DNA from: Rhodocyclales bacterium
GTDB lineage: Bacteria; Pseudomonadota; Gammaproteobacteria; Burkholderiales; Rhodocyclaceae
DNA: 64,000 bases
NCBI GenBank assembly: GCA_016235805.1
Contig: JACRIY010000097.1
Location: 60,074 to 124,073 of the forward strand
Direction of reading: 5' to 3'
Below are positions 1 to 64,000 of this stretch, piece after piece. The first letter of the stretch is position 1. Each line of letters starts with the position of its first letter. The translations under genes and the position numbers were made by a program. Below the pieces are notes generated by a model. It was given only the letters and a program-made list of their open reading frames with translations, searched no databases and had not been told where the DNA came from.

Positions 1-13
1 CAGCCGGCTCGCC

Positions 14-3000
14 TTGCCAGCGCGGGGCGCCGGTGCATCCTCCGGCGTGCGGCGCTTCTTGCGCCACGAGCGAATCGCCGCGCCGTTCCTGCTGATGCAT
101 GCGGACATCGCCCTGCGCTCATCGGGGAAGATGGGCTACGAGCGCTCCGCTCACGCCATCGTGCGCAGCACGCTCGGCGAGGCGTCGGCCAACTTCGGCG
201 AACCGGGGCAGACGCGCCGAATCTTCGTGCCGCCGTCGGTTGAGATGCACTTCGCAGCACTGCACGGCGTGTTCGATGCGAACGGGCCGGTCCAGGGCCT
301 GCGCCACGTGCGCTTCGACGCGGAGAGAGGCGGCTTCCCTTGCGTGACAGCCCGCTCAGTGGAGGGCATCAACGGGGAGAGCTTCCATGGTGATCGATCG
401 ATTTCGACCCGGTCGGACGACCGCGGCGATGCGGTTTACATCGAGAAGGCGGCGGCCCGTCCGCATCCCTATTACCCGGATCCCGCAGCAAGCCGCTGGG
501 CCGTGGCTGTACGGTACGCCGACACGAATTGCTACCTCGAGGGCGACGCGATCACGGTGCCCATCCGCCGTGGCATCGAGCGCTACCCTGACTGTGCGCC
601 ACTCGTCGTACGCGTTGTCCGCGACACGTCGCCTCGGGAGGCCAGCGCGCCTCCTCGCCTGCCGCAAGTGGTGTCGATCGCCCCCGGCGTCAGCAGTCAT
701 GCCCGCGGCGGAGTGGAGTTGGTGGTGAGCCTCGCGCCGGGAGAGGACTTCGAAGTCGACGTGTGGTGCCTGCCGGACGCGGACTTGCTGCAGGAGGCCT
801 TCGCATCCGTCGAAGCCATCGGCACGGTCGCGCTGCTGCGGGCCGATGCAAAAGACCCCAAGACCGAGGAGCAGCGATGGGCAGGCCTCCTAGACGCGCT
901 CGAGGCGATGTTGCCCAAGGCATTCATCGACACGCTGAGGAAGAAGCTCGGAGCCTGGCCGCTGCAGCGGGTCTGGCCGCTGAACGACGGCATCGCCGGC
1001 CTGCCGACGCCGGGCCGCGACATCCGCGAGGCCATTGGGGCAGCGCTGTTCGAGACCCTGTGCATGCGGCCCCTCGCCGAAATCGCTGCCGTGCAGTCGC
1101 TGCGGGTCACCCACGTGAGCGCACAACCGGCCCGCCAGCCGAGCTTTGAGACAGGCATCCCGGGCAAGGGCCTGGCCGCGCGCCGGGGGCAGCAAGTGCC
1201 CGCGGTGCCGGTCGCGGCGAAAGGGGTAGCCGTACCGGCGGCGTCCGACCGCGTCGACTACCTGCTCACCGGCTCTGTGCGCGCCGATCTCGTCAGCACG
1301 GGCGCGATCGAGTTTCGCGCGCGCGCCACCTGCCCGACCACGTCGGCCTTCGACGACCCGCGCCGCGGGCGCGGCGCGCGCGATCGGCGCAACGGCACCT
1401 GGCCGCGATCCGGGCAGGCGGAGCTCTCCGCCGAGGCCGTATTCGGGTTCGACGTCTCTTCGGACGGCCGGGTCACGCTGCCGATGCGCGAGATCACGCT
1501 GCTGCAGGTCGAGGACCTGGAGCAACCCACGCCGACCCGACCCGCCGCGGCAGCCGACGGCCTGTGGCGCCTCGACATGGAACGCCTCACAGACGACCGC
1601 TCCGGCAGCTACTGGGGCCGTGTCGCGGCGCGGCACGTCTTCCCAGATCGCAAGGCGCGCCGCCTGCGCGTGCGGATGATCGCGCGCACACGGCACGAGG
1701 AACTGATGCGTACCGCCAGCGGCACAGCGCGCTTCGGCGAATGGCTGGAGCCGGGCCAGGACCCGCGCGCGGCGAAGGATCCGGGCGATGGTTCAGCGGT
1801 CGAGATCTGGTTGCCTGCCGGCATCCGGCCATCCGAGCCGGTGGCAATGACGCCGATCCCGGCGTTCGAATGGGAGGACCTCGGTACCACGGTCGTTCGC
1901 CGGACGGTGATCCGAATCCCGCTCGGGCGCGGATGGTTCTCCTCGGGCGAGGGCGAGCGGCTCGGCGTGGTTGTGTGGCCGCCGGGTGCGCTTGACGGCG
2001 TGGCGACCGTGCCGCGCCTCGGCAACGCCACTTGGCGTGGATCGCGCCCTCCGCTGCCGGATTTCATCGACGAGGATCTGGGGCCGGGCGGCAAGTTCGT
2101 GACGCGCTGGGGCAGCGACCCGACGCGCCCCGTGGATCGCAAGGCGCGCGTCGATCCGCGACTGCCGGGCTTTCTCGACCCGTCGGCCTTTCGCGACGTG
2201 TCGACGAACTCCGCCGAACGGTTCAACGTGGCGCTCGTGTCGGAGGTGGCCATGCCGGTGCGCCGCGACGCCGCCACGGCCGATGCCGATGTGGGGAACG
2301 AGGCGAACCCGCAGGTCACGATGGCCGTGTCGCTGGTGACCTACGAACCCCTCTTCGACGTCGAGACCGAGCAATGGTTCGTCGACATTGCACTCGACCA
2401 CGCGTTCGAGGCCCAGCCTTTCGTCCGGCTCGGCCTGGTGCGCTACCAGCCCCACGCCCCTGAAGCGTTGCAGGTGTCGTTCCCGACCGTGCAATGGGTG
2501 CAGCTGCTGCCGCAGCGCAGCGCATGGATGTTCACCGAGGAGGTGGGCAGAAAGAAGACCACTTGGCTCGCGGTCGAGGGTCTCGGGCCGGTCGACGTCT
2601 CGCGCGACGCCGGCGACAGGTCGGTCGGCACACGCATGGTGGCGCGCGTGGTCACCGACTACACCAACGCGGCCGGCCTGCCGTGCCGCCACGTCGGCCC
2701 CGTGCTCTCGATGACGGCCGAGCCCAGCGGGGACGGCCCACCCGGTAGCGGCCCATACCACGGCCCGCGTTGGCGGTGGACGCGGCAGATTGCGATCGAC
2801 GACGACATCGAGGCCACGAGCGCGGATCTGCCCGGTGCCACCCACTACCTTTACATCGAGGAGCGCGAAGCCTACCTACCCGCAACGTACGCCAATGAGC
2901 CGGTGAGCGCCGACGTGGCAGCCGGTCTCGTCTCATCCTGCGACCAGGCCGAGAGCGGACCGCGCTTTGCGGTGCGTCTGCCCTTGCGCCGGCCCAAGCC

Positions 3001-3016
3001 GCTCGCGAAGCGGTGA
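14..3016 (+). CDS. Large hypothetical protein (about 1000 aa); 5' end may lie outside the window
   Basis: Long uninterrupted ORF; the next gene follows with an AAGGAG-type RBS. Family not recognised. Confidence 0.6.
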   Translation: MPARGAGASSGVRRFLRHERIAAPFLLMHADIALRSSGKMGYERSAHAIVRSTLGEASANFGEPGQTRRIFVPPSVEMHFAALHGVFDANGPVQGLRHVRFDAERGGFPCVTARSVEGINGESFHGDRSISTRSDDRGDAVYIEKAAARPHPYYPDPAASRWAVAVRYADTNCYLEGDAITVPIRRGIERYPDCAPLVVRVVRDTSPREASAPPRLPQVVSIAPGVSSHARGGVELVVSLAPGEDFEVDVWCLPDADLLQEAFASVEAIGTVALLRADAKDPKTEEQRWAGLLDALEAMLPKAFIDTLRKKLGAWPLQRVWPLNDGIAGLPTPGRDIREAIGAALFETLCMRPLAEIAAVQSLRVTHVSAQPARQPSFETGIPGKGLAARRGQQVPAVPVAAKGVAVPAASDRVDYLLTGSVRADLVSTGAIEFRARATCPTTSAFDDPRRGRGARDRRNGTWPRSGQAELSAEAVFGFDVSSDGRVTLPMREITLLQVEDLEQPTPTRPAAAADGLWRLDMERLTDDRSGSYWGRVAARHVFPDRKARRLRVRMIARTRHEELMRTASGTARFGEWLEPGQDPRAAKDPGDGSAVEIWLPAGIRPSEPVAMTPIPAFEWEDLGTTVVRRTVIRIPLGRGWFSSGEGERLGVVVWPPGALDGVATVPRLGNATWRGSRPPLPDFIDEDLGPGGKFVTRWGSDPTRPVDRKARVDPRLPGFLDPSAFRDVSTNSAERFNVALVSEVAMPVRRDAATADADVGNEANPQVTMAVSLVTYEPLFDVETEQWFVDIALDHAFEAQPFVRLGLVRYQPHAPEALQVSFPTVQWVQLLPQRSAWMFTEEVGRKKTTWLAVEGLGPVDVSRDAGDRSVGTRMVARVVTDYTNAAGLPCRHVGPVLSMTAEPSGDGPPGSGPYHGPRWRWTRQIAIDDDIEATSADLPGATHYLYIEEREAYLPATYANEPVSADVAAGLVSSCDQAESGPRFAVRLPLRRPKPLAKR

Positions 3017-3067
3017 CGCTCGCACCCGCCTTCCCACCTATCCATAACCCTCAAGGAGACCCTGACC

Positions 3068-3424
3068 ATGTCTATGTTTCGAATCAGTGCCGCGGCCGTC
3101 TGCCTCGTGTCCGGCACGTCCGCCCAGGCCCTCAACAAGACGGTGGACCTGTCGTGCGACTTGGCGCCCGATCTCGGCAAGGTCGAGATCAAGATGAAGA
3201 ACGACGGCACGTGGACGTCACCGACCCCCGCAATGCCGACGAAGTCCGGCAAGTGGCTTCAGGTGAAGCCCTCGCAGGTTGACCTGACCAAGCTGAACGG
3301 CAAGGAGGCGGGTCATTTCGTGGGACTGGTCTTCAACCTCGCGAGTGTCGGGCCGGGCCCGAAGCTGAACCTGACGTCGACCGGCGACGCCGGGCCCTGC
3401 CGAGTGACGGCCGCGGCCGAGTGA
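3068..3424 (+). CDS. Small exported hypothetical protein
   Basis: N-terminal signal-like segment (MSMFRISAAAVCLVSGTSAQA); RBS AAGGAGACC upstream; overlaps the next gene by 4 nt. Confidence 0.6.
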   Translation: MSMFRISAAAVCLVSGTSAQALNKTVDLSCDLAPDLGKVEIKMKNDGTWTSPTPAMPTKSGKWLQVKPSQVDLTKLNGKEAGHFVGLVFNLASVGPGPKLNLTSTGDAGPCRVTAAAE

Positions 3425-4134
3425 GGACACCCATGCGCGCATTGTTCCCCCTACTCCTGGCTGTGGCCGCATCATCGGCGCAGGCCTCGCCGCCGGTCGA
3501 TCTCATCCTGCGGCCGCGCCCGCAGAGCTATACCGACTCCTGCCAGTCGTACGGCCTGGCGTTCGCCGCGGCCTCGATACCGGGCGGCCCGCTGCAGGCG
3601 GGCACCGGCAAGCAACTGCGCGTGCTCGAAGTGGAGCTGCGCAAGGCGCGCGACGCCATCGCCAAGGCGGACGGCTCAAGCCCGTACGACCATGCCGTGT
3701 GGAAGAAAGCGCTGGAGCAGGTAAGTGCCGGCGCCTTGACGCTCGACATCCAGTACATCGCCGACTTCGAGGCCTTCGTCGACAAGGTCGAGTCGATGAC
3801 CGGCATCTCGAACGCGGAGGCCTTGGGTCCGACGTTGGCCGCGGCTCTCGTGAAGCTGCCGGTGCTGACCTCCGTCAACCGCATTGGCAATGACAGCTAC
3901 GCCACCGGCCACGTAGTCGAGCTTATGGGGGTTTCGCGCGGCAACACCTCGCCACCCGGCCTTGCAGTGTTGAACCCGGCGGTCAAGGTGGGCGCCTCGC
4001 CCGAGAAGAAAACCTGCGAGCTCGACGACAACGTCGGCGACACGAAGTACCAGGCCTTCGTGAGCGTGGAACGGAGCTACGCACTGAAGCAGTTCGGCGG
4101 CAAGCTGCTCTTCATGGTTGTCAAGAAAAAATAG
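3421..4134 (+). CDS. Exported protein with papain/C39-like cysteine peptidase signature
   Basis: Signal peptide (MRALFPLLLAVAASSAQA), then SYTDSCQSYGLAFAAA (Cys), TGHVVELMGV (His) and LAVLNPA (Asn) in the order expected for a C39/papain-like triad. Confidence 0.5.
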   Translation: MRTPMRALFPLLLAVAASSAQASPPVDLILRPRPQSYTDSCQSYGLAFAAASIPGGPLQAGTGKQLRVLEVELRKARDAIAKADGSSPYDHAVWKKALEQVSAGALTLDIQYIADFEAFVDKVESMTGISNAEALGPTLAAALVKLPVLTSVNRIGNDSYATGHVVELMGVSRGNTSPPGLAVLNPAVKVGASPEKKTCELDDNVGDTKYQAFVSVERSYALKQFGGKLLFMVVKKK

Positions 4135-4276
4135 CCAGGAGAACAACCTAGTCCGACCGCCACCTGCCGACAACCCGGCACGGGCATTGAGGGACATCTT
4201 GGCCGGGGTGTCCTATGCGAGGTCCTTTCCGGGCGCCGTGCAGCGCGAGCTGCAGCCCGTCTGACGCGCCCGGGCC

Positions 4277-4687
4277 ATGAGATACCTCAACCCAGTCCTC
4301 GGTCTGCCCGCTGCGCGGCGGTTGCTGGCGCTGTCGGTGCCGGAGCGGCGTGCCGTCGCCGCCGTGCTCATGGACCTCCGGCTGGAAGCCAACGTGCTTG
4401 CCGAGGCCTCGTGGCGACGCAAGAAGGGGCCGATGGCCGCGTACCACCGCGCGGTCTCAACCTATGCCCGGCACCTGGCGCATGTCCTGCGCCGCGGCGT
4501 AGCCTTGGAGCCGCCGGACGCAGCCTCCAGCGTGCAGGCGCTGCTGATGGACCTCCATGCGGCAAGGACGCAGGTTGACCTGCTGATATCGGCGGCACGA
4601 GCCGCTCTGCCGCCGGACCAGCATCCGACACGCGACGACGCGAAGCTGTGGGCCAAGCGCTTGCGCAGCTTGGCGCCGTCCGCCTGA
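4277..4687 (+). CDS. Hypothetical protein
   Basis: ORF of 136 aa in the collinear plus-strand gene group. Confidence 0.45.
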   Translation: MRYLNPVLGLPAARRLLALSVPERRAVAAVLMDLRLEANVLAEASWRRKKGPMAAYHRAVSTYARHLAHVLRRGVALEPPDAASSVQALLMDLHAARTQVDLLISAARAALPPDQHPTRDDAKLWAKRLRSLAPSA

Positions 4688-4773
4688 TCACTGAAGCATC
4701 TTGGTCTCACGTCGGCGCCCGGGCTTGCAGGACCTCGTATGCGCGTGATCCTGATGGGCATGGAGGTGCCCTC

Positions 4774-5763
4774 ATGAGAGAGCCAGGCAGCTCGGCGCAA
4801 ATGCCCGAGCACCAAACGAACGCGCCGTTCCAGCCGTCCAACGGCTTGATGATGAGGGTTGGAGTGCCGCATCGCGGCGGGCGCCTTGCCTTCCATGCGT
4901 TCAACAACGAATACCCGGTGATGGTGAGCGCCAGCGCTTTCTGGGACCGAGCGAGTGGCAGGTTCAAAGTGCCCCGTGCCAGCGACCTCGAGGAGTGCGA
5001 CTTCGCGTTGGATAGCGCGGGCTTCACCGCGATCCGAGGTTGGCAGCGACACGGCGCCCAGGCCGGCATGCTCGGGGTCTACCCGTGGTCGCTGCAGCAG
5101 TACCTGGAACTCGCGAGCGAGTTGCGGTCGGCGTGGTTTGCACAGCCCGACCTGGCCTGCGAGCCGGAGCTGGCCGGCAGCGACGAAGAGCGCCAGCGGC
5201 GGATCGAGGCCACGGCGATGTTGCTCGAGGCCAGCCTGCAGCAGCTCTACGCGTGGCAGAACATCCTGGCTCGCTCGTGCAACGCGAGAACGGTGGCCAA
5301 CATGCTGTTCCCACCCGTGCCAGTGCTCCAGGGCTGGACGCCAGACGATTACCTGCGCAGCCTGGACCTGATGCAAGCGGTCTGGCGCCGCTGGCAGCCG
5401 TGGTTGGCGCCGCCGGCGCTGATTGGAATCGGTTCGGTGTGTCGTCGGCACCTGCACGATCGTCGCCATGGACTGCTCGCAGTGCTCGGTGCTCTGGAGG
5501 GGCACCTGCCGCCTGCGAGCCGGCTGCATCTATTCGGTGTGAAGGGAGATGCCCTGCCGCACCTGCGCCTGCGCCGCTGGATCGCCTCCGCGGACTCGAT
5601 GGCGTACGACGACGGCGCTCGCCGAGCCGCTTACCGGGAGCGCCGGTCAAACCCCATCGACAGCCGACAACTGGCGATGTCGGCGTGGATGAGCAAGGCC
5701 CGCTCGCGCATGCGGCCGCGGCCTGGAGATCAGGAGCGGTTGGACTTCCAGGGGCAGATGTAA
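4774..5763 (+). CDS. DpdA-like (queuine tRNA-ribosyltransferase-like) putative 7-deazaguanine DNA transglycosylase
   Basis: ATG at 4774 preceded by GGAGGTG. Motifs LDSAGFT, AQPDLACEPE, PPVPVLQGWTPDDYLRS, IGIGSVCRR, LHLFGVKGDAL and ASADSMAY match the TGT/DpdA-like pattern. Confidence 0.8.
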   Translation: MREPGSSAQMPEHQTNAPFQPSNGLMMRVGVPHRGGRLAFHAFNNEYPVMVSASAFWDRASGRFKVPRASDLEECDFALDSAGFTAIRGWQRHGAQAGMLGVYPWSLQQYLELASELRSAWFAQPDLACEPELAGSDEERQRRIEATAMLLEASLQQLYAWQNILARSCNARTVANMLFPPVPVLQGWTPDDYLRSLDLMQAVWRRWQPWLAPPALIGIGSVCRRHLHDRRHGLLAVLGALEGHLPPASRLHLFGVKGDALPHLRLRRWIASADSMAYDDGARRAAYRERRSNPIDSRQLAMSAWMSKARSRMRPRPGDQERLDFQGQM

Positions 5764-5830
5764 CAGCTCCGAGGGTTGGGGCCGGTGGAGCATTTCGGCT
5801 TGGCCATGAGCAGCGAGAGCTGAAGACTGC

Positions 5831-6634
5831 GTGAGCAGCCCACCATCACGCCCGGACATGGATCCACATCGCACTGCAGCTGCGCCGGCGGCGCGCCACA
5901 GTCAGACAGCTCACGAGCCACAGGCACCCCGCGATCTTCTAGGGGCGGACTGGCGGCTGCACGACGCCACTGCATTGGTCAGGGACCGCGGACTCAGCCC
6001 AAGCGTTGCCGCACGGGCCTCTGTGGTCGAGCTGGGACAGCTGCATGAAGCGCTGCGCGCCTTCGATGTAGACGTCGAGGCGGCGGAGGCGCGTTTGGCG
6101 GAGACCTGTCTACAGCAGGCGGTCGTGCTCTTTGTCGATGAGGGCTTCACGGTCGAGACGGCGGCGGAGGTCGCCGGGGTGAGGCGACACCAGCTGCTGG
6201 GAGAGCTCAAGGCGCGGGGCGTAAGGGCGAATCGCCACTGCACGGCGCGCCATCCCAGCGATCCGCAGCTGCACGTCGTGTTCGCACGATCCCGCGCTGG
6301 CCAGGCGGCGTGCCTCCAGGCATTGCAGAGCGGCAGAACGCTGAGTGCGACAGCCGGCAATCTCGGGGTGTCGGAGAACTCCGTGCGGCGGGCGCTGCGG
6401 GCCGCAGGTGTCGGACCGCTGAAGGCAGGGCGACCGCCCAAGAACCCGGAGCAGGTTCCTGTGGCGGTGCGCCTGGTTCTGGAGGCCGGTTACACCGTCA
6501 AGCGGGCGTGTGAAGAACTCGGTGTGGCCCGGGAGCCTCTACAGGCGGCTCTGAAGGTGGCGAGGCAACGCCTTGATCGCGAAGCCATTGCTGCCGCCCC
6601 CTGTGCCACCAACGCACACCACGAACTCGCCTGA
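5831..6634 (+). CDS. Putative multi-helix-turn-helix DNA-binding protein
   Basis: Repeated HTH-like segments (FTVETAAEVAGVRRHQLLGEL, TLSATAGNLGVSENSVRRALRAAGV, YTVKRACEELGVAREPLQAAL). Start uncertain. Confidence 0.5.
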   Translation: MSSPPSRPDMDPHRTAAAPAARHSQTAHEPQAPRDLLGADWRLHDATALVRDRGLSPSVAARASVVELGQLHEALRAFDVDVEAAEARLAETCLQQAVVLFVDEGFTVETAAEVAGVRRHQLLGELKARGVRANRHCTARHPSDPQLHVVFARSRAGQAACLQALQSGRTLSATAGNLGVSENSVRRALRAAGVGPLKAGRPPKNPEQVPVAVRLVLEAGYTVKRACEELGVAREPLQAALKVARQRLDREAIAAAPCATNAHHELA

Positions 6635-6755
6635 GCCGAGAGCGCCAGCGGACGCGGCGGCGGCGGTCTTGAACCACAGCCCGCCGCCGTGAAACTCCAT
6701 CGCGTGGTGGACGTTACGACGGGCTGACGCGCCTCAACATCCCCTTGGAGGCATC

Positions 6756-7046
6756 GTGGAGCTAGACGAACTGGAGCAGGAAATCTTGTCACGACTCGCA
6801 GCCGGCGAGGCGGTCGTTAGCCGCCTGGAGACCATGAAATGGTTCACCTACGAGGCCGGCGGGGAATCGTATCTCGTCGGCCCCGAGATGCAGCAGCGGC
6901 TCGAATACGTCGCCCAAGCGCAGCTGGTCGAGTTCACGCCTGACGGCTATCCCGCGGATCGGGCGCTCGGGTTTCGGCCCACCGACCTTGCCCGCGTACG
7001 CCAGGCGCTCGCCGCGCTCGGGCTTCCATCAACCGCAGACGGCTGA
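6756..7046 (+). CDS. Hypothetical protein
   Basis: ORF of 96 aa with a GGAGG-type RBS upstream. Confidence 0.5.
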   Translation: MELDELEQEILSRLAAGEAVVSRLETMKWFTYEAGGESYLVGPEMQQRLEYVAQAQLVEFTPDGYPADRALGFRPTDLARVRQALAALGLPSTADG

Positions 7047-7048
7047 GG

Positions 7049-7605
7049 TCAGAACGGGCGCTCATAGTGTTCGTCGTGCGTTGAGCTGAGTTCGGGCGCC
7101 GGCCCGAGCATGTCGACGGACGGAGGCTCCGGTGCCGCTGCCCCTGGACCCAGCCACGGCGCGCCGGCCAGTGGCGACTGTTCGGGCGCGCCAGCGGGCT
7201 CCGCACGAATCCGCTGGCTGGGGACATCTGGCGTTGGACTGAAAGTCGCCAGCGTGGCACCGCTCAGCAGGGACGGGGCATCCGCTGCCTGCCCGTGCAA
7301 CAGGTCAGAGGCGCCGCACGCGACAGCTCCCCACAGGCTTGGGGCGTTCTCCTGCAGGACCCGACGCGCTGCGCGCGCCAGTGTCGCGCGCTTCGTGCGG
7401 ACATCGGAGACTCGCGGCTGAGGGCTCGCAGCCTGTGCGCTGGGATCACCGGGTGGTCTCGGAGGGGAAGGGCAGGCGGGATCGAGCTCCGTCCGTAGAC
7501 GTGGAGTTGGCGGCGCGACTTCGGCCCTGGCCAGCGTGGCGGGGCGGTGGTCGGGCCTACCCATGCTCCTGAGGCGTTGCTTGAGCTTCTCGAGCAGCCG
7601 TTCCA
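7049..7605 (-). CDS. Hypothetical protein (MERLLEKLKQRLRSMG...)
   Basis: The downstream part of the long minus ORF has a plausible internal start at 7605. The conserved box at 7684-7707 lies upstream. Confidence 0.5.
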
Positions 7606-7683
7606 TGTCGCTCCCCTTCGTTCGGCGCGGCGCCACTGCGATGTCGCCTGGGTGGAACTGTCCGGCGTGCACGCGTTGCTTGC

Positions 7684-7707
7684 CACCGGAAATCCCGTCC
7701 TCGGTTG
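7684..7707 (-). promoter_or_regulatory. Conserved activator-type promoter box, copy 1
   Basis: Gene-sense CCGAGGACGGGATTTCCGGTG, 24 bp, then GACAGT (7657-7662); about 80 bp upstream of start 7605. Confidence 0.6.
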
Positions 7708-7874
7708 CGGGCCGAGGCGCCCGTGCCTCTTCTCGAACAGACGCGCGGCTCCCGAGGGCCACTCGCGAAGTGCGAATTTCGGGTTGAAAAGCCCCCGCAG
7801 GTCCCGAGACTGGCCTCGGCGATGGGCAGCCCTGCTGCAGCGCGCCTCCTTTGACGAGCCCCATGGAGAGCCTC

Positions 7875-8321
7875 ATGCAACATTTCCTCTTGATCAAGCG
7901 CGATGGGTTGTCGCGGTCCGGCGCACGACTGGACGCGAGGGCAAGCGCCCTGCAGCTCCTCGACTCGCGGATCTGGCCGCTCTGGCGTCGAACGCCGAAC
8001 CGCACACGGGTCGCCGCCGGCGACGCAGTGGCCATCTACCTCGCTGGCGACAGGGAGAGCAGAGTCATTGCGCGCGCAGTGGTCGAGCGGGTCGGCACCT
8101 GGAATCGGCAGCTGGCCAACGCCTACCCGCTGCTGCTCGATGGAGAGCCGGTGTCGGTGCTGCACCTCATGAGCGCGGAGATCTTCGACCGAGCCGTCGA
8201 CGTCCGCGCCGTGCTTCCGCGACTGTCATTCGTTCGGCCTGGCCTGAAGAAGTGGGGCGTGCACTTCACCGGTGGCATGCGCGCGTTGCCTGCGGCCGAC
8301 TTCGGCCTGCTGACCCGGTGA
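7875..8321 (+). CDS. EVE/PUA-like domain protein
   Basis: MQHFLLIKR...; VAAGDAVAIYLAG..VIARAVVE and LSFVRP..LKKWGVHFTGGMRALPAADFGLL resemble the EVE/PUA-like pattern. RBS GGAGAG. Confidence 0.55.
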   Translation: MQHFLLIKRDGLSRSGARLDARASALQLLDSRIWPLWRRTPNRTRVAAGDAVAIYLAGDRESRVIARAVVERVGTWNRQLANAYPLLLDGEPVSVLHLMSAEIFDRAVDVRAVLPRLSFVRPGLKKWGVHFTGGMRALPAADFGLLTR

Positions 8322-8367
8322 GCGCTATGCAGGCTGACGGGCCTGCGACTCAGCGGCAGGAGCGATC

Positions 8368-8634
8368 GTGAGCCGGCAACTGGACATGTTCGAGGACCTC
8401 AGGCCACCACGCGCAAGGCCACGAGTGCTCATGCACGTAACGGACGCCGGGCAGGTCGATGCCGGCGCGGCAGGTGATCTCGGCAAGCCGTTGTGCCGGA
8501 TGCGGTGTGCTCGCTGCGGCGACGAGTCCGACTGGCTCGTGTTCGACACGGTGACCGAGGCGAAGAGGGGAATCCCATGCCCAAGGTGCAACGCGACTGA
8601 AGCTGGGCTGCCGGCCGGTGGCCAGGTTGCGTAG
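8368..8634 (+). CDS. Small zinc-ribbon-like protein
   Basis: CRMRCARCGDESDWLVFDTVTEAKRGIPCPRCN has two CxxC-type knuckles. Confidence 0.5.
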   Translation: MSRQLDMFEDLRPPRARPRVLMHVTDAGQVDAGAAGDLGKPLCRMRCARCGDESDWLVFDTVTEAKRGIPCPRCNATEAGLPAGGQVA

Positions 8635-8699
8635 AGCGCCGCACGACATAACCTGCTTACATGCGAGAGCGGCGGAACGCGCAACGGAGAGTGCAAGCG

Positions 8700-8963
8700 A
8701 TGAGACTCGAGTGCAGGGTGTGGCTGGGAGGCGAGGACTGTGGGACAGTCCCCATCGTCGACTATCAAGGGCAACTGGTCTTCGGCGATGCCTGCTACTG
8801 GCTGATCGATCTGATCGAGCAGCCGGGGTCAGAGGAACACAAGCGGTACGCGCAAGCGGAGGCGCACATCCTCAGCGGGATCGCGAGGAGAGCCAGCGCA
8901 GGAACGTTCGTGCTTGAAGGGCGGTCGATCAGCTGGCGGGTGAAGGAGGCGGTGACATCGTGA
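8700..8963 (+). CDS. Hypothetical protein
   Basis: ORF MRLECRVWLGGEDCG...; overlaps the next ORF by 4 nt. Confidence 0.45.
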   Translation: MRLECRVWLGGEDCGTVPIVDYQGQLVFGDACYWLIDLIEQPGSEEHKRYAQAEAHILSGIARRASAGTFVLEGRSISWRVKEAVTS

Positions 8964-9289
8964 CGATGGGCGACGAGCGACGCGCCGGCGCGGCATGGCT
9001 GATGATCGAGTCGCAGCTGTATCGTGAGGACCCCAGCGCGTTCTTCCTCAGCAAGATGCTGCCTCTCGCCCACGAGCTACTCGAGCAGTTCGGCATAGAC
9101 GCAGTGCCAGGGGGAGCCGGCGAGTGCGCACGCTTCTTCGGCTCCCAAGGCCTGCTGTGTCAGAGCGCAATGCCACCCGGTGCAGCCGTCCTCGCTGAGT
9201 CGTATGCGCGACTCGACCAGCAATGGACGCTGGCCGAGTGCGGCCTCTGGCCTGTGATGCCGGATGCTGAAGAGGACGGCTTCACCTAG
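8960..9289 (+). CDS. Hypothetical protein
   Basis: ORF of 109 aa with a GTG start coupled to the upstream stop. Confidence 0.45.
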   Translation: MTMGDERRAGAAWLMIESQLYREDPSAFFLSKMLPLAHELLEQFGIDAVPGGAGECARFFGSQGLLCQSAMPPGAAVLAESYARLDQQWTLAECGLWPVMPDAEEDGFT

Positions 9290-9884
9290 GCTGACCTTGC
9301 GGGCTTGGACCAGTCCCGTTCCGACGCCCTCCAGGTCGCTGGCCGCCGGCAACGTTCGGCAGCTCCCGGTCGATGAGCAGCCGTAGCAGGGAGTCGCCAC
9401 TGATCAGCGTCACACGAGCGCTGCGCAACGCGGCATAGGACTGAGGACCGGTGCGTCCGCAGTGCACGAACAAGCCGCCTGCCCGTCGCCGATGCGCCAC
9501 CAGCTGACCGAGTGCCGCTACGTGCGGTGGCGCGACGGCAGACCCATAGCGCTTGATCTGCACGGCATGCATGTGCCAGTGCCACCTGGGCAACCAGCAG
9601 CGTCCATCGATGCCACCATCACCGGAGTAGCGGCGGTTGCGCAGGATGAACGTGCCAGCATCTTCCAGCGCTGACATCACCACTTCCTCGTACACGAGCG
9701 GATCGACCTGCCGGAGGTAGCCGAAGGTCCGTGCAGCGAGTGCTTCACCGCGCATGGCCCTCAGTTCTCGCAGGACTGCCCGAGATCGCCTAACCCGCCG
9801 ACGATGGGACGGCAAGCCCCGGAGGCGAATGGTGTTCGCCACGCGTGATGCGCCAGTCACCAGCCAACGCGCGATGCCCTTCAT
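9282..9884 (-). CDS. Mrr-like PD-(D/E)XK restriction endonuclease-like protein
   Basis: YEEVVMSALEDAG...RRYSGDGGIDGRC...HAVQIKRYG...VALGQLVAHRRRAGGLFVHCGRT is an Mrr_cat-like D-x(n)-QxK core. ATGA overlap with the upstream gene. Confidence 0.7.
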   Translation of the reverse strand: MKGIARWLVTGASRVANTIRLRGLPSHRRRVRRSRAVLRELRAMRGEALAARTFGYLRQVDPLVYEEVVMSALEDAGTFILRNRRYSGDGGIDGRCWLPRWHWHMHAVQIKRYGSAVAPPHVAALGQLVAHRRRAGGLFVHCGRTGPQSYAALRSARVTLISGDSLLRLLIDRELPNVAGGQRPGGRRNGTGPSPQGQPR

Positions 9885-10138
9885 GCGGCCGCCGCGGCGG
9901 AAGCCAGCTGATACGGCGGTGCCGACACGGCCTGCTCGACGCGCAGCACGTGCTCCATCTTCAAGAGCAGTGCCTCACCGTGCTCGCGCAGTTCCACATC
10001 GTCGGCGAGTCCGAGCCACCGGCAGAGTGCCGCGTGGTGGACACGAATCGCCGGCACGAAGCGCCGGTCCACATCCAGCTCGATGGCCCGAAGGCGGCAA
10101 GCGTCGAACGCCTCGGTTGCAGTTTCGGCGGTGTTCAT
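9881..10138 (-). CDS. Hypothetical protein (MNTAETATEAFDACR...)
   Basis: Start at 10138 overlaps (ATGA) a TGA ending an integrase-like tail; its stop overlaps the Mrr-like gene start. Confidence 0.55.
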   Translation of the reverse strand: MNTAETATEAFDACRLRAIELDVDRRFVPAIRVHHAALCRWLGLADDVELREHGEALLLKMEHVLRVEQAVSAPPYQLASAAAAA

Positions 10139-10218
10139 GCCTCGACCTCCGTGCTGCGAGCGGACACGGTCTCGGCAGGTCGCGACAGGGCCGCTGCACT
10201 GCCAAGGTAGGCGATATG
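10135..10218 (-). pseudogene. Displaced 3' end of a tyrosine integrase gene (HIAYLGSAAALSRPAETVSARSTEVEA*)
   Basis: Minus strand reads HIAYLGS... then a stop overlapping the next gene. Parallels NCYLGQSAVMRRKPA... at the end of the 15129-16292 integrase. Confidence 0.5.
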
Positions 10219-10236
10219 GGCAGCTGCACATATCGC

Positions 10237-10266
10237 CTATTTAGGTTCGTCCGCGGTTATGCGCAG
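10237..10266 (+). repeat. Left terminal inverted repeat of RIT-like element
   Basis: CTATTTAGGTTCGTCCGCGGTTATGCGCAG; 27/30 identical to the reverse complement of 15184-15213. Confidence 0.85.
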
Positions 10267-10382
10267 CAAGGGCCGCAAGCCGAGCGATCCACCTATGACG
10301 TAGGCCGTCGCGACCGCGCATAACGCTTCCAAGATCGTCCTCCCCGGTGGCCGCTGTGGCCGCCGTCAACGAGGAGACGATC

Positions 10383-11654
10383 ATGGATTCGCTCAACTCC
10401 AATGGGCCCGGCGCGCTGGCGCTGGAGCCGCTCTGCCAAGGCGCTGCGCAGGAACTGCTGATGCGCAGCTACACCATCCGCACCGTCAATCGCTACAAGC
10501 GGGTGTGGAAGCAGCTGGCCGACTTCGTCCGCGCCCAGGGCCTGCCTGCCGAGTACACGCGTGAACTGGCCCTGCGTTTCGAGCAGGCGTACGGCGTTCG
10601 CGACGGGGAGGTGCTCAAGCTCGGCCAACAGTGGCGGCGGCACCTGGTCTTCGGCATCAAGGTGCTCGACGACTTCGCGCGCACCGGCACCATCAGCCGC
10701 TTCGTAGTCGAGACCACCGGGCTTCGAGTACCGGCGGGCATGCACAAGCCCCTGCGGGAGTACGAGCAATACGCCAGGGAGCGGCGGCATCTTCGGCCCA
10801 CCAGCCTGGCCGAGCGGATGCACAACATCGCGGTCTTCCTGGACTTCCTGCGCACTCGCGGCCTGGAGACGCTGGACGCCCTGCAGGCCGAACACCTCAG
10901 CGCCTTCGTTCAGACCCGTACGGACTGGAAGCCGAGGACCGTAGCGTGCGTCTCGTCCAGCGTGAGGCTGTTCCTGCAGTTTCTCTTCATGCGCGGCGCC
11001 CTGCCGCGCGACCTCAGCGCTGCCATCCCAACCGTTCGACTGGCCAGCAATGCCAAGGTGCCGTCGGCGTGGGAGCCAGAACTGGTCGAGCGGCTGCTTG
11101 CTGCCGTCGATCGCAGCTCGCCGAAGGGCCGGCGTGACTACGCCATCTTGATGCTCGCCTCGCGCTTGGGTCTTCGCCTGGGCGACATCAAGCGCTTGAC
11201 GCTCGATCAATTGCACTGGACCACGTCCACCATCGAGATCGTGCAGAACAAGACGGGGGAGCCGCTGGTGCTGCCGCTGATCGAGGAGGTCGGCGCCGCA
11301 CTCATCGACTACCTGCGAGCTGGGCGACCGCCGGTCGAGCACCGGCATCTGTTCACCAACCTGACGCCACCGTTCTCGCCGATCTGCCAGAACGACCGGC
11401 TCCACCGCGTCGTGGCGTACTGGCGGGAACTGGCCGGGATCAAGTTCAAGACCCCGCAGCGTCAGGGACTGCACTCGCTGCGCCATACGTTGGCCACCCG
11501 GCTGCTCGGGGCGCAGACGCCGTTTCCCGTCATCTCGGCCGTTCTGGGGCATGCCTCGCCGGCAACGACCTTCATCTATGCCAAGGCCGACGTGGAGACC
11601 CTGCGCATCGCGGCCATCGATCCGGAGGAGGTGTTCCATGGCCACGCCTCGTAA
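10383..11654 (+). CDS. RIT tyrosine recombinase 1
   Basis: Tyrosine recombinase catalytic motifs: ASRLGLRLGDIKRL, LHSLRHTLATRLL, VLGHASPATTFIYAKAD. GAGGAGA RBS before 10383. Confidence 0.85.
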   Translation: MDSLNSNGPGALALEPLCQGAAQELLMRSYTIRTVNRYKRVWKQLADFVRAQGLPAEYTRELALRFEQAYGVRDGEVLKLGQQWRRHLVFGIKVLDDFARTGTISRFVVETTGLRVPAGMHKPLREYEQYARERRHLRPTSLAERMHNIAVFLDFLRTRGLETLDALQAEHLSAFVQTRTDWKPRTVACVSSSVRLFLQFLFMRGALPRDLSAAIPTVRLASNAKVPSAWEPELVERLLAAVDRSSPKGRRDYAILMLASRLGLRLGDIKRLTLDQLHWTTSTIEIVQNKTGEPLVLPLIEEVGAALIDYLRAGRPPVEHRHLFTNLTPPFSPICQNDRLHRVVAYWRELAGIKFKTPQRQGLHSLRHTLATRLLGAQTPFPVISAVLGHASPATTFIYAKADVETLRIAAIDPEEVFHGHAS

Positions 11655-12633
11655 GCCCGTGACATTCACCGGCAGCAGCCCCCTGGCTCCGCTGATGGCG
11701 CAATACGTTCAGGAGAAGCGAGCCTGTGGCTATCGCTTCAACCCCGCCGCATCCAGCCTGCGCCGACTCGACGCCCACCTGTGCAGCCAAGGCTTGCAGC
11801 AAGTCGAGTTGCCCAAGGCCGCGACCGCATCCTGGCTGGCCAAGCAGCCGCACGAGACCGGCAAGACCCAGCGCGCACGGGTCAACCTGGTTCGCAACTT
11901 CGCCTTGTTCATGCGCCGACTGGACCTTCCTGCCGACGTGCCTGATCACGCCGTGGGCGCCAAGGATTCGAGGCCATTCCTGGCGCGCGTGTTGACGCAC
12001 GGGGAAGTGCGCCGCTTGCTCGAAGCCGCCGACCGGATCGAGCCGATGGCGTCGACTCACCTGCGCCACATCGTGCTGCCGGAGCTGCTGCGCGTGCTGT
12101 ACGGATGCGGCCTGCGTCTCGAAGAGGCTCTGCGCCTGCGCATGCGCGACGTCGACCTAGTCCAGGGGGTGCTGCGCATCAACGACACCAAGTTCCGCAA
12201 GGACCGCCTGGTGCCGCCGGCCCGGCCCCTGGTCGTTCGTCTGCAGAAGTACGCGGCCGCGCTGGGGCCTCGTTCGGACGACGAGTACTTCTTCCCATCG
12301 CCTCGCGGCGGCCGGCTGGACGGCGGTGGCGTGTACCGCAATTTCAGGGAACTGCTGCACCGATGCGGCATCGGCCACGGCGGCCGCGGCGAAGGGCCTC
12401 GACTTCACGACCTGCGCCACACCTTCGCGGTACATACCCTGCTGCGCTGGTACCGCGAGGGTGCCGATCTGCAGCCCAGGATGCCGGTGCTGGCGACCTA
12501 CCTCGGGCACGCCTCGATCGACGGCACCCAGGACTACCTGCAGATGACCGCCGAGCTGCATCCGGAGATCGTCTCGCGGTCGGACGCGGCCTACAGCGAC
12601 GTCATTCCACCCAGGCCCTGGAGGTCGTCATGA
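11638..12633 (+). CDS. RIT tyrosine recombinase 2
   Basis: YGCGLRLEEALRLRMRD, LHDLRHTFAVHTLL, YLGHASIDGTQDYLQM; overlaps genes 1 and 3. Confidence 0.85.
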   Translation: MATPRKPVTFTGSSPLAPLMAQYVQEKRACGYRFNPAASSLRRLDAHLCSQGLQQVELPKAATASWLAKQPHETGKTQRARVNLVRNFALFMRRLDLPADVPDHAVGAKDSRPFLARVLTHGEVRRLLEAADRIEPMASTHLRHIVLPELLRVLYGCGLRLEEALRLRMRDVDLVQGVLRINDTKFRKDRLVPPARPLVVRLQKYAAALGPRSDDEYFFPSPRGGRLDGGGVYRNFRELLHRCGIGHGGRGEGPRLHDLRHTFAVHTLLRWYREGADLQPRMPVLATYLGHASIDGTQDYLQMTAELHPEIVSRSDAAYSDVIPPRPWRSS

Positions 12634-13640
12634 AGCCGACCGACCTCTCCTTGCACGTGACGAACTACCTCACGCGCTACCTCGCCGGCCAGCGCAACCT
12701 GAGCCCGAACACGATCAAGGCCTACCGCGATGTGTTCACGCTGCTCCTGCGCTTTGGCCGCGACGGACGCGGCATTGCCGTCGAGCGCCTCTGCCTGGCC
12801 GACATCGACGTGACCTTCGTCGAGGCCTTCCTCGATCACCTGTCGCAGGAGCGGAAGTGTTCAATCCGCACACAGAACCAGCGGCTGGCCGTGCTGCACG
12901 CATTCTTCCGCTACGTGCAGTCGGAGGTGCCCGAGCGGATGCTGCAGTGCCAGAAGATCATGGCGATGCCGCTGCGGCGCCATGTCCAGGTGCCGGTGGC
13001 CTACATGTCCAAGGACGAGCTGACTCAGGTGCTGGCGCATCCCGATCCGACCACGCCGGCCGGGCGGCGCGACGCGGTGATGCTCAGCGTGCTGTACGAC
13101 ACCGGCGCCCGGGCGCAGGAGTTGATCGACCTGAACGCCCACGATGTGCGTTTGACAACGCCGGCCCAGGTCAGGTTGCTGGGCAAGGGGCGCAAGGTTC
13201 GCGTGGTGCCTTTGATGGACGCCACGGCTCGGCTGTTGCGTGAACACCTGCGGGAGAACGATCTCGATCGGCCCGAGCGAGGCCACCTGCCGGTGTTCCA
13301 GAACCGCCAGGGCGGGCGCTTGTCGCGGTCGGGCCTGCGGTACCTTCTGCACTGCCACGTGCAGGCCGCCCGGTCGGCCGTGCCCGGCTTCACGCAGAAG
13401 ATCAGCCCCCACAGCATGCGGCACACCAAGGGCATGCACCTGCTGCAGAGCGGCGTGTCGCTGGAGATGATCCGCGACTTCCTCGGGCACGTGGATGTGA
13501 AGACGACGCAGATCTACGCCCGGGCGAACCTGGAGATGAAGCGGCGCGCTTTGGAGAAGGTGGCCGGCGAGTCGCCGTCGCCAGCGTTGCCATCCTGGCA
13601 GCAGAGCAAGTCTCTGCTCGACTGGTTGCGCTCGCTATAG
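12630..13640 (+). CDS. RIT tyrosine recombinase 3
   Basis: YDTGARAQELIDLNAHD, PHSMRHTKGMHLLQ, FLGHVDVKTTQIYARA; ATGA overlap with recombinase 2. Confidence 0.85.
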   Translation: MKPTDLSLHVTNYLTRYLAGQRNLSPNTIKAYRDVFTLLLRFGRDGRGIAVERLCLADIDVTFVEAFLDHLSQERKCSIRTQNQRLAVLHAFFRYVQSEVPERMLQCQKIMAMPLRRHVQVPVAYMSKDELTQVLAHPDPTTPAGRRDAVMLSVLYDTGARAQELIDLNAHDVRLTTPAQVRLLGKGRKVRVVPLMDATARLLREHLRENDLDRPERGHLPVFQNRQGGRLSRSGLRYLLHCHVQAARSAVPGFTQKISPHSMRHTKGMHLLQSGVSLEMIRDFLGHVDVKTTQIYARANLEMKRRALEKVAGESPSPALPSWQQSKSLLDWLRSL

Positions 13641-13657
13641 CCGCGCAGAGTAGCTTG

Positions 13658-14056
13658 TCAGTCGGCGGCCAGGGCATGGATGATCGGGCAACTGCCCGTG
13701 GCCGCCCCCGTATCGCATTGGCGCAGCAGCGCCAACAAGGCCTTGCGCATCGCCTTCAGGTCGGCGAGCTTCTCTTCGATGACCTGCAACTTGTGCCCGG
13801 CAAGCTCGCGTGTTTCAGCACAGGCGCAGGCCTCGTCCAGCTCCAGCATGCTGGCGACTTCCTCCAGCGTGAAGCCCAGCACCTGCGCGCGCTTGATGAA
13901 CCGTACACGCTTGATCGCCGCCGGGCCATAGCGGCGATGTCCGCTCGCCGGTTTGTCCGGTTCAGCCATCAAGCCGCGGCGCTGGTAGTACCGGATCGTC
14001 TCGACGTTCACGCCGGCCTCGTCGGCCAATCGCCCTATCGTCAGCTCGCTTGTCAT
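13658..14056 (-). CDS. merR: MerR-family mercury-type regulator
   Basis: MTSELTIGRLADEAGVNVETIRYYQRRGL HTH; cysteines in CACAETRELA, QCDTG and GSCPIIHAL typical of Hg(II) MerR; divergent from merT. Confidence 0.85.
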   Translation of the reverse strand: MTSELTIGRLADEAGVNVETIRYYQRRGLMAEPDKPASGHRRYGPAAIKRVRFIKRAQVLGFTLEEVASMLELDEACACAETRELAGHKLQVIEEKLADLKAMRKALLALLRQCDTGAATGSCPIIHALAAD

Positions 14057-14065
14057 CTGGACCCC

Positions 14066-14097
14066 TTGACTCCGTACCATGGTACGGACTCTAGACT
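14066..14097 (+). promoter_or_regulatory. mer-type operator/promoter
   Basis: TTGACT, then dyad CCGTACCATGGTACGG in a 19-20 bp spacer, then CTAGACT. Classic MerR-type long-spacer architecture. Confidence 0.8.
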
Positions 14098-14126
14098 TTC
14101 CGACATCAAACAAGTTCACCCGGTGT

Positions 14127-14474
14127 ATGGCCACGTTCAAAGCAAGAGGTTCACTGCTCGCCGGCGCGTTGGCCGCCGTCGGCGCGTCGGTGTGCTGCGT
14201 CGGTCCGCTCGTGCTTTTGACGCTGGGCATCGGCGGTGCGTGGATCTCCAACCTGACGGCGCTGGAGCCTTTGAGGCCCTGGTTCATCGCTGCGACGCTG
14301 CTGTTCCTGGGTCTGGCGTTCCGGCGTCTGTACCTGCAGCCACAGGTCTGCGAGCTCGGCGCGGCGTGTGCCGAGCCGGTCGTCCTCAAGCGGCAGCGGC
14401 TGATCTTCTGGCTGGTGACGCTGGGGCTGCTCGCGTTGTTGTCGGTGCCCTGGTTGGCGCCATTCTTTCTGTGA
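14127..14474 (+). CDS. merT: MerT-like mercuric transport protein
   Basis: MATFKARGSLLAGALAAVGASVCCVGPLVLLTLGIGGAW; CC pair in first TM helix plus a further Cys pair. Confidence 0.85.
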   Translation: MATFKARGSLLAGALAAVGASVCCVGPLVLLTLGIGGAWISNLTALEPLRPWFIAATLLFLGLAFRRLYLQPQVCELGAACAEPVVLKRQRLIFWLVTLGLLALLSVPWLAPFFL

Positions 14475-14485
14475 AGGACCTACCC

Positions 14486-14764
14486 ATGCGCCATTTGATT
14501 GCCGCAGCACTCGTCATGCTGATGCCCTTGGCTTCGCTGGCTGCGCCGCCGCAGACCGCCGTGCTCGACGTGCAGAACATGACCTGCGGGCTGTGCCCGG
14601 TCACGGTGAAGAAGTCACTCGAGAAGGTGGCCGGTGTGAGCCAGGCTCAGATCGACTTCGCGAAGAAGACGGCCACCGTCACGTTTGACGCCGACAAGAC
14701 CAACGCAACGGCACTGGCGAAGGCCACGACGGATGCTGGCTTCCCCTCGACGGTGAGGAAGTGA
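14486..14764 (+). CDS. merP: MerP-like periplasmic mercury-binding protein
   Basis: Signal peptide and VQNMTCGLCPVTVKKSLEKVAGV heavy-metal-associated motif. Confidence 0.85.
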   Translation: MRHLIAAALVMLMPLASLAAPPQTAVLDVQNMTCGLCPVTVKKSLEKVAGVSQAQIDFAKKTATVTFDADKTNATALAKATTDAGFPSTVRK

Positions 14765-14766
14765 TC

Positions 14767-14988
14767 ATGGCTGACCCGGAACTGGAATCGGTGCTGACAT
14801 GCCCGGCGTGCGGCCACGCCAAGCGTGAGGTGATGCCGACCGACGCGTGCCAGTTCTTCTACGAGTGCGAGCACTGCAAGACCGTGCTGCGGCCGACGGC
14901 CGGCGACTGTTGCGTGTTCTGTTCCTACGGCTCGGTCAAGTGTCCGCCCGTGCAGATGCAGCGCGGGTGCTCGAGCTGTAGCGCCTGA
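14767..14988 (+). CDS. GDCCVxC-domain protein
   Basis: LTCPACGHAKREVMPTDACQFFYECEHCKTVLRPTAGDCCVFCSYGSVKCPP. Confidence 0.8.
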   Translation: MADPELESVLTCPACGHAKREVMPTDACQFFYECEHCKTVLRPTAGDCCVFCSYGSVKCPPVQMQRGCSSCSA

Positions 14989-15128
14989 AGGCCACGACCC
15001 GCGCGGCAGTACTTCACCCGCGCCGGCGGGGCTGCGCGCACGACATCAGCCGGCCGGCGTCTGGGTAGGCCGGCTGAATGCGCTTGGATGGCTCCTACAC
15101 CCGAACCGTCCCGCGTAGATCAGCGGAG

Positions 15129-16292
15129 TTATGTTGAGTCAGACGCGACCTCTCGCATGTCGGGCGTGAGCGCAGCGGGCTTTCTGCGCATAACCGCGGA
15201 CTGGCCTAAATAGCAGTTGGTGACCTGCAGGCGACTGTGCCCGAGCAGATGCGCGGCTCTGCGCCGGGCGTCTTCATCGAGCGGAGGTCGCTCCTCAGCG
15301 CCACGCACCGGCGATGGGCCGCCAGCGTCTTCGGCGAACACGTCGTTGACTTTCTGGTGGCGCAGCCCGTGGGCGACCACCCCGAGCTCCTTCTTCGAGA
15401 TCCCGAACTTGCGGACCACGTAGTAGAAGCGGTGCTGCGCCTGCTGCGCTGTGTGATCGGAGTTGCCTACGAACTTGCCTGGGCGGACCAGCAGCTTCAA
15501 GCGCTCGATCAGGGCGCGCTGTGACGCGGTGGTCAGAGGGATGTCGCGGGGCCGACCGCCCTTGGTGCCGTGGCTTACCCGTACGAACGTCTCGCAGTCG
15601 GGGAACGCGGCGGCATCGCGCGCGTTCGCTGCCTCGCGGGGAATCACCGCCTCGTGCGGGCGGAAGTGCCGCGCTTCCTTCGGCCTCACGGCGAACTCCG
15701 CGCACAGCTCGAGCTGCAGCCCCACCCACTGGTCGAACGCGGTGACCTCCGCAACCTTCGCCGCGATGTCGACGTTCTTCGCCGTCCAGCTCTTGTCGGC
15801 CACCGCGTTCTGCGAGCGGTGGGCCAGCGGGGAATCCTTGCCCACGTAGAACTCCGGCTCGCGGATCATGCCGTGCTTGCCGAGCCAGCCCGCGAACGTG
15901 CGCAGGAAGCTCAGGTAGTTGTGCACCGTCGCGGTGGCCAGGCCGCGGTCCTGCCATCGACCGACCATGTGTTGCACGTGCCGGCCGGCGAGTTGTCGCG
16001 GGTCGAGGTTCTTGTAGGGCGTGTGGCGACGCAACTCCCTGAAGAACGACACGAGGAAGCGCTGGCGGTCGCCCTTGGTCTTGAACGAGATCAGCTTGCG
16101 CTTGGTGGCGTGTTCGTCGTTGTAGAGCTTCAGTAGGGCGCCGAGCACGCGGATGTAGTCCGTCTTCGGCCCGGGCGGATTGGCGGCGAGGTAGCTCTCA
16201 GGATCGTCGTGCGAGCCCCGTTGCTCGCGCCAGGCGTGAGTGTTCGTCGGCGGCAGGCCGGGGCGTGTTCCGCGGGTGCGGGTAGATGACAT
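15129..16292 (-). CDS. Tyrosine-type site-specific integrase; C-terminus is a fusion with the RIT end
   Basis: AEFAVRPKEARHFRPHEAV, VAHGLRHQKVNDVFA, LLGHSRLQVTNCYLG (catalytic Y). The Y codon and everything after it fall inside the right inverted repeat/element. Confidence 0.75.
   Translation of the reverse strand: MSSTRTRGTRPGLPPTNTHAWREQRGSHDDPESYLAANPPGPKTDYIRVLGALLKLYNDEHATKRKLISFKTKGDRQRFLVSFFRELRRHTPYKNLDPRQLAGRHVQHMVGRWQDRGLATATVHNYLSFLRTFAGWLGKHGMIREPEFYVGKDSPLAHRSQNAVADKSWTAKNVDIAAKVAEVTAFDQWVGLQLELCAEFAVRPKEARHFRPHEAVIPREAANARDAAAFPDCETFVRVSHGTKGGRPRDIPLTTASQRALIERLKLLVRPGKFVGNSDHTAQQAQHRFYYVVRKFGISKKELGVVAHGLRHQKVNDVFAEDAGGPSPVRGAEERPPLDEDARRRAAHLLGHSRLQVTNCYLGQSAVMRRKPAALTPDMREVASDST
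15184..15213 (-). repeat. Right terminal inverted repeat of RIT-like element
   Basis: CTGCGCATAACCGCGGACTGGCCTAAATAG, reverse complement of the left repeat (27/30). Confidence 0.85.
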
Positions 16293-17336
16293 GGTGCAAC
16301 TCCAACGCGTGGCCGCCTGAGGCGACGGCGGCCGTGAACCGGAGGGACGCGGATCGTGAGCGGCGGCCCCCCGCGTCCTGAACGGGGCAGCTGCTTGAGG
16401 TCGAGGGATAACGACGGCACAGAGGACCTCGGCTCTGTGCAGAAGGGGTCGAAGGGTTTGCAGTCGGGCGACTGCTGGAAGACGTAAAAAAAACTCGCTC
16501 AGGCAAGTCGCTGGCGTTTCCGCGCGGCGACCCCCAGGGTTGCACTGCGATGTGCATGGGCGTCATCACCTCTGTGGGTGGTGACCGCCCTTCCAGGTCC
16601 ATGCCTGGAATCGCGGGCTGTTCATGTGATCCCGGCGCTCCCGCTGACCCATCGCCCTTCCATCAGGCGAGTAGCGGGGCCTCTATCCGATCGCACACCG
16701 GCCTGCACCTCCAATCGGGTGCAGTGCGGGCGGCGCCTCACGGGCGTACGACAAAGGCTCGGGATGGTTCGGCGCTGCAGACGACGCAGCGCAGCTCAGC
16801 CGCGCGCTTGACGAGCGCGTACGGCAGACGTGGTTCCGTCGAGGACGGATCGATGAGAAGAAGTGGCTTCGCGCGGGTTGCGCGTGCTGCTCTCTATGGA
16901 AGCAGCGGAGCAGGGGCAGGTCACGACTGCGAACGGCTGCTGTGGGCGAGGAGGCCCCGGTGCAGCGACCGGCTTGCTTGGGTCCGAAGGATGCTGTGGC
17001 AAGCGCACATGCCTCGCAGGTAGTGGACACGACGAGGCTCGCCGTTGTCAACCCTCTCTTGACAGCTCCGAATTCGCGTTCACACAGCCAAATGGACTCG
17101 AAACGCGCCATCCGATGCCGCACATACCTCGGACTTGACATCCCTTCCTTCCACCTCTGTTTCGAGCGAATCCAGATTCGGACGGGTGTGGGTCCTAGTC
17201 CTCTCGCTGACGCCTACCCAGACCGGAAGACAAACGGTCCTCGTAGCCGGACCGATCTCGCAACCTTGGCCGGGTCGCACTGCACCCTTTGGGCCTTCCA
17301 AGGGCCTCTCGAGAGGCCCATCCGGTGGGCCGCGCG

Positions 17337-17361
17337 CCAATCGAAGTCGGGATTTCCGCTG
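17337..17361 (+). promoter_or_regulatory. Conserved activator-type promoter box, copy 2
   Basis: CCAATCGAAGTCGGGATTTCCGCTG, then GATCCT (17383-17388); 60 bp upstream of start 17421. Confidence 0.7.
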
Positions 17362-17420
17362 TGACGCGGTCGCCGCCGGCGCGATCCTCCGGGCACGTAT
17401 TCAGCGCAAAGGAAGAAATC

Positions 17421-18479
17421 ATGACGATGGTCGTACGGGCGATCGACCTGGGCTTCGGCAACACGAAGTTCATCACTGCCTCGGTCGACGGCAAGATCGA
17501 GTGCTCGCACTTCCCGTCGCTGGCCGTACTGGCGCCGGGCGAGAAAGGCGTGGTCGACCTCGTTGGCAAGCGCAAGACGGTCTGCGTGCCGGTGCGAGGC
17601 GTCTGGTACGAGGTCGGCTACGACGTGGAGCAGGCGGCATCGGCCTTCAAGGCACGTCCTCGCCACGAGCGGTACATCGAGACCGCCGAGTACATGGCGC
17701 TGACCGCAGGTGCCCTCCGCTACATGGGCTGCAAGACCATCGACCTTCTGGTCGTCGGCTTGCCCGTCAGCGAGTACCTCGCCAAGCGCAAGGACCTCGA
17801 GAAGCTGCTGAAGAAGGAACCCATCCCCATCGGGGGCGGCGACGCGGTCACGATCAAGGAGGTCTTGGTGTTGGCGCAGCCGCATGGTGCGCTCTTCGAC
17901 TACCTGCGCCAGCACGGCGAGGCAACCGGCATCCGCGAGACGCGAAACCTCGTGGTCGACGTCGGCTACCGGACATTCGACTGGCTCACGACCGAGGGGC
18001 TCAAGGTCTATCCGAACATGAGCTACTCCGTGTCGCTCGGCGTGAGTCAGGTGCTGGGAGCGATCGCGCGCAAGATCGGGATCGAGAACGGCATGTCCGA
18101 GCTTCCTGACCTGGACGGGATCGATCGCGCGCTGCGCCAGCGAAAGCCGCTGGCGGTCTACCAAAAGCAATACGACCTGAAGAAGTTTCAGGCCGACATC
18201 GATGCGGTAGCAGACCAGGCCGTGGGCGAGATGTACACCCGGATCGGCAAGATCTATGACATCCGCAACGTGGTGCTCGTAGGTGGCGGGGCCGCGCTCT
18301 ACAAGCGGTCGGTGGCCAAGGTGTTCGATCGCCACAAGATCCTCGAGGTGACCGACCCGCTGCTGGCCAACGTGCGCGGCTTCCAGTGCCTGGGCGAGCA
18401 GCAGGCGCGCAAGAAGCCAAGCGCTCCCGCACCGATCGCTGCAGCGCAAGCCGAGTCGTCGACACCGACAGGAGCCTGA
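17421..18479 (+). CDS. ParM/StbA-like actin homologue (PRTRC protein D-like)
   Basis: MTMVVRAIDLGFGNTKFITA phosphate-1 motif, NLVVDVGYRTFDWL phosphate-2, NVVLVGGGAALYK adenosine motif. Confidence 0.75.
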   Translation: MTMVVRAIDLGFGNTKFITASVDGKIECSHFPSLAVLAPGEKGVVDLVGKRKTVCVPVRGVWYEVGYDVEQAASAFKARPRHERYIETAEYMALTAGALRYMGCKTIDLLVVGLPVSEYLAKRKDLEKLLKKEPIPIGGGDAVTIKEVLVLAQPHGALFDYLRQHGEATGIRETRNLVVDVGYRTFDWLTTEGLKVYPNMSYSVSLGVSQVLGAIARKIGIENGMSELPDLDGIDRALRQRKPLAVYQKQYDLKKFQADIDAVADQAVGEMYTRIGKIYDIRNVVLVGGGAALYKRSVAKVFDRHKILEVTDPLLANVRGFQCLGEQQARKKPSAPAPIAAAQAESSTPTGA

Positions 18480-18481
18480 GA

Positions 18482-18751
18482 ATGCGCGCTGATAGCCAGG
18501 ACCTGCAGATCAAACTCACCGTGACGCAAGACGAGCATCCCGAGTTGCATCGGGTTCTGCTGGCGATTGTTGAACCCCGACGGCGGACCCGGCGGCTCAA
18601 GGACCTGGCCGCAACCGGGCTCCTGCTCGAGCGGGCCGGCGGAATCGCAGTGTCGGCGGCGCAACCCGCACCGAGCGCCGCGGGACAAGCGGCCAGTGAC
18701 GACCTGGGCGATGCGCTGTCCGTCGCACTGTGGGAAGACAAGGCAGGGTAA
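18482..18751 (+). CDS. Small protein downstream of the ParM-like gene (possible adaptor/ParR counterpart)
   Basis: ATG 2 nt after the parM-like stop; 89 aa. Adaptor role inferred only from position. Confidence 0.5.
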   Translation: MRADSQDLQIKLTVTQDEHPELHRVLLAIVEPRRRTRRLKDLAATGLLLERAGGIAVSAAQPAPSAAGQAASDDLGDALSVALWEDKAG

Positions 18752-19245
18752 TGGTCCAGCCGCAGGATCGCCCCAGCGGCGCACCGACTACCGACTCGCG
18801 TGTGGTGAGCGCCAGCGAGATCGCGCGCCTGGCGTTCTGCGAACGGCAGATCCGCCTGGATGTGCTCAGGGGTCGCCGGACCTCAGAGCATCAGCTCGCC
18901 GCCCGGCAGCGCGGGGATGCCGCTCACCGTGGCTTCTACGAAGAGAGCAGGCGGCTCGCCGACCGAAGTGCCAAACGCGGCAAGTGCTTCATCGCAACAC
19001 TGGCCCTTGGAGAGTGCCCGCAGACGCAGGCCTTGAGGCAGTTCCGCGATCTCTATCTGCGCCGAAATCCATGGGGCCGTGCCTTCGTCGGCGCCTACTA
19101 CCACTACTCGCCCATCGCCTGTGACGCGCTGGCAGCGAGGCCCAGGCTGCTCATGCTCACGCGCTGGTCGCTGCGGTTGCTCGCCACTGCGGCTGGCGTC
19201 GCTGTCCGCGTGCGGCTACGAAAGGATTCCCGTCATGGCGCCTGA
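18751..19245 (+). CDS. CFI-box-like protein with Cas4-like N-terminal Cys motif
   Basis: SASEIARLAFCERQIRLD, then KCFIATLALGECPQTQALRQFRDLYLRRNPWGRAFVGAYYHYSPIACDALAARPRL (CFI-box-CTERM-like). Confidence 0.55.
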   Translation: MVQPQDRPSGAPTTDSRVVSASEIARLAFCERQIRLDVLRGRRTSEHQLAARQRGDAAHRGFYEESRRLADRSAKRGKCFIATLALGECPQTQALRQFRDLYLRRNPWGRAFVGAYYHYSPIACDALAARPRLLMLTRWSLRLLATAAGVAVRVRLRKDSRHGA

Positions 19246-19774
19246 AGCGATCGGACTGCTCACAGTTCTGGGGATGGTCGTTGTCGCGACGCTGTACTCC
19301 CTGTCTCGAAGGCGCGACGACTTCGCCGACGACGAGCGCGGCCTGCCGGCGTCGCTTCGAGGCGCTCGACTTGTGCACGCGGAGAAGACATTCCGGTCCA
19401 CGGGCAAGCGACTGGTGGCGCGGCTGGATCGCGCGTACGAGCTTGAAGGGGAACTCGTCCTCGTTGAGTTCAAGACACGCGGCCGGGACGCGGTCTACAT
19501 GGCCGACGTGATCGAGCTCTCGGTCCAGCGTGTCGCTTTGCAGGATGAAAGCAAGGCGCCGGTCTCGAAGACCGCCTGGGTCGTCGTGCAAAACGCAGCG
19601 ACCGGCCAGCGGGCTTCCCATCGGGTGTCGCTGATGAGCACGCAGCAGGTGCTGGAGCTCCGTGATCGATACCTAGACGTGAACGTTGGGAGGGGCGCCC
19701 CCGCCATGACGGCGCGTTCCGAGAAGCAATGCGCGAGCTGCGGCCACCGATCCGTGTGCCGAGACAGCACCTAG
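19235..19774 (+). CDS. Membrane-anchored Cas4/RecB-like PD-(D/E)XK nuclease
   Basis: N-terminal TM (AIGLLTVLGMVVVATLYSL), LDRAYELEGELVLVEFKTRGRD nuclease core, C-terminal Cys cluster KQCASCGHRSVC. Confidence 0.6.
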   Translation: MAPEAIGLLTVLGMVVVATLYSLSRRRDDFADDERGLPASLRGARLVHAEKTFRSTGKRLVARLDRAYELEGELVLVEFKTRGRDAVYMADVIELSVQRVALQDESKAPVSKTAWVVVQNAATGQRASHRVSLMSTQQVLELRDRYLDVNVGRGAPAMTARSEKQCASCGHRSVCRDST

Positions 19775-19872
19775 GGCAACACCCGCTCGCAACCGGTGAC
19801 CTTCTGCCCTGGGGTGGTCGCCGACGGAATGTGGTGAATGGCGCTATGACGCGCCTCAGAGGAGCACAGAGT

Positions 19873-20232
19873 ATGAAGTCGAGAACAAGCGTTGACGCCG
19901 TCTTCGAGGTGTTAGGCATCGTGGTTCTTCTCCTCGCGATCGGCATGTTTGTCGCCTTGTTGGGCGATGGCCTCGCCGCACTTGCGGGGTGGATCAAGGT
20001 GGGCTTGGGCGTGGGTCTTCTCGTCGCAGGCATCGCGAGCGCCTTGGCGCGATCCTGGGCGCCACTGGCATTGGGCGGTTCCCTTGTGCTGGTGCTGGGC
20101 GCGGCTGCGGGCCTAGCGGCGTCGCCTCTCTCGCCCGTCTCGACACCGGAGACCGCACGGGCTGAGTCGCAGAATGACCCACCTTTGGTGCGGGTGCACA
20201 AGAAGGTACTCGGCGGCTTGTTGGGTGAATAG
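19873..20232 (+). CDS. Predicted membrane protein
   Basis: Several hydrophobic segments. Confidence 0.5.
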   Translation: MKSRTSVDAVFEVLGIVVLLLAIGMFVALLGDGLAALAGWIKVGLGVGLLVAGIASALARSWAPLALGGSLVLVLGAAAGLAASPLSPVSTPETARAESQNDPPLVRVHKKVLGGLLGE

Positions 20233-20456
20233 GGTGACGTGAGGGCAGACGAAGCAAGTTCGACGAACTGGACTGCGTGTCGGCCGGCTGCATAGGCTGG
20301 GCAAGTCGAGGGCGTTCGTGACGCAGCAAGTGAGGCTGCTGACGCTCCCGGACGAGCGACTCGATTTGCACGACAACGGTCGGTGCCGCGATGTACCGGC
20401 GATGTACGAACTGGCCAACCTGCACAAAAATCGATGCTAGGTGCTGAAGGATTGCC

Positions 20457-20699
20457 ATGAACCCGAAGACATTGATCTCCGTAAGCCGAGTATTCGGGGC
20501 ATGCCTTGGGCTATCAGTGGGCGCGTGGCTCATCGCTGTGCAGCTTGTCGCACCGGCAGCACTGGAGCCGTGGCGAACCGCATGGCTGATGCTCTGCTCG
20601 ATTGGAATCGCCGGGACGGTGCTGCCCCTGGCCCTGGCACATGCAATTCTCGCCGCCTGGGCGGATGAGGTCATCGAGCGAATCGATCGTCTGGTGTAG
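20457..20699 (+). CDS. Small predicted membrane protein
   Basis: 80 aa with two hydrophobic segments. Confidence 0.5.
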   Translation: MNPKTLISVSRVFGACLGLSVGAWLIAVQLVAPAALEPWRTAWLMLCSIGIAGTVLPLALAHAILAAWADEVIERIDRLV

Positions 20700-20836
20700 A
20701 TGGACGCACGACCTCAGCACACCGCGATGCGCTACGGTTCGCCCGGGTCGTTCACCGAGACGAGCACATAGGCCACCTACGGATGAGGAATCGCGACGGT
20801 GATTCGCTCGGTGGAACCGAGAGACGCGCGCAAGTA

Positions 20837-21295
20837 TTAGTGCGGGCCAGACAGTAGGCGTCCGCGACGCCGACGTTCAGTTGCGATCGGCACGCCAATG
20901 AAGCCGAGCACCGCCAACCCCCACGCGGAAGTGGCTGCGACGAATGCGAACGCGGCGGGCGATGGCAAGAAGGGCACGGCAATCGCAAGCGGTGGGAGCG
21001 TGGTGCCGATGATGAATCGGTCGCAGGCCTTGGCCAACGCGGTGAACTCTGGGTCCGCCAATCGACGAAGGTAATGAGGGCGCCGTTCCGCGACGCGATA
21101 GGCTGCGAGAAATGGCAGAGCCCACCGCGGCGCGTGGGTGGCCGGGGCGGGCTCTCGCAACACGGTCAGCGGACGACCGGCGTTTGAACGGTCAGGCGTT
21201 GAACTGCGCCGACCAACGCGTCCTCCATGGCACGGCCAAAGACTTGCAGGCTCTGCGGTGTCGGTCCGAAGTCGTACGGCTTCAGGCCACTCCAC
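20837..21295 (-). CDS. Predicted membrane protein (start uncertain)
   Basis: C-terminal hydrophobic segments; the annotated ORF overlaps the SppA-like gene, so the true start is probably further downstream. Confidence 0.4.
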   Translation of the reverse strand: MEWPEAVRLRTDTAEPASLWPCHGGRVGRRSSTPDRSNAGRPLTVLREPAPATHAPRWALPFLAAYRVAERRPHYLRRLADPEFTALAKACDRFIIGTTLPPLAIAVPFLPSPAAFAFVAATSAWGLAVLGFIGVPIATERRRRGRLLSGPH

Positions 21296-22224
21296 GATGT
21301 GGAGACGTACTCATCGATTGTTCCGACTTCGTCGGCCAGGCCGAGCGCCTTGGCTTCCGGGCCGGGCCAGACCTCGCCGGTCGCCACGTTTACATCCTTC
21401 TTCAGCCGCGCGCCCCGCTTCTCGCGGACCTCTTGCAGGAACGCACCGCCGAGCTGATCGACCAGCTGCTGCGCCTTGGCGTCGACCTCGGGCGTCACAG
21501 GAGTGAACGGGTTGAGGAACGCCTTCAGCTTGCCGGACGCATAGACCTTCTGCGTCACGTCCACCTTTGCGATCGCGCGGTCCAGCTGCCACGGAGCGAT
21601 GATGGCGCCGATGGAGCCGACCAGGCTGTACTTGCCGACGATGATCTTGTCGGCGTGCAAGGCAATGAGGTACGCAGCGCTGGCGCCGATGTTGTTGATC
21701 ACGGCCACGACGGGCTTGGGGTGCTTCTGCTTCAGCGTCTTGATCGCGGTATAGATCCGCTCCGACTCCACGGGCGCGCCCCCAGGGCTGTCGATCGACA
21801 GAACCACCGCCTTGACCTTCTCGTTCGTGAAGGCCTTTTCCAGCAGCGGAACGATCGCTTCGGCGGACGCACGCTCGTTCGCGCCGATCGCCCCTTCGAT
21901 ACGCACGACGCCGACGACGTTGCCGAACGGGCCGAACTTGAAGCCGGTCGTGCTGAGGAAGAACACCAGGTAGAGGACACCGAACAGCACCGGCATGCCG
22001 AAGACCATGAACTGGAAGGCGATGCGCCAGCGCCGCTCGGCCTTTCGCTCGTTGGATGCCAGGCGCTCGGACTCCCGGAACGCATCGCGCTGGCCGCGAA
22101 GCTCGCGAAGCATCTCGAGGAGGACGTTGGTGGGAGTGCTCTCGGCCGCCAGGGGCTGCTGAGGAGTGGTTGGATGAGACTGCGAGTCGCTCTGCATGGT
22201 TGCTCCTGCAATGGGGTTGCGCAC
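21166..22224 (-). CDS. S49-family signal peptide peptidase (SppA-like)
   Basis: VVGVVRIEGAIG, VVLSIDSPGG, VAVINNIGASAAYLIALHADKI (catalytic Ser region), GSIG motif; N-terminal TM. Confidence 0.85.
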   Translation of the reverse strand: MRNPIAGATMQSDSQSHPTTPQQPLAAESTPTNVLLEMLRELRGQRDAFRESERLASNERKAERRWRIAFQFMVFGMPVLFGVLYLVFFLSTTGFKFGPFGNVVGVVRIEGAIGANERASAEAIVPLLEKAFTNEKVKAVVLSIDSPGGAPVESERIYTAIKTLKQKHPKPVVAVINNIGASAAYLIALHADKIIVGKYSLVGSIGAIIAPWQLDRAIAKVDVTQKVYASGKLKAFLNPFTPVTPEVDAKAQQLVDQLGGAFLQEVREKRGARLKKDVNVATGEVWPGPEAKALGLADEVGTIDEYVSTSWSGLKPYDFGPTPQSLQVFGRAMEDALVGAVQRLTVQTPVVR

Positions 22225-22333
22225 GGAGCCATGAAGTTATGAGCCAGTGCCGGTGGCTACCACCCGAAAACCGTGCACGGATTGCGTCGAAGGACCGGAG
22301 CGGCTGGCTTGGACCAGGCCGCTCCCGGCCGCA

Positions 22334-22954
22334 TCAAAGCTCCCGGGAAAGTGCGACGCTGGTGATCGGCACCTTCAGCGGATCGAGCAGGTGACGAAGC
22401 GCGCGCAAGGGATCGTCGCCGGTCTGGGCTCGAGCGGTGACGATGGCCGACGCACCGGCCTCCAGCGACCGAGCCAGGAATCGGGGCAAGTCGGGGAGCA
22501 GTCTTGCCGTCCTCTCGAAGTCATCCACCAGCAGCACCGACTGATGGTCTGCAGGCCGAACCAGCTGCAGGGGCGAAGTCAGAGCGGTACAGCTGCCGGA
22601 GACGAAGGCGCAGCTGCCCATGTCGAACACCTCAACAGGCCGCGTTGCAATCAACTGATGGGCAAAGGATCCGTCAGGGAGCAGCCTCGACAGACTGCCG
22701 CCCGTCAGGCGCGCGAATGTCCGGACTGGCTGGCCAGTGCCGAAGACCATCACGTGCCGCCCGGTCCGCACGCCGTTCAACGCGGCGTCGAGCGCGTGCA
22801 CGGTCTTGCCGGCGCCGGACGGCCCGGTGACGCAGGTGAAGCGGCTCTGGCGGGGCAGCAGCTCCGGCAGGCAAACGAGGGACAGCCCGGTCGCCGCGGC
22901 GAGGTTGACGCGCAGGTCTGGCTGGGACGAAGGGGGCGAGAGGACGGCTTCCAT
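22334..22954 (-). CDS. P-loop ATPase of unknown role
   Basis: Walker A GPSGAGKT; Walker B-like SVLLVDDFE. Confidence 0.65.
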   Translation of the reverse strand: MEAVLSPPSSQPDLRVNLAAATGLSLVCLPELLPRQSRFTCVTGPSGAGKTVHALDAALNGVRTGRHVMVFGTGQPVRTFARLTGGSLSRLLPDGSFAHQLIATRPVEVFDMGSCAFVSGSCTALTSPLQLVRPADHQSVLLVDDFERTARLLPDLPRFLARSLEAGASAIVTARAQTGDDPLRALRHLLDPLKVPITSVALSREL

Positions 22955-23052
22955 TCGGGCTCCTTGGATGTGAGCGCAGCGTTGAGAGGGGCAATGCGCG
23001 GGAGGCGAAGAAGCCTCCTATGCGCAGCGTCCCGTGCGCGATCCCGGTGAGC

Positions 23053-23077
23053 CAGCGGAAATCCTGACTTCGATTGG
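23053..23077 (-). promoter_or_regulatory. Conserved activator-type promoter box, copy 3
   Basis: Gene-sense CCAATCGAAGTCAGGATTTCCGCTG, then GACGCT (23026-23031); about 99 bp upstream of start 22954. Confidence 0.7.
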
Positions 23078-23085
23078 TGGGAGAG

Positions 23086-23766
23086 TCAGGTGGCGGCCGC
23101 GATCGGCCGCAGCGGCGGCAGACAGTCGCGATAGGCGGGGATGATCAGGTTGATCCGTCTACCCTTGTCTGGGTCGCCGGTGAGGTTGGCCAACATCATC
23201 GCCGCCATCGTGCCGAGCGCATTGGCCGTGTGGACGACCTGGAGGGCCAGCAGCACGGGATAGCCATGCTCGCCGCGTTGGAGTGCATGGATTCCGCTGT
23301 GCACGAACGAATTGAGCGACTTCGACATGTTCACCTTGATGTGCTGCAGGTCCTCGTACAGCCGTGCTGGAGCGCTGCCTTCCAGCGCCTTGAGCATCAA
23401 CCCGAAGAACGGCAGCTCGCCGGCGCGCTTTTCCGACTCGGTGGTGAGGGCCTGTTGCATCGTGGCGACTTCGTCTTCGCTCGCCGCATGCAGCAGCCAG
23501 GCCGATCGAACGATCGCCTCGTACTCGAGGCGCACGAGCGCGGTAGCCGATCGTGGATGCTCGGTGGCCATCAGCACGCGCACAGCGCTCCAGTGTTCGA
23601 AGGCCAGCTCGGCGGCGAGGCTGCTGGATGTAGTCCGCGCCGAGTCATCCCACTGCACGTACTGCCCCTCGTCGAGCAGGACATCGACCAAGGCTGCCTC
23701 CAGCTCTTGCGAGCGTTGCAGGCAGCGCTCCAGGGCAGGGTTGCTCAGCTGCTCATCTTCGACCAT
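23086..23766 (-). CDS. Hypothetical protein (DUF6988-like)
   Basis: MVEDEQLSNPALERCLQRSQELEAALVD...; helical protein, family assigned from memory only. Confidence 0.5.
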   Translation of the reverse strand: MVEDEQLSNPALERCLQRSQELEAALVDVLLDEGQYVQWDDSARTTSSSLAAELAFEHWSAVRVLMATEHPRSATALVRLEYEAIVRSAWLLHAASEDEVATMQQALTTESEKRAGELPFFGLMLKALEGSAPARLYEDLQHIKVNMSKSLNSFVHSGIHALQRGEHGYPVLLALQVVHTANALGTMAAMMLANLTGDPDKGRRINLIIPAYRDCLPPLRPIAAAT

Positions 23767-24005
23767 GCACGACTCCTCCAGGGAATGCTTTGCCCAATGA
23801 TGCAGCACGGCAAGAAATCGGGCAGCGGCACATAGGTGGGGGCGCGGCGCATGGCCCGCGGGTCCACAGCCTTGTCCACAGAATTTGTGGATAGTCATGC
23901 CGTCGGTCGCTGGCCTCGAACCTGGCGACGCACCGGGGCGGCAGCCGGTGCCGTGGTCGAAATCCGCGAAACCGATAATGCGAGGTTTCGTAAGGACGGA
24001 ACCCC

Positions 24006-24692
24006 ATGGGCGAAGCAAGGCGACGAAAGCAAAACGCTGCGCAGTCCTCGGCCGGTGCGGTCGAGGACGCCCAGTTGCCGAGCGATCAAGCGAGCTTTCT
24101 CCAGGACCTGAGTGCGTGGAACGATGCGCATCCTTGGGAACCGCCTCCTGCGGAGCCGCGGCCGGTACCGGCGTCGGAGGTGATGGTTTACCTGGTCGAC
24201 ACCTCGAACCTGTGGAATGTCGTCGGTGGAGTTTCCGAGGAGGGCATGAAGCAGTTGATCGCCCATGCCGAATCGGCACCGCCGTCGCTGTATCAGCGTG
24301 CGCCGGGCTTGGCGGGGATGGCATTGCTGAAAGCAGCTGCCGCCGGCGCACGCCTGTCCGACATGAGCTGCCAGAACGCCCTCACGTTCGCAGGCTTTTA
24401 TCTGGCATGCACCGAGACGAGAACGGAGGCGATCGCCGCGAACGGATCGCTCCGTGGGCACTGGCTGGTTCTCCTGTACCACCTGCAAGACGGCAGCTCC
24501 CAGCTTCGGCCAGTGGTTGCTGCGGCCACCCGCGCGTGCAAGCTGGACGCGCAGACCCTCGTCGGCGCGGTGCTCGACGTGGTGACGAGAGATCTGTACG
24601 GCAGAACCCAAGTCTCCAAGCGGATCCAAGGCGCGGGCGGCCTGCGATTGGCTGAGCCTCTGCGCGCGAGGATTGCGCGGCAAGCGCGATAG
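24006..24692 (+). CDS. Hypothetical protein
   Basis: ORF of 228 aa. Confidence 0.55.
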   Translation: MGEARRRKQNAAQSSAGAVEDAQLPSDQASFLQDLSAWNDAHPWEPPPAEPRPVPASEVMVYLVDTSNLWNVVGGVSEEGMKQLIAHAESAPPSLYQRAPGLAGMALLKAAAAGARLSDMSCQNALTFAGFYLACTETRTEAIAANGSLRGHWLVLLYHLQDGSSQLRPVVAAATRACKLDAQTLVGAVLDVVTRDLYGRTQVSKRIQGAGGLRLAEPLRARIARQAR

Positions 24693-24707
24693 GTCAAGCC
24701 TGACGGC

Positions 24708-25286
24708 ATGCAGCGAGGTCTGAGCCGGAAGCTGCGTCAGGGCCGGCCCGTCCTGAATGCCGACCTGTCCGTGTCGGTGTACGCGAGCGACGAATCGCTC
24801 ATCTGCCTGATCCCCGCGGCCGCCTTCGTCGGCGGCGGCATGGGGTACTTCTTCGAGCGCATCGTCTGCCTGCACTACCAGCAGCTCGGCTACGAGGTCG
24901 AGGAGCGATCGTGCCTCGGATACCAGGACCGGGGCGTCGATCTGGTTGCCAACGCACCAGGCGAGCGCGTCTTCGTGCAATGCAAGTTCACCCTGCAGAG
25001 CATGGGAGCGAAGAAGGTCGAGGAGCTGCTTTACGCGGCATCGGTCTTCGTGAGCGAGAACCTGTCTTGCGGTGCGAACTACTTCGACCTGGTGGTGCCG
25101 TCGTTGGCGTTAGCGTTCCCTGCCAAACGTGGCAGGAGGACGCCGTCGGCGCGGCACGCCTTCGTCCGCCACAACGGGCTGCAGAACAAGATCAAGCTGC
25201 GGCTCGTGGAGGTACCGATCGACGTCCCTGATCAGTTCGACTTGCCGCCGGCCACGGGCCGTCAGTTGTCGCAGACGATGGAGTGA
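24708..25286 (+). CDS. Mrr-like restriction endonuclease-fold protein
   Basis: GYFFERIVCLHYQQLGYEVEERSCLGYQDRGVDLVANAPGERVFVQCKF shows a D-x(n)-QCK core. Confidence 0.65.
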   Translation: MQRGLSRKLRQGRPVLNADLSVSVYASDESLICLIPAAAFVGGGMGYFFERIVCLHYQQLGYEVEERSCLGYQDRGVDLVANAPGERVFVQCKFTLQSMGAKKVEELLYAASVFVSENLSCGANYFDLVVPSLALAFPAKRGRRTPSARHAFVRHNGLQNKIKLRLVEVPIDVPDQFDLPPATGRQLSQTME

Positions 25287-25293
25287 GCCTAGC

Positions 25294-26700
25294 TTGGATG
25301 GTTCTCTCGCCCGCAGCCTGGCCGTCGTGCGCCCCGAGATCGCGAGCGTCTTGGATTCTTTGACCGGGCGCGAGCAGCCGGTCTCGGAAGTGCTCGGCCA
25401 CGACTATGAGCGACTCATGCAGTTGCGTCTGGAGGTCAAGTCGGCGATCCATGAGGGAACGCCGCGCTACCTCTGTGCTGAATGCTTCACGTCGGTGTAC
25501 ATCTGCCGCCGGCGGGAGAGCCGGCGCTTCTTCTTCCGGCACAGCAAGGAGGACGGCAGGTGCAGCGCCATCACGCGCGGTGAGCTTTCGCAGGAGCAGA
25601 TCAACGCACGCAAGTACAACGGTGCCAAGGAGAGCCACCTCCACCAGCAGATGAAGCGGTGGCTGGTGGAGTCGCTGCAAGCCAGCGGGCTGTTCACCGA
25701 CGTGCATGAAGAGAAGCGTTGGTCCGGTTCGATCACCGGCGAATGGCGCAAGCCCGATGTGGTGGCCAACCTCCGCGGGCTGAAGATCGCCTTTGAGGTC
25801 CAGCTGTCCACCACGTTTCTCGACGTCATCGCCGAAAGGCGGCTGTTCTACCTCAAGGAGGGTGGGTTGCTTTTCTGGGTGTTCGCGGCGTTCGATGATG
25901 ACGCGCGGCGCCTGACTCTCGACGATGTGTTCTACAACAACAATCAGAACGCCTTCATCGTCTCTCAAGACACTCGGGATTGCTCCGTGGCAGAGCGCGA
26001 GTTCTTCCTGGACTGCGTGTGGACCGAGCCACTGTCGCCGCTGGCCGAGCCCAAGCTGTCCCGCAAGCGCGTGTCGTTTGGCGACCTCACCTTGGATCGA
26101 AGCGGCCAGCGGGCCTTCTACTTCGACTACGAGTCCGCTCGATCGCAGAGGGAAGCAGACGACGCGGCCGATCGGGCAACGTGGCCAAGCCAGTTCGAAG
26201 AGTGGTTCCTTGAGATTGCCGGAAGGTACACGTCGCTGTACGACCAGGAAGACGCTCTCGCGAGCTTTCCAGAGGGCGTGCCGGTTCATTGGGGCGACGG
26301 TGAGATGCTCACGGACACGCCGCTTAGGTTCTATGGGGGAGAACGGCGGCTTCCGGTCGCGATGCTGGACGCCTTCTACTCAGCGAAGCACGGGCGAGCG
26401 GTCGGAATAAATCGCAAACACTTCATCGAGGTCGCGCACTACGTGGCCGCGTCCTACCCGCACTATCTCCTTTGGTTTCGCAAAGCTCTCGAGGTGTACG
26501 GACGTGGGAGCCTCCTGAGAGAGCAGGACCGAAGCGGCAGTTGGGCCAAGCGCGTGAAGGCGTACCGGCAGGAGATGGAAATCGACCCGGACAAGTACGC
26601 CGCCGACCAGTCGCACCAGCTGCTTTTCGAGTTTCTTTTCCCTGAACTGATACCACTGCCGCAATGGCCTGGCGATGCGTCTGCGTTTCCACGAACGTGA
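25294..26700 (+). CDS. CoiA-like (DUF6035-like) PD-(D/E)XK nuclease protein; non-ATG start likely
   Basis: YLCAECFTSVYICRRRESRRFFFRHSKEDGRC, then EWRKPDVVANLRGLKIAFEVQLST nuclease core. Confidence 0.6.
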   Translation: MDGSLARSLAVVRPEIASVLDSLTGREQPVSEVLGHDYERLMQLRLEVKSAIHEGTPRYLCAECFTSVYICRRRESRRFFFRHSKEDGRCSAITRGELSQEQINARKYNGAKESHLHQQMKRWLVESLQASGLFTDVHEEKRWSGSITGEWRKPDVVANLRGLKIAFEVQLSTTFLDVIAERRLFYLKEGGLLFWVFAAFDDDARRLTLDDVFYNNNQNAFIVSQDTRDCSVAEREFFLDCVWTEPLSPLAEPKLSRKRVSFGDLTLDRSGQRAFYFDYESARSQREADDAADRATWPSQFEEWFLEIAGRYTSLYDQEDALASFPEGVPVHWGDGEMLTDTPLRFYGGERRLPVAMLDAFYSAKHGRAVGINRKHFIEVAHYVAASYPHYLLWFRKALEVYGRGSLLREQDRSGSWAKRVKAYRQEMEIDPDKYAADQSHQLLFEFLFPELIPLPQWPGDASAFPRT

Positions 26701-26815
26701 GCGCGCCGGACATGCTTGCAGTTCCGCATTGTCTGGCGTGACGCGGGACTTGAAGGCCGAAGGTTCGCTCGTAGCGTGATCTCGAAGGCGTCGCGATCGG
26801 CGCCGCGAGGTCACC

Positions 26816-27094
26816 ATGATCAACGACAAGCAGCAGGAGAACCCCAAACGATCGAACAGCGGCGCCGCGGTCCGCTGCCTTGCGCTCACTGCCAAGGTCG
26901 TCTCGGACCTCCAGGTGTGTGTCAGCAGTGTCGAGCTGCTCGAGGGCATGGCTCTACCGGCAGAAGCTCACCTGCCTGTGGCTCGACTGGCCCGGGCCGT
27001 CGATGCCCTGGTCGCCGCGGCCGCTGCGGCGAGCCGGTCGGCCGACACGATCGAGGACCGCCTTGCCGTTGGAAGCCGTGCCAAGCGCAACTGA
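26816..27094 (+). CDS. Hypothetical protein
   Basis: ORF of 92 aa. Confidence 0.45.
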   Translation: MINDKQQENPKRSNSGAAVRCLALTAKVVSDLQVCVSSVELLEGMALPAEAHLPVARLARAVDALVAAAAAASRSADTIEDRLAVGSRAKRN

Positions 27095-27121
27095 CGATTG
27101 CCGCAGGCACATCTCTCAAAG

Positions 27122-27697
27122 CTACGCGCGGCACGCCTCAGCGAAGGCTTCTTCTTCCGAAAGGCCCTCCATGATGAGCTCGACGATCAGCTCTCTGCGT
27201 TCGCGAACGGAAGGCGGAAGACTCGATCTGTGTTCGCGGAAGTAGGCGGCCATGAGTTCCAGAGCACGCTGCTCCTTCACCTTCTTGCGAGGTTTCACCG
27301 CCGTCTCCGTCGCCTTGACGAAGCCATCAAAGTCCAGGCTTACCGTGCTCCAGTCGAAGCCGAAGACCACCTCACGGGCTGCAACAGGATCGAAATGCCG
27401 AGTGAAGCCGCTACCGCATTCGCCGGAGCCTTTGTTAATCACAAGAGACGTGAGATCGGGGAGATCGCGCTCGCTGGTAAACATGCGGACGACGTCGAGG
27501 CGCCGGCCGGTTGACACCGCGATCGCCTTCTGCACCACGTCACGATCGGGATAGTCGAGCTTGGCACGGTCAACCAGCTCGCCGTACGTCAGGCAGTGCT
27601 TGTGCTTGGCCAGATCCACCAGGATTGGGTAGTACGCTGATGCCAACTGAACGTCGATCAACGTGACGTTCGCGTAGAAGCTTTGAGGGATGACCAT
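27122..27697 (-). CDS. Hypothetical protein with winged-helix-like N-terminal region
   Basis: LTYGELVDRAKLDYPDRDVV...GRRLDVVRMFTSERDLPDLTSLVINKGSGECGSGF. Confidence 0.5.
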   Translation of the reverse strand: MVIPQSFYANVTLIDVQLASAYYPILVDLAKHKHCLTYGELVDRAKLDYPDRDVVQKAIAVSTGRRLDVVRMFTSERDLPDLTSLVINKGSGECGSGFTRHFDPVAAREVVFGFDWSTVSLDFDGFVKATETAVKPRKKVKEQRALELMAAYFREHRSSLPPSVRERRELIVELIMEGLSEEEAFAEACRA

Positions 27698-27756
27698 TGT
27701 TGCTCACAGATGGATGAACAGCGAGCGGTCGGATCGGCCTTCCGCTTGTGGTGCCG

Positions 27757-28245
27757 TCATGGGCGACGAGCCGCATTCCAGTGCTCTGCGACCCACTCAG
27801 CCAACACCACTGCGGCTCTGGCGAGGGCGGCGGCCGGGAAGTCCTTCGGCATGTCTCCGTAGCGGAGTTCGTTGGGGTACTGCGATGCGCCGTGGTCTTC
27901 TGCCTCAATGATCGGGCCCAGCGTTACTTGGTGGCCCTGGAAATGCACCTCGACGGATCGGACCCTAGAGGCAGGTAGCCACCGCTTCACCCCGGGAGAG
28001 ATCTCGATCTCCACTTCGCATGCTTCAACCTCGGCGAGAAGCCTGCGCAGGTCGTGCCAGTGCCTCTTGATCTCGGCGACCGGCACGCCGACCCGCTCAA
28101 GGAACGCCTTCAATGAGAGTTCCATGGACAGGCGACTGATGTACGCCACGACGCGGTGTGCTTCGACATCATCCAGCCCGCCGGCAACCGTGTCCTCGGC
28201 GACCGCAGCAAACTTCCTGGCAAAGGCAAGGTCGTAGACGGGCAT
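27757..28245 (-). CDS. HEPN-like domain protein
   Basis: AHRVVAYISRLSMELSLKAFLERVGVPVAEIKRHWHDLRRLLAEV resembles a HEPN helical core. Confidence 0.5.
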   Translation of the reverse strand: MPVYDLAFARKFAAVAEDTVAGGLDDVEAHRVVAYISRLSMELSLKAFLERVGVPVAEIKRHWHDLRRLLAEVEACEVEIEISPGVKRWLPASRVRSVEVHFQGHQVTLGPIIEAEDHGASQYPNELRYGDMPKDFPAAALARAAVVLAEWVAEHWNAARRP

Positions 28246-28356
28246 GACAACGGGTCGGCAGTGCAGGTGAAGGGCATTGTGCCTGCCCGGCCGTCGCGCC
28301 CAGGCGGGGCGGCATTTCGGGGTTGATCCAAGCGAGGCGCCTGCCACGATGTCTGC

Positions 28357-29538
28357 ATGCAGTTCTTCCAAGGCTACCTCTACGCCCTGCGGCTCAAGCC
28401 GCAGAAGGAAGCCCTGCTGCGCCGGTGGGTGGGCTGCCGGCGCTGGGTCTGGAACGAGGCCTTGGCATTCCAGCGCGCAGAACTGGAGGCAGGTCGCGGG
28501 CGGCCGACCTACGCCGAGCTGTGCGCTCGGCTGCCAGTGCTGAAGAAGGCGAATCCCTGGCTGGCCGATCCACCGGCGCAGGCACTGCAGCAGACCCTCA
28601 AGGACCTGTGCGAGGCCTGGGACAAGCACCGGACCTCCGGCGCCGGCGCGCCCCGCTTCAAGGCTCGCGGCGAGGGCGAATCACTGCGCTTCGTACAGGA
28701 CCTCGTCTATGACGCCCCCGGCGGCCGCATCAGGCTGCCGAAGCTCGGCTTCGTGCGCATGCGGCACAGCCGCGTCGCTGAGGGCGTCCTCAAGAACGCT
28801 ACGGTCCGCCAGGAGCGCGGTCGTTGGGTCGTGAGCCTGCAGATGCGGCGCGACGTTGACGAACCGCTTCCCGTTGGCACCGCGGCTGTCGGCCTGGACT
28901 TCGGCGTCGCCACCACCATCATGCCCAGCGCTGGCGCGCCGATCGAGCTGCCGGCGCGGCTGTCCAAGTACGAGCGCCGGATCAAGCGCCTGCAGCAAGG
29001 CCTCACGCGCAAAGCGAAGGGCTCGAAGAATCGCAGGAAGGCCCGCTGCAGGCTGGCTAGGTGCCACGCGAAGGCGGTCGCCCTGCGACGGGACTTCTTG
29101 CACAAGGCGACGACGGCGCTGGTCGAACAGCATGCGCTGATCGCGATCGAGGACCTCCGCGTTCAGCAGATGACGCGAAGCTCGGCCGGCACCGGCGACC
29201 GGCCCGGGAAGTGCGTGAAGCGGAAGAGGGGGCTGAACCGAACGATCCTGCGACAGGGCTGGGGGTTGGCCAGGCGCATGCTCGAGTACAAGGGCGCGCG
29301 CCGCGGGGTGCGCGTGGTGGCCGTCGAAGCTGCGTTCACCAGCCAGACGTGTGCGGCATGCAGCCACGTCGACCGCGCCAACCGGCGAACGCGATCAGCG
29401 TTCGCGTGCGTGGCGTGCGGTCACCACGACCAGGCCGACCGAAACGCTGCGAAGAACATCTTGGCCAGGGCGCTCGCCTCGCTCGTAAGCGGCCAGTCCT
29501 CCCACCTTGACGTGTGCCGTCCCGTCAGGGCCCGTTGA
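28357..29538 (+). pseudogene. TnpB (RNA-guided nuclease, IS200/IS605 family) with its 3' end displaced by IS66
   Basis: TAAVGLDFGVATTIM (RuvC Asp), LIAIEDLRVQQMT (Glu), CAACSHVDRANRRTRSAFACVACGHHDQADRNAAKNIL (Zn ribbon and final Asp). No tnpA adjacent. From 29485 the ORF is IS66 sequence. Confidence 0.85.
29477..29484. repeat. 8-bp target-site duplication of IS66 (left copy, CCTCGCTC)
   Basis: Identical to 32249-32256, immediately outside the IS66 inverted repeats. Confidence 0.85.
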
Positions 29539-29746
29539 TCTCGTCGGTGATCTCATCGTGCTCGAAGTAGCGCCCTACAGCCCGGTCGAGGCGCTTGAGC
29601 AGCGCGTTGAGCGTCTCGCCCTTGCGGCGCACGAGCATCGCCATCGCGTTGTGGCCGTCGTCGGCTGTCGCCGTGCACTCGATGGAGCCGATCGGGCCGA
29701 TGCCGAAGCTGCCGCCGTCGTTGACGAGCGTTTCAAGGTTCTTCAT
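29525..29746 (-). CDS. Accessory small ORF of IS66 element
   Basis: MKNLETLVNDGGSFGIGPIGSIECTA...; inside the IS66 termini, overlapping the tnpC stop. Confidence 0.55.
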   Translation of the reverse strand: MKNLETLVNDGGSFGIGPIGSIECTATADDGHNAMAMLVRRKGETLNALLKRLDRAVGRYFEHDEITDEINGP

Positions 29747-31371
29747 GCCGCGGCCTTCGGTGTGGCGTCGGCGGCGGGCCGCCAGCGATGCGGCAGCAGC
29801 TCGTCGATCCGACGATTCGGGTGCGCCAGCAGCCGTTCGAGCACGTCGCGTAGATAGGCCCACGGATCATGTCCGTGCAGCCTGGCCGACTGCACCAGGC
29901 TCATCACCATCGCCGCGCGTTGGCCCGCCAGCTCGCTGCCGGCAAACAGCCACGCCTTGCGCCCCATCGCCCACGGGCGCATGAGGTTCTCGAGGTGGTT
30001 GTTGTCGATGCTCACCGCACCGTCATGCAGGAAGCGCCCGAGCACAGTCCAGCGCCGCAGGCTGTAGTCCAGCGCTCCGGCGGTCGCGCTTCCATCGGGC
30101 ACCCGCTGTCGTTCGGTCTGCATCCATGCGTGCATCTCGTTCCACAGCGGCACGGCGTGTTCCCGGCGGTGGGCGAGCCGCTGCCCGATGTCCATCTCGC
30201 GTGCCTGCGCTTCGATGCGATACAGCCGAGCGATTCGCTCGATCGCCAGTTGCGCCACGAGGCTCGTCCCGGCCTTGGCCAGTTCGTCGAACTTGCGCCG
30301 CGCATGCGCCAGGCACCCCGCTTCGATGCGGCCTTCGCCGCGCAGGGCGAGGTCATAGCCGCCGTAGTCGTCGCAGGTCAGCGTGCCTCGCCATGGGGCG
30401 AGGAACTCGGCCGGGTACGTCGAGCCGCGCCCCTTGCAGAACTCGTACACGACGGCGGCCGTGTCGTCGTGCTCGCCCCTCGCATAGGCCCACACGTAGG
30501 CACGTGCGGTCTTGCCTGCGCCCGGATCCAGCATCCTCACGGGGGTCTCATCCGCATGCAGCACCTGCGCACTCAGCACGAACCCGCGCAGCGCTTCGTA
30601 CAGCGGCTGCAGGGCACCCGCGGCCGCACCGGCCCAGGCCGCCAGCGTCGAGCGCGGCGTGTGCACGCCCGAGCGTGCGTTGATCGGCTCCTGCCGGTAG
30701 TACGGCAGATGATCGACGTAGCGCGCCACCAGCACGTGCGCGAGCAGGCCCGCCGCCGGCAGCCCCTTGTCGATGATCTGCGGCTCGGCCGGCGCCTGCA
30801 CGAGTCGTCCCTCTCCGCGGCCACTGCAGCACCTGCACGCCCACTTGCCGTAGATGTGCCGGTGCACGAAGAACTCGGCAGGCACGACGTCCAGCCGCTC
30901 GCTCACGTCCTCGCCGATACGCTGCATCGGCTGGCCGCACGCGGGGTTCGTGCACGTGGTGTTCTCGGGCTCGTGGTGGTGCTCGACGCGGCGCAGGTGC
31001 TCTGGCGGCCTGCCGCGGCGCGGCCGGCGCTTGTCGTCGGCAGGCTTCTCTTCCTGCGCGGCTTCGCCCTTCAGTGCCGCCAGCTGCGCATCGAGGTCGG
31101 CCTCGTCCTCAGCGACGGTCTCCTCGAAGAGGCGTCGCTGCTCGGCGTTCATCGCCTCGGTGCGTGCGCCGAACTTCCAGGCCTTGAACTGCGCGAGCTG
31201 GAAGGTCAGGCGCTCGAGCCTCGCGTCCTTGAACTTGATCTCGCGATCACGCTCGGCCAGTGTCTGCCTGGCCTGCTCGAGTTGCGTCAGCAGCGATGCG
31301 GTCAGCTCGGTGAGGGCGCCCGGGCTCAAGGCTCTCAATGCATCGGGGTCCAGGCTCGTCACATCGCGCAT
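29743..31371 (-). CDS. tnpC: IS66 family transposase TnpC
   Basis: HADETPVRMLDPGAGKTARAYVWAY, CDDYGGYDL, SIDNNHLENLMRPWAMGRKAWLFAGS. Confidence 0.95.
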   Translation of the reverse strand: MRDVTSLDPDALRALSPGALTELTASLLTQLEQARQTLAERDREIKFKDARLERLTFQLAQFKAWKFGARTEAMNAEQRRLFEETVAEDEADLDAQLAALKGEAAQEEKPADDKRRPRRGRPPEHLRRVEHHHEPENTTCTNPACGQPMQRIGEDVSERLDVVPAEFFVHRHIYGKWACRCCSGRGEGRLVQAPAEPQIIDKGLPAAGLLAHVLVARYVDHLPYYRQEPINARSGVHTPRSTLAAWAGAAAGALQPLYEALRGFVLSAQVLHADETPVRMLDPGAGKTARAYVWAYARGEHDDTAAVVYEFCKGRGSTYPAEFLAPWRGTLTCDDYGGYDLALRGEGRIEAGCLAHARRKFDELAKAGTSLVAQLAIERIARLYRIEAQAREMDIGQRLAHRREHAVPLWNEMHAWMQTERQRVPDGSATAGALDYSLRRWTVLGRFLHDGAVSIDNNHLENLMRPWAMGRKAWLFAGSELAGQRAAMVMSLVQSARLHGHDPWAYLRDVLERLLAHPNRRIDELLPHRWRPAADATPKAAA

Positions 31372-31465
31372 CGAGGCGATTGTCGGCAGCGCCCTCGCCG
31401 CCGGCCACGGGGCATCCTCGGATTGCCCTGCACGCGGCTTTCACAAGCGGCGTGCAGGCCTCCCA

Positions 31466-31804
31466 TCACAGGCGGGAGATCGCCTGCATCTGCTCCAGGC
31501 GCTGCCACGGCAGCCCCACGACGAGCGCGTCGAACTGCGAGCGCGTGAGCGCCGGCAAAGGGCCACCGTCACGCGGCCACACGAAGCGGCCTTGATTCAG
31601 CCGCCGGGCAGCGCACCACACGCCGAAGCCATCGTGCACGACCAGCTTCATGCGCGTGCCGCGCGCGTTGGCGAAGACATAGCCGTGATGCGCCTGTGCG
31701 CTGCCGAAGACCTGCACCACGCGCGCGAGCAGCCGCTCGGCGCCGGCGCGCATGTCGGTGGGCTCGGCGGCCAGCCACATCGCGTCGATTCGAACGAACG
31801 ACAT
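31466..31804 (-). CDS. tnpB: IS66 family accessory protein TnpB
   Basis: EPTDMRAGAERLLARVV...HHGYVFANARGTRMKLVVHDGFGVWCAARRL. Confidence 0.92.
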   Translation of the reverse strand: MSFVRIDAMWLAAEPTDMRAGAERLLARVVQVFGSAQAHHGYVFANARGTRMKLVVHDGFGVWCAARRLNQGRFVWPRDGGPLPALTRSQFDALVVGLPWQRLEQMQAISRL

Positions 31805-31809
31805 GCGGC

Positions 31810-32178
31810 TCACCGCAGCAGTTCGCGCGACCAGATCGCCATCTCGACCGCGGCCGATCGTGGCCACGTGATCGTCATCGTCAACGAACCCCGGCGCACC
31901 TCGACGTGGATGCAGTCATCGGCCCCGGGGTCGGCCTCGACTGCCAGTGGCACAAAGCTCGGCGTTGCGACCGCTTCAGTCGTTGCGACTGCTGCTACGC
32001 CTTGTGCACGAGCCAGCTTGCGCCAGCCGTGAACGATGTTGGCATTGATCCCGTGGGCCATCGCCACCTTCGCGACCGAGGCGCCGGCGGCGTCACATTC
32101 GGCAACGATCTGCGCCTTCAGCGCCGCGCTGTGGTTGCGGCGGATCCTCTTCTTCTCCGTAGTCATCGTGTCCAGCAT
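31810..32178 (-). CDS. tnpA: IS66 family accessory protein TnpA
   Basis: RRNHSAALKAQIVAECDAAGASVAKVAMAHGINANIVHGWRK HTH. Confidence 0.9.
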   Translation of the reverse strand: MLDTMTTEKKRIRRNHSAALKAQIVAECDAAGASVAKVAMAHGINANIVHGWRKLARAQGVAAVATTEAVATPSFVPLAVEADPGADDCIHVEVRRGSLTMTITWPRSAAVEMAIWSRELLR

Positions 32179-32256
32179 GAGTTGATCGTGGACACGATCG
32201 TTGGCCGCTCACTGGCGGGGGGGCAAGGTGGGAGGGCTGGCCGCTTACCCTCGCTC

Positions 32257-32475
32257 AGCCAGGTCACCGAATCACCGTCGAGCGGATGCTCGGCAAGTAC
32301 CGCGGGGCACGCGGGAACTCATGCCTGTGAGGCTGGCTTGTGCCGGCCGAGGCCGCGCCCGGCGGCTCAAGGGCGGCCTGCTGCTGTTGCGGAAGGCGGC
32401 TCGTTGGCAGGAACCGTTTCGGGGCTGGAGCCGCCTCGGAGGTCCGCCCAGGGCGGACGGACGCCAACACAATAG
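32257..32475 (+). pseudogene. Displaced 3' end of the RNA-guided TnpB gene
   Basis: Removing IS66 and one duplication copy gives an open frame ALASL|SQVTESPSSGCSASTAGHAGTHACE...TPTQ* continuous with 28357-29484. Confidence 0.75.
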
Positions 32476-32485
32476 TGAGAGCTCT

Positions 32486-33091
32486 CTACTTGCAGTTCCC
32501 GCCGGCGATGACTGATGCAAGCGTCAACTTGCTGCACTCGTCCTTGGACGTCGGAGTCGTATTGGAAGAAGACGTCGCCGCCTCCCCGCCGACCTTCGAG
32601 TACATGCGGGCCTTGATCGCGCCGAATGATTCAGCACGCTCACGCTCTGCCAAGCTCCTTGCCAAGGCCTCGTGCTTGCTGATCATGCACCGCAGCTGGA
32701 ATCCCGGCTTCACTCGATCGCCTTGCGATCGGCGGATCTCCGTCCTCTCAACGGATGCGACTGAGCATGCGCTGTTGGCGACTTCGGTCAGCGACGGCGC
32801 ATCCACGTTCACGCTCGTCGAGCCTTGAAGCAACAAGATTTGCCCGTCACGGCAGTTCGTCGCAATGAACTCTGCCGCGAGTCTGTACAAGGCTTCCACC
32901 TGGTCCTTCTGATACGCGGCTGCCGGCACGAGCACCTTGGAACTTAGGAAGGCGTTGGTGTCGTGCGTGAGGTCGCAGACCGAGTCGTCGGTGGCCTTGT
33001 TGGGGCGCAAGCTGACCGCGCCCGCGGTCCCAGCCTCAAACGTCAACCAAGCGGCTACAGCCACCGCAAAGAAACCACTCGCACCTCTCAT
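32486..33091 (-). CDS. Exported hypothetical protein
   Basis: Signal peptide MRGASGFFAVAVAAWLTFEAGTAGA. Confidence 0.6.
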   Translation of the reverse strand: MRGASGFFAVAVAAWLTFEAGTAGAVSLRPNKATDDSVCDLTHDTNAFLSSKVLVPAAAYQKDQVEALYRLAAEFIATNCRDGQILLLQGSTSVNVDAPSLTEVANSACSVASVERTEIRRSQGDRVKPGFQLRCMISKHEALARSLAERERAESFGAIKARMYSKVGGEAATSSSNTTPTSKDECSKLTLASVIAGGNCK

Positions 33092-33101
33092 GCGCGCCTC
33101 C

Positions 33102-33130
33102 TTGACAGTTGTTTGTGAGGAGTATATTGA
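33102..33130 (+). promoter_or_regulatory. Sigma70-like promoter for 33168 ORF
   Basis: TTGACA-N17-TATTGA. Confidence 0.45.
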
Positions 33131-33167
33131 GCGGCTCCTTCGAGCTGCTTGTATCTGGGAGTGAACC

Positions 33168-33410
33168 ATGAGGACTTTCGTCGCGTGCATCGCAGCCACA
33201 GCGCCTTTCGCCTCGCACGCGGCAGGCGATGGTGGCAGTGGTGCGGGCCTTGGCCTCGTCGTCCTACTTGGGTTCGTAGCGGCCGTGTACCTGTTGCTGG
33301 CCATCGTTCGGTCTACGAGAGGCACCGATCGAGCGTGGAATGACGAGCCGTCCGTGGATGAGTTCGTCAGACGCACCACATCCACGGATCGTCCGTCAAT
33401 CGAGCGGTGA
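33168..33410 (+). CDS. Small membrane protein
   Basis: Signal/TM segments; 80 aa. Confidence 0.5.
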   Translation: MRTFVACIAATAPFASHAAGDGGSGAGLGLVVLLGFVAAVYLLLAIVRSTRGTDRAWNDEPSVDEFVRRTTSTDRPSIER

Positions 33411-36320
33411 CTACTTCCGCTTGTTGAGGCGGCCCATCATCGGCGGAATCTCTGGCGTGGCGTCGATGGCTTTCTGATACTCGCTGTCCTTCATGCGAGC
33501 CTTCATCTCCTCATTCCGCTTGAGGGCCTCAGCCGAGCCATCCTGCATAGCCGCCTCGGCGTCACGGCCCAGGCCCTCAACAGTCTGCTTGACCATGGAA
33601 CGATGGCCGATCACCTTTCCATCAGGTGTTCGCGTGAGCTCGTGTTCTCCGTCGAATCCCTGGTAGGTGCCTTGCACCTGTGACCGCTTGGCGTCGACCT
33701 GATCGCCGACCCCGCGACGGAAGCGCGCTGGATCTGCCAGTTCACCAGGCGCGCCGTCCACAGGCTTCGGCATCGGAGCATCTCCGACTGGACGAGCCGA
33801 TGGTGGAGCGCCTGGATCCGTCAGCGGGCGGCCGGCGACGTTGGCATCATTCGAAGCCTTGAGCCCGGCAAGATCCCGTTGTACAGCGGCATCCCCGCGC
33901 TGCGCGTCCGCCATCGCTCGCACCTCATCGAATCCACTGGGCAAAGCAGATCCTTGGTTGAAATGCGATGGCGTCAACGAGTAGTTGCCCAGCCGAGACG
34001 ACAGATAGGCAGCTAGGCTTTGTGTGTTTGAACCGTACTGTGCGGCCGCCCTTTCGTGTTCAAGCACCGCATCCACGAACGCCGGGTCCCTCGCGATGTC
34101 ACGAGTGACGGTTTCGCCTCGTTCGAACGAGCGGCGGGTCTCCTCTGAGTAAGACAGCGCTTCGTTGAACCTCCGCTCCGCGGACTCCATCGTGCTTGCT
34201 GTCTTCGACAACGAAGAGGCCAGGCTCCTGCCGCTCTGGCCTTCGGAGGAGAGGGAGTTCAGGAAGGCTCGATCTGTCGTTGCACGATCTCCAAACGCGC
34301 GCACAGCCCTGTATGTGTCGCTGTTAGCCTGATCAAGTACCTTGTGCTCGTCAGCGCTGAGCTTGGCACCGTATCTCTTCTCGATCGTTCCGCCACCCCC
34401 AATGCCATATGCGGACGGCATTGCGGAGAATCGAAGCAGCGTTCCCGCCACCTGGTCCTCCCCAACACCGGTAGCCTTCGAGATGCGGCTGGCCTCGCTG
34501 GCCAGGCTGTCAGCAGCCTTACCCACCTCCTGGTAGCCGGAAAGGCCGGTGCCCGCGCTCGAGCGCGATCCGCTGCTCCGAGTTCGAGCTCGATTGAATG
34601 CCTCGGTAAGGCTGACAGCCTGGGCACTTGAGGCCGAGACAACGTTTGAGGCCGCAGCCGATGCAGCCTTACCAGCCGATTCCACGTCGCTCGCCGACAC
34701 CCGTGCACTGACTTGATGTGACGTGATGCCCTCGTTCTTGAGGAGCGAAATGGCGCGTCGGCCAGTACCGTCCTCGGTCATCCAATTGCCATGGACATCC
34801 TGAGTCTTCGTAACGAACGGGTTGGACGTCATTGGGCTGACGACACGCTGATCCATCGACACATTTCCCAGGGACGCGTTGCCAGCAGCAGCGGCGGCCG
34901 ACTGATTGCCAATGGTCGACTGCAGCCCTTGAAGCCCACCGAACAGCGTGCTCCCAAAGTTGACCAGCCGGTTCGATAGTGACCAAGCCAGGTAGGGGAT
35001 GCCGATGATCAGGTACGACACGACGGCTTGGGCCGAGATCGAGTTTGAGTAGATCGGGGAAGCCGTTTGCAGAGCCAGGGCCTTCACCCCGGCGCCGACC
35101 TCCGCAGCGGCTGCCTGGTCAGTCTGAGCAGCCAGCGTTGCCATGTAGTTGAGGATGGCGAAGAGCGGCGGCCAGAGCTGAATGGAGATCAGCACCGTCG
35201 CATAGCCGCTCAACAACAGGACCGTGTGCTTGCCGCTGGTCAGGAAGAGCAGAAGGACGATAAGAGGAAAGATCGCATAGCACAGCGACTCCGCTCCGTT
35301 TCGGACGATGGGCAAAGCTTCTGCCGAGATCTTCGCTCCGTTGATCCACGCTGCATTCTGGCCTGCAACAGAAGCCGCGCGGCCAGTAGCAAGCATCATG
35401 CAGGACGGATCGTTCACACGTTGGCAACCCATCTCACCCGCGTCGTTGATCGCGTTGATGATGGCGTTCTGGCGGATGATGTCTGCGGCTGTGGCCGAGG
35501 ACGCTGCGATCTGGCTGCGGATGTAGCCCTGCGTTATCTGATTCAGAACCGCCGCCTGAGCCATCGCGGCAGGTAGTGATGGGTTGAGCCGAATCCCAAG
35601 TCGTTTTGAAAGCTCGTCCACTTGAGCAGGCATTCGACTGTTGATCGAGGCATACACCTGATCGCAGGTGTTCGTTGTGACGCCGGCGGGGGTCGTGACG
35701 ATGCTGAACCGAGCCGGGTTGGTGGAGGCCATCGTGCTCCACAGGTTGTCCGACTTAGAGAAGGCATCGGCCGGGATCGTGCCGTCCGCAATGTCATAGG
35801 CCGTGCAGTTGCTGACAAAGTTCATTAGGTCGGTGCGGACCGACGGATCAGGCAGCGTCACGCTCCGAGTTTCTTGAATCATGCGGCTGCCGAACATGAG
35901 GCCGTTTTGCTGATATGCCAGTTCGGAGGGAAGCGACCCGGGGCCGGGGATCACTTGAAACGCTGTCTCGGCGAGCTCCGTCAATGAGTTGCCGATCGTG
36001 CTCGTCAGCCCTCCGAGGACAGCCATGGCGAACGGAACGTTCGCCACCACCTTCACAGGAGATCCGCCTGTCTTGTCGACGATTCCAACGTTCACGCGAG
36101 GGATGAACATCACCGACGAGACAAGGACGACGGTTCCTAGCCACTTCCAGCCTTGCAGCTTCTCGGGCGCAACGACGTATGCCACCATCGCAACGACGAA
36201 GCCGCAGAAGACAACAGCAGCCAGTGCACCTAGATAGGTCGACGACCCCATCATCGCGGCGACGGCATTGAAGATGCCGAACAGCGATTCGGAGTTGTGG
36301 AACGCGTAGATCTCCCACAT
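33411..36320 (-). CDS. traG: Conjugal transfer mating-pair stabilization protein TraG (F-type)
   Basis: 969 aa; MWEIYAFHNSESLFGIFNAVAAMMGS N-terminus with TM segments and long periplasmic C-terminus; adjacent to traH. Confidence 0.9.
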   Translation of the reverse strand: MWEIYAFHNSESLFGIFNAVAAMMGSSTYLGALAAVVFCGFVVAMVAYVVAPEKLQGWKWLGTVVLVSSVMFIPRVNVGIVDKTGGSPVKVVANVPFAMAVLGGLTSTIGNSLTELAETAFQVIPGPGSLPSELAYQQNGLMFGSRMIQETRSVTLPDPSVRTDLMNFVSNCTAYDIADGTIPADAFSKSDNLWSTMASTNPARFSIVTTPAGVTTNTCDQVYASINSRMPAQVDELSKRLGIRLNPSLPAAMAQAAVLNQITQGYIRSQIAASSATAADIIRQNAIINAINDAGEMGCQRVNDPSCMMLATGRAASVAGQNAAWINGAKISAEALPIVRNGAESLCYAIFPLIVLLLFLTSGKHTVLLLSGYATVLISIQLWPPLFAILNYMATLAAQTDQAAAAEVGAGVKALALQTASPIYSNSISAQAVVSYLIIGIPYLAWSLSNRLVNFGSTLFGGLQGLQSTIGNQSAAAAAGNASLGNVSMDQRVVSPMTSNPFVTKTQDVHGNWMTEDGTGRRAISLLKNEGITSHQVSARVSASDVESAGKAASAAASNVVSASSAQAVSLTEAFNRARTRSSGSRSSAGTGLSGYQEVGKAADSLASEASRISKATGVGEDQVAGTLLRFSAMPSAYGIGGGGTIEKRYGAKLSADEHKVLDQANSDTYRAVRAFGDRATTDRAFLNSLSSEGQSGRSLASSLSKTASTMESAERRFNEALSYSEETRRSFERGETVTRDIARDPAFVDAVLEHERAAAQYGSNTQSLAAYLSSRLGNYSLTPSHFNQGSALPSGFDEVRAMADAQRGDAAVQRDLAGLKASNDANVAGRPLTDPGAPPSARPVGDAPMPKPVDGAPGELADPARFRRGVGDQVDAKRSQVQGTYQGFDGEHELTRTPDGKVIGHRSMVKQTVEGLGRDAEAAMQDGSAEALKRNEEMKARMKDSEYQKAIDATPEIPPMMGRLNKRK

Positions 36321-36337
36321 GGTCAGTCCCCCCAGTG

Positions 36338-37855
36338 CTACTGGATCCGACGGTTGGCGTAGCCGAGCATGTCCAGCACGCCGGCGGACATGTTGGTTCT
36401 CAAGTTGCGCTCTAGGCGCTCCAGATCAGCAGCCACGCTCGACACGGAGTTGACCTTCTTGTACATGCCGGCTTGCTCCTGCTGCAGGCGCGCGAGGAAC
36501 GCCTGGGTATCGCTGCGGAGGTCGCGTGCGTAGTCGAGCTGCGCTGGACTCAGACGGTGCTTTTTCTGCAGTGCGGTGAGAGCCAACGTGGCGAACTGGT
36601 TGAGGAACGTGACCGCGTAGTCGGCGGCGATCACTTCCTTGTATGTCGCGATCAGCGTCTCGGAGAGGCCTGAGCCCGGGATGGTGTTGCCGACCGAAAG
36701 CATCCGCCACACCGGAATGCTCGTTGAGTTGACGAATCCAACGGCGGCGGAGTTGTTCGGGATGGCGACCCGCGTCTTGATGCTGTCCGAAATCGACCGC
36801 ATCAAGTCTTCCACTTTCTTCACCAGCGGCTCGTGCACATAGCTGTTGTTCCGGGTGACGTTCATGCACTTCGTGTACTCGTCGCACTTCAGCAACTGCA
36901 CCTTGATAAGCCCACCACCGGCGTCCTCTTGTCCGTAGAGAAGATGTGCGACGGTGGTGATGCTTGGCCCCACTGTCTCCGGGTCGCGGTTGGATTCCTG
37001 AGGGTAGAAGACCGTCGTACCGACGATGCTCATGACCAATTCGCGCGACTGGTCGTCCAGTGTGTTGACGGTCTTCAGCGCCTCCCAGACAAGGTTTCCA
37101 ACGAAGGGCGCTTGGTTGGCAATGTTTGGGTCCGAGCTGGCTCTCGCGTTCGCCAGAATGCTCGGGCTATCCGACGCACACCGCCGCATCGCCGCGTCGA
37201 TGTCGGACTCCAGCCCCATCGTCATCGCGAGCTTCGCGCACCCGCGCTGCGAGTCGTACCCCATCGCCTCCGCGGCCGACGAGACCATGGCCGTCGCCGT
37301 CTCGCACGAGTTGATCCGCGAGTTGTTGATCCAGGTCTCCAGCCCCTTGGCCCATTTCGTGAGCCCGCCGAGCAAGGGCGACACGGCCTCGAGCGCCAGC
37401 TGGAACGCGATGCCTGGCAGCGCGGCGGTGATGTTCTTGAGCATGTTCTTGAACTCGGCCGCGCTGATGTGCGAGAACGAGCCGCCGAACAGGTCGATGC
37501 CGCCGCACCCGCCCTTGGCGCTGGGGAACTGGACGGCCGCGAGCTGGTAGGTCTTGTTCGGCGAGCGCAGGTACAGGTTGCCGCCGGCGAAGGTGTTGAA
37601 CGTCTGGCCCTTGAACGCGCCTGGCGCTGTGTAGTTGCCGATCGCGCCGAGGTTGTTGAACATGTTGTTCACCTCGGTGTTGAGATCGCCGGCGTAGGCC
37701 AGTGGCGGCGTGAGGACCAGAGTCCACGAGAGGACGAGGGCGACTGCTCTTCCGAGGAATGTCGTGAGGGACATGCTCGATGGGATGCGGCCGTTGGCCC
37801 GGGGTGAGCTCTTCGAGTGCTCGGCCTCGCCGAGTGTGGGTGGGACCATTGGCAT
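36338..37855 (-). CDS. traH: Conjugal transfer protein TraH (F-type)
   Basis: DLNTEVNNMFNNLGAIGNYTAPGAFKGQTFNTFAGGNLYLRSPNKTYQLAAVQFPSAKGGCGGIDLFGGSFSHI. Confidence 0.92.
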   Translation of the reverse strand: MPMVPPTLGEAEHSKSSPRANGRIPSSMSLTTFLGRAVALVLSWTLVLTPPLAYAGDLNTEVNNMFNNLGAIGNYTAPGAFKGQTFNTFAGGNLYLRSPNKTYQLAAVQFPSAKGGCGGIDLFGGSFSHISAAEFKNMLKNITAALPGIAFQLALEAVSPLLGGLTKWAKGLETWINNSRINSCETATAMVSSAAEAMGYDSQRGCAKLAMTMGLESDIDAAMRRCASDSPSILANARASSDPNIANQAPFVGNLVWEALKTVNTLDDQSRELVMSIVGTTVFYPQESNRDPETVGPSITTVAHLLYGQEDAGGGLIKVQLLKCDEYTKCMNVTRNNSYVHEPLVKKVEDLMRSISDSIKTRVAIPNNSAAVGFVNSTSIPVWRMLSVGNTIPGSGLSETLIATYKEVIAADYAVTFLNQFATLALTALQKKHRLSPAQLDYARDLRSDTQAFLARLQQEQAGMYKKVNSVSSVAADLERLERNLRTNMSAGVLDMLGYANRRIQ

Positions 37856-37865
37856 GGCGTTCTCC

Positions 37866-38354
37866 TCAAGAGGCAGTGGCAGGACTGTTGACAAGGCCGT
37901 CCGCATGTCGGCGCACTGTGGTCTCGCCCACCGCTACCGAACCCACAGCCAGCCGCAGCGCTTCCGCCAGCCGCTCTCGCTTGATGTGGCGGAAGCCGAA
38001 GCGGGAAGGACAAATGACCGCAGTGAGGACTGCCGCCGGCACCAGCCAAACGGCACACAGCAGAGCCACCTGCCTAACAGCATCGGCGAACGCCTTTGGA
38101 TCGGCGCTGAGCGCCCTCCACAGCGCCTCCATCTCTGCGGGTGCGAACAGAGCGATGAGGGCGAACACGTGGAAGCACAGAGCCGGTGACACCAACAGGA
38201 CCGCCACGGTGAGACGCCAGGAGGCCCATAGCGTGTTGGCCACTTGCGCAGCCCAGAGTCGCCTGTCGCGCTTGACTTCTGCACGGAGCGCCTCGAACGT
38301 GGCGGTGCTGAGCTGGCCGACAACGATGTTGTTGATCAGGATGTCGTAGTGCAT
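37866..38354 (-). CDS. Predicted membrane protein in tra operon
   Basis: MHYDILINNIVVGQLSTATFEALRAEV...; two hydrophobic segments; located between traF and traH. Confidence 0.55.
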   Translation of the reverse strand: MHYDILINNIVVGQLSTATFEALRAEVKRDRRLWAAQVANTLWASWRLTVAVLLVSPALCFHVFALIALFAPAEMEALWRALSADPKAFADAVRQVALLCAVWLVPAAVLTAVICPSRFGFRHIKRERLAEALRLAVGSVAVGETTVRRHADGLVNSPATAS

Positions 38355-38403
38355 TGGTTCATTCCTTGAGGACTGGATCGGATTCGTTTCACGGTGATGC
38401 GGA

Positions 38404-39309
38404 TCACTTGAGGGAAACCTGGCGCACCGTGGACGGCACCAGCTGAGCCGTGGCGGGGGCGGCAACGGTTGAGATGCGCTCGAGCAGCTGCGACTCGGAC
38501 AGCACGCCGTAGCCGAGCGGCGAGATCTTTCCGGTGAACGGCTCAGCGAGGAACACCGCCGGCACCTGCGTCACCTGCAGCGTCTTCGCGATGCCGTTGT
38601 CGCGGCGGAAGCTGGGGAACTGGGGCAGGCCGCCGCCGTCGACGCTGATCGGCACCACCTGGATGCCGTGCCGCGCCTGGAACGCCTCCAGCGTCGGCGC
38701 GAAGGCGTGGCAGTAGGGGCAGTCGGATCTGAAGAAGAAGAAGAGGACGTGCGACTTGCCCAGAGTGGCCACGGACCTTTGGCGGTCGGCGGACAGCTCG
38801 CGGTCGTAGACCTGGATCGCCTGCGCGTTGACAGGCCGTCCCTCGAGCGTCATGTCCAGGTTGGGCGTGGCCCAAGCGACGCGCTGCGCAACGTCGGCGA
38901 AGTAGGAGGCCTGGCGCACGACGCTCGCCTCGAGCTCCATGTACCGGCGGACGTTCGATTCGGTGGGCCGGATGATCGCGATGTTGCGGTACTCCTCGAG
39001 CCGCTTCTGCAGCGCTTCGAACTCGACGAGCTCGGGCGCCCGCGCGTCGGGCTGCTTCGGTTTCACGGGCGGCTTCGCGGGCGGTAGTGGCTTCGGGGGA
39101 AGCTCGAGCTCGGGATCCTCATAAAAGTGCCAGCCGCGGCGGTGATCCAGCCAGAACAGAGGTTGCGCCGTCGTGCTCGGGGCTGCCGTGGCGACCTGGT
39201 CACCAGGCTGCCCCTGCGCGGCCGCACCGGCGGCAGCTGAGGCCAGCGCAAGCGTGATGGCAAGCAGCGTGAGCGGCCGTGAGGCGGATCGAGTAGTTCC
39301 GGTGGGCAT
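38404..39309 (-). CDS. traF: Conjugal transfer protein TraF (thioredoxin-like, F-type)
   Basis: HVLFFFFRSDCPYCHAFAPTLEAFQARHGIQVVPISVDGGGLPQFPSFRRDNGIAKTLQVTQVPAVFLAEP. Confidence 0.9.
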   Translation of the reverse strand: MPTGTTRSASRPLTLLAITLALASAAAGAAAQGQPGDQVATAAPSTTAQPLFWLDHRRGWHFYEDPELELPPKPLPPAKPPVKPKQPDARAPELVEFEALQKRLEEYRNIAIIRPTESNVRRYMELEASVVRQASYFADVAQRVAWATPNLDMTLEGRPVNAQAIQVYDRELSADRQRSVATLGKSHVLFFFFRSDCPYCHAFAPTLEAFQARHGIQVVPISVDGGGLPQFPSFRRDNGIAKTLQVTQVPAVFLAEPFTGKISPLGYGVLSESQLLERISTVAAPATAQLVPSTVRQVSLK

Positions 39310-39363
39310 CGAGTTCTCCAGGAGGCACGCCCTCGCACGCTATGCCGGCCGGTGGTGATCGCA

Positions 39364-39387
39364 CAGCGGAAATCCCGACCTGAATCG
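39364..39387 (-). promoter_or_regulatory. Conserved activator-type promoter box, copy 4 (upstream of traF)
   Basis: Gene-sense CGATTCAGGTCGGGATTTCCGCTG, then TAGCGT (39337-39342); 55 bp upstream of start 39309. Confidence 0.7.
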
Positions 39388-39501
39388 CCTTCGCGGCCAG
39401 ACCATGCGGACGCCGCCTTAGTGCGCCCCCTGGCTAGACTGGCGGCCGTGCGGTGCTGGCCCGGACGCGGCTTGTTCCCGCATTGCCGAAGTGGGAGAAG
39501 A

Positions 39502-40167
39502 ATGAGAATCAAGACCTGCGCCGCGGTGCTCGCGGCGGCATCGCTCGTGCAGGGACCGATCGCGGTGGCCGCGGATGAGGCCGCGCAGCGGCAGTCGCTC
39601 CGCGACTTCGTCCAGCAGCAGTGGAAGCTTCCCGGGTTCCAGCCTGGCCGTGACACGATGGCGTCGACCATTCCGCTTCGCGTGTCGACGTACTCGTCGC
39701 CGCCATTCATCCACCGAGCGCAGGTCGAGACCTTGGGTGCCAAGGCGACCGAGTTGGAGAAGTTCTGTCGTAGCCAAGGCGGCGAGTGGGCATATCTCGG
39801 CCTGCCGGCCACCGATGGGCCCAGCCGCGGAAGCCCGGGGCAGCCGAACGCGGCGGTTGCCGATGCGGTCGCACGTGCGCCGGCGACGGAAGCAGGCATG
39901 AGGGGCGTCGTGGCAGTCGGCGAGCAGGCCGTGAAGGAAGACGCCGCAAAGGAGTTCGTACGAGCGCTGATTCAGCAGCCCGATGCGCTGGTCGCAGATG
40001 CGCTCGAGCACGCGACGCGCATGAAGTGGCTCGGCCGCTTCGAGTGCCGCGGCCCTTGGTCCGACTGGACGGCTGCGATCACTTTCTCGAAGTGGGCGAA
40101 CCGCGGTGAGCGTGCCTTGAGCTACAAGGACGTGACGCTCAAGCTCGAGTTCACGGAACGGCCGTAG
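39502..40167 (+). CDS. Exported hypothetical protein encoded convergent to the tra operon
   Basis: Signal peptide MRIKTCAAVLAAASLVQGPIAVAAD; GGGAGAAG RBS. Confidence 0.6.
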   Translation: MRIKTCAAVLAAASLVQGPIAVAADEAAQRQSLRDFVQQQWKLPGFQPGRDTMASTIPLRVSTYSSPPFIHRAQVETLGAKATELEKFCRSQGGEWAYLGLPATDGPSRGSPGQPNAAVADAVARAPATEAGMRGVVAVGEQAVKEDAAKEFVRALIQQPDALVADALEHATRMKWLGRFECRGPWSDWTAAITFSKWANRGERALSYKDVTLKLEFTERP

Positions 40168-40185
40168 CCAAGGCGAGTGGCAAGA

Positions 40186-40569
40186 TCAGGCGAGCGACTT
40201 AGGCGGCTGCCCGTCGCGGCAGTAGTTCAAGCCGAGGTCGAAGGTCTGGTTGCGTGGCTTGTCGGTGCCGGGGAGCACCACACCATCCTGTGCGAAACGG
40301 ACGTTGAGCCGGCTGCAGCCCGCCTGCTTGTAGCGGCGCAAGGTCGTAACGTCGATCAGGATCGGCGACGTCGCCTTCATCTTCGTGGTGAGGGCCTCTG
40401 CCATTGGTCCGATCAGGATGCCGAAGGCTGCGCCATCGGGCGACTCGATCGCCTTGACCAGCAGCGGCCGGAAGTCCTCGACCGGCAAGCGGGCCACACC
40501 GTCGGCAGCTGTGGCCGCCGAAGCGAGCACCGCAATGGCAGCCGCGACAGACGCGTACTTCAGCTTCAT
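40186..40569 (-). CDS. Exported hypothetical protein at end of tra operon
   Basis: MKLKYASVAAAIAVLASAATAADG; the supplied 592-aa ORF in this frame is otherwise a shadow of traN. Confidence 0.55.
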   Translation of the reverse strand: MKLKYASVAAAIAVLASAATAADGVARLPVEDFRPLLVKAIESPDGAAFGILIGPMAEALTTKMKATSPILIDVTTLRRYKQAGCSRLNVRFAQDGVVLPGTDKPRNQTFDLGLNYCRDGQPPKSLA

Positions 40570-40571
40570 GG

Positions 40572-42905
40572 TCAGCATTTCCCCTGTCCGTAATAGCAGG
40601 CTGGCACCCGCGTTGTGTTGTTCCCCTGGATCCCGGGCACGTTGGGCATGACGGGCACGATGGAGGCGTAAAACTCGCTGAAGTCCATCACGTCGAAACG
40701 CAGCGATTGGAGCTCGGCGATCGTGAAGCCGCCGCACTGAGGGTTGCGCGCGTCGCCCCAGCCGCGGCCGACCTGGGCCCGGCCCTGCTCGTTGATGATC
40801 CGTGACAGGACCGAGTTGAAGCAGCAGTGCGAGTGGGTGGTCGTCACGCAGCTTCCGAGGATCTTTCGTGAGCAGTAGCTGCCGACTTCGTGGCACAGGC
40901 TGGCCCCGCGCTGGAGCGCCAGACGGCCTTCGCGCTCGTCGCACTCCATCAGGCTCATGATGACGTAGATGACGATCGCGATCACCAGGGACCACGGATC
41001 GAAGGCCAGCACGACGCCCTCTCCAGCGACCGCGGAGGATGAATAGAGCACGGTGCTCCCGGCTGGAAGTGCCGTTCCGTTGACCGCCAGCGTGAAGCCA
41101 TAGGTGCTGAAGCTTCCGCTGAAGCCGCCACTTGTGAGCAGCGCCTGCAGGCCCGCAGTGATGAACTCTCGGTTCTCGCTGTTCATCAGCACGTCGTACA
41201 CGAGTCTGGAGCCCGTGCCGAACGTGCTCTGGTTGGTCATGCCTTTGCCGCTGCCATCGGTGAAGCAGCAGTTCTTGAGCAGGCGATCGCGGCATGTCTG
41301 CCCCTCTCCATTGAAGACGGTCAGTTTGTCGAGATCCAAGTAGACGCCTGCTTCGCGAGCGGCCTCCATGTAGGCCATCGAACGTGCGAAGTCGCCGTCC
41401 GCGGCGTACCCGATGTTGAAGCAGCTCGCTCCGACGCAGAACACGTCGGTAGGGCAGTTGGAGGCGGTCGTTACCGTTTGTCCGCTCGAAGGGCACTGAT
41501 AGGTGTCCTGGTAAACGGAGCATGCGCTGGTGGCGGGGTCGGTCTTCACACAGGTGCTGCCCGATGGGGTGCAGCCGGCCGCGACGAGCGGCGCGCATTC
41601 GTCGTTGCTGGCGCCTGCCGTGCAACTCATCGTCCTTTCGTAAGCCCAGCAGGACCGGCTCACGTCGACGCCCCCGATGTCTTTCGTGCTGGGGCCGTCC
41701 ACGCATCGGTCGGACGAGGCTACGGTGCATCGTCCGGCCGGATCGAGCACCGGGCACTTGTCGTCCCAGTGGTCGACGGTGGTGACTTCCATCCGCGGCT
41801 CTTGGAAGGAGAGGGGAAGAGTCCAGCCGGAGGCCCCGACCACCTTGCCCGGACCCGTCGCTTCCGCGCACAGCGGCGTGCCAGAGAGATCCGTGGTTCG
41901 GATGGTTGATGGTGGGCATGAGTCTCCATCGCCGGTGGTCACGGGCGCCGAAGTGCTGTAGCACATGGCCGGGTCCCCGGGCGTCGGGCTGTCGCCAATG
42001 CTCCCCAGCATCAGCTGGTCACCGGCGACTTGACCGGCTGGGCACGCGTAGACCGGAGTGCCCATCTGGAAGCTGTAGCTGCAGTTGCCACCACTGCACC
42101 CTGAGCCGGGCATGGCCACGACCTTGAAAGGAGACCAGCAGAAGCCGGACCAATGCGGCGACAGATCGGTCACAACCAAGGGCTCGCTCAGCGTCGCCTT
42201 GGGCAGCCATACGGGCTGCCAGTCGATGCAGGCCCCTTCGCCGCCGTGCGCATAGAACTGAAAGCGAAGGCGTCCATCTGTCGTGGGACGGCACTGCGCC
42301 TGCGCGTACATGTGATCGGCACCGTTTCGATCGGCCTGCGCCTTCGCGAACCAGGTGCCGATCTCGCACGTGGGCGTCATCTTGGTCTCGACGGTCAGTT
42401 CGCGTCTGCATGAGTACGTGCCGATGCCGGTGTAGCGGTTGCACATCCGGCTGACCGTGCCGGGCGGTGTGGTGACCGTCGATGTCGTGCAGCCCGAGTA
42501 GTACGACGACAAGTCGCCCAGGACAGTGCCGGGGTTGCGAGCGATGTCCCGCGCCGCGGCGACTGACGGGTCGTGCGGGCCCACGGCAGGGCGAGGCGTG
42601 TTCGCCGACTTGACCGCGTTCTGCTGGGCCTGGCACACCGGATCGGTGGGCGTCAATGCGCACGCCAGCAGCTGGGCGTTGGCCTGCGCAGGGAGATTGG
42701 GCGCCTTGTACAGCGACGTCTGTGGCGGCGTGGTCGTGTAGCCCGGGACGTTGGCCGACGCGCTTGGCGTGTTGATCGTGCCGCGGATCACTGGGTTGGC
42801 GGCCTGGCCGGCGGCAACGCCCTCTTCGTGCGAACCCGCCACCGCGTAGGTCTGCGTGAAGATCAGCGCAAAGCTGCAGAGGCCGACAACGAAGCGCTTC
42901 ATCAT
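40572..42905 (-). CDS. traN: Mating-pair stabilization protein TraN (Cys-rich, F-type)
   Basis: 777 aa; many cysteines (TYSCRRELTVETKMTPTCEIGTWF; CCFNSVLSRIINEQGRAQVGRGWGDARNPQCGGFT). Confidence 0.92.
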   Translation of the reverse strand: MMKRFVVGLCSFALIFTQTYAVAGSHEEGVAAGQAANPVIRGTINTPSASANVPGYTTTPPQTSLYKAPNLPAQANAQLLACALTPTDPVCQAQQNAVKSANTPRPAVGPHDPSVAAARDIARNPGTVLGDLSSYYSGCTTSTVTTPPGTVSRMCNRYTGIGTYSCRRELTVETKMTPTCEIGTWFAKAQADRNGADHMYAQAQCRPTTDGRLRFQFYAHGGEGACIDWQPVWLPKATLSEPLVVTDLSPHWSGFCWSPFKVVAMPGSGCSGGNCSYSFQMGTPVYACPAGQVAGDQLMLGSIGDSPTPGDPAMCYSTSAPVTTGDGDSCPPSTIRTTDLSGTPLCAEATGPGKVVGASGWTLPLSFQEPRMEVTTVDHWDDKCPVLDPAGRCTVASSDRCVDGPSTKDIGGVDVSRSCWAYERTMSCTAGASNDECAPLVAAGCTPSGSTCVKTDPATSACSVYQDTYQCPSSGQTVTTASNCPTDVFCVGASCFNIGYAADGDFARSMAYMEAAREAGVYLDLDKLTVFNGEGQTCRDRLLKNCCFTDGSGKGMTNQSTFGTGSRLVYDVLMNSENREFITAGLQALLTSGGFSGSFSTYGFTLAVNGTALPAGSTVLYSSSAVAGEGVVLAFDPWSLVIAIVIYVIMSLMECDEREGRLALQRGASLCHEVGSYCSRKILGSCVTTTHSHCCFNSVLSRIINEQGRAQVGRGWGDARNPQCGGFTIAELQSLRFDVMDFSEFYASIVPVMPNVPGIQGNNTTRVPACYYGQGKC

Positions 42906-42906
42906 G

Positions 42907-43671
42907 TCACCCCTTGAGCCGCTTCAGGAACACCGCCGCGTCGCGGTTGAACGAAGGCGCCGATCGCTGGAAGTACTCCAGCGCATAGTCGAGCGAGACA
43001 TCGCCCACCACGGAGACGAAGGCGTCGGAGGCAAAGCACGTGTTGCCGCCGCAGTCGCTGGGGACCGCGCCATCGCGAACCAGGACGAACGTCGGCGTCG
43101 AGCTCACGGCGAACCGGTCGAAGGCTTGAGGGTCGATCTGAAACCCGACCTTCCGGTTGCCAATGAGGCCCTTCACCCGCGCGACGGTCTCTTTGAGGGA
43201 GCCGTTGACGAAGCCGCGGATGACCAGGACCGCTCGTGATCGCGCCGCCTGGTCCACCAGGCGCTCGAGCGTCGGCTCGGGCATCGAAAAGCTGACGAAG
43301 ATCATCAGCCCGGGCCCGACGGCAAGCGCGCCTTGCTGCAAAGGGGATCCGACGGCGCGCTCATAGCCCTTGGCCAGCGCCTCAAGGTCGACAGGCTGGC
43401 CCGCCGTCGCGGGTTGCGGCAGCGCGTCGATCCGCGGCATGCTCTGTATGGGGACTCGGGCGAGTTCCGCTTCCGACGGCATGCGGTTCGCGCGCTTGGC
43501 GCGCTCTATGTCGGCATCCTTGATCTGCGGTTGCTGCCGGCGGGCGCGAGCAAGGTCTGCCTCGGTGATATTCGGACTCGACGCCTGCTGGCTCCACGCG
43601 GTGGATGCAAACGTCAGCACCCCGGCTACGCCGAGCAGCGCGAGGTTGCGGGGAAGGTCAGTAGCCGACAC
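42907..43671 (-). CDS. trbC: TrbC-like (F-type) transfer protein
   Basis: GLMIFVSFSMPEPTLERLVDQAARSRAVLVIRGFVNGSLKETVARV...FAVSSTPTFVLV. Confidence 0.85.
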   Translation of the reverse strand: MSATDLPRNLALLGVAGVLTFASTAWSQQASSPNITEADLARARRQQPQIKDADIERAKRANRMPSEAELARVPIQSMPRIDALPQPATAGQPVDLEALAKGYERAVGSPLQQGALAVGPGLMIFVSFSMPEPTLERLVDQAARSRAVLVIRGFVNGSLKETVARVKGLIGNRKVGFQIDPQAFDRFAVSSTPTFVLVRDGAVPSDCGGNTCFASDAFVSVVGDVSLDYALEYFQRSAPSFNRDAAVFLKRLKG

Positions 43672-44668
43672 AGCAGTTCCTCTTGCGAAAGAGCATGAAG
43701 GCGAAGTCCTCGCCACGAATCGGGTACTCCTTCCCGGCGCCCCAGGTGACGGTGGTGCGCCCGAAGGGCTGGCAGCACTTGCCGCTTTCCTTGCCCGTGT
43801 TGGGGATCGGATAGGTCAGCTGGGTCTTGTAGAACCGCTTGTCCATCACGGGCTCGTAGTAGGGACCGCAGAGCCCGTCCTTCCCGTGCCAGCCCCAGGC
43901 GATCAGCTCCCGGTGCATCTTGGCGGTCAGTCGTTGGGCGATCAGCGACGCAGTCCTCACGCCTCCCATGTGGTACTGCACGTGCCCATCCAACGGGTAC
44001 AGCCCGCCTTGGCAGCCTGCGCACCAGAACATCTCCGTGATGCCAAAGCCAGTCGTGGCGGCTACGCAGTCGGCAGCACAGGCGGCGATTGCGATCGGGT
44101 TCGCGAACAGGATCGCGTCCGGATTCAGGATGAGGGTGAGCTCGTCGTCGTTCCACAGCGGATCCACCTCGGTCATGTACGCGACGTCGAACGAGCCGTG
44201 TTCCAGGCATGGAAAGTCGGTGACGACGTCCAGATAGAACATCACCGGGTTCATGTAGAAGTGGGCTTGGTAAAAGCTCTGTCCGTCGCCGTCACCTTCT
44301 GAGCGCGTGAAGCGCGCGCCTTCCGGTGCGGGAATGCCCGGATCGAGGTCCAGACCGCCAAGCGAGACGAGGCAGAACGGCTTGCGCACTGCCTCCACGT
44401 GTCGAGCCGGCTCCCAGAACCCGACTGAGATTCCGATCGTCGGATTGACGATGCAGCTGCACATCGCAGGCACGTCGTTTGGGCTGTCCTCCTGCCCGCC
44501 GAAGTTGCCCACCGTCGCGTTGCCGATGCTCAAGGGAAGGATGCAGCTCCAGCAGATGTCCGTGATGGGGTTGGGGAACTTGCCCGTGCACGTCGCGATG
44601 CCGGCGGCGGCACCCCCGGAGCTGACGGCCGCTAGTAGTGCCAGGATGAGAGTGAGCAGCTTCTTCAT
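43658..44668 (-). CDS. traU: Conjugal transfer protein TraU
   Basis: CTGKFPNPITDICWSCILPLSIGNATVG...CSCIVNPTIGISVGFWEPARHVEAVRKPFCLVSLGG. Confidence 0.93.
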   Translation of the reverse strand: MKKLLTLILALLAAVSSGGAAAGIATCTGKFPNPITDICWSCILPLSIGNATVGNFGGQEDSPNDVPAMCSCIVNPTIGISVGFWEPARHVEAVRKPFCLVSLGGLDLDPGIPAPEGARFTRSEGDGDGQSFYQAHFYMNPVMFYLDVVTDFPCLEHGSFDVAYMTEVDPLWNDDELTLILNPDAILFANPIAIAACAADCVAATTGFGITEMFWCAGCQGGLYPLDGHVQYHMGGVRTASLIAQRLTAKMHRELIAWGWHGKDGLCGPYYEPVMDKRFYKTQLTYPIPNTGKESGKCCQPFGRTTVTWGAGKEYPIRGEDFAFMLFRKRNCCVGY

Positions 44669-45294
44669 TGCAGTGCGAGCTCGTCGACGCGGAGGCGCTT
44701 GCCTTCCTGGGACACGATGGCGGGGACAGCGGTGATGCCGAGCTTGCGGACCAGCAGTCCCTGTTGGTCGTAGTACACCGGGATCTGCCAGCTCTTCATG
44801 AGGTTCAGGTACGAGCCCCCAACGAGGATCGGCTTCACTCGGCCGCGGTAGAGATCGATCAGCTCGCGCGCACGCTTCACTTGGCGTGCGTCCCGGCCGT
44901 CGAAGAAGAGCAGGTGTTTCGACATGGAGATCACGTCGAGCGGGTTCTTGACGGTTCCGGCCGCGAATAGCACGCGTCCTCGCTCGTCCAGCACGTTCTG
45001 GGGCAGTTGAACCGAAGGGTCGAAGTAGAAGGTGCGTGCCGTTTCGGCGGCCTTCAGGCCCGGCACCGCAGGCGGGTTCGTCACCGTCGCGGTTGCGCGC
45101 GCCCTGGCCTGTTGCTGCAGCTTGGCGAGCTCACCGGAACGCTCCTTTTCCTTCAGCTTGGCCGTGATGTGCTCGAGCAGGTTCTGCTCGGCGATTGGGT
45201 AGGTCGGACCGATCTTGCCGAGGGCTTCCGACCGCGCAACGCCGGAGATCGCCATGGCGGTGGCAGCGGTGACGGCGAGCAGCGCGAACCGCAC
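44665..45294 (-). CDS. traW: Conjugal transfer protein TraW
   Basis: LGKIGPTYPIAEQNLLEHI...RTFYFDPSVQLPQNVLDERGRVLFAAGTVKNPLDVISMSKHLLFFDGRD; GTG start with GGAG RBS. Confidence 0.9.
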   Translation of the reverse strand: MRFALLAVTAATAMAISGVARSEALGKIGPTYPIAEQNLLEHITAKLKEKERSGELAKLQQQARARATATVTNPPAVPGLKAAETARTFYFDPSVQLPQNVLDERGRVLFAAGTVKNPLDVISMSKHLLFFDGRDARQVKRARELIDLYRGRVKPILVGGSYLNLMKSWQIPVYYDQQGLLVRKLGITAVPAIVSQEGKRLRVDELALQ

Positions 45295-45295
45295 G

Positions 45296-45643
45296 TCAGC
45301 TCCTTGCCGGGCACGAGACCTGCGCAGCCAGGCGCTGCAAGCCCGCCGTGTCGCGCTGATGGGACGCACGGATCATCGCCATCAACGTCGGGTTGCCATC
45401 GCCCTCGGCGAAGGCACGACGCAACTCCACCGTGCGCATCGCACGGCCACAACGGGTCTTGAAGGCCGCCATGTAGGCCTCGGCGCCATCGCGCGCCGGC
45501 GGTGCAACCTGCGCCAGCAAGGAGAGGTACACCTCGATTGGGACATCGTCGCGAAACTCAAGCCTCTCCGGCTGGGCCTGTGCAAACGCTGAGTTGATGG
45601 CAAAGAGCGAGGCAGCAAAGGCGGCGAGCGATTGGCGGTGCAT
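45296..45643 (-). CDS. Exported hypothetical protein in tra operon
   Basis: MHRQSLAAFAASLFAINSAFAQAQ; between traW and the S26 peptidase. Confidence 0.6.
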   Translation of the reverse strand: MHRQSLAAFAASLFAINSAFAQAQPERLEFRDDVPIEVYLSLLAQVAPPARDGAEAYMAAFKTRCGRAMRTVELRRAFAEGDGNPTLMAMIRASHQRDTAGLQRLAAQVSCPARS

Positions 45644-45654
45644 GGGTTGGCCTT

Positions 45655-46233
45655 TCAGAAGATCGGACGAACCTTCGCTTGAACGTCGCGCAGGGGCACC
45701 AGGCCGCTGTTGCGATACCGCGAGTCGAAGCTGTCCGGGCTGGTTCCTTGGACGTAAAGGAACCCAGGTGGAATCACAGTCGGAGCGATCGGCTGTAGTG
45801 GTCGCCGATCGAAGGTGTGGGTCTTGGCGTGGCCGACCAGGATGCCGTTGACGAACACCTCGCGGCCGGCCACGGTGACCGTATCGCCGGGCATGCCGGC
45901 GACCCGCTTGAAGAAGGCCTGTTCCTTGAGGCCGGGGTAGTCGCGCTGCCCCGCTTCCCCCGTGAATCGGTAGACCACCAGGTCGCCGCGCTGAATCGGG
46001 CCGTTCCAGTAGTCGACATAGACGACGCTGTACGGCAGGCTGGGCGTCCAGTTGAACATCACCGGCAGAACGGGAACGTGGGAAACGAAAAGGCGAACGA
46101 GCGCAAGGGTCCAAATCGCGAGCAGGACGCCATACAGCCACCAACGCCGCAGCACGTCTTGCCTCAGCGAGCGGGCGCCACACGCCCACCACGTGAGCAG
46201 GCCGGGCCGGCGCGGAGCGGCCGCGGCGGTCAT
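45655..46233 (-). CDS. S26-family conjugative signal peptidase (TraF/TrhF-like)
   Basis: LPYSVVYVDYWNGPIQRGDLVVYRF, FFKRVAGMPGDTV, GFLYVQGTSPDSFDSRYRNSGLV. Confidence 0.85.
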   Translation of the reverse strand: MTAAAAPRRPGLLTWWACGARSLRQDVLRRWWLYGVLLAIWTLALVRLFVSHVPVLPVMFNWTPSLPYSVVYVDYWNGPIQRGDLVVYRFTGEAGQRDYPGLKEQAFFKRVAGMPGDTVTVAGREVFVNGILVGHAKTHTFDRRPLQPIAPTVIPPGFLYVQGTSPDSFDSRYRNSGLVPLRDVQAKVRPIF

Positions 46234-46592
46234 GAGCGGCGCTCCAGCTTCGCCTTCAACAGCGGGGTCAGGTCCAGCGTGTTGTCGGACGCCCCCGCCA
46301 CGGCGCTCTTGAGCACCACCAGGCAGCGGCAATCGGCCGGCAGCTCGTCCAGGGCGGCGGGCAGCCGCTTCGCAAACGCGCTCGCGAGATCAAGGGCGCG
46401 TTGCCGCTCCTCGTCGCTCTTGCTGGCCGTTAGCAACGCTGCGAACTCCGTCTCCTTTGTACGGTAGACCTCGGAGACGTCGACGATGCCCACAAGCCGC
46501 CCCGGCCGAACGACAAGCCGGTCGTATGCCACGAGGCCGCACGTGGCCAGCAGCGTCGAGAGCGCAACGCTGAGCGCAACGACGGCCTTCAT
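46230..46592 (-). CDS. trbI: TrbI-like (F-type) transfer protein
   Basis: GIVDVSEVYRTKETEF...; N-terminal TM; between traC and the S26 peptidase. Confidence 0.75.
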   Translation of the reverse strand: MKAVVALSVALSTLLATCGLVAYDRLVVRPGRLVGIVDVSEVYRTKETEFAALLTASKSDEERQRALDLASAFAKRLPAALDELPADCRCLVVLKSAVAGASDNTLDLTPLLKAKLERRS

Positions 46593-49225
46593 ACTTCGTG
46601 CCCCCGGCGGCGCAGCAGCTCGGTGATCGCGTCGTCGATCGAATAGCCGGCGCGCCGCAGCTGGTCGAGCGGCGCGTTGTCTTCGAGCTTGTTGCTGAAG
46701 AGCAGGTGGCTGAACGGATCGAGGATGTTTCGTGCGACGCCCTCACCGACCGGCGACGAGATGTAGCATTCGGAGAACACCCCTGGCTCCGTGCGAAGCG
46801 ACTGCAGCAGGCGCTTCTTCGACTCGTCCATCGAGATGCGCCCGTTGCGTCCCAGCAGTTCGATCGACTCAGCCTTCTGCCGCAGCAGGAACGTCCAGTC
46901 CGAGCAGTTCAGAGCCGCTTCCATCTGGGCCGAGCCGTAGTAGTCGTCGGCGCTTTGTGTCGCGGTGCCGAGCGCGCCGCCATACTTGCGCGCGCGCCGC
47001 GCAGCTTCCTCGACCACTGCGGCCTTGACCGGATCGTCCGACCCGATCTCGCCCAGCTGCTGCTTGAGCTCGTCGACGAAGAGCAGCTTCTTCCGGTCGC
47101 GGGTCAAGTACATCTGCCCGGTGATCTGGTACATCAGCAAGATGTTCACCACCGCGTGCAGCTCGGGCTTGCGCTTGAGCTCTTCGTTCTCGATGACCAT
47201 GAAGTCATTCGAGAAGTCGATGTTGTTCTTCCCCTCGAAGAACCGGGCGTACTCGCCGTCGCGGGTGTACGGGTTCAGCATCACTGCCAGGTCCTTGATG
47301 CGCTGATCGTTCACGAGCCCGAGCTCGGGGATGCTGCCGGAGATGAAGGCATCGCGAAGCCCAGAGATCGTGAGGTCGCGCCCGTACTCCTTGTAGAGCT
47401 TCAGCACCATGGCACCGAGCGCCTTCAGCTGGACCTCTTCGAGTGCGCTGCCCATGGAGCACATCTTGGCCAGCGCCGGCTTGAGCATGTCGATGTCTTC
47501 TTTGATGCCTCCCTCGACGGACCCGTCGGGGGCCACGCGCTCATCGGACACGACGCTGAACGGGTTGAGGTTGATGCGCGAGTCGGTGCGGAACTCGATG
47601 TAGGTGCCGCCGGCCTTCTTGCACAGCTTCTCGAACGACCGGCCGAGGTCCAGCATCCAGACACGTGCGCCGATGGACAGGTAGGACCAGGCCATCTCGT
47701 TCATCAGGACCGACTTGCCCGAACCGGGGGCGCCGATGATGGCGAAGTTGTAGTTCCCCAGGTCGTTGTCGTAGACGTCCAGCGTCATCAGCTGGCCCCG
47801 TCGACCACCGAAGAGCAGGGTGGGCGTCCGCGTGCCCCGCCACTCGGCGACTAGCGGGGCCAGGTGGATCGCGTTGCCGACCGTCTTGCGGGTGACGCGC
47901 TTCATCTTGCGCATGTCGCTGTGGAAGACCGGGGACAGCGTCATGGGCAGGCTGGCGATCAGCGCTTGGCGCTGCATGAAGATGTCCGCGTTGAGCTCGA
48001 ACCCGCGCGCGCGCCAGATCGACTTGGCCGCCTCCTGAGCCTGGATTCCGCGGTCCGGTGGGCAGAACAGGCCCAGCTCGTGGTACATGCTGATCAGCGT
48101 GCCGCCCGCGTCGATGACGTCGGCCGCAGCGGTCCAATCGCGGGCCTTCTTCCCGACGTCGGGCATCACCGTCGCCATCTTGCTGCCCGCGTTCTGCGTA
48201 GCGCGCACGTGGTTGGCCGTGACCACGTTGCGGGTCGCGTTGGGATCCAGGACGTGGATGCCCATCGTCAGCAGGAACGGCGTGTTGTACTGCAGCGCCG
48301 GTTGCATCAGGTCACCGATCAGCGCGCCCATCTGCCAGAGGCCGAACCGCTCGGGAAATGACTTGATGGAGAAGAACCGCAGCTCCATCTCGTGAGCGGC
48401 CCGGTTTCCGTCCCCCTGGTTGTCGCCGGCCTGCTTCGTGAGGCGGATGCGGTGCGGTGTCGGATCCTGCACCGTGTCCCGGTCGACGATCTGGTCCCTC
48501 AGCTCGCGGCCATCGTCGTAGTGGAGGTCGTGCGAGTGGGTACTCGTCAGCCGGTCGGGATTGACGAAGAGAGAGACCCAGTTCAGCAGGTCGGCCGCAT
48601 CGCAGACGCGGTTGGGCAAGGAAGCGGAGCGCAGTGTCGTTGCCATGCCTTCACGCAACGACACGATCCGCTCGCGATCGGAGAGATCGTTGGCCTTGCC
48701 CTGGACCGTCACGCTCATCATCAAGCGGAAGTCACGGATGGTGAAATGGAAGCCCTGGGTCAGGGAACGCTGAGCGCCGCGGGTCAGATGTTCGAAGCGG
48801 CGCCGCGCCAGCTTCCGGAACAGGTTCTCGTTGCGCGCCGGTCGTCCCCACACCTGCGCCTTGTCCGACTGGTCGCCGTCCTCCGTGCGGAGGTTCGCGT
48901 AGGCACGCAACTGGCGCCGCAGGTGCGGCGAGCCGAACAGGTGGAACTGGATGCCGGTGTTGGCTGGACAGTTCGCGTAGAGGGATATGAGGACCTCGAC
49001 CATGCGGTCATCGGCCCCTGACTGCGGCATGACCTCCAACATGAACCCGATGCCGTCGCGATTGACGAAGAGCTGCTCATCCTCGAGGTAGGACTGGTAG
49101 GGCAGCCAGCTGGCGAACTGATCCGCCGGCGATTCGTCTTCGCGGCCGAATCCGAAGAGCCCAGCCGGCGTCGCAATGCCGGCGTCGGAGGTGCCGAACA
49201 GCCCGGCACGCAAGGTGGCAAACAT
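46589..49225 (-). CDS. traC: T4SS ATPase TraC
   Basis: 878 aa; NFAIIGAPGSGKSVLMNEMAWSYL Walker A; KKLLFVDELKQQLG Walker B. Confidence 0.95.
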   Translation of the reverse strand: MFATLRAGLFGTSDAGIATPAGLFGFGREDESPADQFASWLPYQSYLEDEQLFVNRDGIGFMLEVMPQSGADDRMVEVLISLYANCPANTGIQFHLFGSPHLRRQLRAYANLRTEDGDQSDKAQVWGRPARNENLFRKLARRRFEHLTRGAQRSLTQGFHFTIRDFRLMMSVTVQGKANDLSDRERIVSLREGMATTLRSASLPNRVCDAADLLNWVSLFVNPDRLTSTHSHDLHYDDGRELRDQIVDRDTVQDPTPHRIRLTKQAGDNQGDGNRAAHEMELRFFSIKSFPERFGLWQMGALIGDLMQPALQYNTPFLLTMGIHVLDPNATRNVVTANHVRATQNAGSKMATVMPDVGKKARDWTAAADVIDAGGTLISMYHELGLFCPPDRGIQAQEAAKSIWRARGFELNADIFMQRQALIASLPMTLSPVFHSDMRKMKRVTRKTVGNAIHLAPLVAEWRGTRTPTLLFGGRRGQLMTLDVYDNDLGNYNFAIIGAPGSGKSVLMNEMAWSYLSIGARVWMLDLGRSFEKLCKKAGGTYIEFRTDSRINLNPFSVVSDERVAPDGSVEGGIKEDIDMLKPALAKMCSMGSALEEVQLKALGAMVLKLYKEYGRDLTISGLRDAFISGSIPELGLVNDQRIKDLAVMLNPYTRDGEYARFFEGKNNIDFSNDFMVIENEELKRKPELHAVVNILLMYQITGQMYLTRDRKKLLFVDELKQQLGEIGSDDPVKAAVVEEAARRARKYGGALGTATQSADDYYGSAQMEAALNCSDWTFLLRQKAESIELLGRNGRISMDESKKRLLQSLRTEPGVFSECYISSPVGEGVARNILDPFSHLLFSNKLEDNAPLDQLRRAGYSIDDAITELLRRRGHEV

Positions 49226-49236
49226 CGTCGTCTCCT

Positions 49237-49881
49237 TCAGTTTTCGCCGACCGGCGTCGTTGCGCCACCGCGCTGCTGCAACGCCTTTAGCGCCTGCGTG
49301 ACCGCGGTGCCGTCGTCCTGGCTGCTGGCAGAGCTGCCCGGTGGGCGGGCAGGTTCATTGCCGTCGGCCTTGCCACTCGTCGCTGTCGCCAGCTTGGCAG
49401 CGCGGATGGGCGCGAAGGGCTCTCGGGCTTGGCGCTGCACGTGGTCCACCAGCCAGCGGCCGTCGTCGACCTGCAGGTAGACGAGGCTCTCGCCGTTGAG
49501 GTCGCGGTCCGCGTCCTCCCATGGCTTGATCCAGAGCCGCATCACGCGTGGCGCCGCGCGCAGCGGTGCCGGCTGGAAGGTGGCACCCATTCGAGACGTT
49601 GATGTGCCGCTGGCACTGGTGAGCAGAAGCGCGTCACGTCGCGCCGGCAGAGGGGGAGCCGCGCTGCCACCGGGAACCGGCATCGAGGACTTGCGCTGGG
49701 AAGGAAGGTTGTTCTGCAGCGCGTTGTAATAGGTCCCGGACACCGAGTCGCATTTGACGCCTTCGGGGGCTTTGCAGCCGTAGCTCGACGTGCCGTCAAG
49801 ACCCGTGATGCTGCCGCAGCCCGTGAGAGTGGCGCAGAGTGCCGCGACCGCCAGGACTCGGACGTGAGTGGTGGTGCTCAT
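49237..49881 (-). CDS. traV: TraV-like T4SS lipoprotein
   Basis: Lipobox-like [36 protein letters not shown]. Confidence 0.9.
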
Positions 49882-50678
49882 TGCAGGTGCCTCTGTTGTG
49901 CGGTGGCGCGTTGGCTCACCTTCTGACCGTTCGACGGAGCGGCGCCGGCGATGCGACGCTCGACTTCGGCGGCGTCCGCATAGCCGGAGGTGCGAGAGCC
50001 GTCGGCGTAAAAGATCGTGGGCGTGCCGGCGACCGAGAGCTGCCTCGCCAGTTGCAGGTTGCGGTCCAGTGGGGACTGGCAGTCGGCCTGCCCCGTGAGC
50101 CCACTGGAGTCGCCCTTGACCATCAAGGCGTGCCAGGCCTTGGAGGGGTCCTGAGAGCACATGACCATCTGCGGGAGTTGGCGGCCCTGGAACGGCACGA
50201 CGAACGTGTAGATCGTGGTGTCCTTCAGCTTGGCCAGTTCCGGCTCGAGCCGCCGGCAGTACCCGCAGCCAGGATCACTGAAGACGTACAACTTCCGCGC
50301 ACCGTTGCCCAAAACGGTCCGGATCGCATCGGTGAGCGGCAGCTTGGCCAGGTCAACCTTCGGCTCGGCGTCCGCATCACCACGCTCGCGCTGGGCCTGC
50401 AGCTTGGGCCCGGTCAGGTCGGTCATCGTCTGGGCATCGACAAGCCGCCCGAAGATGAAGAAACGTGGGTTGTCCGCGGACACGAAGGCCACGTTGGGGC
50501 CCATCCAGACTTCGAAGATGCCCGGCACCTGGCTCGCAGACACCGAAGTGAACCTGGTGCTTGGGTAGGCCTTCTGCAAGGTGGCCAGCAGCGCGGTCTC
50601 CTCGGCAGTCGGGGCCGCGGTGGATGCGCAGCAGGCCAGGGCGATCGCCAGGGCGATGGGGGCGTGTTTACTCTTCAT
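49878..50678 (-). CDS. dsbC: DsbC-family thiol:disulfide isomerase
   Basis: [22 protein letters not shown]...[18 protein letters not shown]. Confidence 0.9.
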
Positions 50679-52032
50679 CGTCGTTCACCTTTTGGAAGCG
50701 GTCGTGGGCGGCCGGGCGTGCGTCGGCTGTCGGCGAGACTTTCGCCGTGTCGCCGGAGTACTCGATGCGCACACCCTTGGTGAGAACGACGTCGACCTCC
50801 CGGCCCGCGTCGATCTCGATGATCGGGAAGGTCTGCTCAGCCAGCTTGATGTAGTACTGGGCCAGTCGATCGAGCGCCTTGCCGACGCCGCCGCCGATTC
50901 CCGCCTTCATCGCGTCCGAGCCATTGCTCGTGGCAACGGTCCCCAGCGCGGTCGTGCTGTAGGTCGTGTTGGCGGTCGAGATGCCTTGCCCGATGCCGCT
51001 CACCACGCCAGCCATCAATGCATTGGCCAGCATCTGGCCTTGTTTGGTGACGAGCCGGCCTCTCATGCCCACCTTGCCGTCCTCGCCAAAGATGCTGCCC
51101 TGGATCTTCACCTCCAGGGCGCGACCGTCTCGGCTCACGCACGACAGCGACTCGGTGCGGCCGTAGGCGCGCTCCGAGCTGATGTCGCCGTACGCGGCCG
51201 CGATGACGAAGCAGTCCCGGTATTCGCCCCTGAAGCGGTTCGGGAGCACCGAGTTGTCCTTGAGCATGACGACGATGGGGTGGGGGTTCGATTGCGACTG
51301 CCCGCCGGTCGGGGCGTCCACGCCGCCGAGCAAGACGCCACGCGTGAAGCTGACGGGAAGGAACGTGTCGACCGTCTTGGCTTGGGACTTCGGATCGCTG
51401 CCCCCTTCTGCTGCCTTGCTGGGTGACCCGACCGCGACGCGCATGAGCTGCGGTTGCGTGGGTGAGAGTTCGCCAAAGGCTGGCGTGCCGGCGGGCATGC
51501 CCCCGCGACCGGTGGGATCGGGAGGGGGCGGAGGAAGGCCTTGCCTGGCGAGCGCGTTGTCAGGCGGAAAGCGGGCCGCGGGCGGGGGCGCAAGTGGCGC
51601 CGGAAGCGGGGCAGGAGCGGAGGCAGGCGCAGCAGCCTTCGGCGGCTCGGTCGGAGCCGACCTCAGGCGCGTTTCCAGTTCGGCGAGCCGCCGCATCATC
51701 TCGGCCTTCGCGTCCTGCTGCTCGCGGTTCACGCGCGCCTGCTCTTCGCGATCGCGCTTGTAGAGCTCGAGCTCGCGTCCGGCCTTGCCCACCCAGGTCT
51801 CCACGTCCTTGACTTGTGAACCCGGCGCCATCAAGTCGATGTTGGTCGGCTTCAGCTCGGACCGTGGCGTTGTCGAGGCAGCGGGCTTCTTTCCATCGCT
51901 TCCCAAGGAGAAGGCGGCCCAGAGGATGAGAACGATGCTGCCGGAGATCGCGCCCAGGGTGCCCCACTGGCGAGCCCTCGGTGACATGCGATCCCAGGCG
52001 CCCGTGAGGCGTTGCTTGAGGGCATTGGTCAT
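50668..52032 (-). CDS. traB: Conjugal transfer protein TraB
   Basis: 454 aa; TM followed by Pro-rich region and TrbI/VirB10-like C-terminus ([14 protein letters not shown]...[33 protein letters not shown]). Confidence 0.92.
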
Positions 52033-52035
52033 GGC

Positions 52036-52869
52036 TCACACCCCCTGACGAATCACGTACACGGCCGTGCTCTCGCCCGGCCGCAGGTTGTGGTTCTCGA
52101 TCGAGACGGCGAGTACCCCACCCGTCTCGCGATCGAACTCCTGCTCCGCGAGCACCATGTCCTGGCTGCTGACGTTGGTCAGGATGTAGCGCTCGCCGAT
52201 GAGCCCGCGGCCCTCGTAGAGGCGGATCAAAGAGAACTTCGCCTCTGCCCACAACTGGATCGGCCGATTCACTTCCTCGACGCGCACGTCGGTGGGAACC
52301 CGGTCCGAGGCCATCGCGACGAGCATGGCCTTGAGCACGCGGACGTGCTGTGTCTGCTTACCGGCCGGTGAGACGTTGTCGGCCTTCGCCTGGCGAGGTG
52401 CCTTGTCGCGGATAACGATGGTGTCCGCCGGCGTGTCCGACCGGCGCAGCAGCAACGTGTAGGTCGCGTGCTGCGACGAGATAAACAGATTGATCGGCTT
52501 GTCGGGCGCGTCCTTCGGGTTGAAGGCGCGGGCACCACCGACGGGACGAACGTAGACCTCGCCCTTCTCGGCATCGCACTCGAGCACGATCTCGCCGGCA
52601 GGATTGATCTGCGGGGCGGCTGGTCCTGCGGCGCCAGGCTGCTGTTGTGCGACAGCCCCGCCGCAGTTCGTCGAGTAGATGTTTCCGAAGACGTTGGTGA
52701 TGGCCGCGCCGTCGATGCGGATCCGGGTCGGCTCCCTCATCGAGAGAATGGCCTCGACGGTGACGCCGTCCGAGGCCTCGACGAGCTGCAGCGCGTGGGC
52801 GGTAGGCGCTTCAGCGAGCCACAGCGTCGGCAGAAGCAGCGCCCACTTGTACTTGGCCAGGTTGCGCAT
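52036..52869 (-). CDS. traK: Conjugal transfer protein TraK
   Basis: Signal peptide; FNPKDAPDKPINLFISSQHATYTLLLRRSDTPADTIVIRD. Confidence 0.85.
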   Translation of the reverse strand: MRNLAKYKWALLLPTLWLAEAPTAHALQLVEASDGVTVEAILSMREPTRIRIDGAAITNVFGNIYSTNCGGAVAQQQPGAAGPAAPQINPAGEIVLECDAEKGEVYVRPVGGARAFNPKDAPDKPINLFISSQHATYTLLLRRSDTPADTIVIRDKAPRQAKADNVSPAGKQTQHVRVLKAMLVAMASDRVPTDVRVEEVNRPIQLWAEAKFSLIRLYEGRGLIGERYILTNVSSQDMVLAEQEFDRETGGVLAVSIENHNLRPGESTAVYVIRQGV

Positions 52870-53425
52870 TGACGATCTCCTTGAACACGTTGACGTGGAC
52901 GCGGCCCCCCGCGTACTTGAACTTGCTGAGGTACGACCGGACCTCGGGCTCGCCGACGTCTACCCCGTTGATCTGGCGGCGAAGCCGGCCGGTGATCAGT
53001 ACCGACTGCTCCTTCTCGTCAGCGGTGAGCTGCTGAGGCTCGAAGAAGGTGGCCGCGTTGTTGCGCACGAGACGATCGGCCTCGACGTCCATGTGCTTCT
53101 TGACCCCTTCGTAGTCTTCGGGCGCGACCCACTTGAGGAGCACGTCGCGCTTCCAGGCGACGGTCTTGGGCGATACGTCGAGCTGCAGCCAGGCGACGAA
53201 CGCGCCCATGTCCTCGAGGTAGTCCTTGCTGACCCTGTCCTTGTCCACCCAGAAGCTCTTGTTGATGTTGGGTGGCACAACGACGATCCGCTCGGTGCCG
53301 ACGATGGTCAGGATCACGCACACGGACAGGGCGAGGCCTCCGGCCAGCGCGAGGATGGCGAGGCTCTTGAGGCGGTTGTCCCTGCGCAGCGTGCGCATGT
53401 CCTCTTGGTGGCGATCAAAATTCAT
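52811..53425 (-). CDS. traE: Conjugal transfer protein TraE
   Basis: TM then RIVVVPPNINKSFWVDKDRVSKDYLEDMGAFVAWLQLDVSPKT. Confidence 0.88.
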   Translation of the reverse strand: MNFDRHQEDMRTLRRDNRLKSLAILALAGGLALSVCVILTIVGTERIVVVPPNINKSFWVDKDRVSKDYLEDMGAFVAWLQLDVSPKTVAWKRDVLLKWVAPEDYEGVKKHMDVEADRLVRNNAATFFEPQQLTADEKEQSVLITGRLRRQINGVDVGEPEVRSYLSKFKYAGGRVHVNVFKEIVNAQPGQVQVGAASADAVAR

Positions 53426-53449
53426 TGACGCTCCGAATGGATGAACGGA

Positions 53450-53749
53450 TCAGCCGACCATGCGGCGGATGTGCGACGGAGGTGTCGCCCGCATTGCGGT
53501 GACCGGGTTGGACGGGAAGGCCCAGTAGGCCCAGTGCATGGCGAAGGCCGGATGCTTGTCGGCCTTGGTGCGTGAGATCCAGCGCGCGATGAAGAGACCG
53601 ACCGCAGCGCAGAGGAAGAAGCCGAGCTTCGTGCTGGAGACGTAGCCGACGAAGATCGAAAAGAGGAAGGGGGCCGCGATGTCGATGTCCCAGAAACCGA
53701 TCTTCCACTGGTCGTCCAGTCGGCGTGGAATGTAGGTATCGGTTTGCAT
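53450..53749 (-). CDS. traL: Conjugal transfer protein TraL
   Basis: YIPRRLDDQWKIGFWDIDIAAPFLFSIFVGYVSSTKL. Confidence 0.88.
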   Translation of the reverse strand: MQTDTYIPRRLDDQWKIGFWDIDIAAPFLFSIFVGYVSSTKLGFFLCAAVGLFIARWISRTKADKHPAFAMHWAYWAFPSNPVTAMRATPPSHIRRMVG

Positions 53750-53792
53750 CGCGGTCCCCTGGTCTACTTGAGGTCTCGGCCTGCGCGACGGC

Positions 53793-54143
53793 TCAGATCG
53801 TCACGCCCATGATTGCGCCGGCGATCACCAGGCCGACCGCTGCGAAGACGCAGAGGCCGACGTAGAAGAGCACGGCGCCGAAGTTGCGCAGGGCGGCCAG
53901 GGTGACGAGTGCCACCACGAAGCCGATGAAGCCCACCAAGGCCTTGACGCCCGGGGCCAGGCTGGCGAGCTGCGTCAGAGCGGCCACCATGGGGCCGGTG
54001 ATGCCGGTGAAGGCCACCAGGTCCAGCGCGTGGCTGGGGAAGGCGGCCATCAGGCCGACGAGCATCAGGGCCAGCAGACCCAGGGCGCTGCCGATCTTGC
54101 GCGAGTGCACGGGCAGCGAGACGGAAGGGAAAAGTGCGTTCAT
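53793..54143 (-). CDS. traA: Conjugative pilin TraA-like
   Basis: Long signal region then two TM helices (VKALVGFIGFVVALVTLAALRNFGAVLFYVGLCVFAAVGLVIAGAIMGVTI); upstream of traL. Confidence 0.75.
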   Translation of the reverse strand: MNALFPSVSLPVHSRKIGSALGLLALMLVGLMAAFPSHALDLVAFTGITGPMVAALTQLASLAPGVKALVGFIGFVVALVTLAALRNFGAVLFYVGLCVFAAVGLVIAGAIMGVTI

Positions 54144-54166
54144 TGCAAAGCTCCAGAAAGGTCAAG

Positions 54167-54469
54167 TCAAAGGGGTTTGCGTGGCGAACGAAAACCGTCG
54201 AACACGCGCTGCACGATCGCCTCGCTGCCCTGTTCCAGAGCCATCTGCACGCACGCGTCGGTCAGGTAGCTCAAGTCGATGGCGGGATCCGTCGTGGATT
54301 TCTGGATGGCCTGCAGTTGTTTGAACGAGTCCGCGCGGACCAGCGTGGGTTTCCAGCCGGGACGACGCTTTCTCGCCTTCTGCGGGTATGCGGAGGTGCC
54401 CTCGGCCGGTGTGGCCGCGGACGCCTCGGGGATGGCCAGGGCGGGCCTGAGAATCGGCTGATTCATCAA
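54167..54469 (-). CDS. Hypothetical protein in tra operon
   Basis: ORF of 100 aa overlapping the OmpA-like gene stop. Confidence 0.55.
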   Translation of the reverse strand: MMNQPILRPALAIPEASAATPAEGTSAYPQKARKRRPGWKPTLVRADSFKQLQAIQKSTTDPAIDLSYLTDACVQMALEQGSEAIVQRVFDGFRSPRKPL

Positions 54470-55170
54470 GCACCTCCCTGAGTGGAAAAGTGAACCTCGA
54501 CCCTGCGGTTCCTCGAACGGCCGGGCTCGTCGTCATTGCTCGCGACGAAGCAGCATCGCCCCTTCGCGTCGATGGCGAAGGTCGCGGGCAGGTCGGGTGC
54601 GAGGTCGCGGAAGTAGTTGCGGACCGCGATTGCGCGCGCCAGCGCCAGTGACTCGTTCACCTTGTCGCCGCCCAGCGCGTCGGTGCGCCCGGAGATGACG
54701 ATTCGCTCAGACTGCTTGGCCGCCTCGAGTGACTCGCGGATGCGCGTCCTGCCTTCGCTGGTCAGCTCTGCCGAACCCAGCGGAAAGTTGATGATGACGT
54801 TCCGCGCCTCGATCACCGGCCGAGGGACGTCTGGCGCGGCGCTCACGGTGCGCTGCGTCGGCACTTCGGCAGGGCGCAATGCGACGGCGCGCAGCGGCAC
54901 CGAAGCGTCACCGGGCTCCGCTGCGGCAACCGGGGCCGGCGCCTGGGCGAGCGTCTTCGGGGTGACGCGGGGGCAAGCGGGCTCTATGCACACCGCGAAG
55001 CGTGCGTCCTTGCCGAAGGACACCTGTTCCCACCGCGTGACCAACGGAGCAGGCGGTGGCGCGGCCGCAGCGGCTTCTCTGTTCTGAAGCGTGGAGCAGG
55101 AGGAGCAGGTGAGAACCAGCCCGCCGCCGAAGAGGGCGGCCACGGTGACGTCGATCAGGCGGCGCGTCAT
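54466..55170 (-). CDS. OmpA-family lipoprotein
   Basis: Lipobox-like VLTCSSC; OmpA-C-like [61 protein letters not shown]...[10 protein letters not shown]. Confidence 0.8.
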
Positions 55171-55703
55171 GGGGACACCTTTGCGGAGAGGATGAAGACC
55201 GGTTGTGGATGGGCACTGCCGCGTGTGGGCGCGCGTTGTGCAACCGCGGCCTGCGACGGCAGGCGGCGGTACACGCGCCATGCGTACTTCGAGCGAGCCT
55301 CGCTGCATGCCTCACCCTTGAGCTGAGAGCACGCGGCGTTGTAGGCGCCCACGGCGTTCCAGGACACGCCATGCCGCGCGAATGAGTGCGCCATCAGCCA
55401 GGCACCGACGCGGATGTTGGTACACGGGTCGTACAGGTCCTTCTCGCTGATGCCGGCCGCAGCCAAACGGGGCAGATGGCTGCTGTTGATCTGCATCAGC
55501 CCGATGTCATAGGTACCGGTCCGAGCTTTGTGGGACAGGTTGACCGCGGACGGATTGAGGTCCGACTCGGCCCGAGCGACGGCGTAAAGCAGCTCGGCCG
55601 ACACCCCGTACTGCCGAGCCGCCTGGGACCAGCACTCGGTTGCCGCAGCGGCCCCCTGGGCGGCGGCCACCAGCATGCCGGGCAGGATGAGCGTCCTGAG
55701 CAT
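55167..55703 (-). CDS. Lytic transglycosylase (VirB1-like)
   Basis: [70 protein letters not shown]. Confidence 0.88.
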
Positions 55704-55712
55704 CGCCGGCCT

Positions 55713-56171
55713 TCAGTTCATCGATGCGCCGGTCCCCTTGGACCGGGCGATCAGGTTGTCTCGGGCCTGCCGCAGGACGAGCTCGCCGCCTGTGGACATC
55801 GCCATCGCGACCGCGACGCAGCCGGTGAGGATGTGCTCGATCTCGAACATCGGATTCGGGAAGCGGTTCCACGCGGCGCGGTGCGCATCGAGCACCTGGT
55901 CGAACTGCGCGGGGAAGATGTCGCAGCTGCGGCCGGGTCCGTGCGGATCGCGCAGCGCATGGCGCGTGGACAGGTACTCCACCAACCGGCGCTGGTTCTC
56001 GGGCTGCGAGAGCGTGAGCGCGACGCAGGCGCTCAGCAGGTCGGGGATGCGGAACTTCGGGGAGGTGTTGTCCGGCGACTTGTAGAGGCGGTGCAGCCAG
56101 TCGTGCTCCTCGATCCAAACGCTGGTGCGAACCGTCGAAGCTCGCTCATCACGAACGATCGGGTGTGCCAT
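55713..56171 (-). CDS. Hypothetical protein, first gene of main tra operon
   Basis: MAHPIVRDERASTVRTSVWIEEHDWLHRLYKSPDN. Confidence 0.6.
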   Translation of the reverse strand: MAHPIVRDERASTVRTSVWIEEHDWLHRLYKSPDNTSPKFRIPDLLSACVALTLSQPENQRRLVEYLSTRHALRDPHGPGRSCDIFPAQFDQVLDAHRAAWNRFPNPMFEIEHILTGCVAVAMAMSTGGELVLRQARDNLIARSKGTGASMN

Positions 56172-56278
56172 CGACAGACCTCGCGTGGGAGAGAGTGCGC
56201 AGTGCATCGGTTGCCTTTGTCTCGGCGACGAAGCGTCGTCGTCGTGAAGCAAAGGTTAGGAGCGCACTCGCTCCCAAA

Positions 56279-56303
56279 CACTCGGAAATGCCGACTTAGA
56301 ACG
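56279..56303 (-). promoter_or_regulatory. Conserved activator-type promoter box, copy 5 (upstream of main tra operon)
   Basis: Gene-sense CGTTCTAAGTCGGCATTTCCGAGTG, then TAACCT (56253-56258); about 108 bp upstream of start 56171. Confidence 0.6.
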
Positions 56304-56324
56304 GGTCCAAGGTCGGGTGCGAGT

Positions 56325-56963
56325 TCAGCGCAACACGTGATAGTTAGCGAGGGCACGGCTCGTGACGAACAGCATCGCCAGCAGAGCCGCCATCACAACC
56401 ATGGGATGGAGTTGGATAGGAAGGAACCAGGCCACCACCACGCCGGCGCCGAGCAGAATGCCCGCGGCGAGGCTGGCACTGAACCGCTCGGCACTGTGCG
56501 CGATCAGCTCCTTCGATCGCACGATTCGGACCACCGACCCATCGAGGACGACGGCGAACAAGAATGCCGCCAGCACGGGCAGGAGTTCGAGTGCGGCGCA
56601 AAGCCGATAGCTCACCAGCGCGAAGAGGGAGTCGATCGACCGGAAGTACGGGTTGCTGAAGAGGCGCGTTCCGACTTGGCCGACTTGCGCCGCCATGGCC
56701 GCGTCGACGGCACCGCCTGGGGCGGACGCCAGTTCAGCTGCGGGCGCAGCGGCCGATGCAGGAGTGGCCATCGCAGACGCCTGTTGGAGGTCCAGCATGC
56801 GCGCGAGGATCCGGTCAGCGGTTTCCTGCCCCCAGACCTCACTGGCCAACGCATGCTCGTCGCGCAGTACCTGCATGAACTCCGCGGGACCGACCCGCGA
56901 CGGGATGTAGAGGACGATGCAAAGAAGCGCGCTCATCGCGCCGATGAAGATGTAGCGGATCAT
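56325..56963 (-). CDS. DUF4400-like membrane protein (SXT/ICE-type tra accessory)
   Basis: Four TM segments; YFRSIDSLFALVSYRLCAALELLPVLAAFLFAVVLDGSVVRIVRSKE; directly downstream of traD. Confidence 0.75.
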   Translation of the reverse strand: MIRYIFIGAMSALLCIVLYIPSRVGPAEFMQVLRDEHALASEVWGQETADRILARMLDLQQASAMATPASAAAPAAELASAPGGAVDAAMAAQVGQVGTRLFSNPYFRSIDSLFALVSYRLCAALELLPVLAAFLFAVVLDGSVVRIVRSKELIAHSAERFSASLAAGILLGAGVVVAWFLPIQLHPMVVMAALLAMLFVTSRALANYHVLR

Positions 56964-58861
56964 GCGGCGGCTCGCTCGGGCGGGGGCTGGTCGAAGTCCG
57001 GATTCAGGATCGGGAACCGCCCCTTGATGAGCCGGCCTGCCACCGAGCCGAAGTACTGCAGGTTCGGCAGCTTGCCCAGGACGTCCACCGGGACACGCTC
57101 GTCCATCTCCTCGGTCACCTGCACGCTCTGGCCGGCGCTCCAGTCACCAAGGTGCGTGTCGGCTCCCTGGCTGATCCCGACGCGCATGGTGTGGATGCCG
57201 GTCTTGCCAAAGGTCTCCACGATGAAGTCCTGCGTGGGCCGGTCCTTGGACCTCAGCGCGATGAGGTTGTTCAGGTTGCCGAGCGCCATGCGCGCGGCGT
57301 CTTCCGAGCCGAGGCGCTTCGCCAGGTCAGCGAGCGTCTGCATGGCGCACACCGTGCTGACGCCGCCTTCAGCGCCCTTGTTGAGGATCTCGATCAGCGG
57401 CAGGTTGATGACATTGGCCATCTCGTCGATGAAAAGGCTTATCCGCCGGCTGCTGCCAAGGTTGTAGCGCATGCCTGCGCGGGCCGCGAGGTCCGCGATC
57501 GCGAGCGCGCTGATGGCTGATGCGACCGAAGGGTCCGGCATGGAGTCCGTGCACATGTAGAGCACGTGCCCGCCACGCTCGACCTTCTCGAGGTTCATGA
57601 TGGGGCGGACGTCGTCCATATCGAACGGTTCCGGCGACAGGCTCTTGCCCAGGTCGCCCGACGTCAGCATCGCCAGGATCGGGAGCAGGTTGGCGGTGAT
57701 CTTCTGATAGTGCTCGCGGTTGTGCCGGTACACGCGAATCTGCGAGTCGATCACCTTGTCCCGCTGGTTCTGCGGCAGGTGCTGTTCGTAGTAGGTCACG
57801 AACGCCAGCAGCTGCGGTGTCGTCACCTCAGAGGGCCGCTTGATTTGCCCCTTGGCAGCTTGGCTCAGCAGGCGCCGCGCGTCGTCGGTTTCGCGCCAGC
57901 CGGGCTGCAGCTTCGCGTCGAAGAAGCGCTGCAGGGATGCCTCGAGCACTGGCTCTATGCCGCCCTCGATGTACTTCGTGAGCTTCATCAGGTTGGGGCG
58001 GTCTTCCAGGCTCACGAGCCCCTGCACCACCACGTTGACCGCATCCCACCCGAACGCCGTGAATGCGCCCGCGGTGTCAACGGGCATGATCGATTGGATC
58101 CTCGACGCGATCTCAGTCGGCTTCTGCCAATTGAAGGTGAAGTCCAGTCGCACGCCGGTCTCCGGGAATGCGGGGTGGAATTCCATGTACGTGTCGGCTT
58201 CACGGTAGTCGCGGCAGGCCCGTTGGACCACGCGCTTGAGCCGCTTGCTGTTCTTGGGATCGATGAAGATGACGACGTCACCTCTTCGTATGGCCTGCGT
58301 GATCAGTGTCCCGAGGGCCACGCCCTTGCCGGCCTGTGTGGTGCCCACGAGCAGCGTGCCGCCCTCGAAGTTTTGCAGGGGGCGGTAGAGCGGGCGCTCG
58401 GTTGGTTCGACGCCGTGGATGTACGGAAGCCCAATCTCTCCATCGGGCTGCGGGTTCTCGATGAACCCGAGCAGGCGCAGCAGCTGGGGCGACAGCGCAT
58501 GATCCTTGTAGTTGATCTTCTGAAGTTCGTAGAGGCGCTGCGAGTGCACAGGAAGCCACTCGAAGCCGAACCCGAGGAAGAGTTCCTGCGGGTCGCGCGT
58601 GAGGGTTTCGAGACGCTTGGTCGTGATCACCTGCATGGCCCTCCCGGACAACGAAGCGCGGACCTGGAGAACCTCAAAGCCCTGGCGGAACCGGTGCCCC
58701 GCCATCAGGATCGCGAGCAAGGCGACACCCATCGCAGCGCGCATGGTCACCGTGCCTCGACCGGCGAAGTACACGATGAACACGAGGCACGACAGCCACC
58801 CGAGCGCCGCCCACACCTCGTAGGCAGGGCGCCAGGGCATCTCGTAGCGGCGGATCAGCAT
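56960..58861 (-). CDS. traD: Type IV coupling protein TraD
   Basis: GGTLLVGTTQAGKGVALGTLITQAI Walker A; RISLFIDEMANVINLPLIEILNKGAEGG Walker B region. Confidence 0.93.
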   Translation of the reverse strand: MLIRRYEMPWRPAYEVWAALGWLSCLVFIVYFAGRGTVTMRAAMGVALLAILMAGHRFRQGFEVLQVRASLSGRAMQVITTKRLETLTRDPQELFLGFGFEWLPVHSQRLYELQKINYKDHALSPQLLRLLGFIENPQPDGEIGLPYIHGVEPTERPLYRPLQNFEGGTLLVGTTQAGKGVALGTLITQAIRRGDVVIFIDPKNSKRLKRVVQRACRDYREADTYMEFHPAFPETGVRLDFTFNWQKPTEIASRIQSIMPVDTAGAFTAFGWDAVNVVVQGLVSLEDRPNLMKLTKYIEGGIEPVLEASLQRFFDAKLQPGWRETDDARRLLSQAAKGQIKRPSEVTTPQLLAFVTYYEQHLPQNQRDKVIDSQIRVYRHNREHYQKITANLLPILAMLTSGDLGKSLSPEPFDMDDVRPIMNLEKVERGGHVLYMCTDSMPDPSVASAISALAIADLAARAGMRYNLGSSRRISLFIDEMANVINLPLIEILNKGAEGGVSTVCAMQTLADLAKRLGSEDAARMALGNLNNLIALRSKDRPTQDFIVETFGKTGIHTMRVGISQGADTHLGDWSAGQSVQVTEEMDERVPVDVLGKLPNLQYFGSVAGRLIKGRFPILNPDFDQPPPERAAA

Positions 58862-58872
58862 GGGCGGTGCTC

Positions 58873-60648
58873 CTAAGGTTGGGCGGCAAAGAGCGCTGGG
58901 TCGAGTCCGTCGACAAACTCAGGCCGCAGGACGAAACCGAGGACCTCCTGCCCCGCCAGCTCGTGCTGCACCGTGTTTGGGCGGCCGCCCTTGCCGGTGA
59001 CGGCCATCTGGAGTTCGCCCAAGGCGCGCAGGACGACCGGGAGGTCGAGGTTGGCCTTCTTGAAGTGGTCCAGCGGAACGAAGATGCCGGCGGGTACGGT
59101 GACGGCCAGCGCGGCTTTCGCGTCGCCGTTCATGGAGTCGATCGCCGCAGCCAACGCCTCCCGAACCTGCGGTTGCAGGCGCAGGGGAGCAGAGAGGCGG
59201 AAGACCGGCTCATCGGGACCCGAGGGTGCGGCCATCGTCTGCGGCGACTCGGTATCGGCAGCCTTGGCGGTCGCCGCCGGCGTCGTGTCGACCACCTCTC
59301 CGTCCGACGTGATGACGACGTTCGGGCCTTTCGGGGATTGCGTTTCCCCGGGCGCGCTCAACGGCAACTCGCCCTGGTCCGGAGCGCGCCGCTCACCGGC
59401 ATTCTCTGGTGGCTTGGGGGCGGCCTTTGATGCGCCAGCCGCGGCGATCAGCGGCTCTTGGAGGGGTTTGTGATCGCTGTGGGCCGGCAGCAGGATCTCG
59501 GGCGAGGAGAGCTTCACCGCTTCGACGGCCGTCTTCCCTGGCGGCGGGTTGATCGACCACAAGGGACTCTTATCGCTGGCCGGGATGAGGACGCCGGCAC
59601 CGGTCAGGATCTCCAGGATGGTCTGCGGCGATTGCGGGATGCCGGGCAGCTCATCCTCTTCGAGCAGCTTTCGCATTTCGGTCACCGCGTTGGGCCACAC
59701 GATGAACAGACCTTCCGGTCCGTGCCAGACACGCGACCGCTCCTGGTTCGGCGACCAGGCCGAGTGCGCGACGATCAGCCGCCGCATGGCGTCGATCAGG
59801 TAACGCTCGATGTGTGCGCCCAGGATCGGCCGTCCATAGCGGTTCGCATTTGCGATGAGATTCCGGTCGATCACGAGTGCGGTCGCGCGCTTGACGAGGT
59901 CGACCAGTACGTTCTGATCGCGGTACATCGGGATGCCTGCGATAGACGCGAGCAGCTGCGGCACCACGACAGAGTTGCCGGTCGCCAAGTGCTGCATCGT
60001 GGATCCCGGAACGACGTGGGGGAGCGCGAACAACCCGAGCGCACGTGTCTCGGTGGACTTGGGCAGCCACCGGATGAAGAAGCGTGGCGACTTCCGCTGA
60101 ACCAGCCAGGCCGTGAGCGGTCCGAGGTAGGCGGGCCACTCCTCGCCGCGCTCGTCGGTGACGACGAGCTGACTCAGCGTGCGGTGCAGCTCGCAGCAAA
60201 GGCCAGCAAAGAAGGTCGCGAGTCGCCAGCGGGGCTCGAGCTGCCGGCGAGTCGAGATCGTGGCCCGGCCGGAGACGATGTGACCGTCGGTGCCTTGCAG
60301 CGCATAGAACCCGACCTCCAACGCCAGCCTGAACAACCCGCCGATCTCGCAGAAGTAGTTGTCGGCGGTCGCCGGCAGGACGTTCACGTAGCTGGCCAGG
60401 CGACGGATCGGATCAAGCAGATCCTTCTGGAACGTGGCCGTGTCGGCGCCGTAGCACAACTTGATGCGCGACAGCAGGTCTTCGTGGGACGCGAGAAGCG
60501 CCTCCACGGTGACCGCCGCGATCCCCGGATCGACGGACGGTGCGACTTGCGCGGGCGGTGGCGTTGCCTCGATTCGCGGCTCGATGCGCGCGGGGTCGGG
60601 GGCGGGCCGTGAACCGTTGCCCAGGCCAAAGAGCGAAAGGATCGACAT
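58873..60648 (-). CDS. TraI_2/MobH-family protein with altered HHH/HD residues
   Basis: LPATADNYFCEIGGLFRLALEVGFYALQ...FFAGLCCELHRTLSQLVVTDERGEEWPAYLGPLTAWL; C-terminal TraI_2_C-like region (IFVPLDHFKKANLDLPVVLRALGE). Confidence 0.8.
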   Translation of the reverse strand: MSILSLFGLGNGSRPAPDPARIEPRIEATPPPAQVAPSVDPGIAAVTVEALLASHEDLLSRIKLCYGADTATFQKDLLDPIRRLASYVNVLPATADNYFCEIGGLFRLALEVGFYALQGTDGHIVSGRATISTRRQLEPRWRLATFFAGLCCELHRTLSQLVVTDERGEEWPAYLGPLTAWLVQRKSPRFFIRWLPKSTETRALGLFALPHVVPGSTMQHLATGNSVVVPQLLASIAGIPMYRDQNVLVDLVKRATALVIDRNLIANANRYGRPILGAHIERYLIDAMRRLIVAHSAWSPNQERSRVWHGPEGLFIVWPNAVTEMRKLLEEDELPGIPQSPQTILEILTGAGVLIPASDKSPLWSINPPPGKTAVEAVKLSSPEILLPAHSDHKPLQEPLIAAAGASKAAPKPPENAGERRAPDQGELPLSAPGETQSPKGPNVVITSDGEVVDTTPAATAKAADTESPQTMAAPSGPDEPVFRLSAPLRLQPQVREALAAAIDSMNGDAKAALAVTVPAGIFVPLDHFKKANLDLPVVLRALGELQMAVTGKGGRPNTVQHELAGQEVLGFVLRPEFVDGLDPALFAAQP

Positions 60649-60687
60649 GACGATGGCAGCACAGAAAGTGCTGCCATCGTCGGAAAG

Positions 60688-61857
60688 TCATGCGACCCGA
60701 TCCACCGGAAATCCCGCCTTTGATCGCGTTGCCGGTTCCGGCAACGCGGCGTGCCCGCCGCGGTACTGCGACGGATAGCGCATCAGGAGGCAGAAGGGAC
60801 AGGGCTGGGGGCTGCTGTCGCGCCGGCTGATCAGGTACTCGGCCGCACATGCTTCGCAGCGCCTGCGTTCGAGCTCCGCAGTCGTCACGCCCCAGCGGGC
60901 GTCCGCCAACGAGATGACCTCCACGCATCGGTCGAGTGTCAGAGGCGAGTCGGTGCGGAACTTGGGCTCGAGGTATCGGAAGGCGGCCACGACGGACTCT
61001 TCCGGTGGGAAGCCTGCGTCGCGCAATGCGAGGTACTGGGTGACCACCAGCGAGTACTGGATTCGCCGCACGGTGTTGAGATACGAGCCCCAACGCTGTA
61101 GTGGTAGAGGGAGCCCCCAATACACGAGCTCGGTCGGTGGTGGGGGACGCAACGCCGGATCGACGCCGTCCATCTCGGACATGAGCACGTCGATGACGCG
61201 CTCGCTGGCGCCCAGATCCTTCAGCCACCGGCGCAGCTTGAGGGCCGTGAGACGCGTGTCAAGCCCGTTGGCCGATCGCATGGACTCGCGGCCGCCGCTG
61301 AGACGCGTGTCGCCGGCGTCATCGCAGCGGCGGCTGTTGCAGAACGCGCAGGATGCGGTTGCACCCGATCCATAGGGCTGGAGATGACGACTGCCGCATC
61401 GACGGCACTCGACGAGCTGCAGGGCCTTCGTTTGGCACGCCCAGATGCCATCGAGGTTGCAGCAGATGTAGAACGCTTCGTCGAACAGCAAGGTCGGTGC
61501 GTTCGGGAAGGAGCGGTAGTGCCTGAACGCGGTCACGAGCGACTCGGCCGGTGCGAATTGGCTGTCTCTCAGGCGCTCGTAGTGGGCTGCGAAGGCGCTC
61601 GCGCCTGCCTGGAGTCGCAAGGGTGCACGAGCGAGGAACTCGTCCGAGTACGGCGGCCGGCCGCGCCGCGCGCCCCCGCATTTGTCGAACACGAATCGCA
61701 GGATGAAGGTCGCGGGAAGACCCGTCATCAGTTCGATGGTGCGCGCGCAGGCGCCGAGTTCGACGCACTCGCGGGCCGTCTGCAACGCGTTGAGACCCTT
61801 GCCCGCGTACGGGCCGGCATTGCGCCGGTTAGTTCGCGGCTGCCGTGTGGCCGACAT
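60688..61857 (-). CDS. FlhC-like transcriptional activator subunit, tandemly duplicated
   Basis: Two FlhC-like halves: ARECVELGACARTIELMTGL..YHYRS..CRRCGSRHLQPYGSGATASCAFC, and LRRWLKDLGASERVIDVLM..CEACAAEYLISRRDSSPQPCPFC. Confidence 0.75.
   Translation of the reverse strand: MSATRQPRTNRRNAGPYAGKGLNALQTARECVELGACARTIELMTGLPATFILRFVFDKCGGARRGRPPYSDEFLARAPLRLQAGASAFAAHYERLRDSQFAPAESLVTAFRHYRSFPNAPTLLFDEAFYICCNLDGIWACQTKALQLVECRRCGSRHLQPYGSGATASCAFCNSRRCDDAGDTRLSGGRESMRSANGLDTRLTALKLRRWLKDLGASERVIDVLMSEMDGVDPALRPPPPTELVYWGLPLPLQRWGSYLNTVRRIQYSLVVTQYLALRDAGFPPEESVVAAFRYLEPKFRTDSPLTLDRCVEVISLADARWGVTTAELERRRCEACAAEYLISRRDSSPQPCPFCLLMRYPSQYRGGHAALPEPATRSKAGFPVDRVA
60703..60726 (-). promoter_or_regulatory. 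Conserved activator-type promoter box, copy 6 (upstream of traI-like gene)
   Basis: Gene-sense CGATCAAAGGCGGGATTTCCGGTG, then GACGAT (60676-60681); 55 bp upstream of start 60648; inside the flhC-like 3' end. Confidence 0.7.
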
Positions 61858-62134
61858 GGCGCTTGGGCATGGTGGCCAGAACGGGGAGCACCGTCGGGTG
61901 CGCCGACAACAGGTTGGTCAGGTCGCCCCGCGGGACGAACAGCGGCTCTTCGCCGACACGGGCAATGAGCGACAGCACATCGGTGTGGGTGAGCGTGCTG
62001 ATCTGCTGCAGGACCTCCTTGCTCAGCCCGAATCGGCAGCACGCCGCGGCAAGGTCCTCGCGTGCCGCGTCGCGCACGAGCGCGATCGCGGTGAAATTGA
62101 GCGTTTGAACTTCGCTCCAATTGACTGAGGTCAT
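61829..62134 (-). CDS. FlhD-like transcriptional activator subunit
   Basis: LNFTAIALVRDAAREDLAAACCRFGLSKEVLQQISTLTHTDVLSLIARVGEEPLFVPR; immediately upstream of and overlapping the flhC-like gene. Confidence 0.7.
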   Translation of the reverse strand: MTSVNWSEVQTLNFTAIALVRDAAREDLAAACCRFGLSKEVLQQISTLTHTDVLSLIARVGEEPLFVPRGDLTNLLSAHPTVLPVLATMPKRHVGHTAAAN

Positions 62135-62227
62135 CTTGGTTCTCTCCCGGTCAGCCCGTAACGGCGGTCTGACGCCGTCCTCCTGGAGGGGCGTCCGCTC
62201 GGCCCATGGGAAGCGCGAGCGGAGGGC

Positions 62228-62257
62228 AGAGTACCCAAAAAGTTCACGAAGTGTCAA
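62228..62257 (-). promoter_or_regulatory. Sigma70-like promoter for the flhDC-like operon
   Basis: Minus strand TTGACA (62252-62257), 18 bp, TACTCT (62228-62233). Confidence 0.6.
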
Positions 62258-62285
62258 ACACGCACTTGCAAAATGGATCAAAAAC

Positions 62286-62300
62286 TAATCAGTGATTAGT
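62286..62300. promoter_or_regulatory. Palindromic operator candidate CTAATCAGTGATTAG
   Basis: Perfect 15-bp palindrome upstream of the flhDC-like promoter. Confidence 0.55.
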
Positions 62301-62337
62301 CCAAAAAGTGAGCGCTCGGCGGGCCGGAAGGGGGCCG

Positions 62338-62352
62338 GCTCAAAACTTGAGC
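62338..62352. promoter_or_regulatory. Palindromic operator candidate GCTCAAAACTTGAGC
   Basis: Near-perfect dyad (6-bp arms), matches 62455-62469 on the opposite strand. Confidence 0.5.
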
Positions 62353-62454
62353 AGGGACATGGGGAGATGGGAATCCCCCTAAAGCTAGGGGCGTGCGGCT
62401 GGGGAGGTTGGCAGCAGGAGGGCACGGTCAGGGCGAGTTTCTTGCCCGACGCGT

Positions 62455-62469
62455 GTTCAAGTTTTGAAC
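62455..62469. promoter_or_regulatory. Palindromic operator candidate GTTCAAGTTTTGAAC
   Basis: 6-bp arm dyad; reverse complement GTTCAAAACTTGAAC is nearly identical to 62338-62352. Confidence 0.5.
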
Positions 62470-62471
62470 TT

Positions 62472-63320
62472 TTACCCGGCGGGCCGTCGCAGCGCAGCAA
62501 AGCCCAGGCTCAGCGCATTGAACAGGAGCAGTGTCCGCGCGGGTTTCTCGAATAGCTGCGCGCGGAAGGTCGTGGTGACCTCCTCGAACTGGGCTTCCTG
62601 GCTGTCCGTCAGGGTGTCGGCCAGGACGATCAGGGGCGCCGAGGCCGCCCTGCTCCTGATGAGCTGGAGCACGTCGCGTGCATCGTGCTCTCCCAGTTGC
62701 CAGTCCACGATGTAGCCGTCAAACGTCATGGTCTCGAGAGCCGACCGGATGTGTTCGGGGTTGCTGTACGAGATCGCCTCGAGCCCCTTCTGCCTCAACA
62801 CCTGAACGATCGCCTCGGCCGTCGCCTCGTCGTCGTCGATGACGGCCACGCGCCGCGGCTCCTCCGCCTCGAAGATGACGCGCCGCACCTCGTAGACCGT
62901 GCGGCCGGCGGCATCAGCTGGGGTAAGCACCTCCCACGCCCCGGATTCACCATCGCGGGCGGCGACCAGCGGACCGACAGGCTTGTCTCCCGGAATCGCC
63001 TCGCCGGGCCACACCGCGCATGCCAACTGCAAGCCAGCCACCTTGAGCACCGCCGGTTGGCCCGCATCGTCGACCAGCGCCCCGAGCAGCTTGAACACGG
63101 GTTCGCCGAAGTGCGACGCCAGGCGCTTGATCTCGTCCACGTTCCAGGGCGTCTCGCCGGTCATCCGACGACGCACCTGCTGGTACTTCATGCCCGCAGC
63201 GGCCTCCAGCGTCGTGTTTCGCCTACGCTCGGGCACCCCATGCCGATCCAACAGCGCCTGGATGGCCCGAGAGATGACCGGCTCGGCCTTGCGCTTGTCT
63301 CCGCCCGCTTCTTGTTCCAT
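62472..63320 (-). CDS. BetR-type HTH fused to a response-regulator receiver domain
   Basis: RHGVPERRRNTTLEAAAGMKYQQVRRRMTGETPWNVDEIKRLASHFGE (BetR-like); RRVAVIDDDEATAEAI...GYIVDWQLGEHDARDVLQLI...LFEKPAR receiver D/D/K pattern. Confidence 0.75.
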   Translation of the reverse strand: MEQEAGGDKRKAEPVISRAIQALLDRHGVPERRRNTTLEAAAGMKYQQVRRRMTGETPWNVDEIKRLASHFGEPVFKLLGALVDDAGQPAVLKVAGLQLACAVWPGEAIPGDKPVGPLVAARDGESGAWEVLTPADAAGRTVYEVRRVIFEAEEPRRVAVIDDDEATAEAIVQVLRQKGLEAISYSNPEHIRSALETMTFDGYIVDWQLGEHDARDVLQLIRSRAASAPLIVLADTLTDSQEAQFEEVTTTFRAQLFEKPARTLLLFNALSLGFAALRRPAG

Positions 63321-63528
63321 GTCGACAGATGGGTTTGGCGTTGTTATCGATTCGCGAGTTTAAGGATGCAGCTTGCGCGGTCCTTTCATCGTGAGTGTCG
63401 AGCCCGGCGCCCAGGTTTGCAACCGCTTACTGTTGATGTGTGCGAGGGGTATTTGAACGAAAAGAGGGCGGAACACCGCCCGCCGCCGTGAACGGCTGGC
63501 GAACAGTGTCCCGCCCCAGATTCGAACT

Positions 63529-64000
63529 TCAGGCCGTGGTGAGAGCCTCCCACTCGGCCTTGGACTGGTGCAGCAACCGGCCGCCGAGCTGTTCCAGCTC
63601 CGTGGCGCGATCGTAGTTGTCCACTTCCTGGGCGTAGCCTGTGATGGCATTGACCAGGCCGTAGCCCGACAGGTCGCTTTCGGCGATCAGCGAGCGCAGA
63701 ACGCCGGAGCGTTCCTGCTCGTTGAGCAGGTAGCGGGTCGCCAGCACCTCGACCGCCTTGACGGGGTCGCCGGTGAGCTTGATGCCCAGCGTCGCCCGCA
63801 TCTTGACCGCGGTCTGCTCGAAGGTGGCCTGGGACACGGCGGCTTGAACCACGTCCCGGACCTTGAGGTAGAACGCCTTGTCCTCCGCCGCGAGGGTGTC
63901 GTCGCGGAAGATGGTGATCTCTTCGGTCGACGCTTCCTGCAGCCGGCCGACATGGGCCTTGCGCATGGCGCGGTCCGGCGCGATCAGGCCATTGCGACAC
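63529..64000 (-). CDS. DUF932-like plasmid protein, C-terminal part (5' end beyond window)
   Basis: CRNGLIAPDRAMRKAHVGRLQEASTEEITIFRDD...; frame open to the window edge. Confidence 0.65.
   Translation of the reverse strand, partial: CRNGLIAPDRAMRKAHVGRLQEASTEEITIFRDDTLAAEDKAFYLKVRDVVQAAVSQATFEQTAVKMRATLGIKLTGDPVKAVEVLATRYLLNEQERSGVLRSLIAESDLSGYGLVNAITGYAQEVDNYDRATELEQLGGRLLHQSKAEWEALTTA

Follow-up and report, generated by a model that had tools for sequence, protein, structure and literature searches.

What does an FlhDC-like pair of proteins do directly upstream of a relaxase gene, in a genome that also holds a separate canonical flagellar flhDC (contig C38)? The pair lies in the window, by which we mean the whole 64,000-nucleotide stretch of Rhodocyclales DNA analysed here. 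Both ORFs are on the minus strand and in the order flhD–flhC: the flhD-like ORF (61829–62134, 101 aa) overlaps with its 3′ end the start of the flhC-like ORF (60688–61857, 389 aa) by 29 nt. Downstream follow traI (58873–60648, minus strand), encoding a MobH-family relaxase (327.7 bits against the NCBIfam MobH profile, cut-off 200), and traD (56960–58861, minus strand), encoding an SXT-type coupling protein (643.8 bits against SXT_TraD, TIGR03743, cut-off 366). A DUF4400 gene and F-type mating-pair-formation operons occupy positions 33411–56963 of the same strand, recognized by synteny, with genes matching traL, traE, traK, traV, traC, traW, traU, trbC and traN, then traF, traH and traG; they are colinear with those of an annotated Piscinibacter gummiphilus plasmid and of Rhizobacter sp. 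Root1221. ORF coordinates and profile matches thus confirm what an earlier note on this DNA had described, a pair in flhD–flhC order immediately upstream of traI–traD, and the combined HMM, profile and synteny evidence bears out its placing of an FlhDC-type pair beside an SXT/IncA/C-type (MobH, F-type mating-pair formation) transfer module. The same note called the element plasmid-borne; complete plasmid relatives make this likely, but no end overlap for circular closure was found in the 124-kb contig.

Upstream of flhD lies a gene for a regulator with a BetR domain and a receiver domain (62472–63320, minus strand; Pfam BetR 67.8 bits, Response_reg 36.6 bits). The order regulator–flhD–flhC–mobH–traD–DUF4400 is kept in Rhizobacter Root1221, in a second element of the same assembly (contig C122) and in the Piscinibacter plasmid, while flhD–flhC–mobH–traD is kept in a Janthinobacterium plasmid and in G692.

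The FlhC-like protein, at 389 aa, is twice as long as a normal FlhC because it is, by profile comparison, two FlhC domains in a row, an architecture overlooked in the earlier note. According to hhalign, domain 1 covers approximately residues 20–176 and domain 2 approximately residues 199–360, joined by a linker (ca. 176–198). The N-terminal half matches canonical FlhC with E = 4.7e-8, the C-terminal half with E = 1.8e-5, and the two halves match each other with E = 1.2e-20, all of these being E-values for a single comparison of small alignments. The CxxC…CxxC zinc site of the FlhC family is present in both halves, as C151, C154, C170 and C173 in domain 1 (61339–61407, minus strand) and as C334, C337, C353 and C356 in domain 2 (60790–60858, minus strand). 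All eight cysteines are invariant in an alignment of the four tandem homologues, that is, the window protein and its counterparts in Root1221 (85% identical), C122 (36%) and the Piscinibacter plasmid (37%). For the window and Root1221, omega comes to 0.07 for the N-terminal and 0.09 for the C-terminal half, which places both halves under purifying selection and argues that the protein is no assembly artefact. The FlhC-like label given to this ORF earlier gained no backing from the single sequence, which on its own matches neither a Pfam nor an NCBIfam FlhC profile, but it is backed by the profile–profile matches of both halves; PF05280 matches two of the four tandem members (best 9.5e-5, below cut-off). 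Single-FlhC cousins pass the PF05280 cut-off, with 27.5 and 35.4 bits. AlphaFold2 monomer models, with only the window and Root1221 sequences as input, were of low confidence (pLDDT 38.7 and 52.2). No paper on a tandem FlhC was found in the open-access literature, and no relatives of the window FlhC were found in viral contigs.

For the FlhD-like protein, the Pfam profile PF05247 gave E = 6.6e-5 and 23.5 bits, just below the curated cut-off of 27. Homology is backed by profile matches: a profile of six FlhD-like sequences matches the solved FlhD 8j56 (E = 7e-4) and, in profile–profile comparison, canonical Burkholderiales FlhD (E = 2.2e-8). The omega of flhD is 0.12 between the window and Root1221. 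Pfam profiles were found too weak to detect FlhCD-like activators in a 2015 survey, in which relatives were reported from elements of Enterobacteriaceae and Vibrionaceae (PMC4542580).

At the equivalent locus, the Janthinobacterium plasmids and G692 encode a single FlhC of 205–213 aa. The N-terminal halves and the C-terminal halves form two supported groups beside these single-FlhC proteins in a maximum-likelihood tree, and the window clade and its single-FlhC cousins stand, on long branches, apart from canonical FlhC, AcaC and AsaC. As the tree joins both halves to single FlhC proteins of the same locus, FlhC was probably duplicated and fused within this family of elements. Tandem FlhC preceded by an FlhD gene also occurs in a second lineage, at three loci (L066, L067 and L027, in G380, G469 and G509). 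The G469 protein reaches 64 bits against Pfam FlhC in two stretches and is followed by a TraI_2-like gene; no plasmid relatives of this lineage were found. Since it is separate in the tree, the FlhC fusion may have arisen twice; a single origin is also possible, the branches being long.

The earlier note likened the pair to SetCD and AcaCD, a comparison that stands as regards the kind of pair and the placement of the box (see below) but not as regards close relationship to AcaCD, gene neighbourhood or FlhC architecture. Canonical flagellar FlhDC shares with the window pair the homology of both subunits and the Cys4 zinc motif; it differs in its flagellar targets and in lacking a tandem FlhC, and the host keeps its own canonical pair. 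The pairs of the Janthinobacterium plasmid and G692 resemble the window pair in their flhD–flhC–mobH–traD locus and join the tandem halves in the tree, but contain one FlhC domain only. SetCD of SXT/R391 ICEs is an FlhCD-like master activator of SXT-type transfer, and the window TraD matches SXT_TraD; by description, SetCD has a single FlhC and is not found next to traI. SetCD is SOS-controlled by SetR. AcaCD of IncA/C (IncC) plasmids is likewise an FlhD-type plus FlhC-type pair on a MobH, MPF_F element, with a box before traI, the T4SS operons and traF in a class II position near −35 (PMC4207636, PMC4542580). Conversely, it has one FlhC per chain where the window has a fused double FlhC, it lies beside traG and a lysozyme-like gene and not before traI, and its box is another one, with a palindromic core in our reading of the sites in PMC4207636. 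The FlhC halves align with AcaC/AsaC at an hhalign probability of 9–38%, which together with their separation in the tree, on long branches, places the pair outside the AcaCD/SetCD clade as represented by AcaC and AsaC. BisDC of ICEclc also combines an FlhC-like protein with a partner to activate transfer as an ICE master switch; BisC is a DUF2857 protein and BisD is ParB-like (PMC7423338). The window proteins match neither family in Pfam, and the pair is not BisDC. On the best reading, the pair works like AcaCD and SetCD but does not belong to their clade.

K-mer comparison of intergenic DNA revealed a shared box, CASCGGAAATCCNGACNTNNATNG, which reads ATYRAAGTCGGGATTTCCGCTG towards the gene. 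Allowing up to 3 mismatches, the pattern has 5 matches, compared with 0.01 expected by chance. There are five good copies, three with the exact consensus and two close to it, all in one orientation relative to their gene. On the minus strand, the copy before traI lies inside the 3′ end of flhC (60703–60726), with its 3′ end 54 nt before the traI ATG. The copy at 39364–39387 (minus strand) precedes the traF–traH–traG operon, again 54 nt before the ATG at 39309, and that at 56280–56303 (minus strand) precedes the T4SS operon, whose start is 56171 or 56207. The latter copy is 111 nt from the assumed ATG, or about 75 nt from the true start codon should this be the in-frame ATG further upstream, at 56207, which three elements retain. 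Each of the three tra operons is thus preceded by a box. The other two good copies are located before a parM/StbA-type actin-like partition gene (17421–18479, plus strand; Pfam ALP_N, 88 bits), at 17338–17361 (plus strand) and 59 nt before the ATG at 17421, and before an AAA ATPase gene (22334–22954), at 23053–23076 (minus strand) and 98 nt before the ATG. The parM-like gene is hence a likely member of the regulon. The six-copy box of the earlier note is real in these five copies; the sixth, at 7684–7707 (minus strand), is weak, with 3 mismatches, 23 bits as against 37–43 for the others, and no clear target gene. A further copy with 3 mismatches was observed outside the window, at approximately 3020–3050 of L023 (contig C78 of the same assembly), where it precedes by ca. 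115 nt an ORF weakly similar to HTH and phage-integrase proteins. Palindromes of the form TTCAA-N3-TTGAA near flhD were also considered as the regulon box and discarded because no more than two good sites turned up, each of them in front of flhDC.

Root1221 has the box at the same four orthologous places, including those before the T4SS operon and parM, and the traF–traH–traG copy is conserved there within otherwise diverged non-coding DNA. Where the traI box overlaps flhC, 13 of 13 codons agree with Root1221 in the third position, compared with 61% over the gene, and dS is 0.20 in the flhC tail versus 0.86; the invariant third positions show that the DNA itself is constrained. Across 398 further Burkholderiales genomes the box occurs never exactly and once with 1 mismatch, whereas this element alone has three exact copies and one with 1 mismatch. 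The Piscinibacter element yielded no shared box.

C122 is a related conjugative element with its own double FlhC, FlhD, BetR-receiver protein and box. Its activator is about 35% identical to that of the window, and its conserved sequence, GGGGGATGCnGnCGnCGTTTCGrGTTG, differs from the window box. This sequence lies 51 nt before traI, 59 nt before parM and 105 nt before the T4SS operon, and a weaker copy precedes the element's own flhD. The three sites were first chosen visually in the regions before the genes; in a subsequent test against shuffled sequence, box pairs with parM gave z of 6–10. That the box has kept its position but not its sequence is what joint divergence of operator and activator would produce. 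Comparison of the two elements of this assembly suggests that box sequences change while site positions stay, and offers a tractable case of activator–operator co-evolution. Since contamination of this draft assembly is estimated at 2.9%, it is uncertain that the window element and C122 share one cell.

A shared box near the promoters of the tra operons is a feature of AcaCD/SetCD-like function, and it is present here. The boxes bound by AcaCD and SetCD at tra promoters overlap the −35 region (PMC4207636, PMC4542580), and FlhDC, SetCD and AcaCD are all class II activators on boxes overlapping the −35 region (PMC4542580). As the distances in the window fit such an arrangement, we infer that FlhD and the double FlhC bind the box and recruit RNA polymerase. 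The two proteins would be expressed from a single operon of overlapping genes and would assemble into a heteromeric complex; a single FlhC chain would contribute the two FlhC lobes as a built-in dimer. This complex would bind the 22–24 bp box, at a position overlapping a weak −35 region or immediately before it, and recruit sigma-70 RNA polymerase (class II activation), whereby traI–traD, the main T4SS operon, traF–traH–traG, parM and the ATPase gene would be switched on together. Judged on sequence evidence, we are fairly confident that the element has in this pair its own master activator of transfer, of the FlhDC type and class II. With a box before every transfer operon, the pair probably turns on the spread of the element between bacteria, and the box is probably its binding site. 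The box before all tra operons, at a conserved promoter-like distance, fits the earlier proposal that the pair would bind it and coordinate transfer. With such a role, conjugation under FlhDC-type control would extend to a group of elements in Burkholderiales, and the box would serve as a direct read-out of the regulon.

The alternative that the BetR-receiver regulator (62472–63320) binds the box, with the FlhDC pair acting elsewhere or as its partner, is an improbable one, though it has points in its favour. This regulator is the other element-borne DNA-binding candidate of the syntenic block, and it is kept in Root1221, C122 and Piscinibacter, diverging in step with FlhDC; given this parallel divergence, the box alone cannot tell the two apart. 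Still, flhDC precedes mobH with no BetR homologue detected in Janthinobacterium, and likewise in the examined stretch of G692, and FlhDC-type pairs are known tra activators of related MobH/MPF_F elements. Furthermore, three separate palindromes between flhD and the regulator gene, CTAATCAGTGATTAG, GCTCAAAACTTGAGC and GTTCAAGTTTTGAAC (62285–62299, 62338–62352 and 62455–62469), suit a BetR operator better than the box does and could be candidate operators of this regulator. Together with FlhDC as the activator at the box, the BetR-receiver protein would then probably set when flhDC is expressed. A conserved sigma-70-like promoter of flhDC (TTGACA, 18 nt, TACTCT) lies at 62257–62228.

It is very unlikely that the pair instead cross-talks with, or modulates, the flagellar FlhDC regulon of the host rather than mainly driving transfer: a canonical flhDC is indeed at hand on contig C38, but the pair is strongly diverged from canonical FlhC, linked to traI in every relative of its lineage seen, and accompanied by a box that is nearly confined to the element. 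That the double FlhC is decaying or chimeric and the pair non-functional is hardly credible despite its Pfam scores below threshold, since both zinc motifs are intact in each of four independent tandem homologues and omega is ca. 0.07–0.09 in each FlhC half.

A perfect 14-bp hairpin (60649–60681, minus strand, −30 kcal/mol) lies between flhC and traI, directly adjoining the start codon of traI. Root1221 retains this hairpin, though with another loop, and a similar hairpin in C122 pairs with the traI start codon. Transcription directed by the traI box would begin inside the hairpin, and transcripts from this box would lack its 5′ arm, so that the hairpin may silence traI on read-through mRNA; traI would probably be kept untranslated on messages running through from flhDC. 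An Rfam search of the window returned no known RNA.

The single-chain double FlhC is an unusual architecture and provides a natural test of the relation between FlhD4C2 stoichiometry and DNA symmetry. Speculatively, it could be a covalent dimer with diverged DNA-reading lobes, so that the complex (e.g. FlhD4 plus one chain) would read a one-directional and not a symmetric box; covalent pairing might also insulate it from host FlhC and from a co-resident sister element. We regard this as a possibility with the odds somewhat against it; if true, two related elements in one cell would keep orthogonal transfer switches.

Some further features of the window deserve mention. The leader of the T4SS operon (56172–56280) is near-identical between the window and Root1221 and has a predicted stable fold of −44 kcal/mol over 109 nt; a structured leader or an oriT region is possible. 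As the T4SS-operon gene also reaches about 90% identity, the leader exceeds it modestly. An ORF at 4774–5763 matches Pfam DpdA (DeoxyPurine in DNA protein A) with 46 bits and is possibly DNA-modification cargo. Finally, three adjacent tyrosine-recombinase genes occur in a row at 10347–13640.
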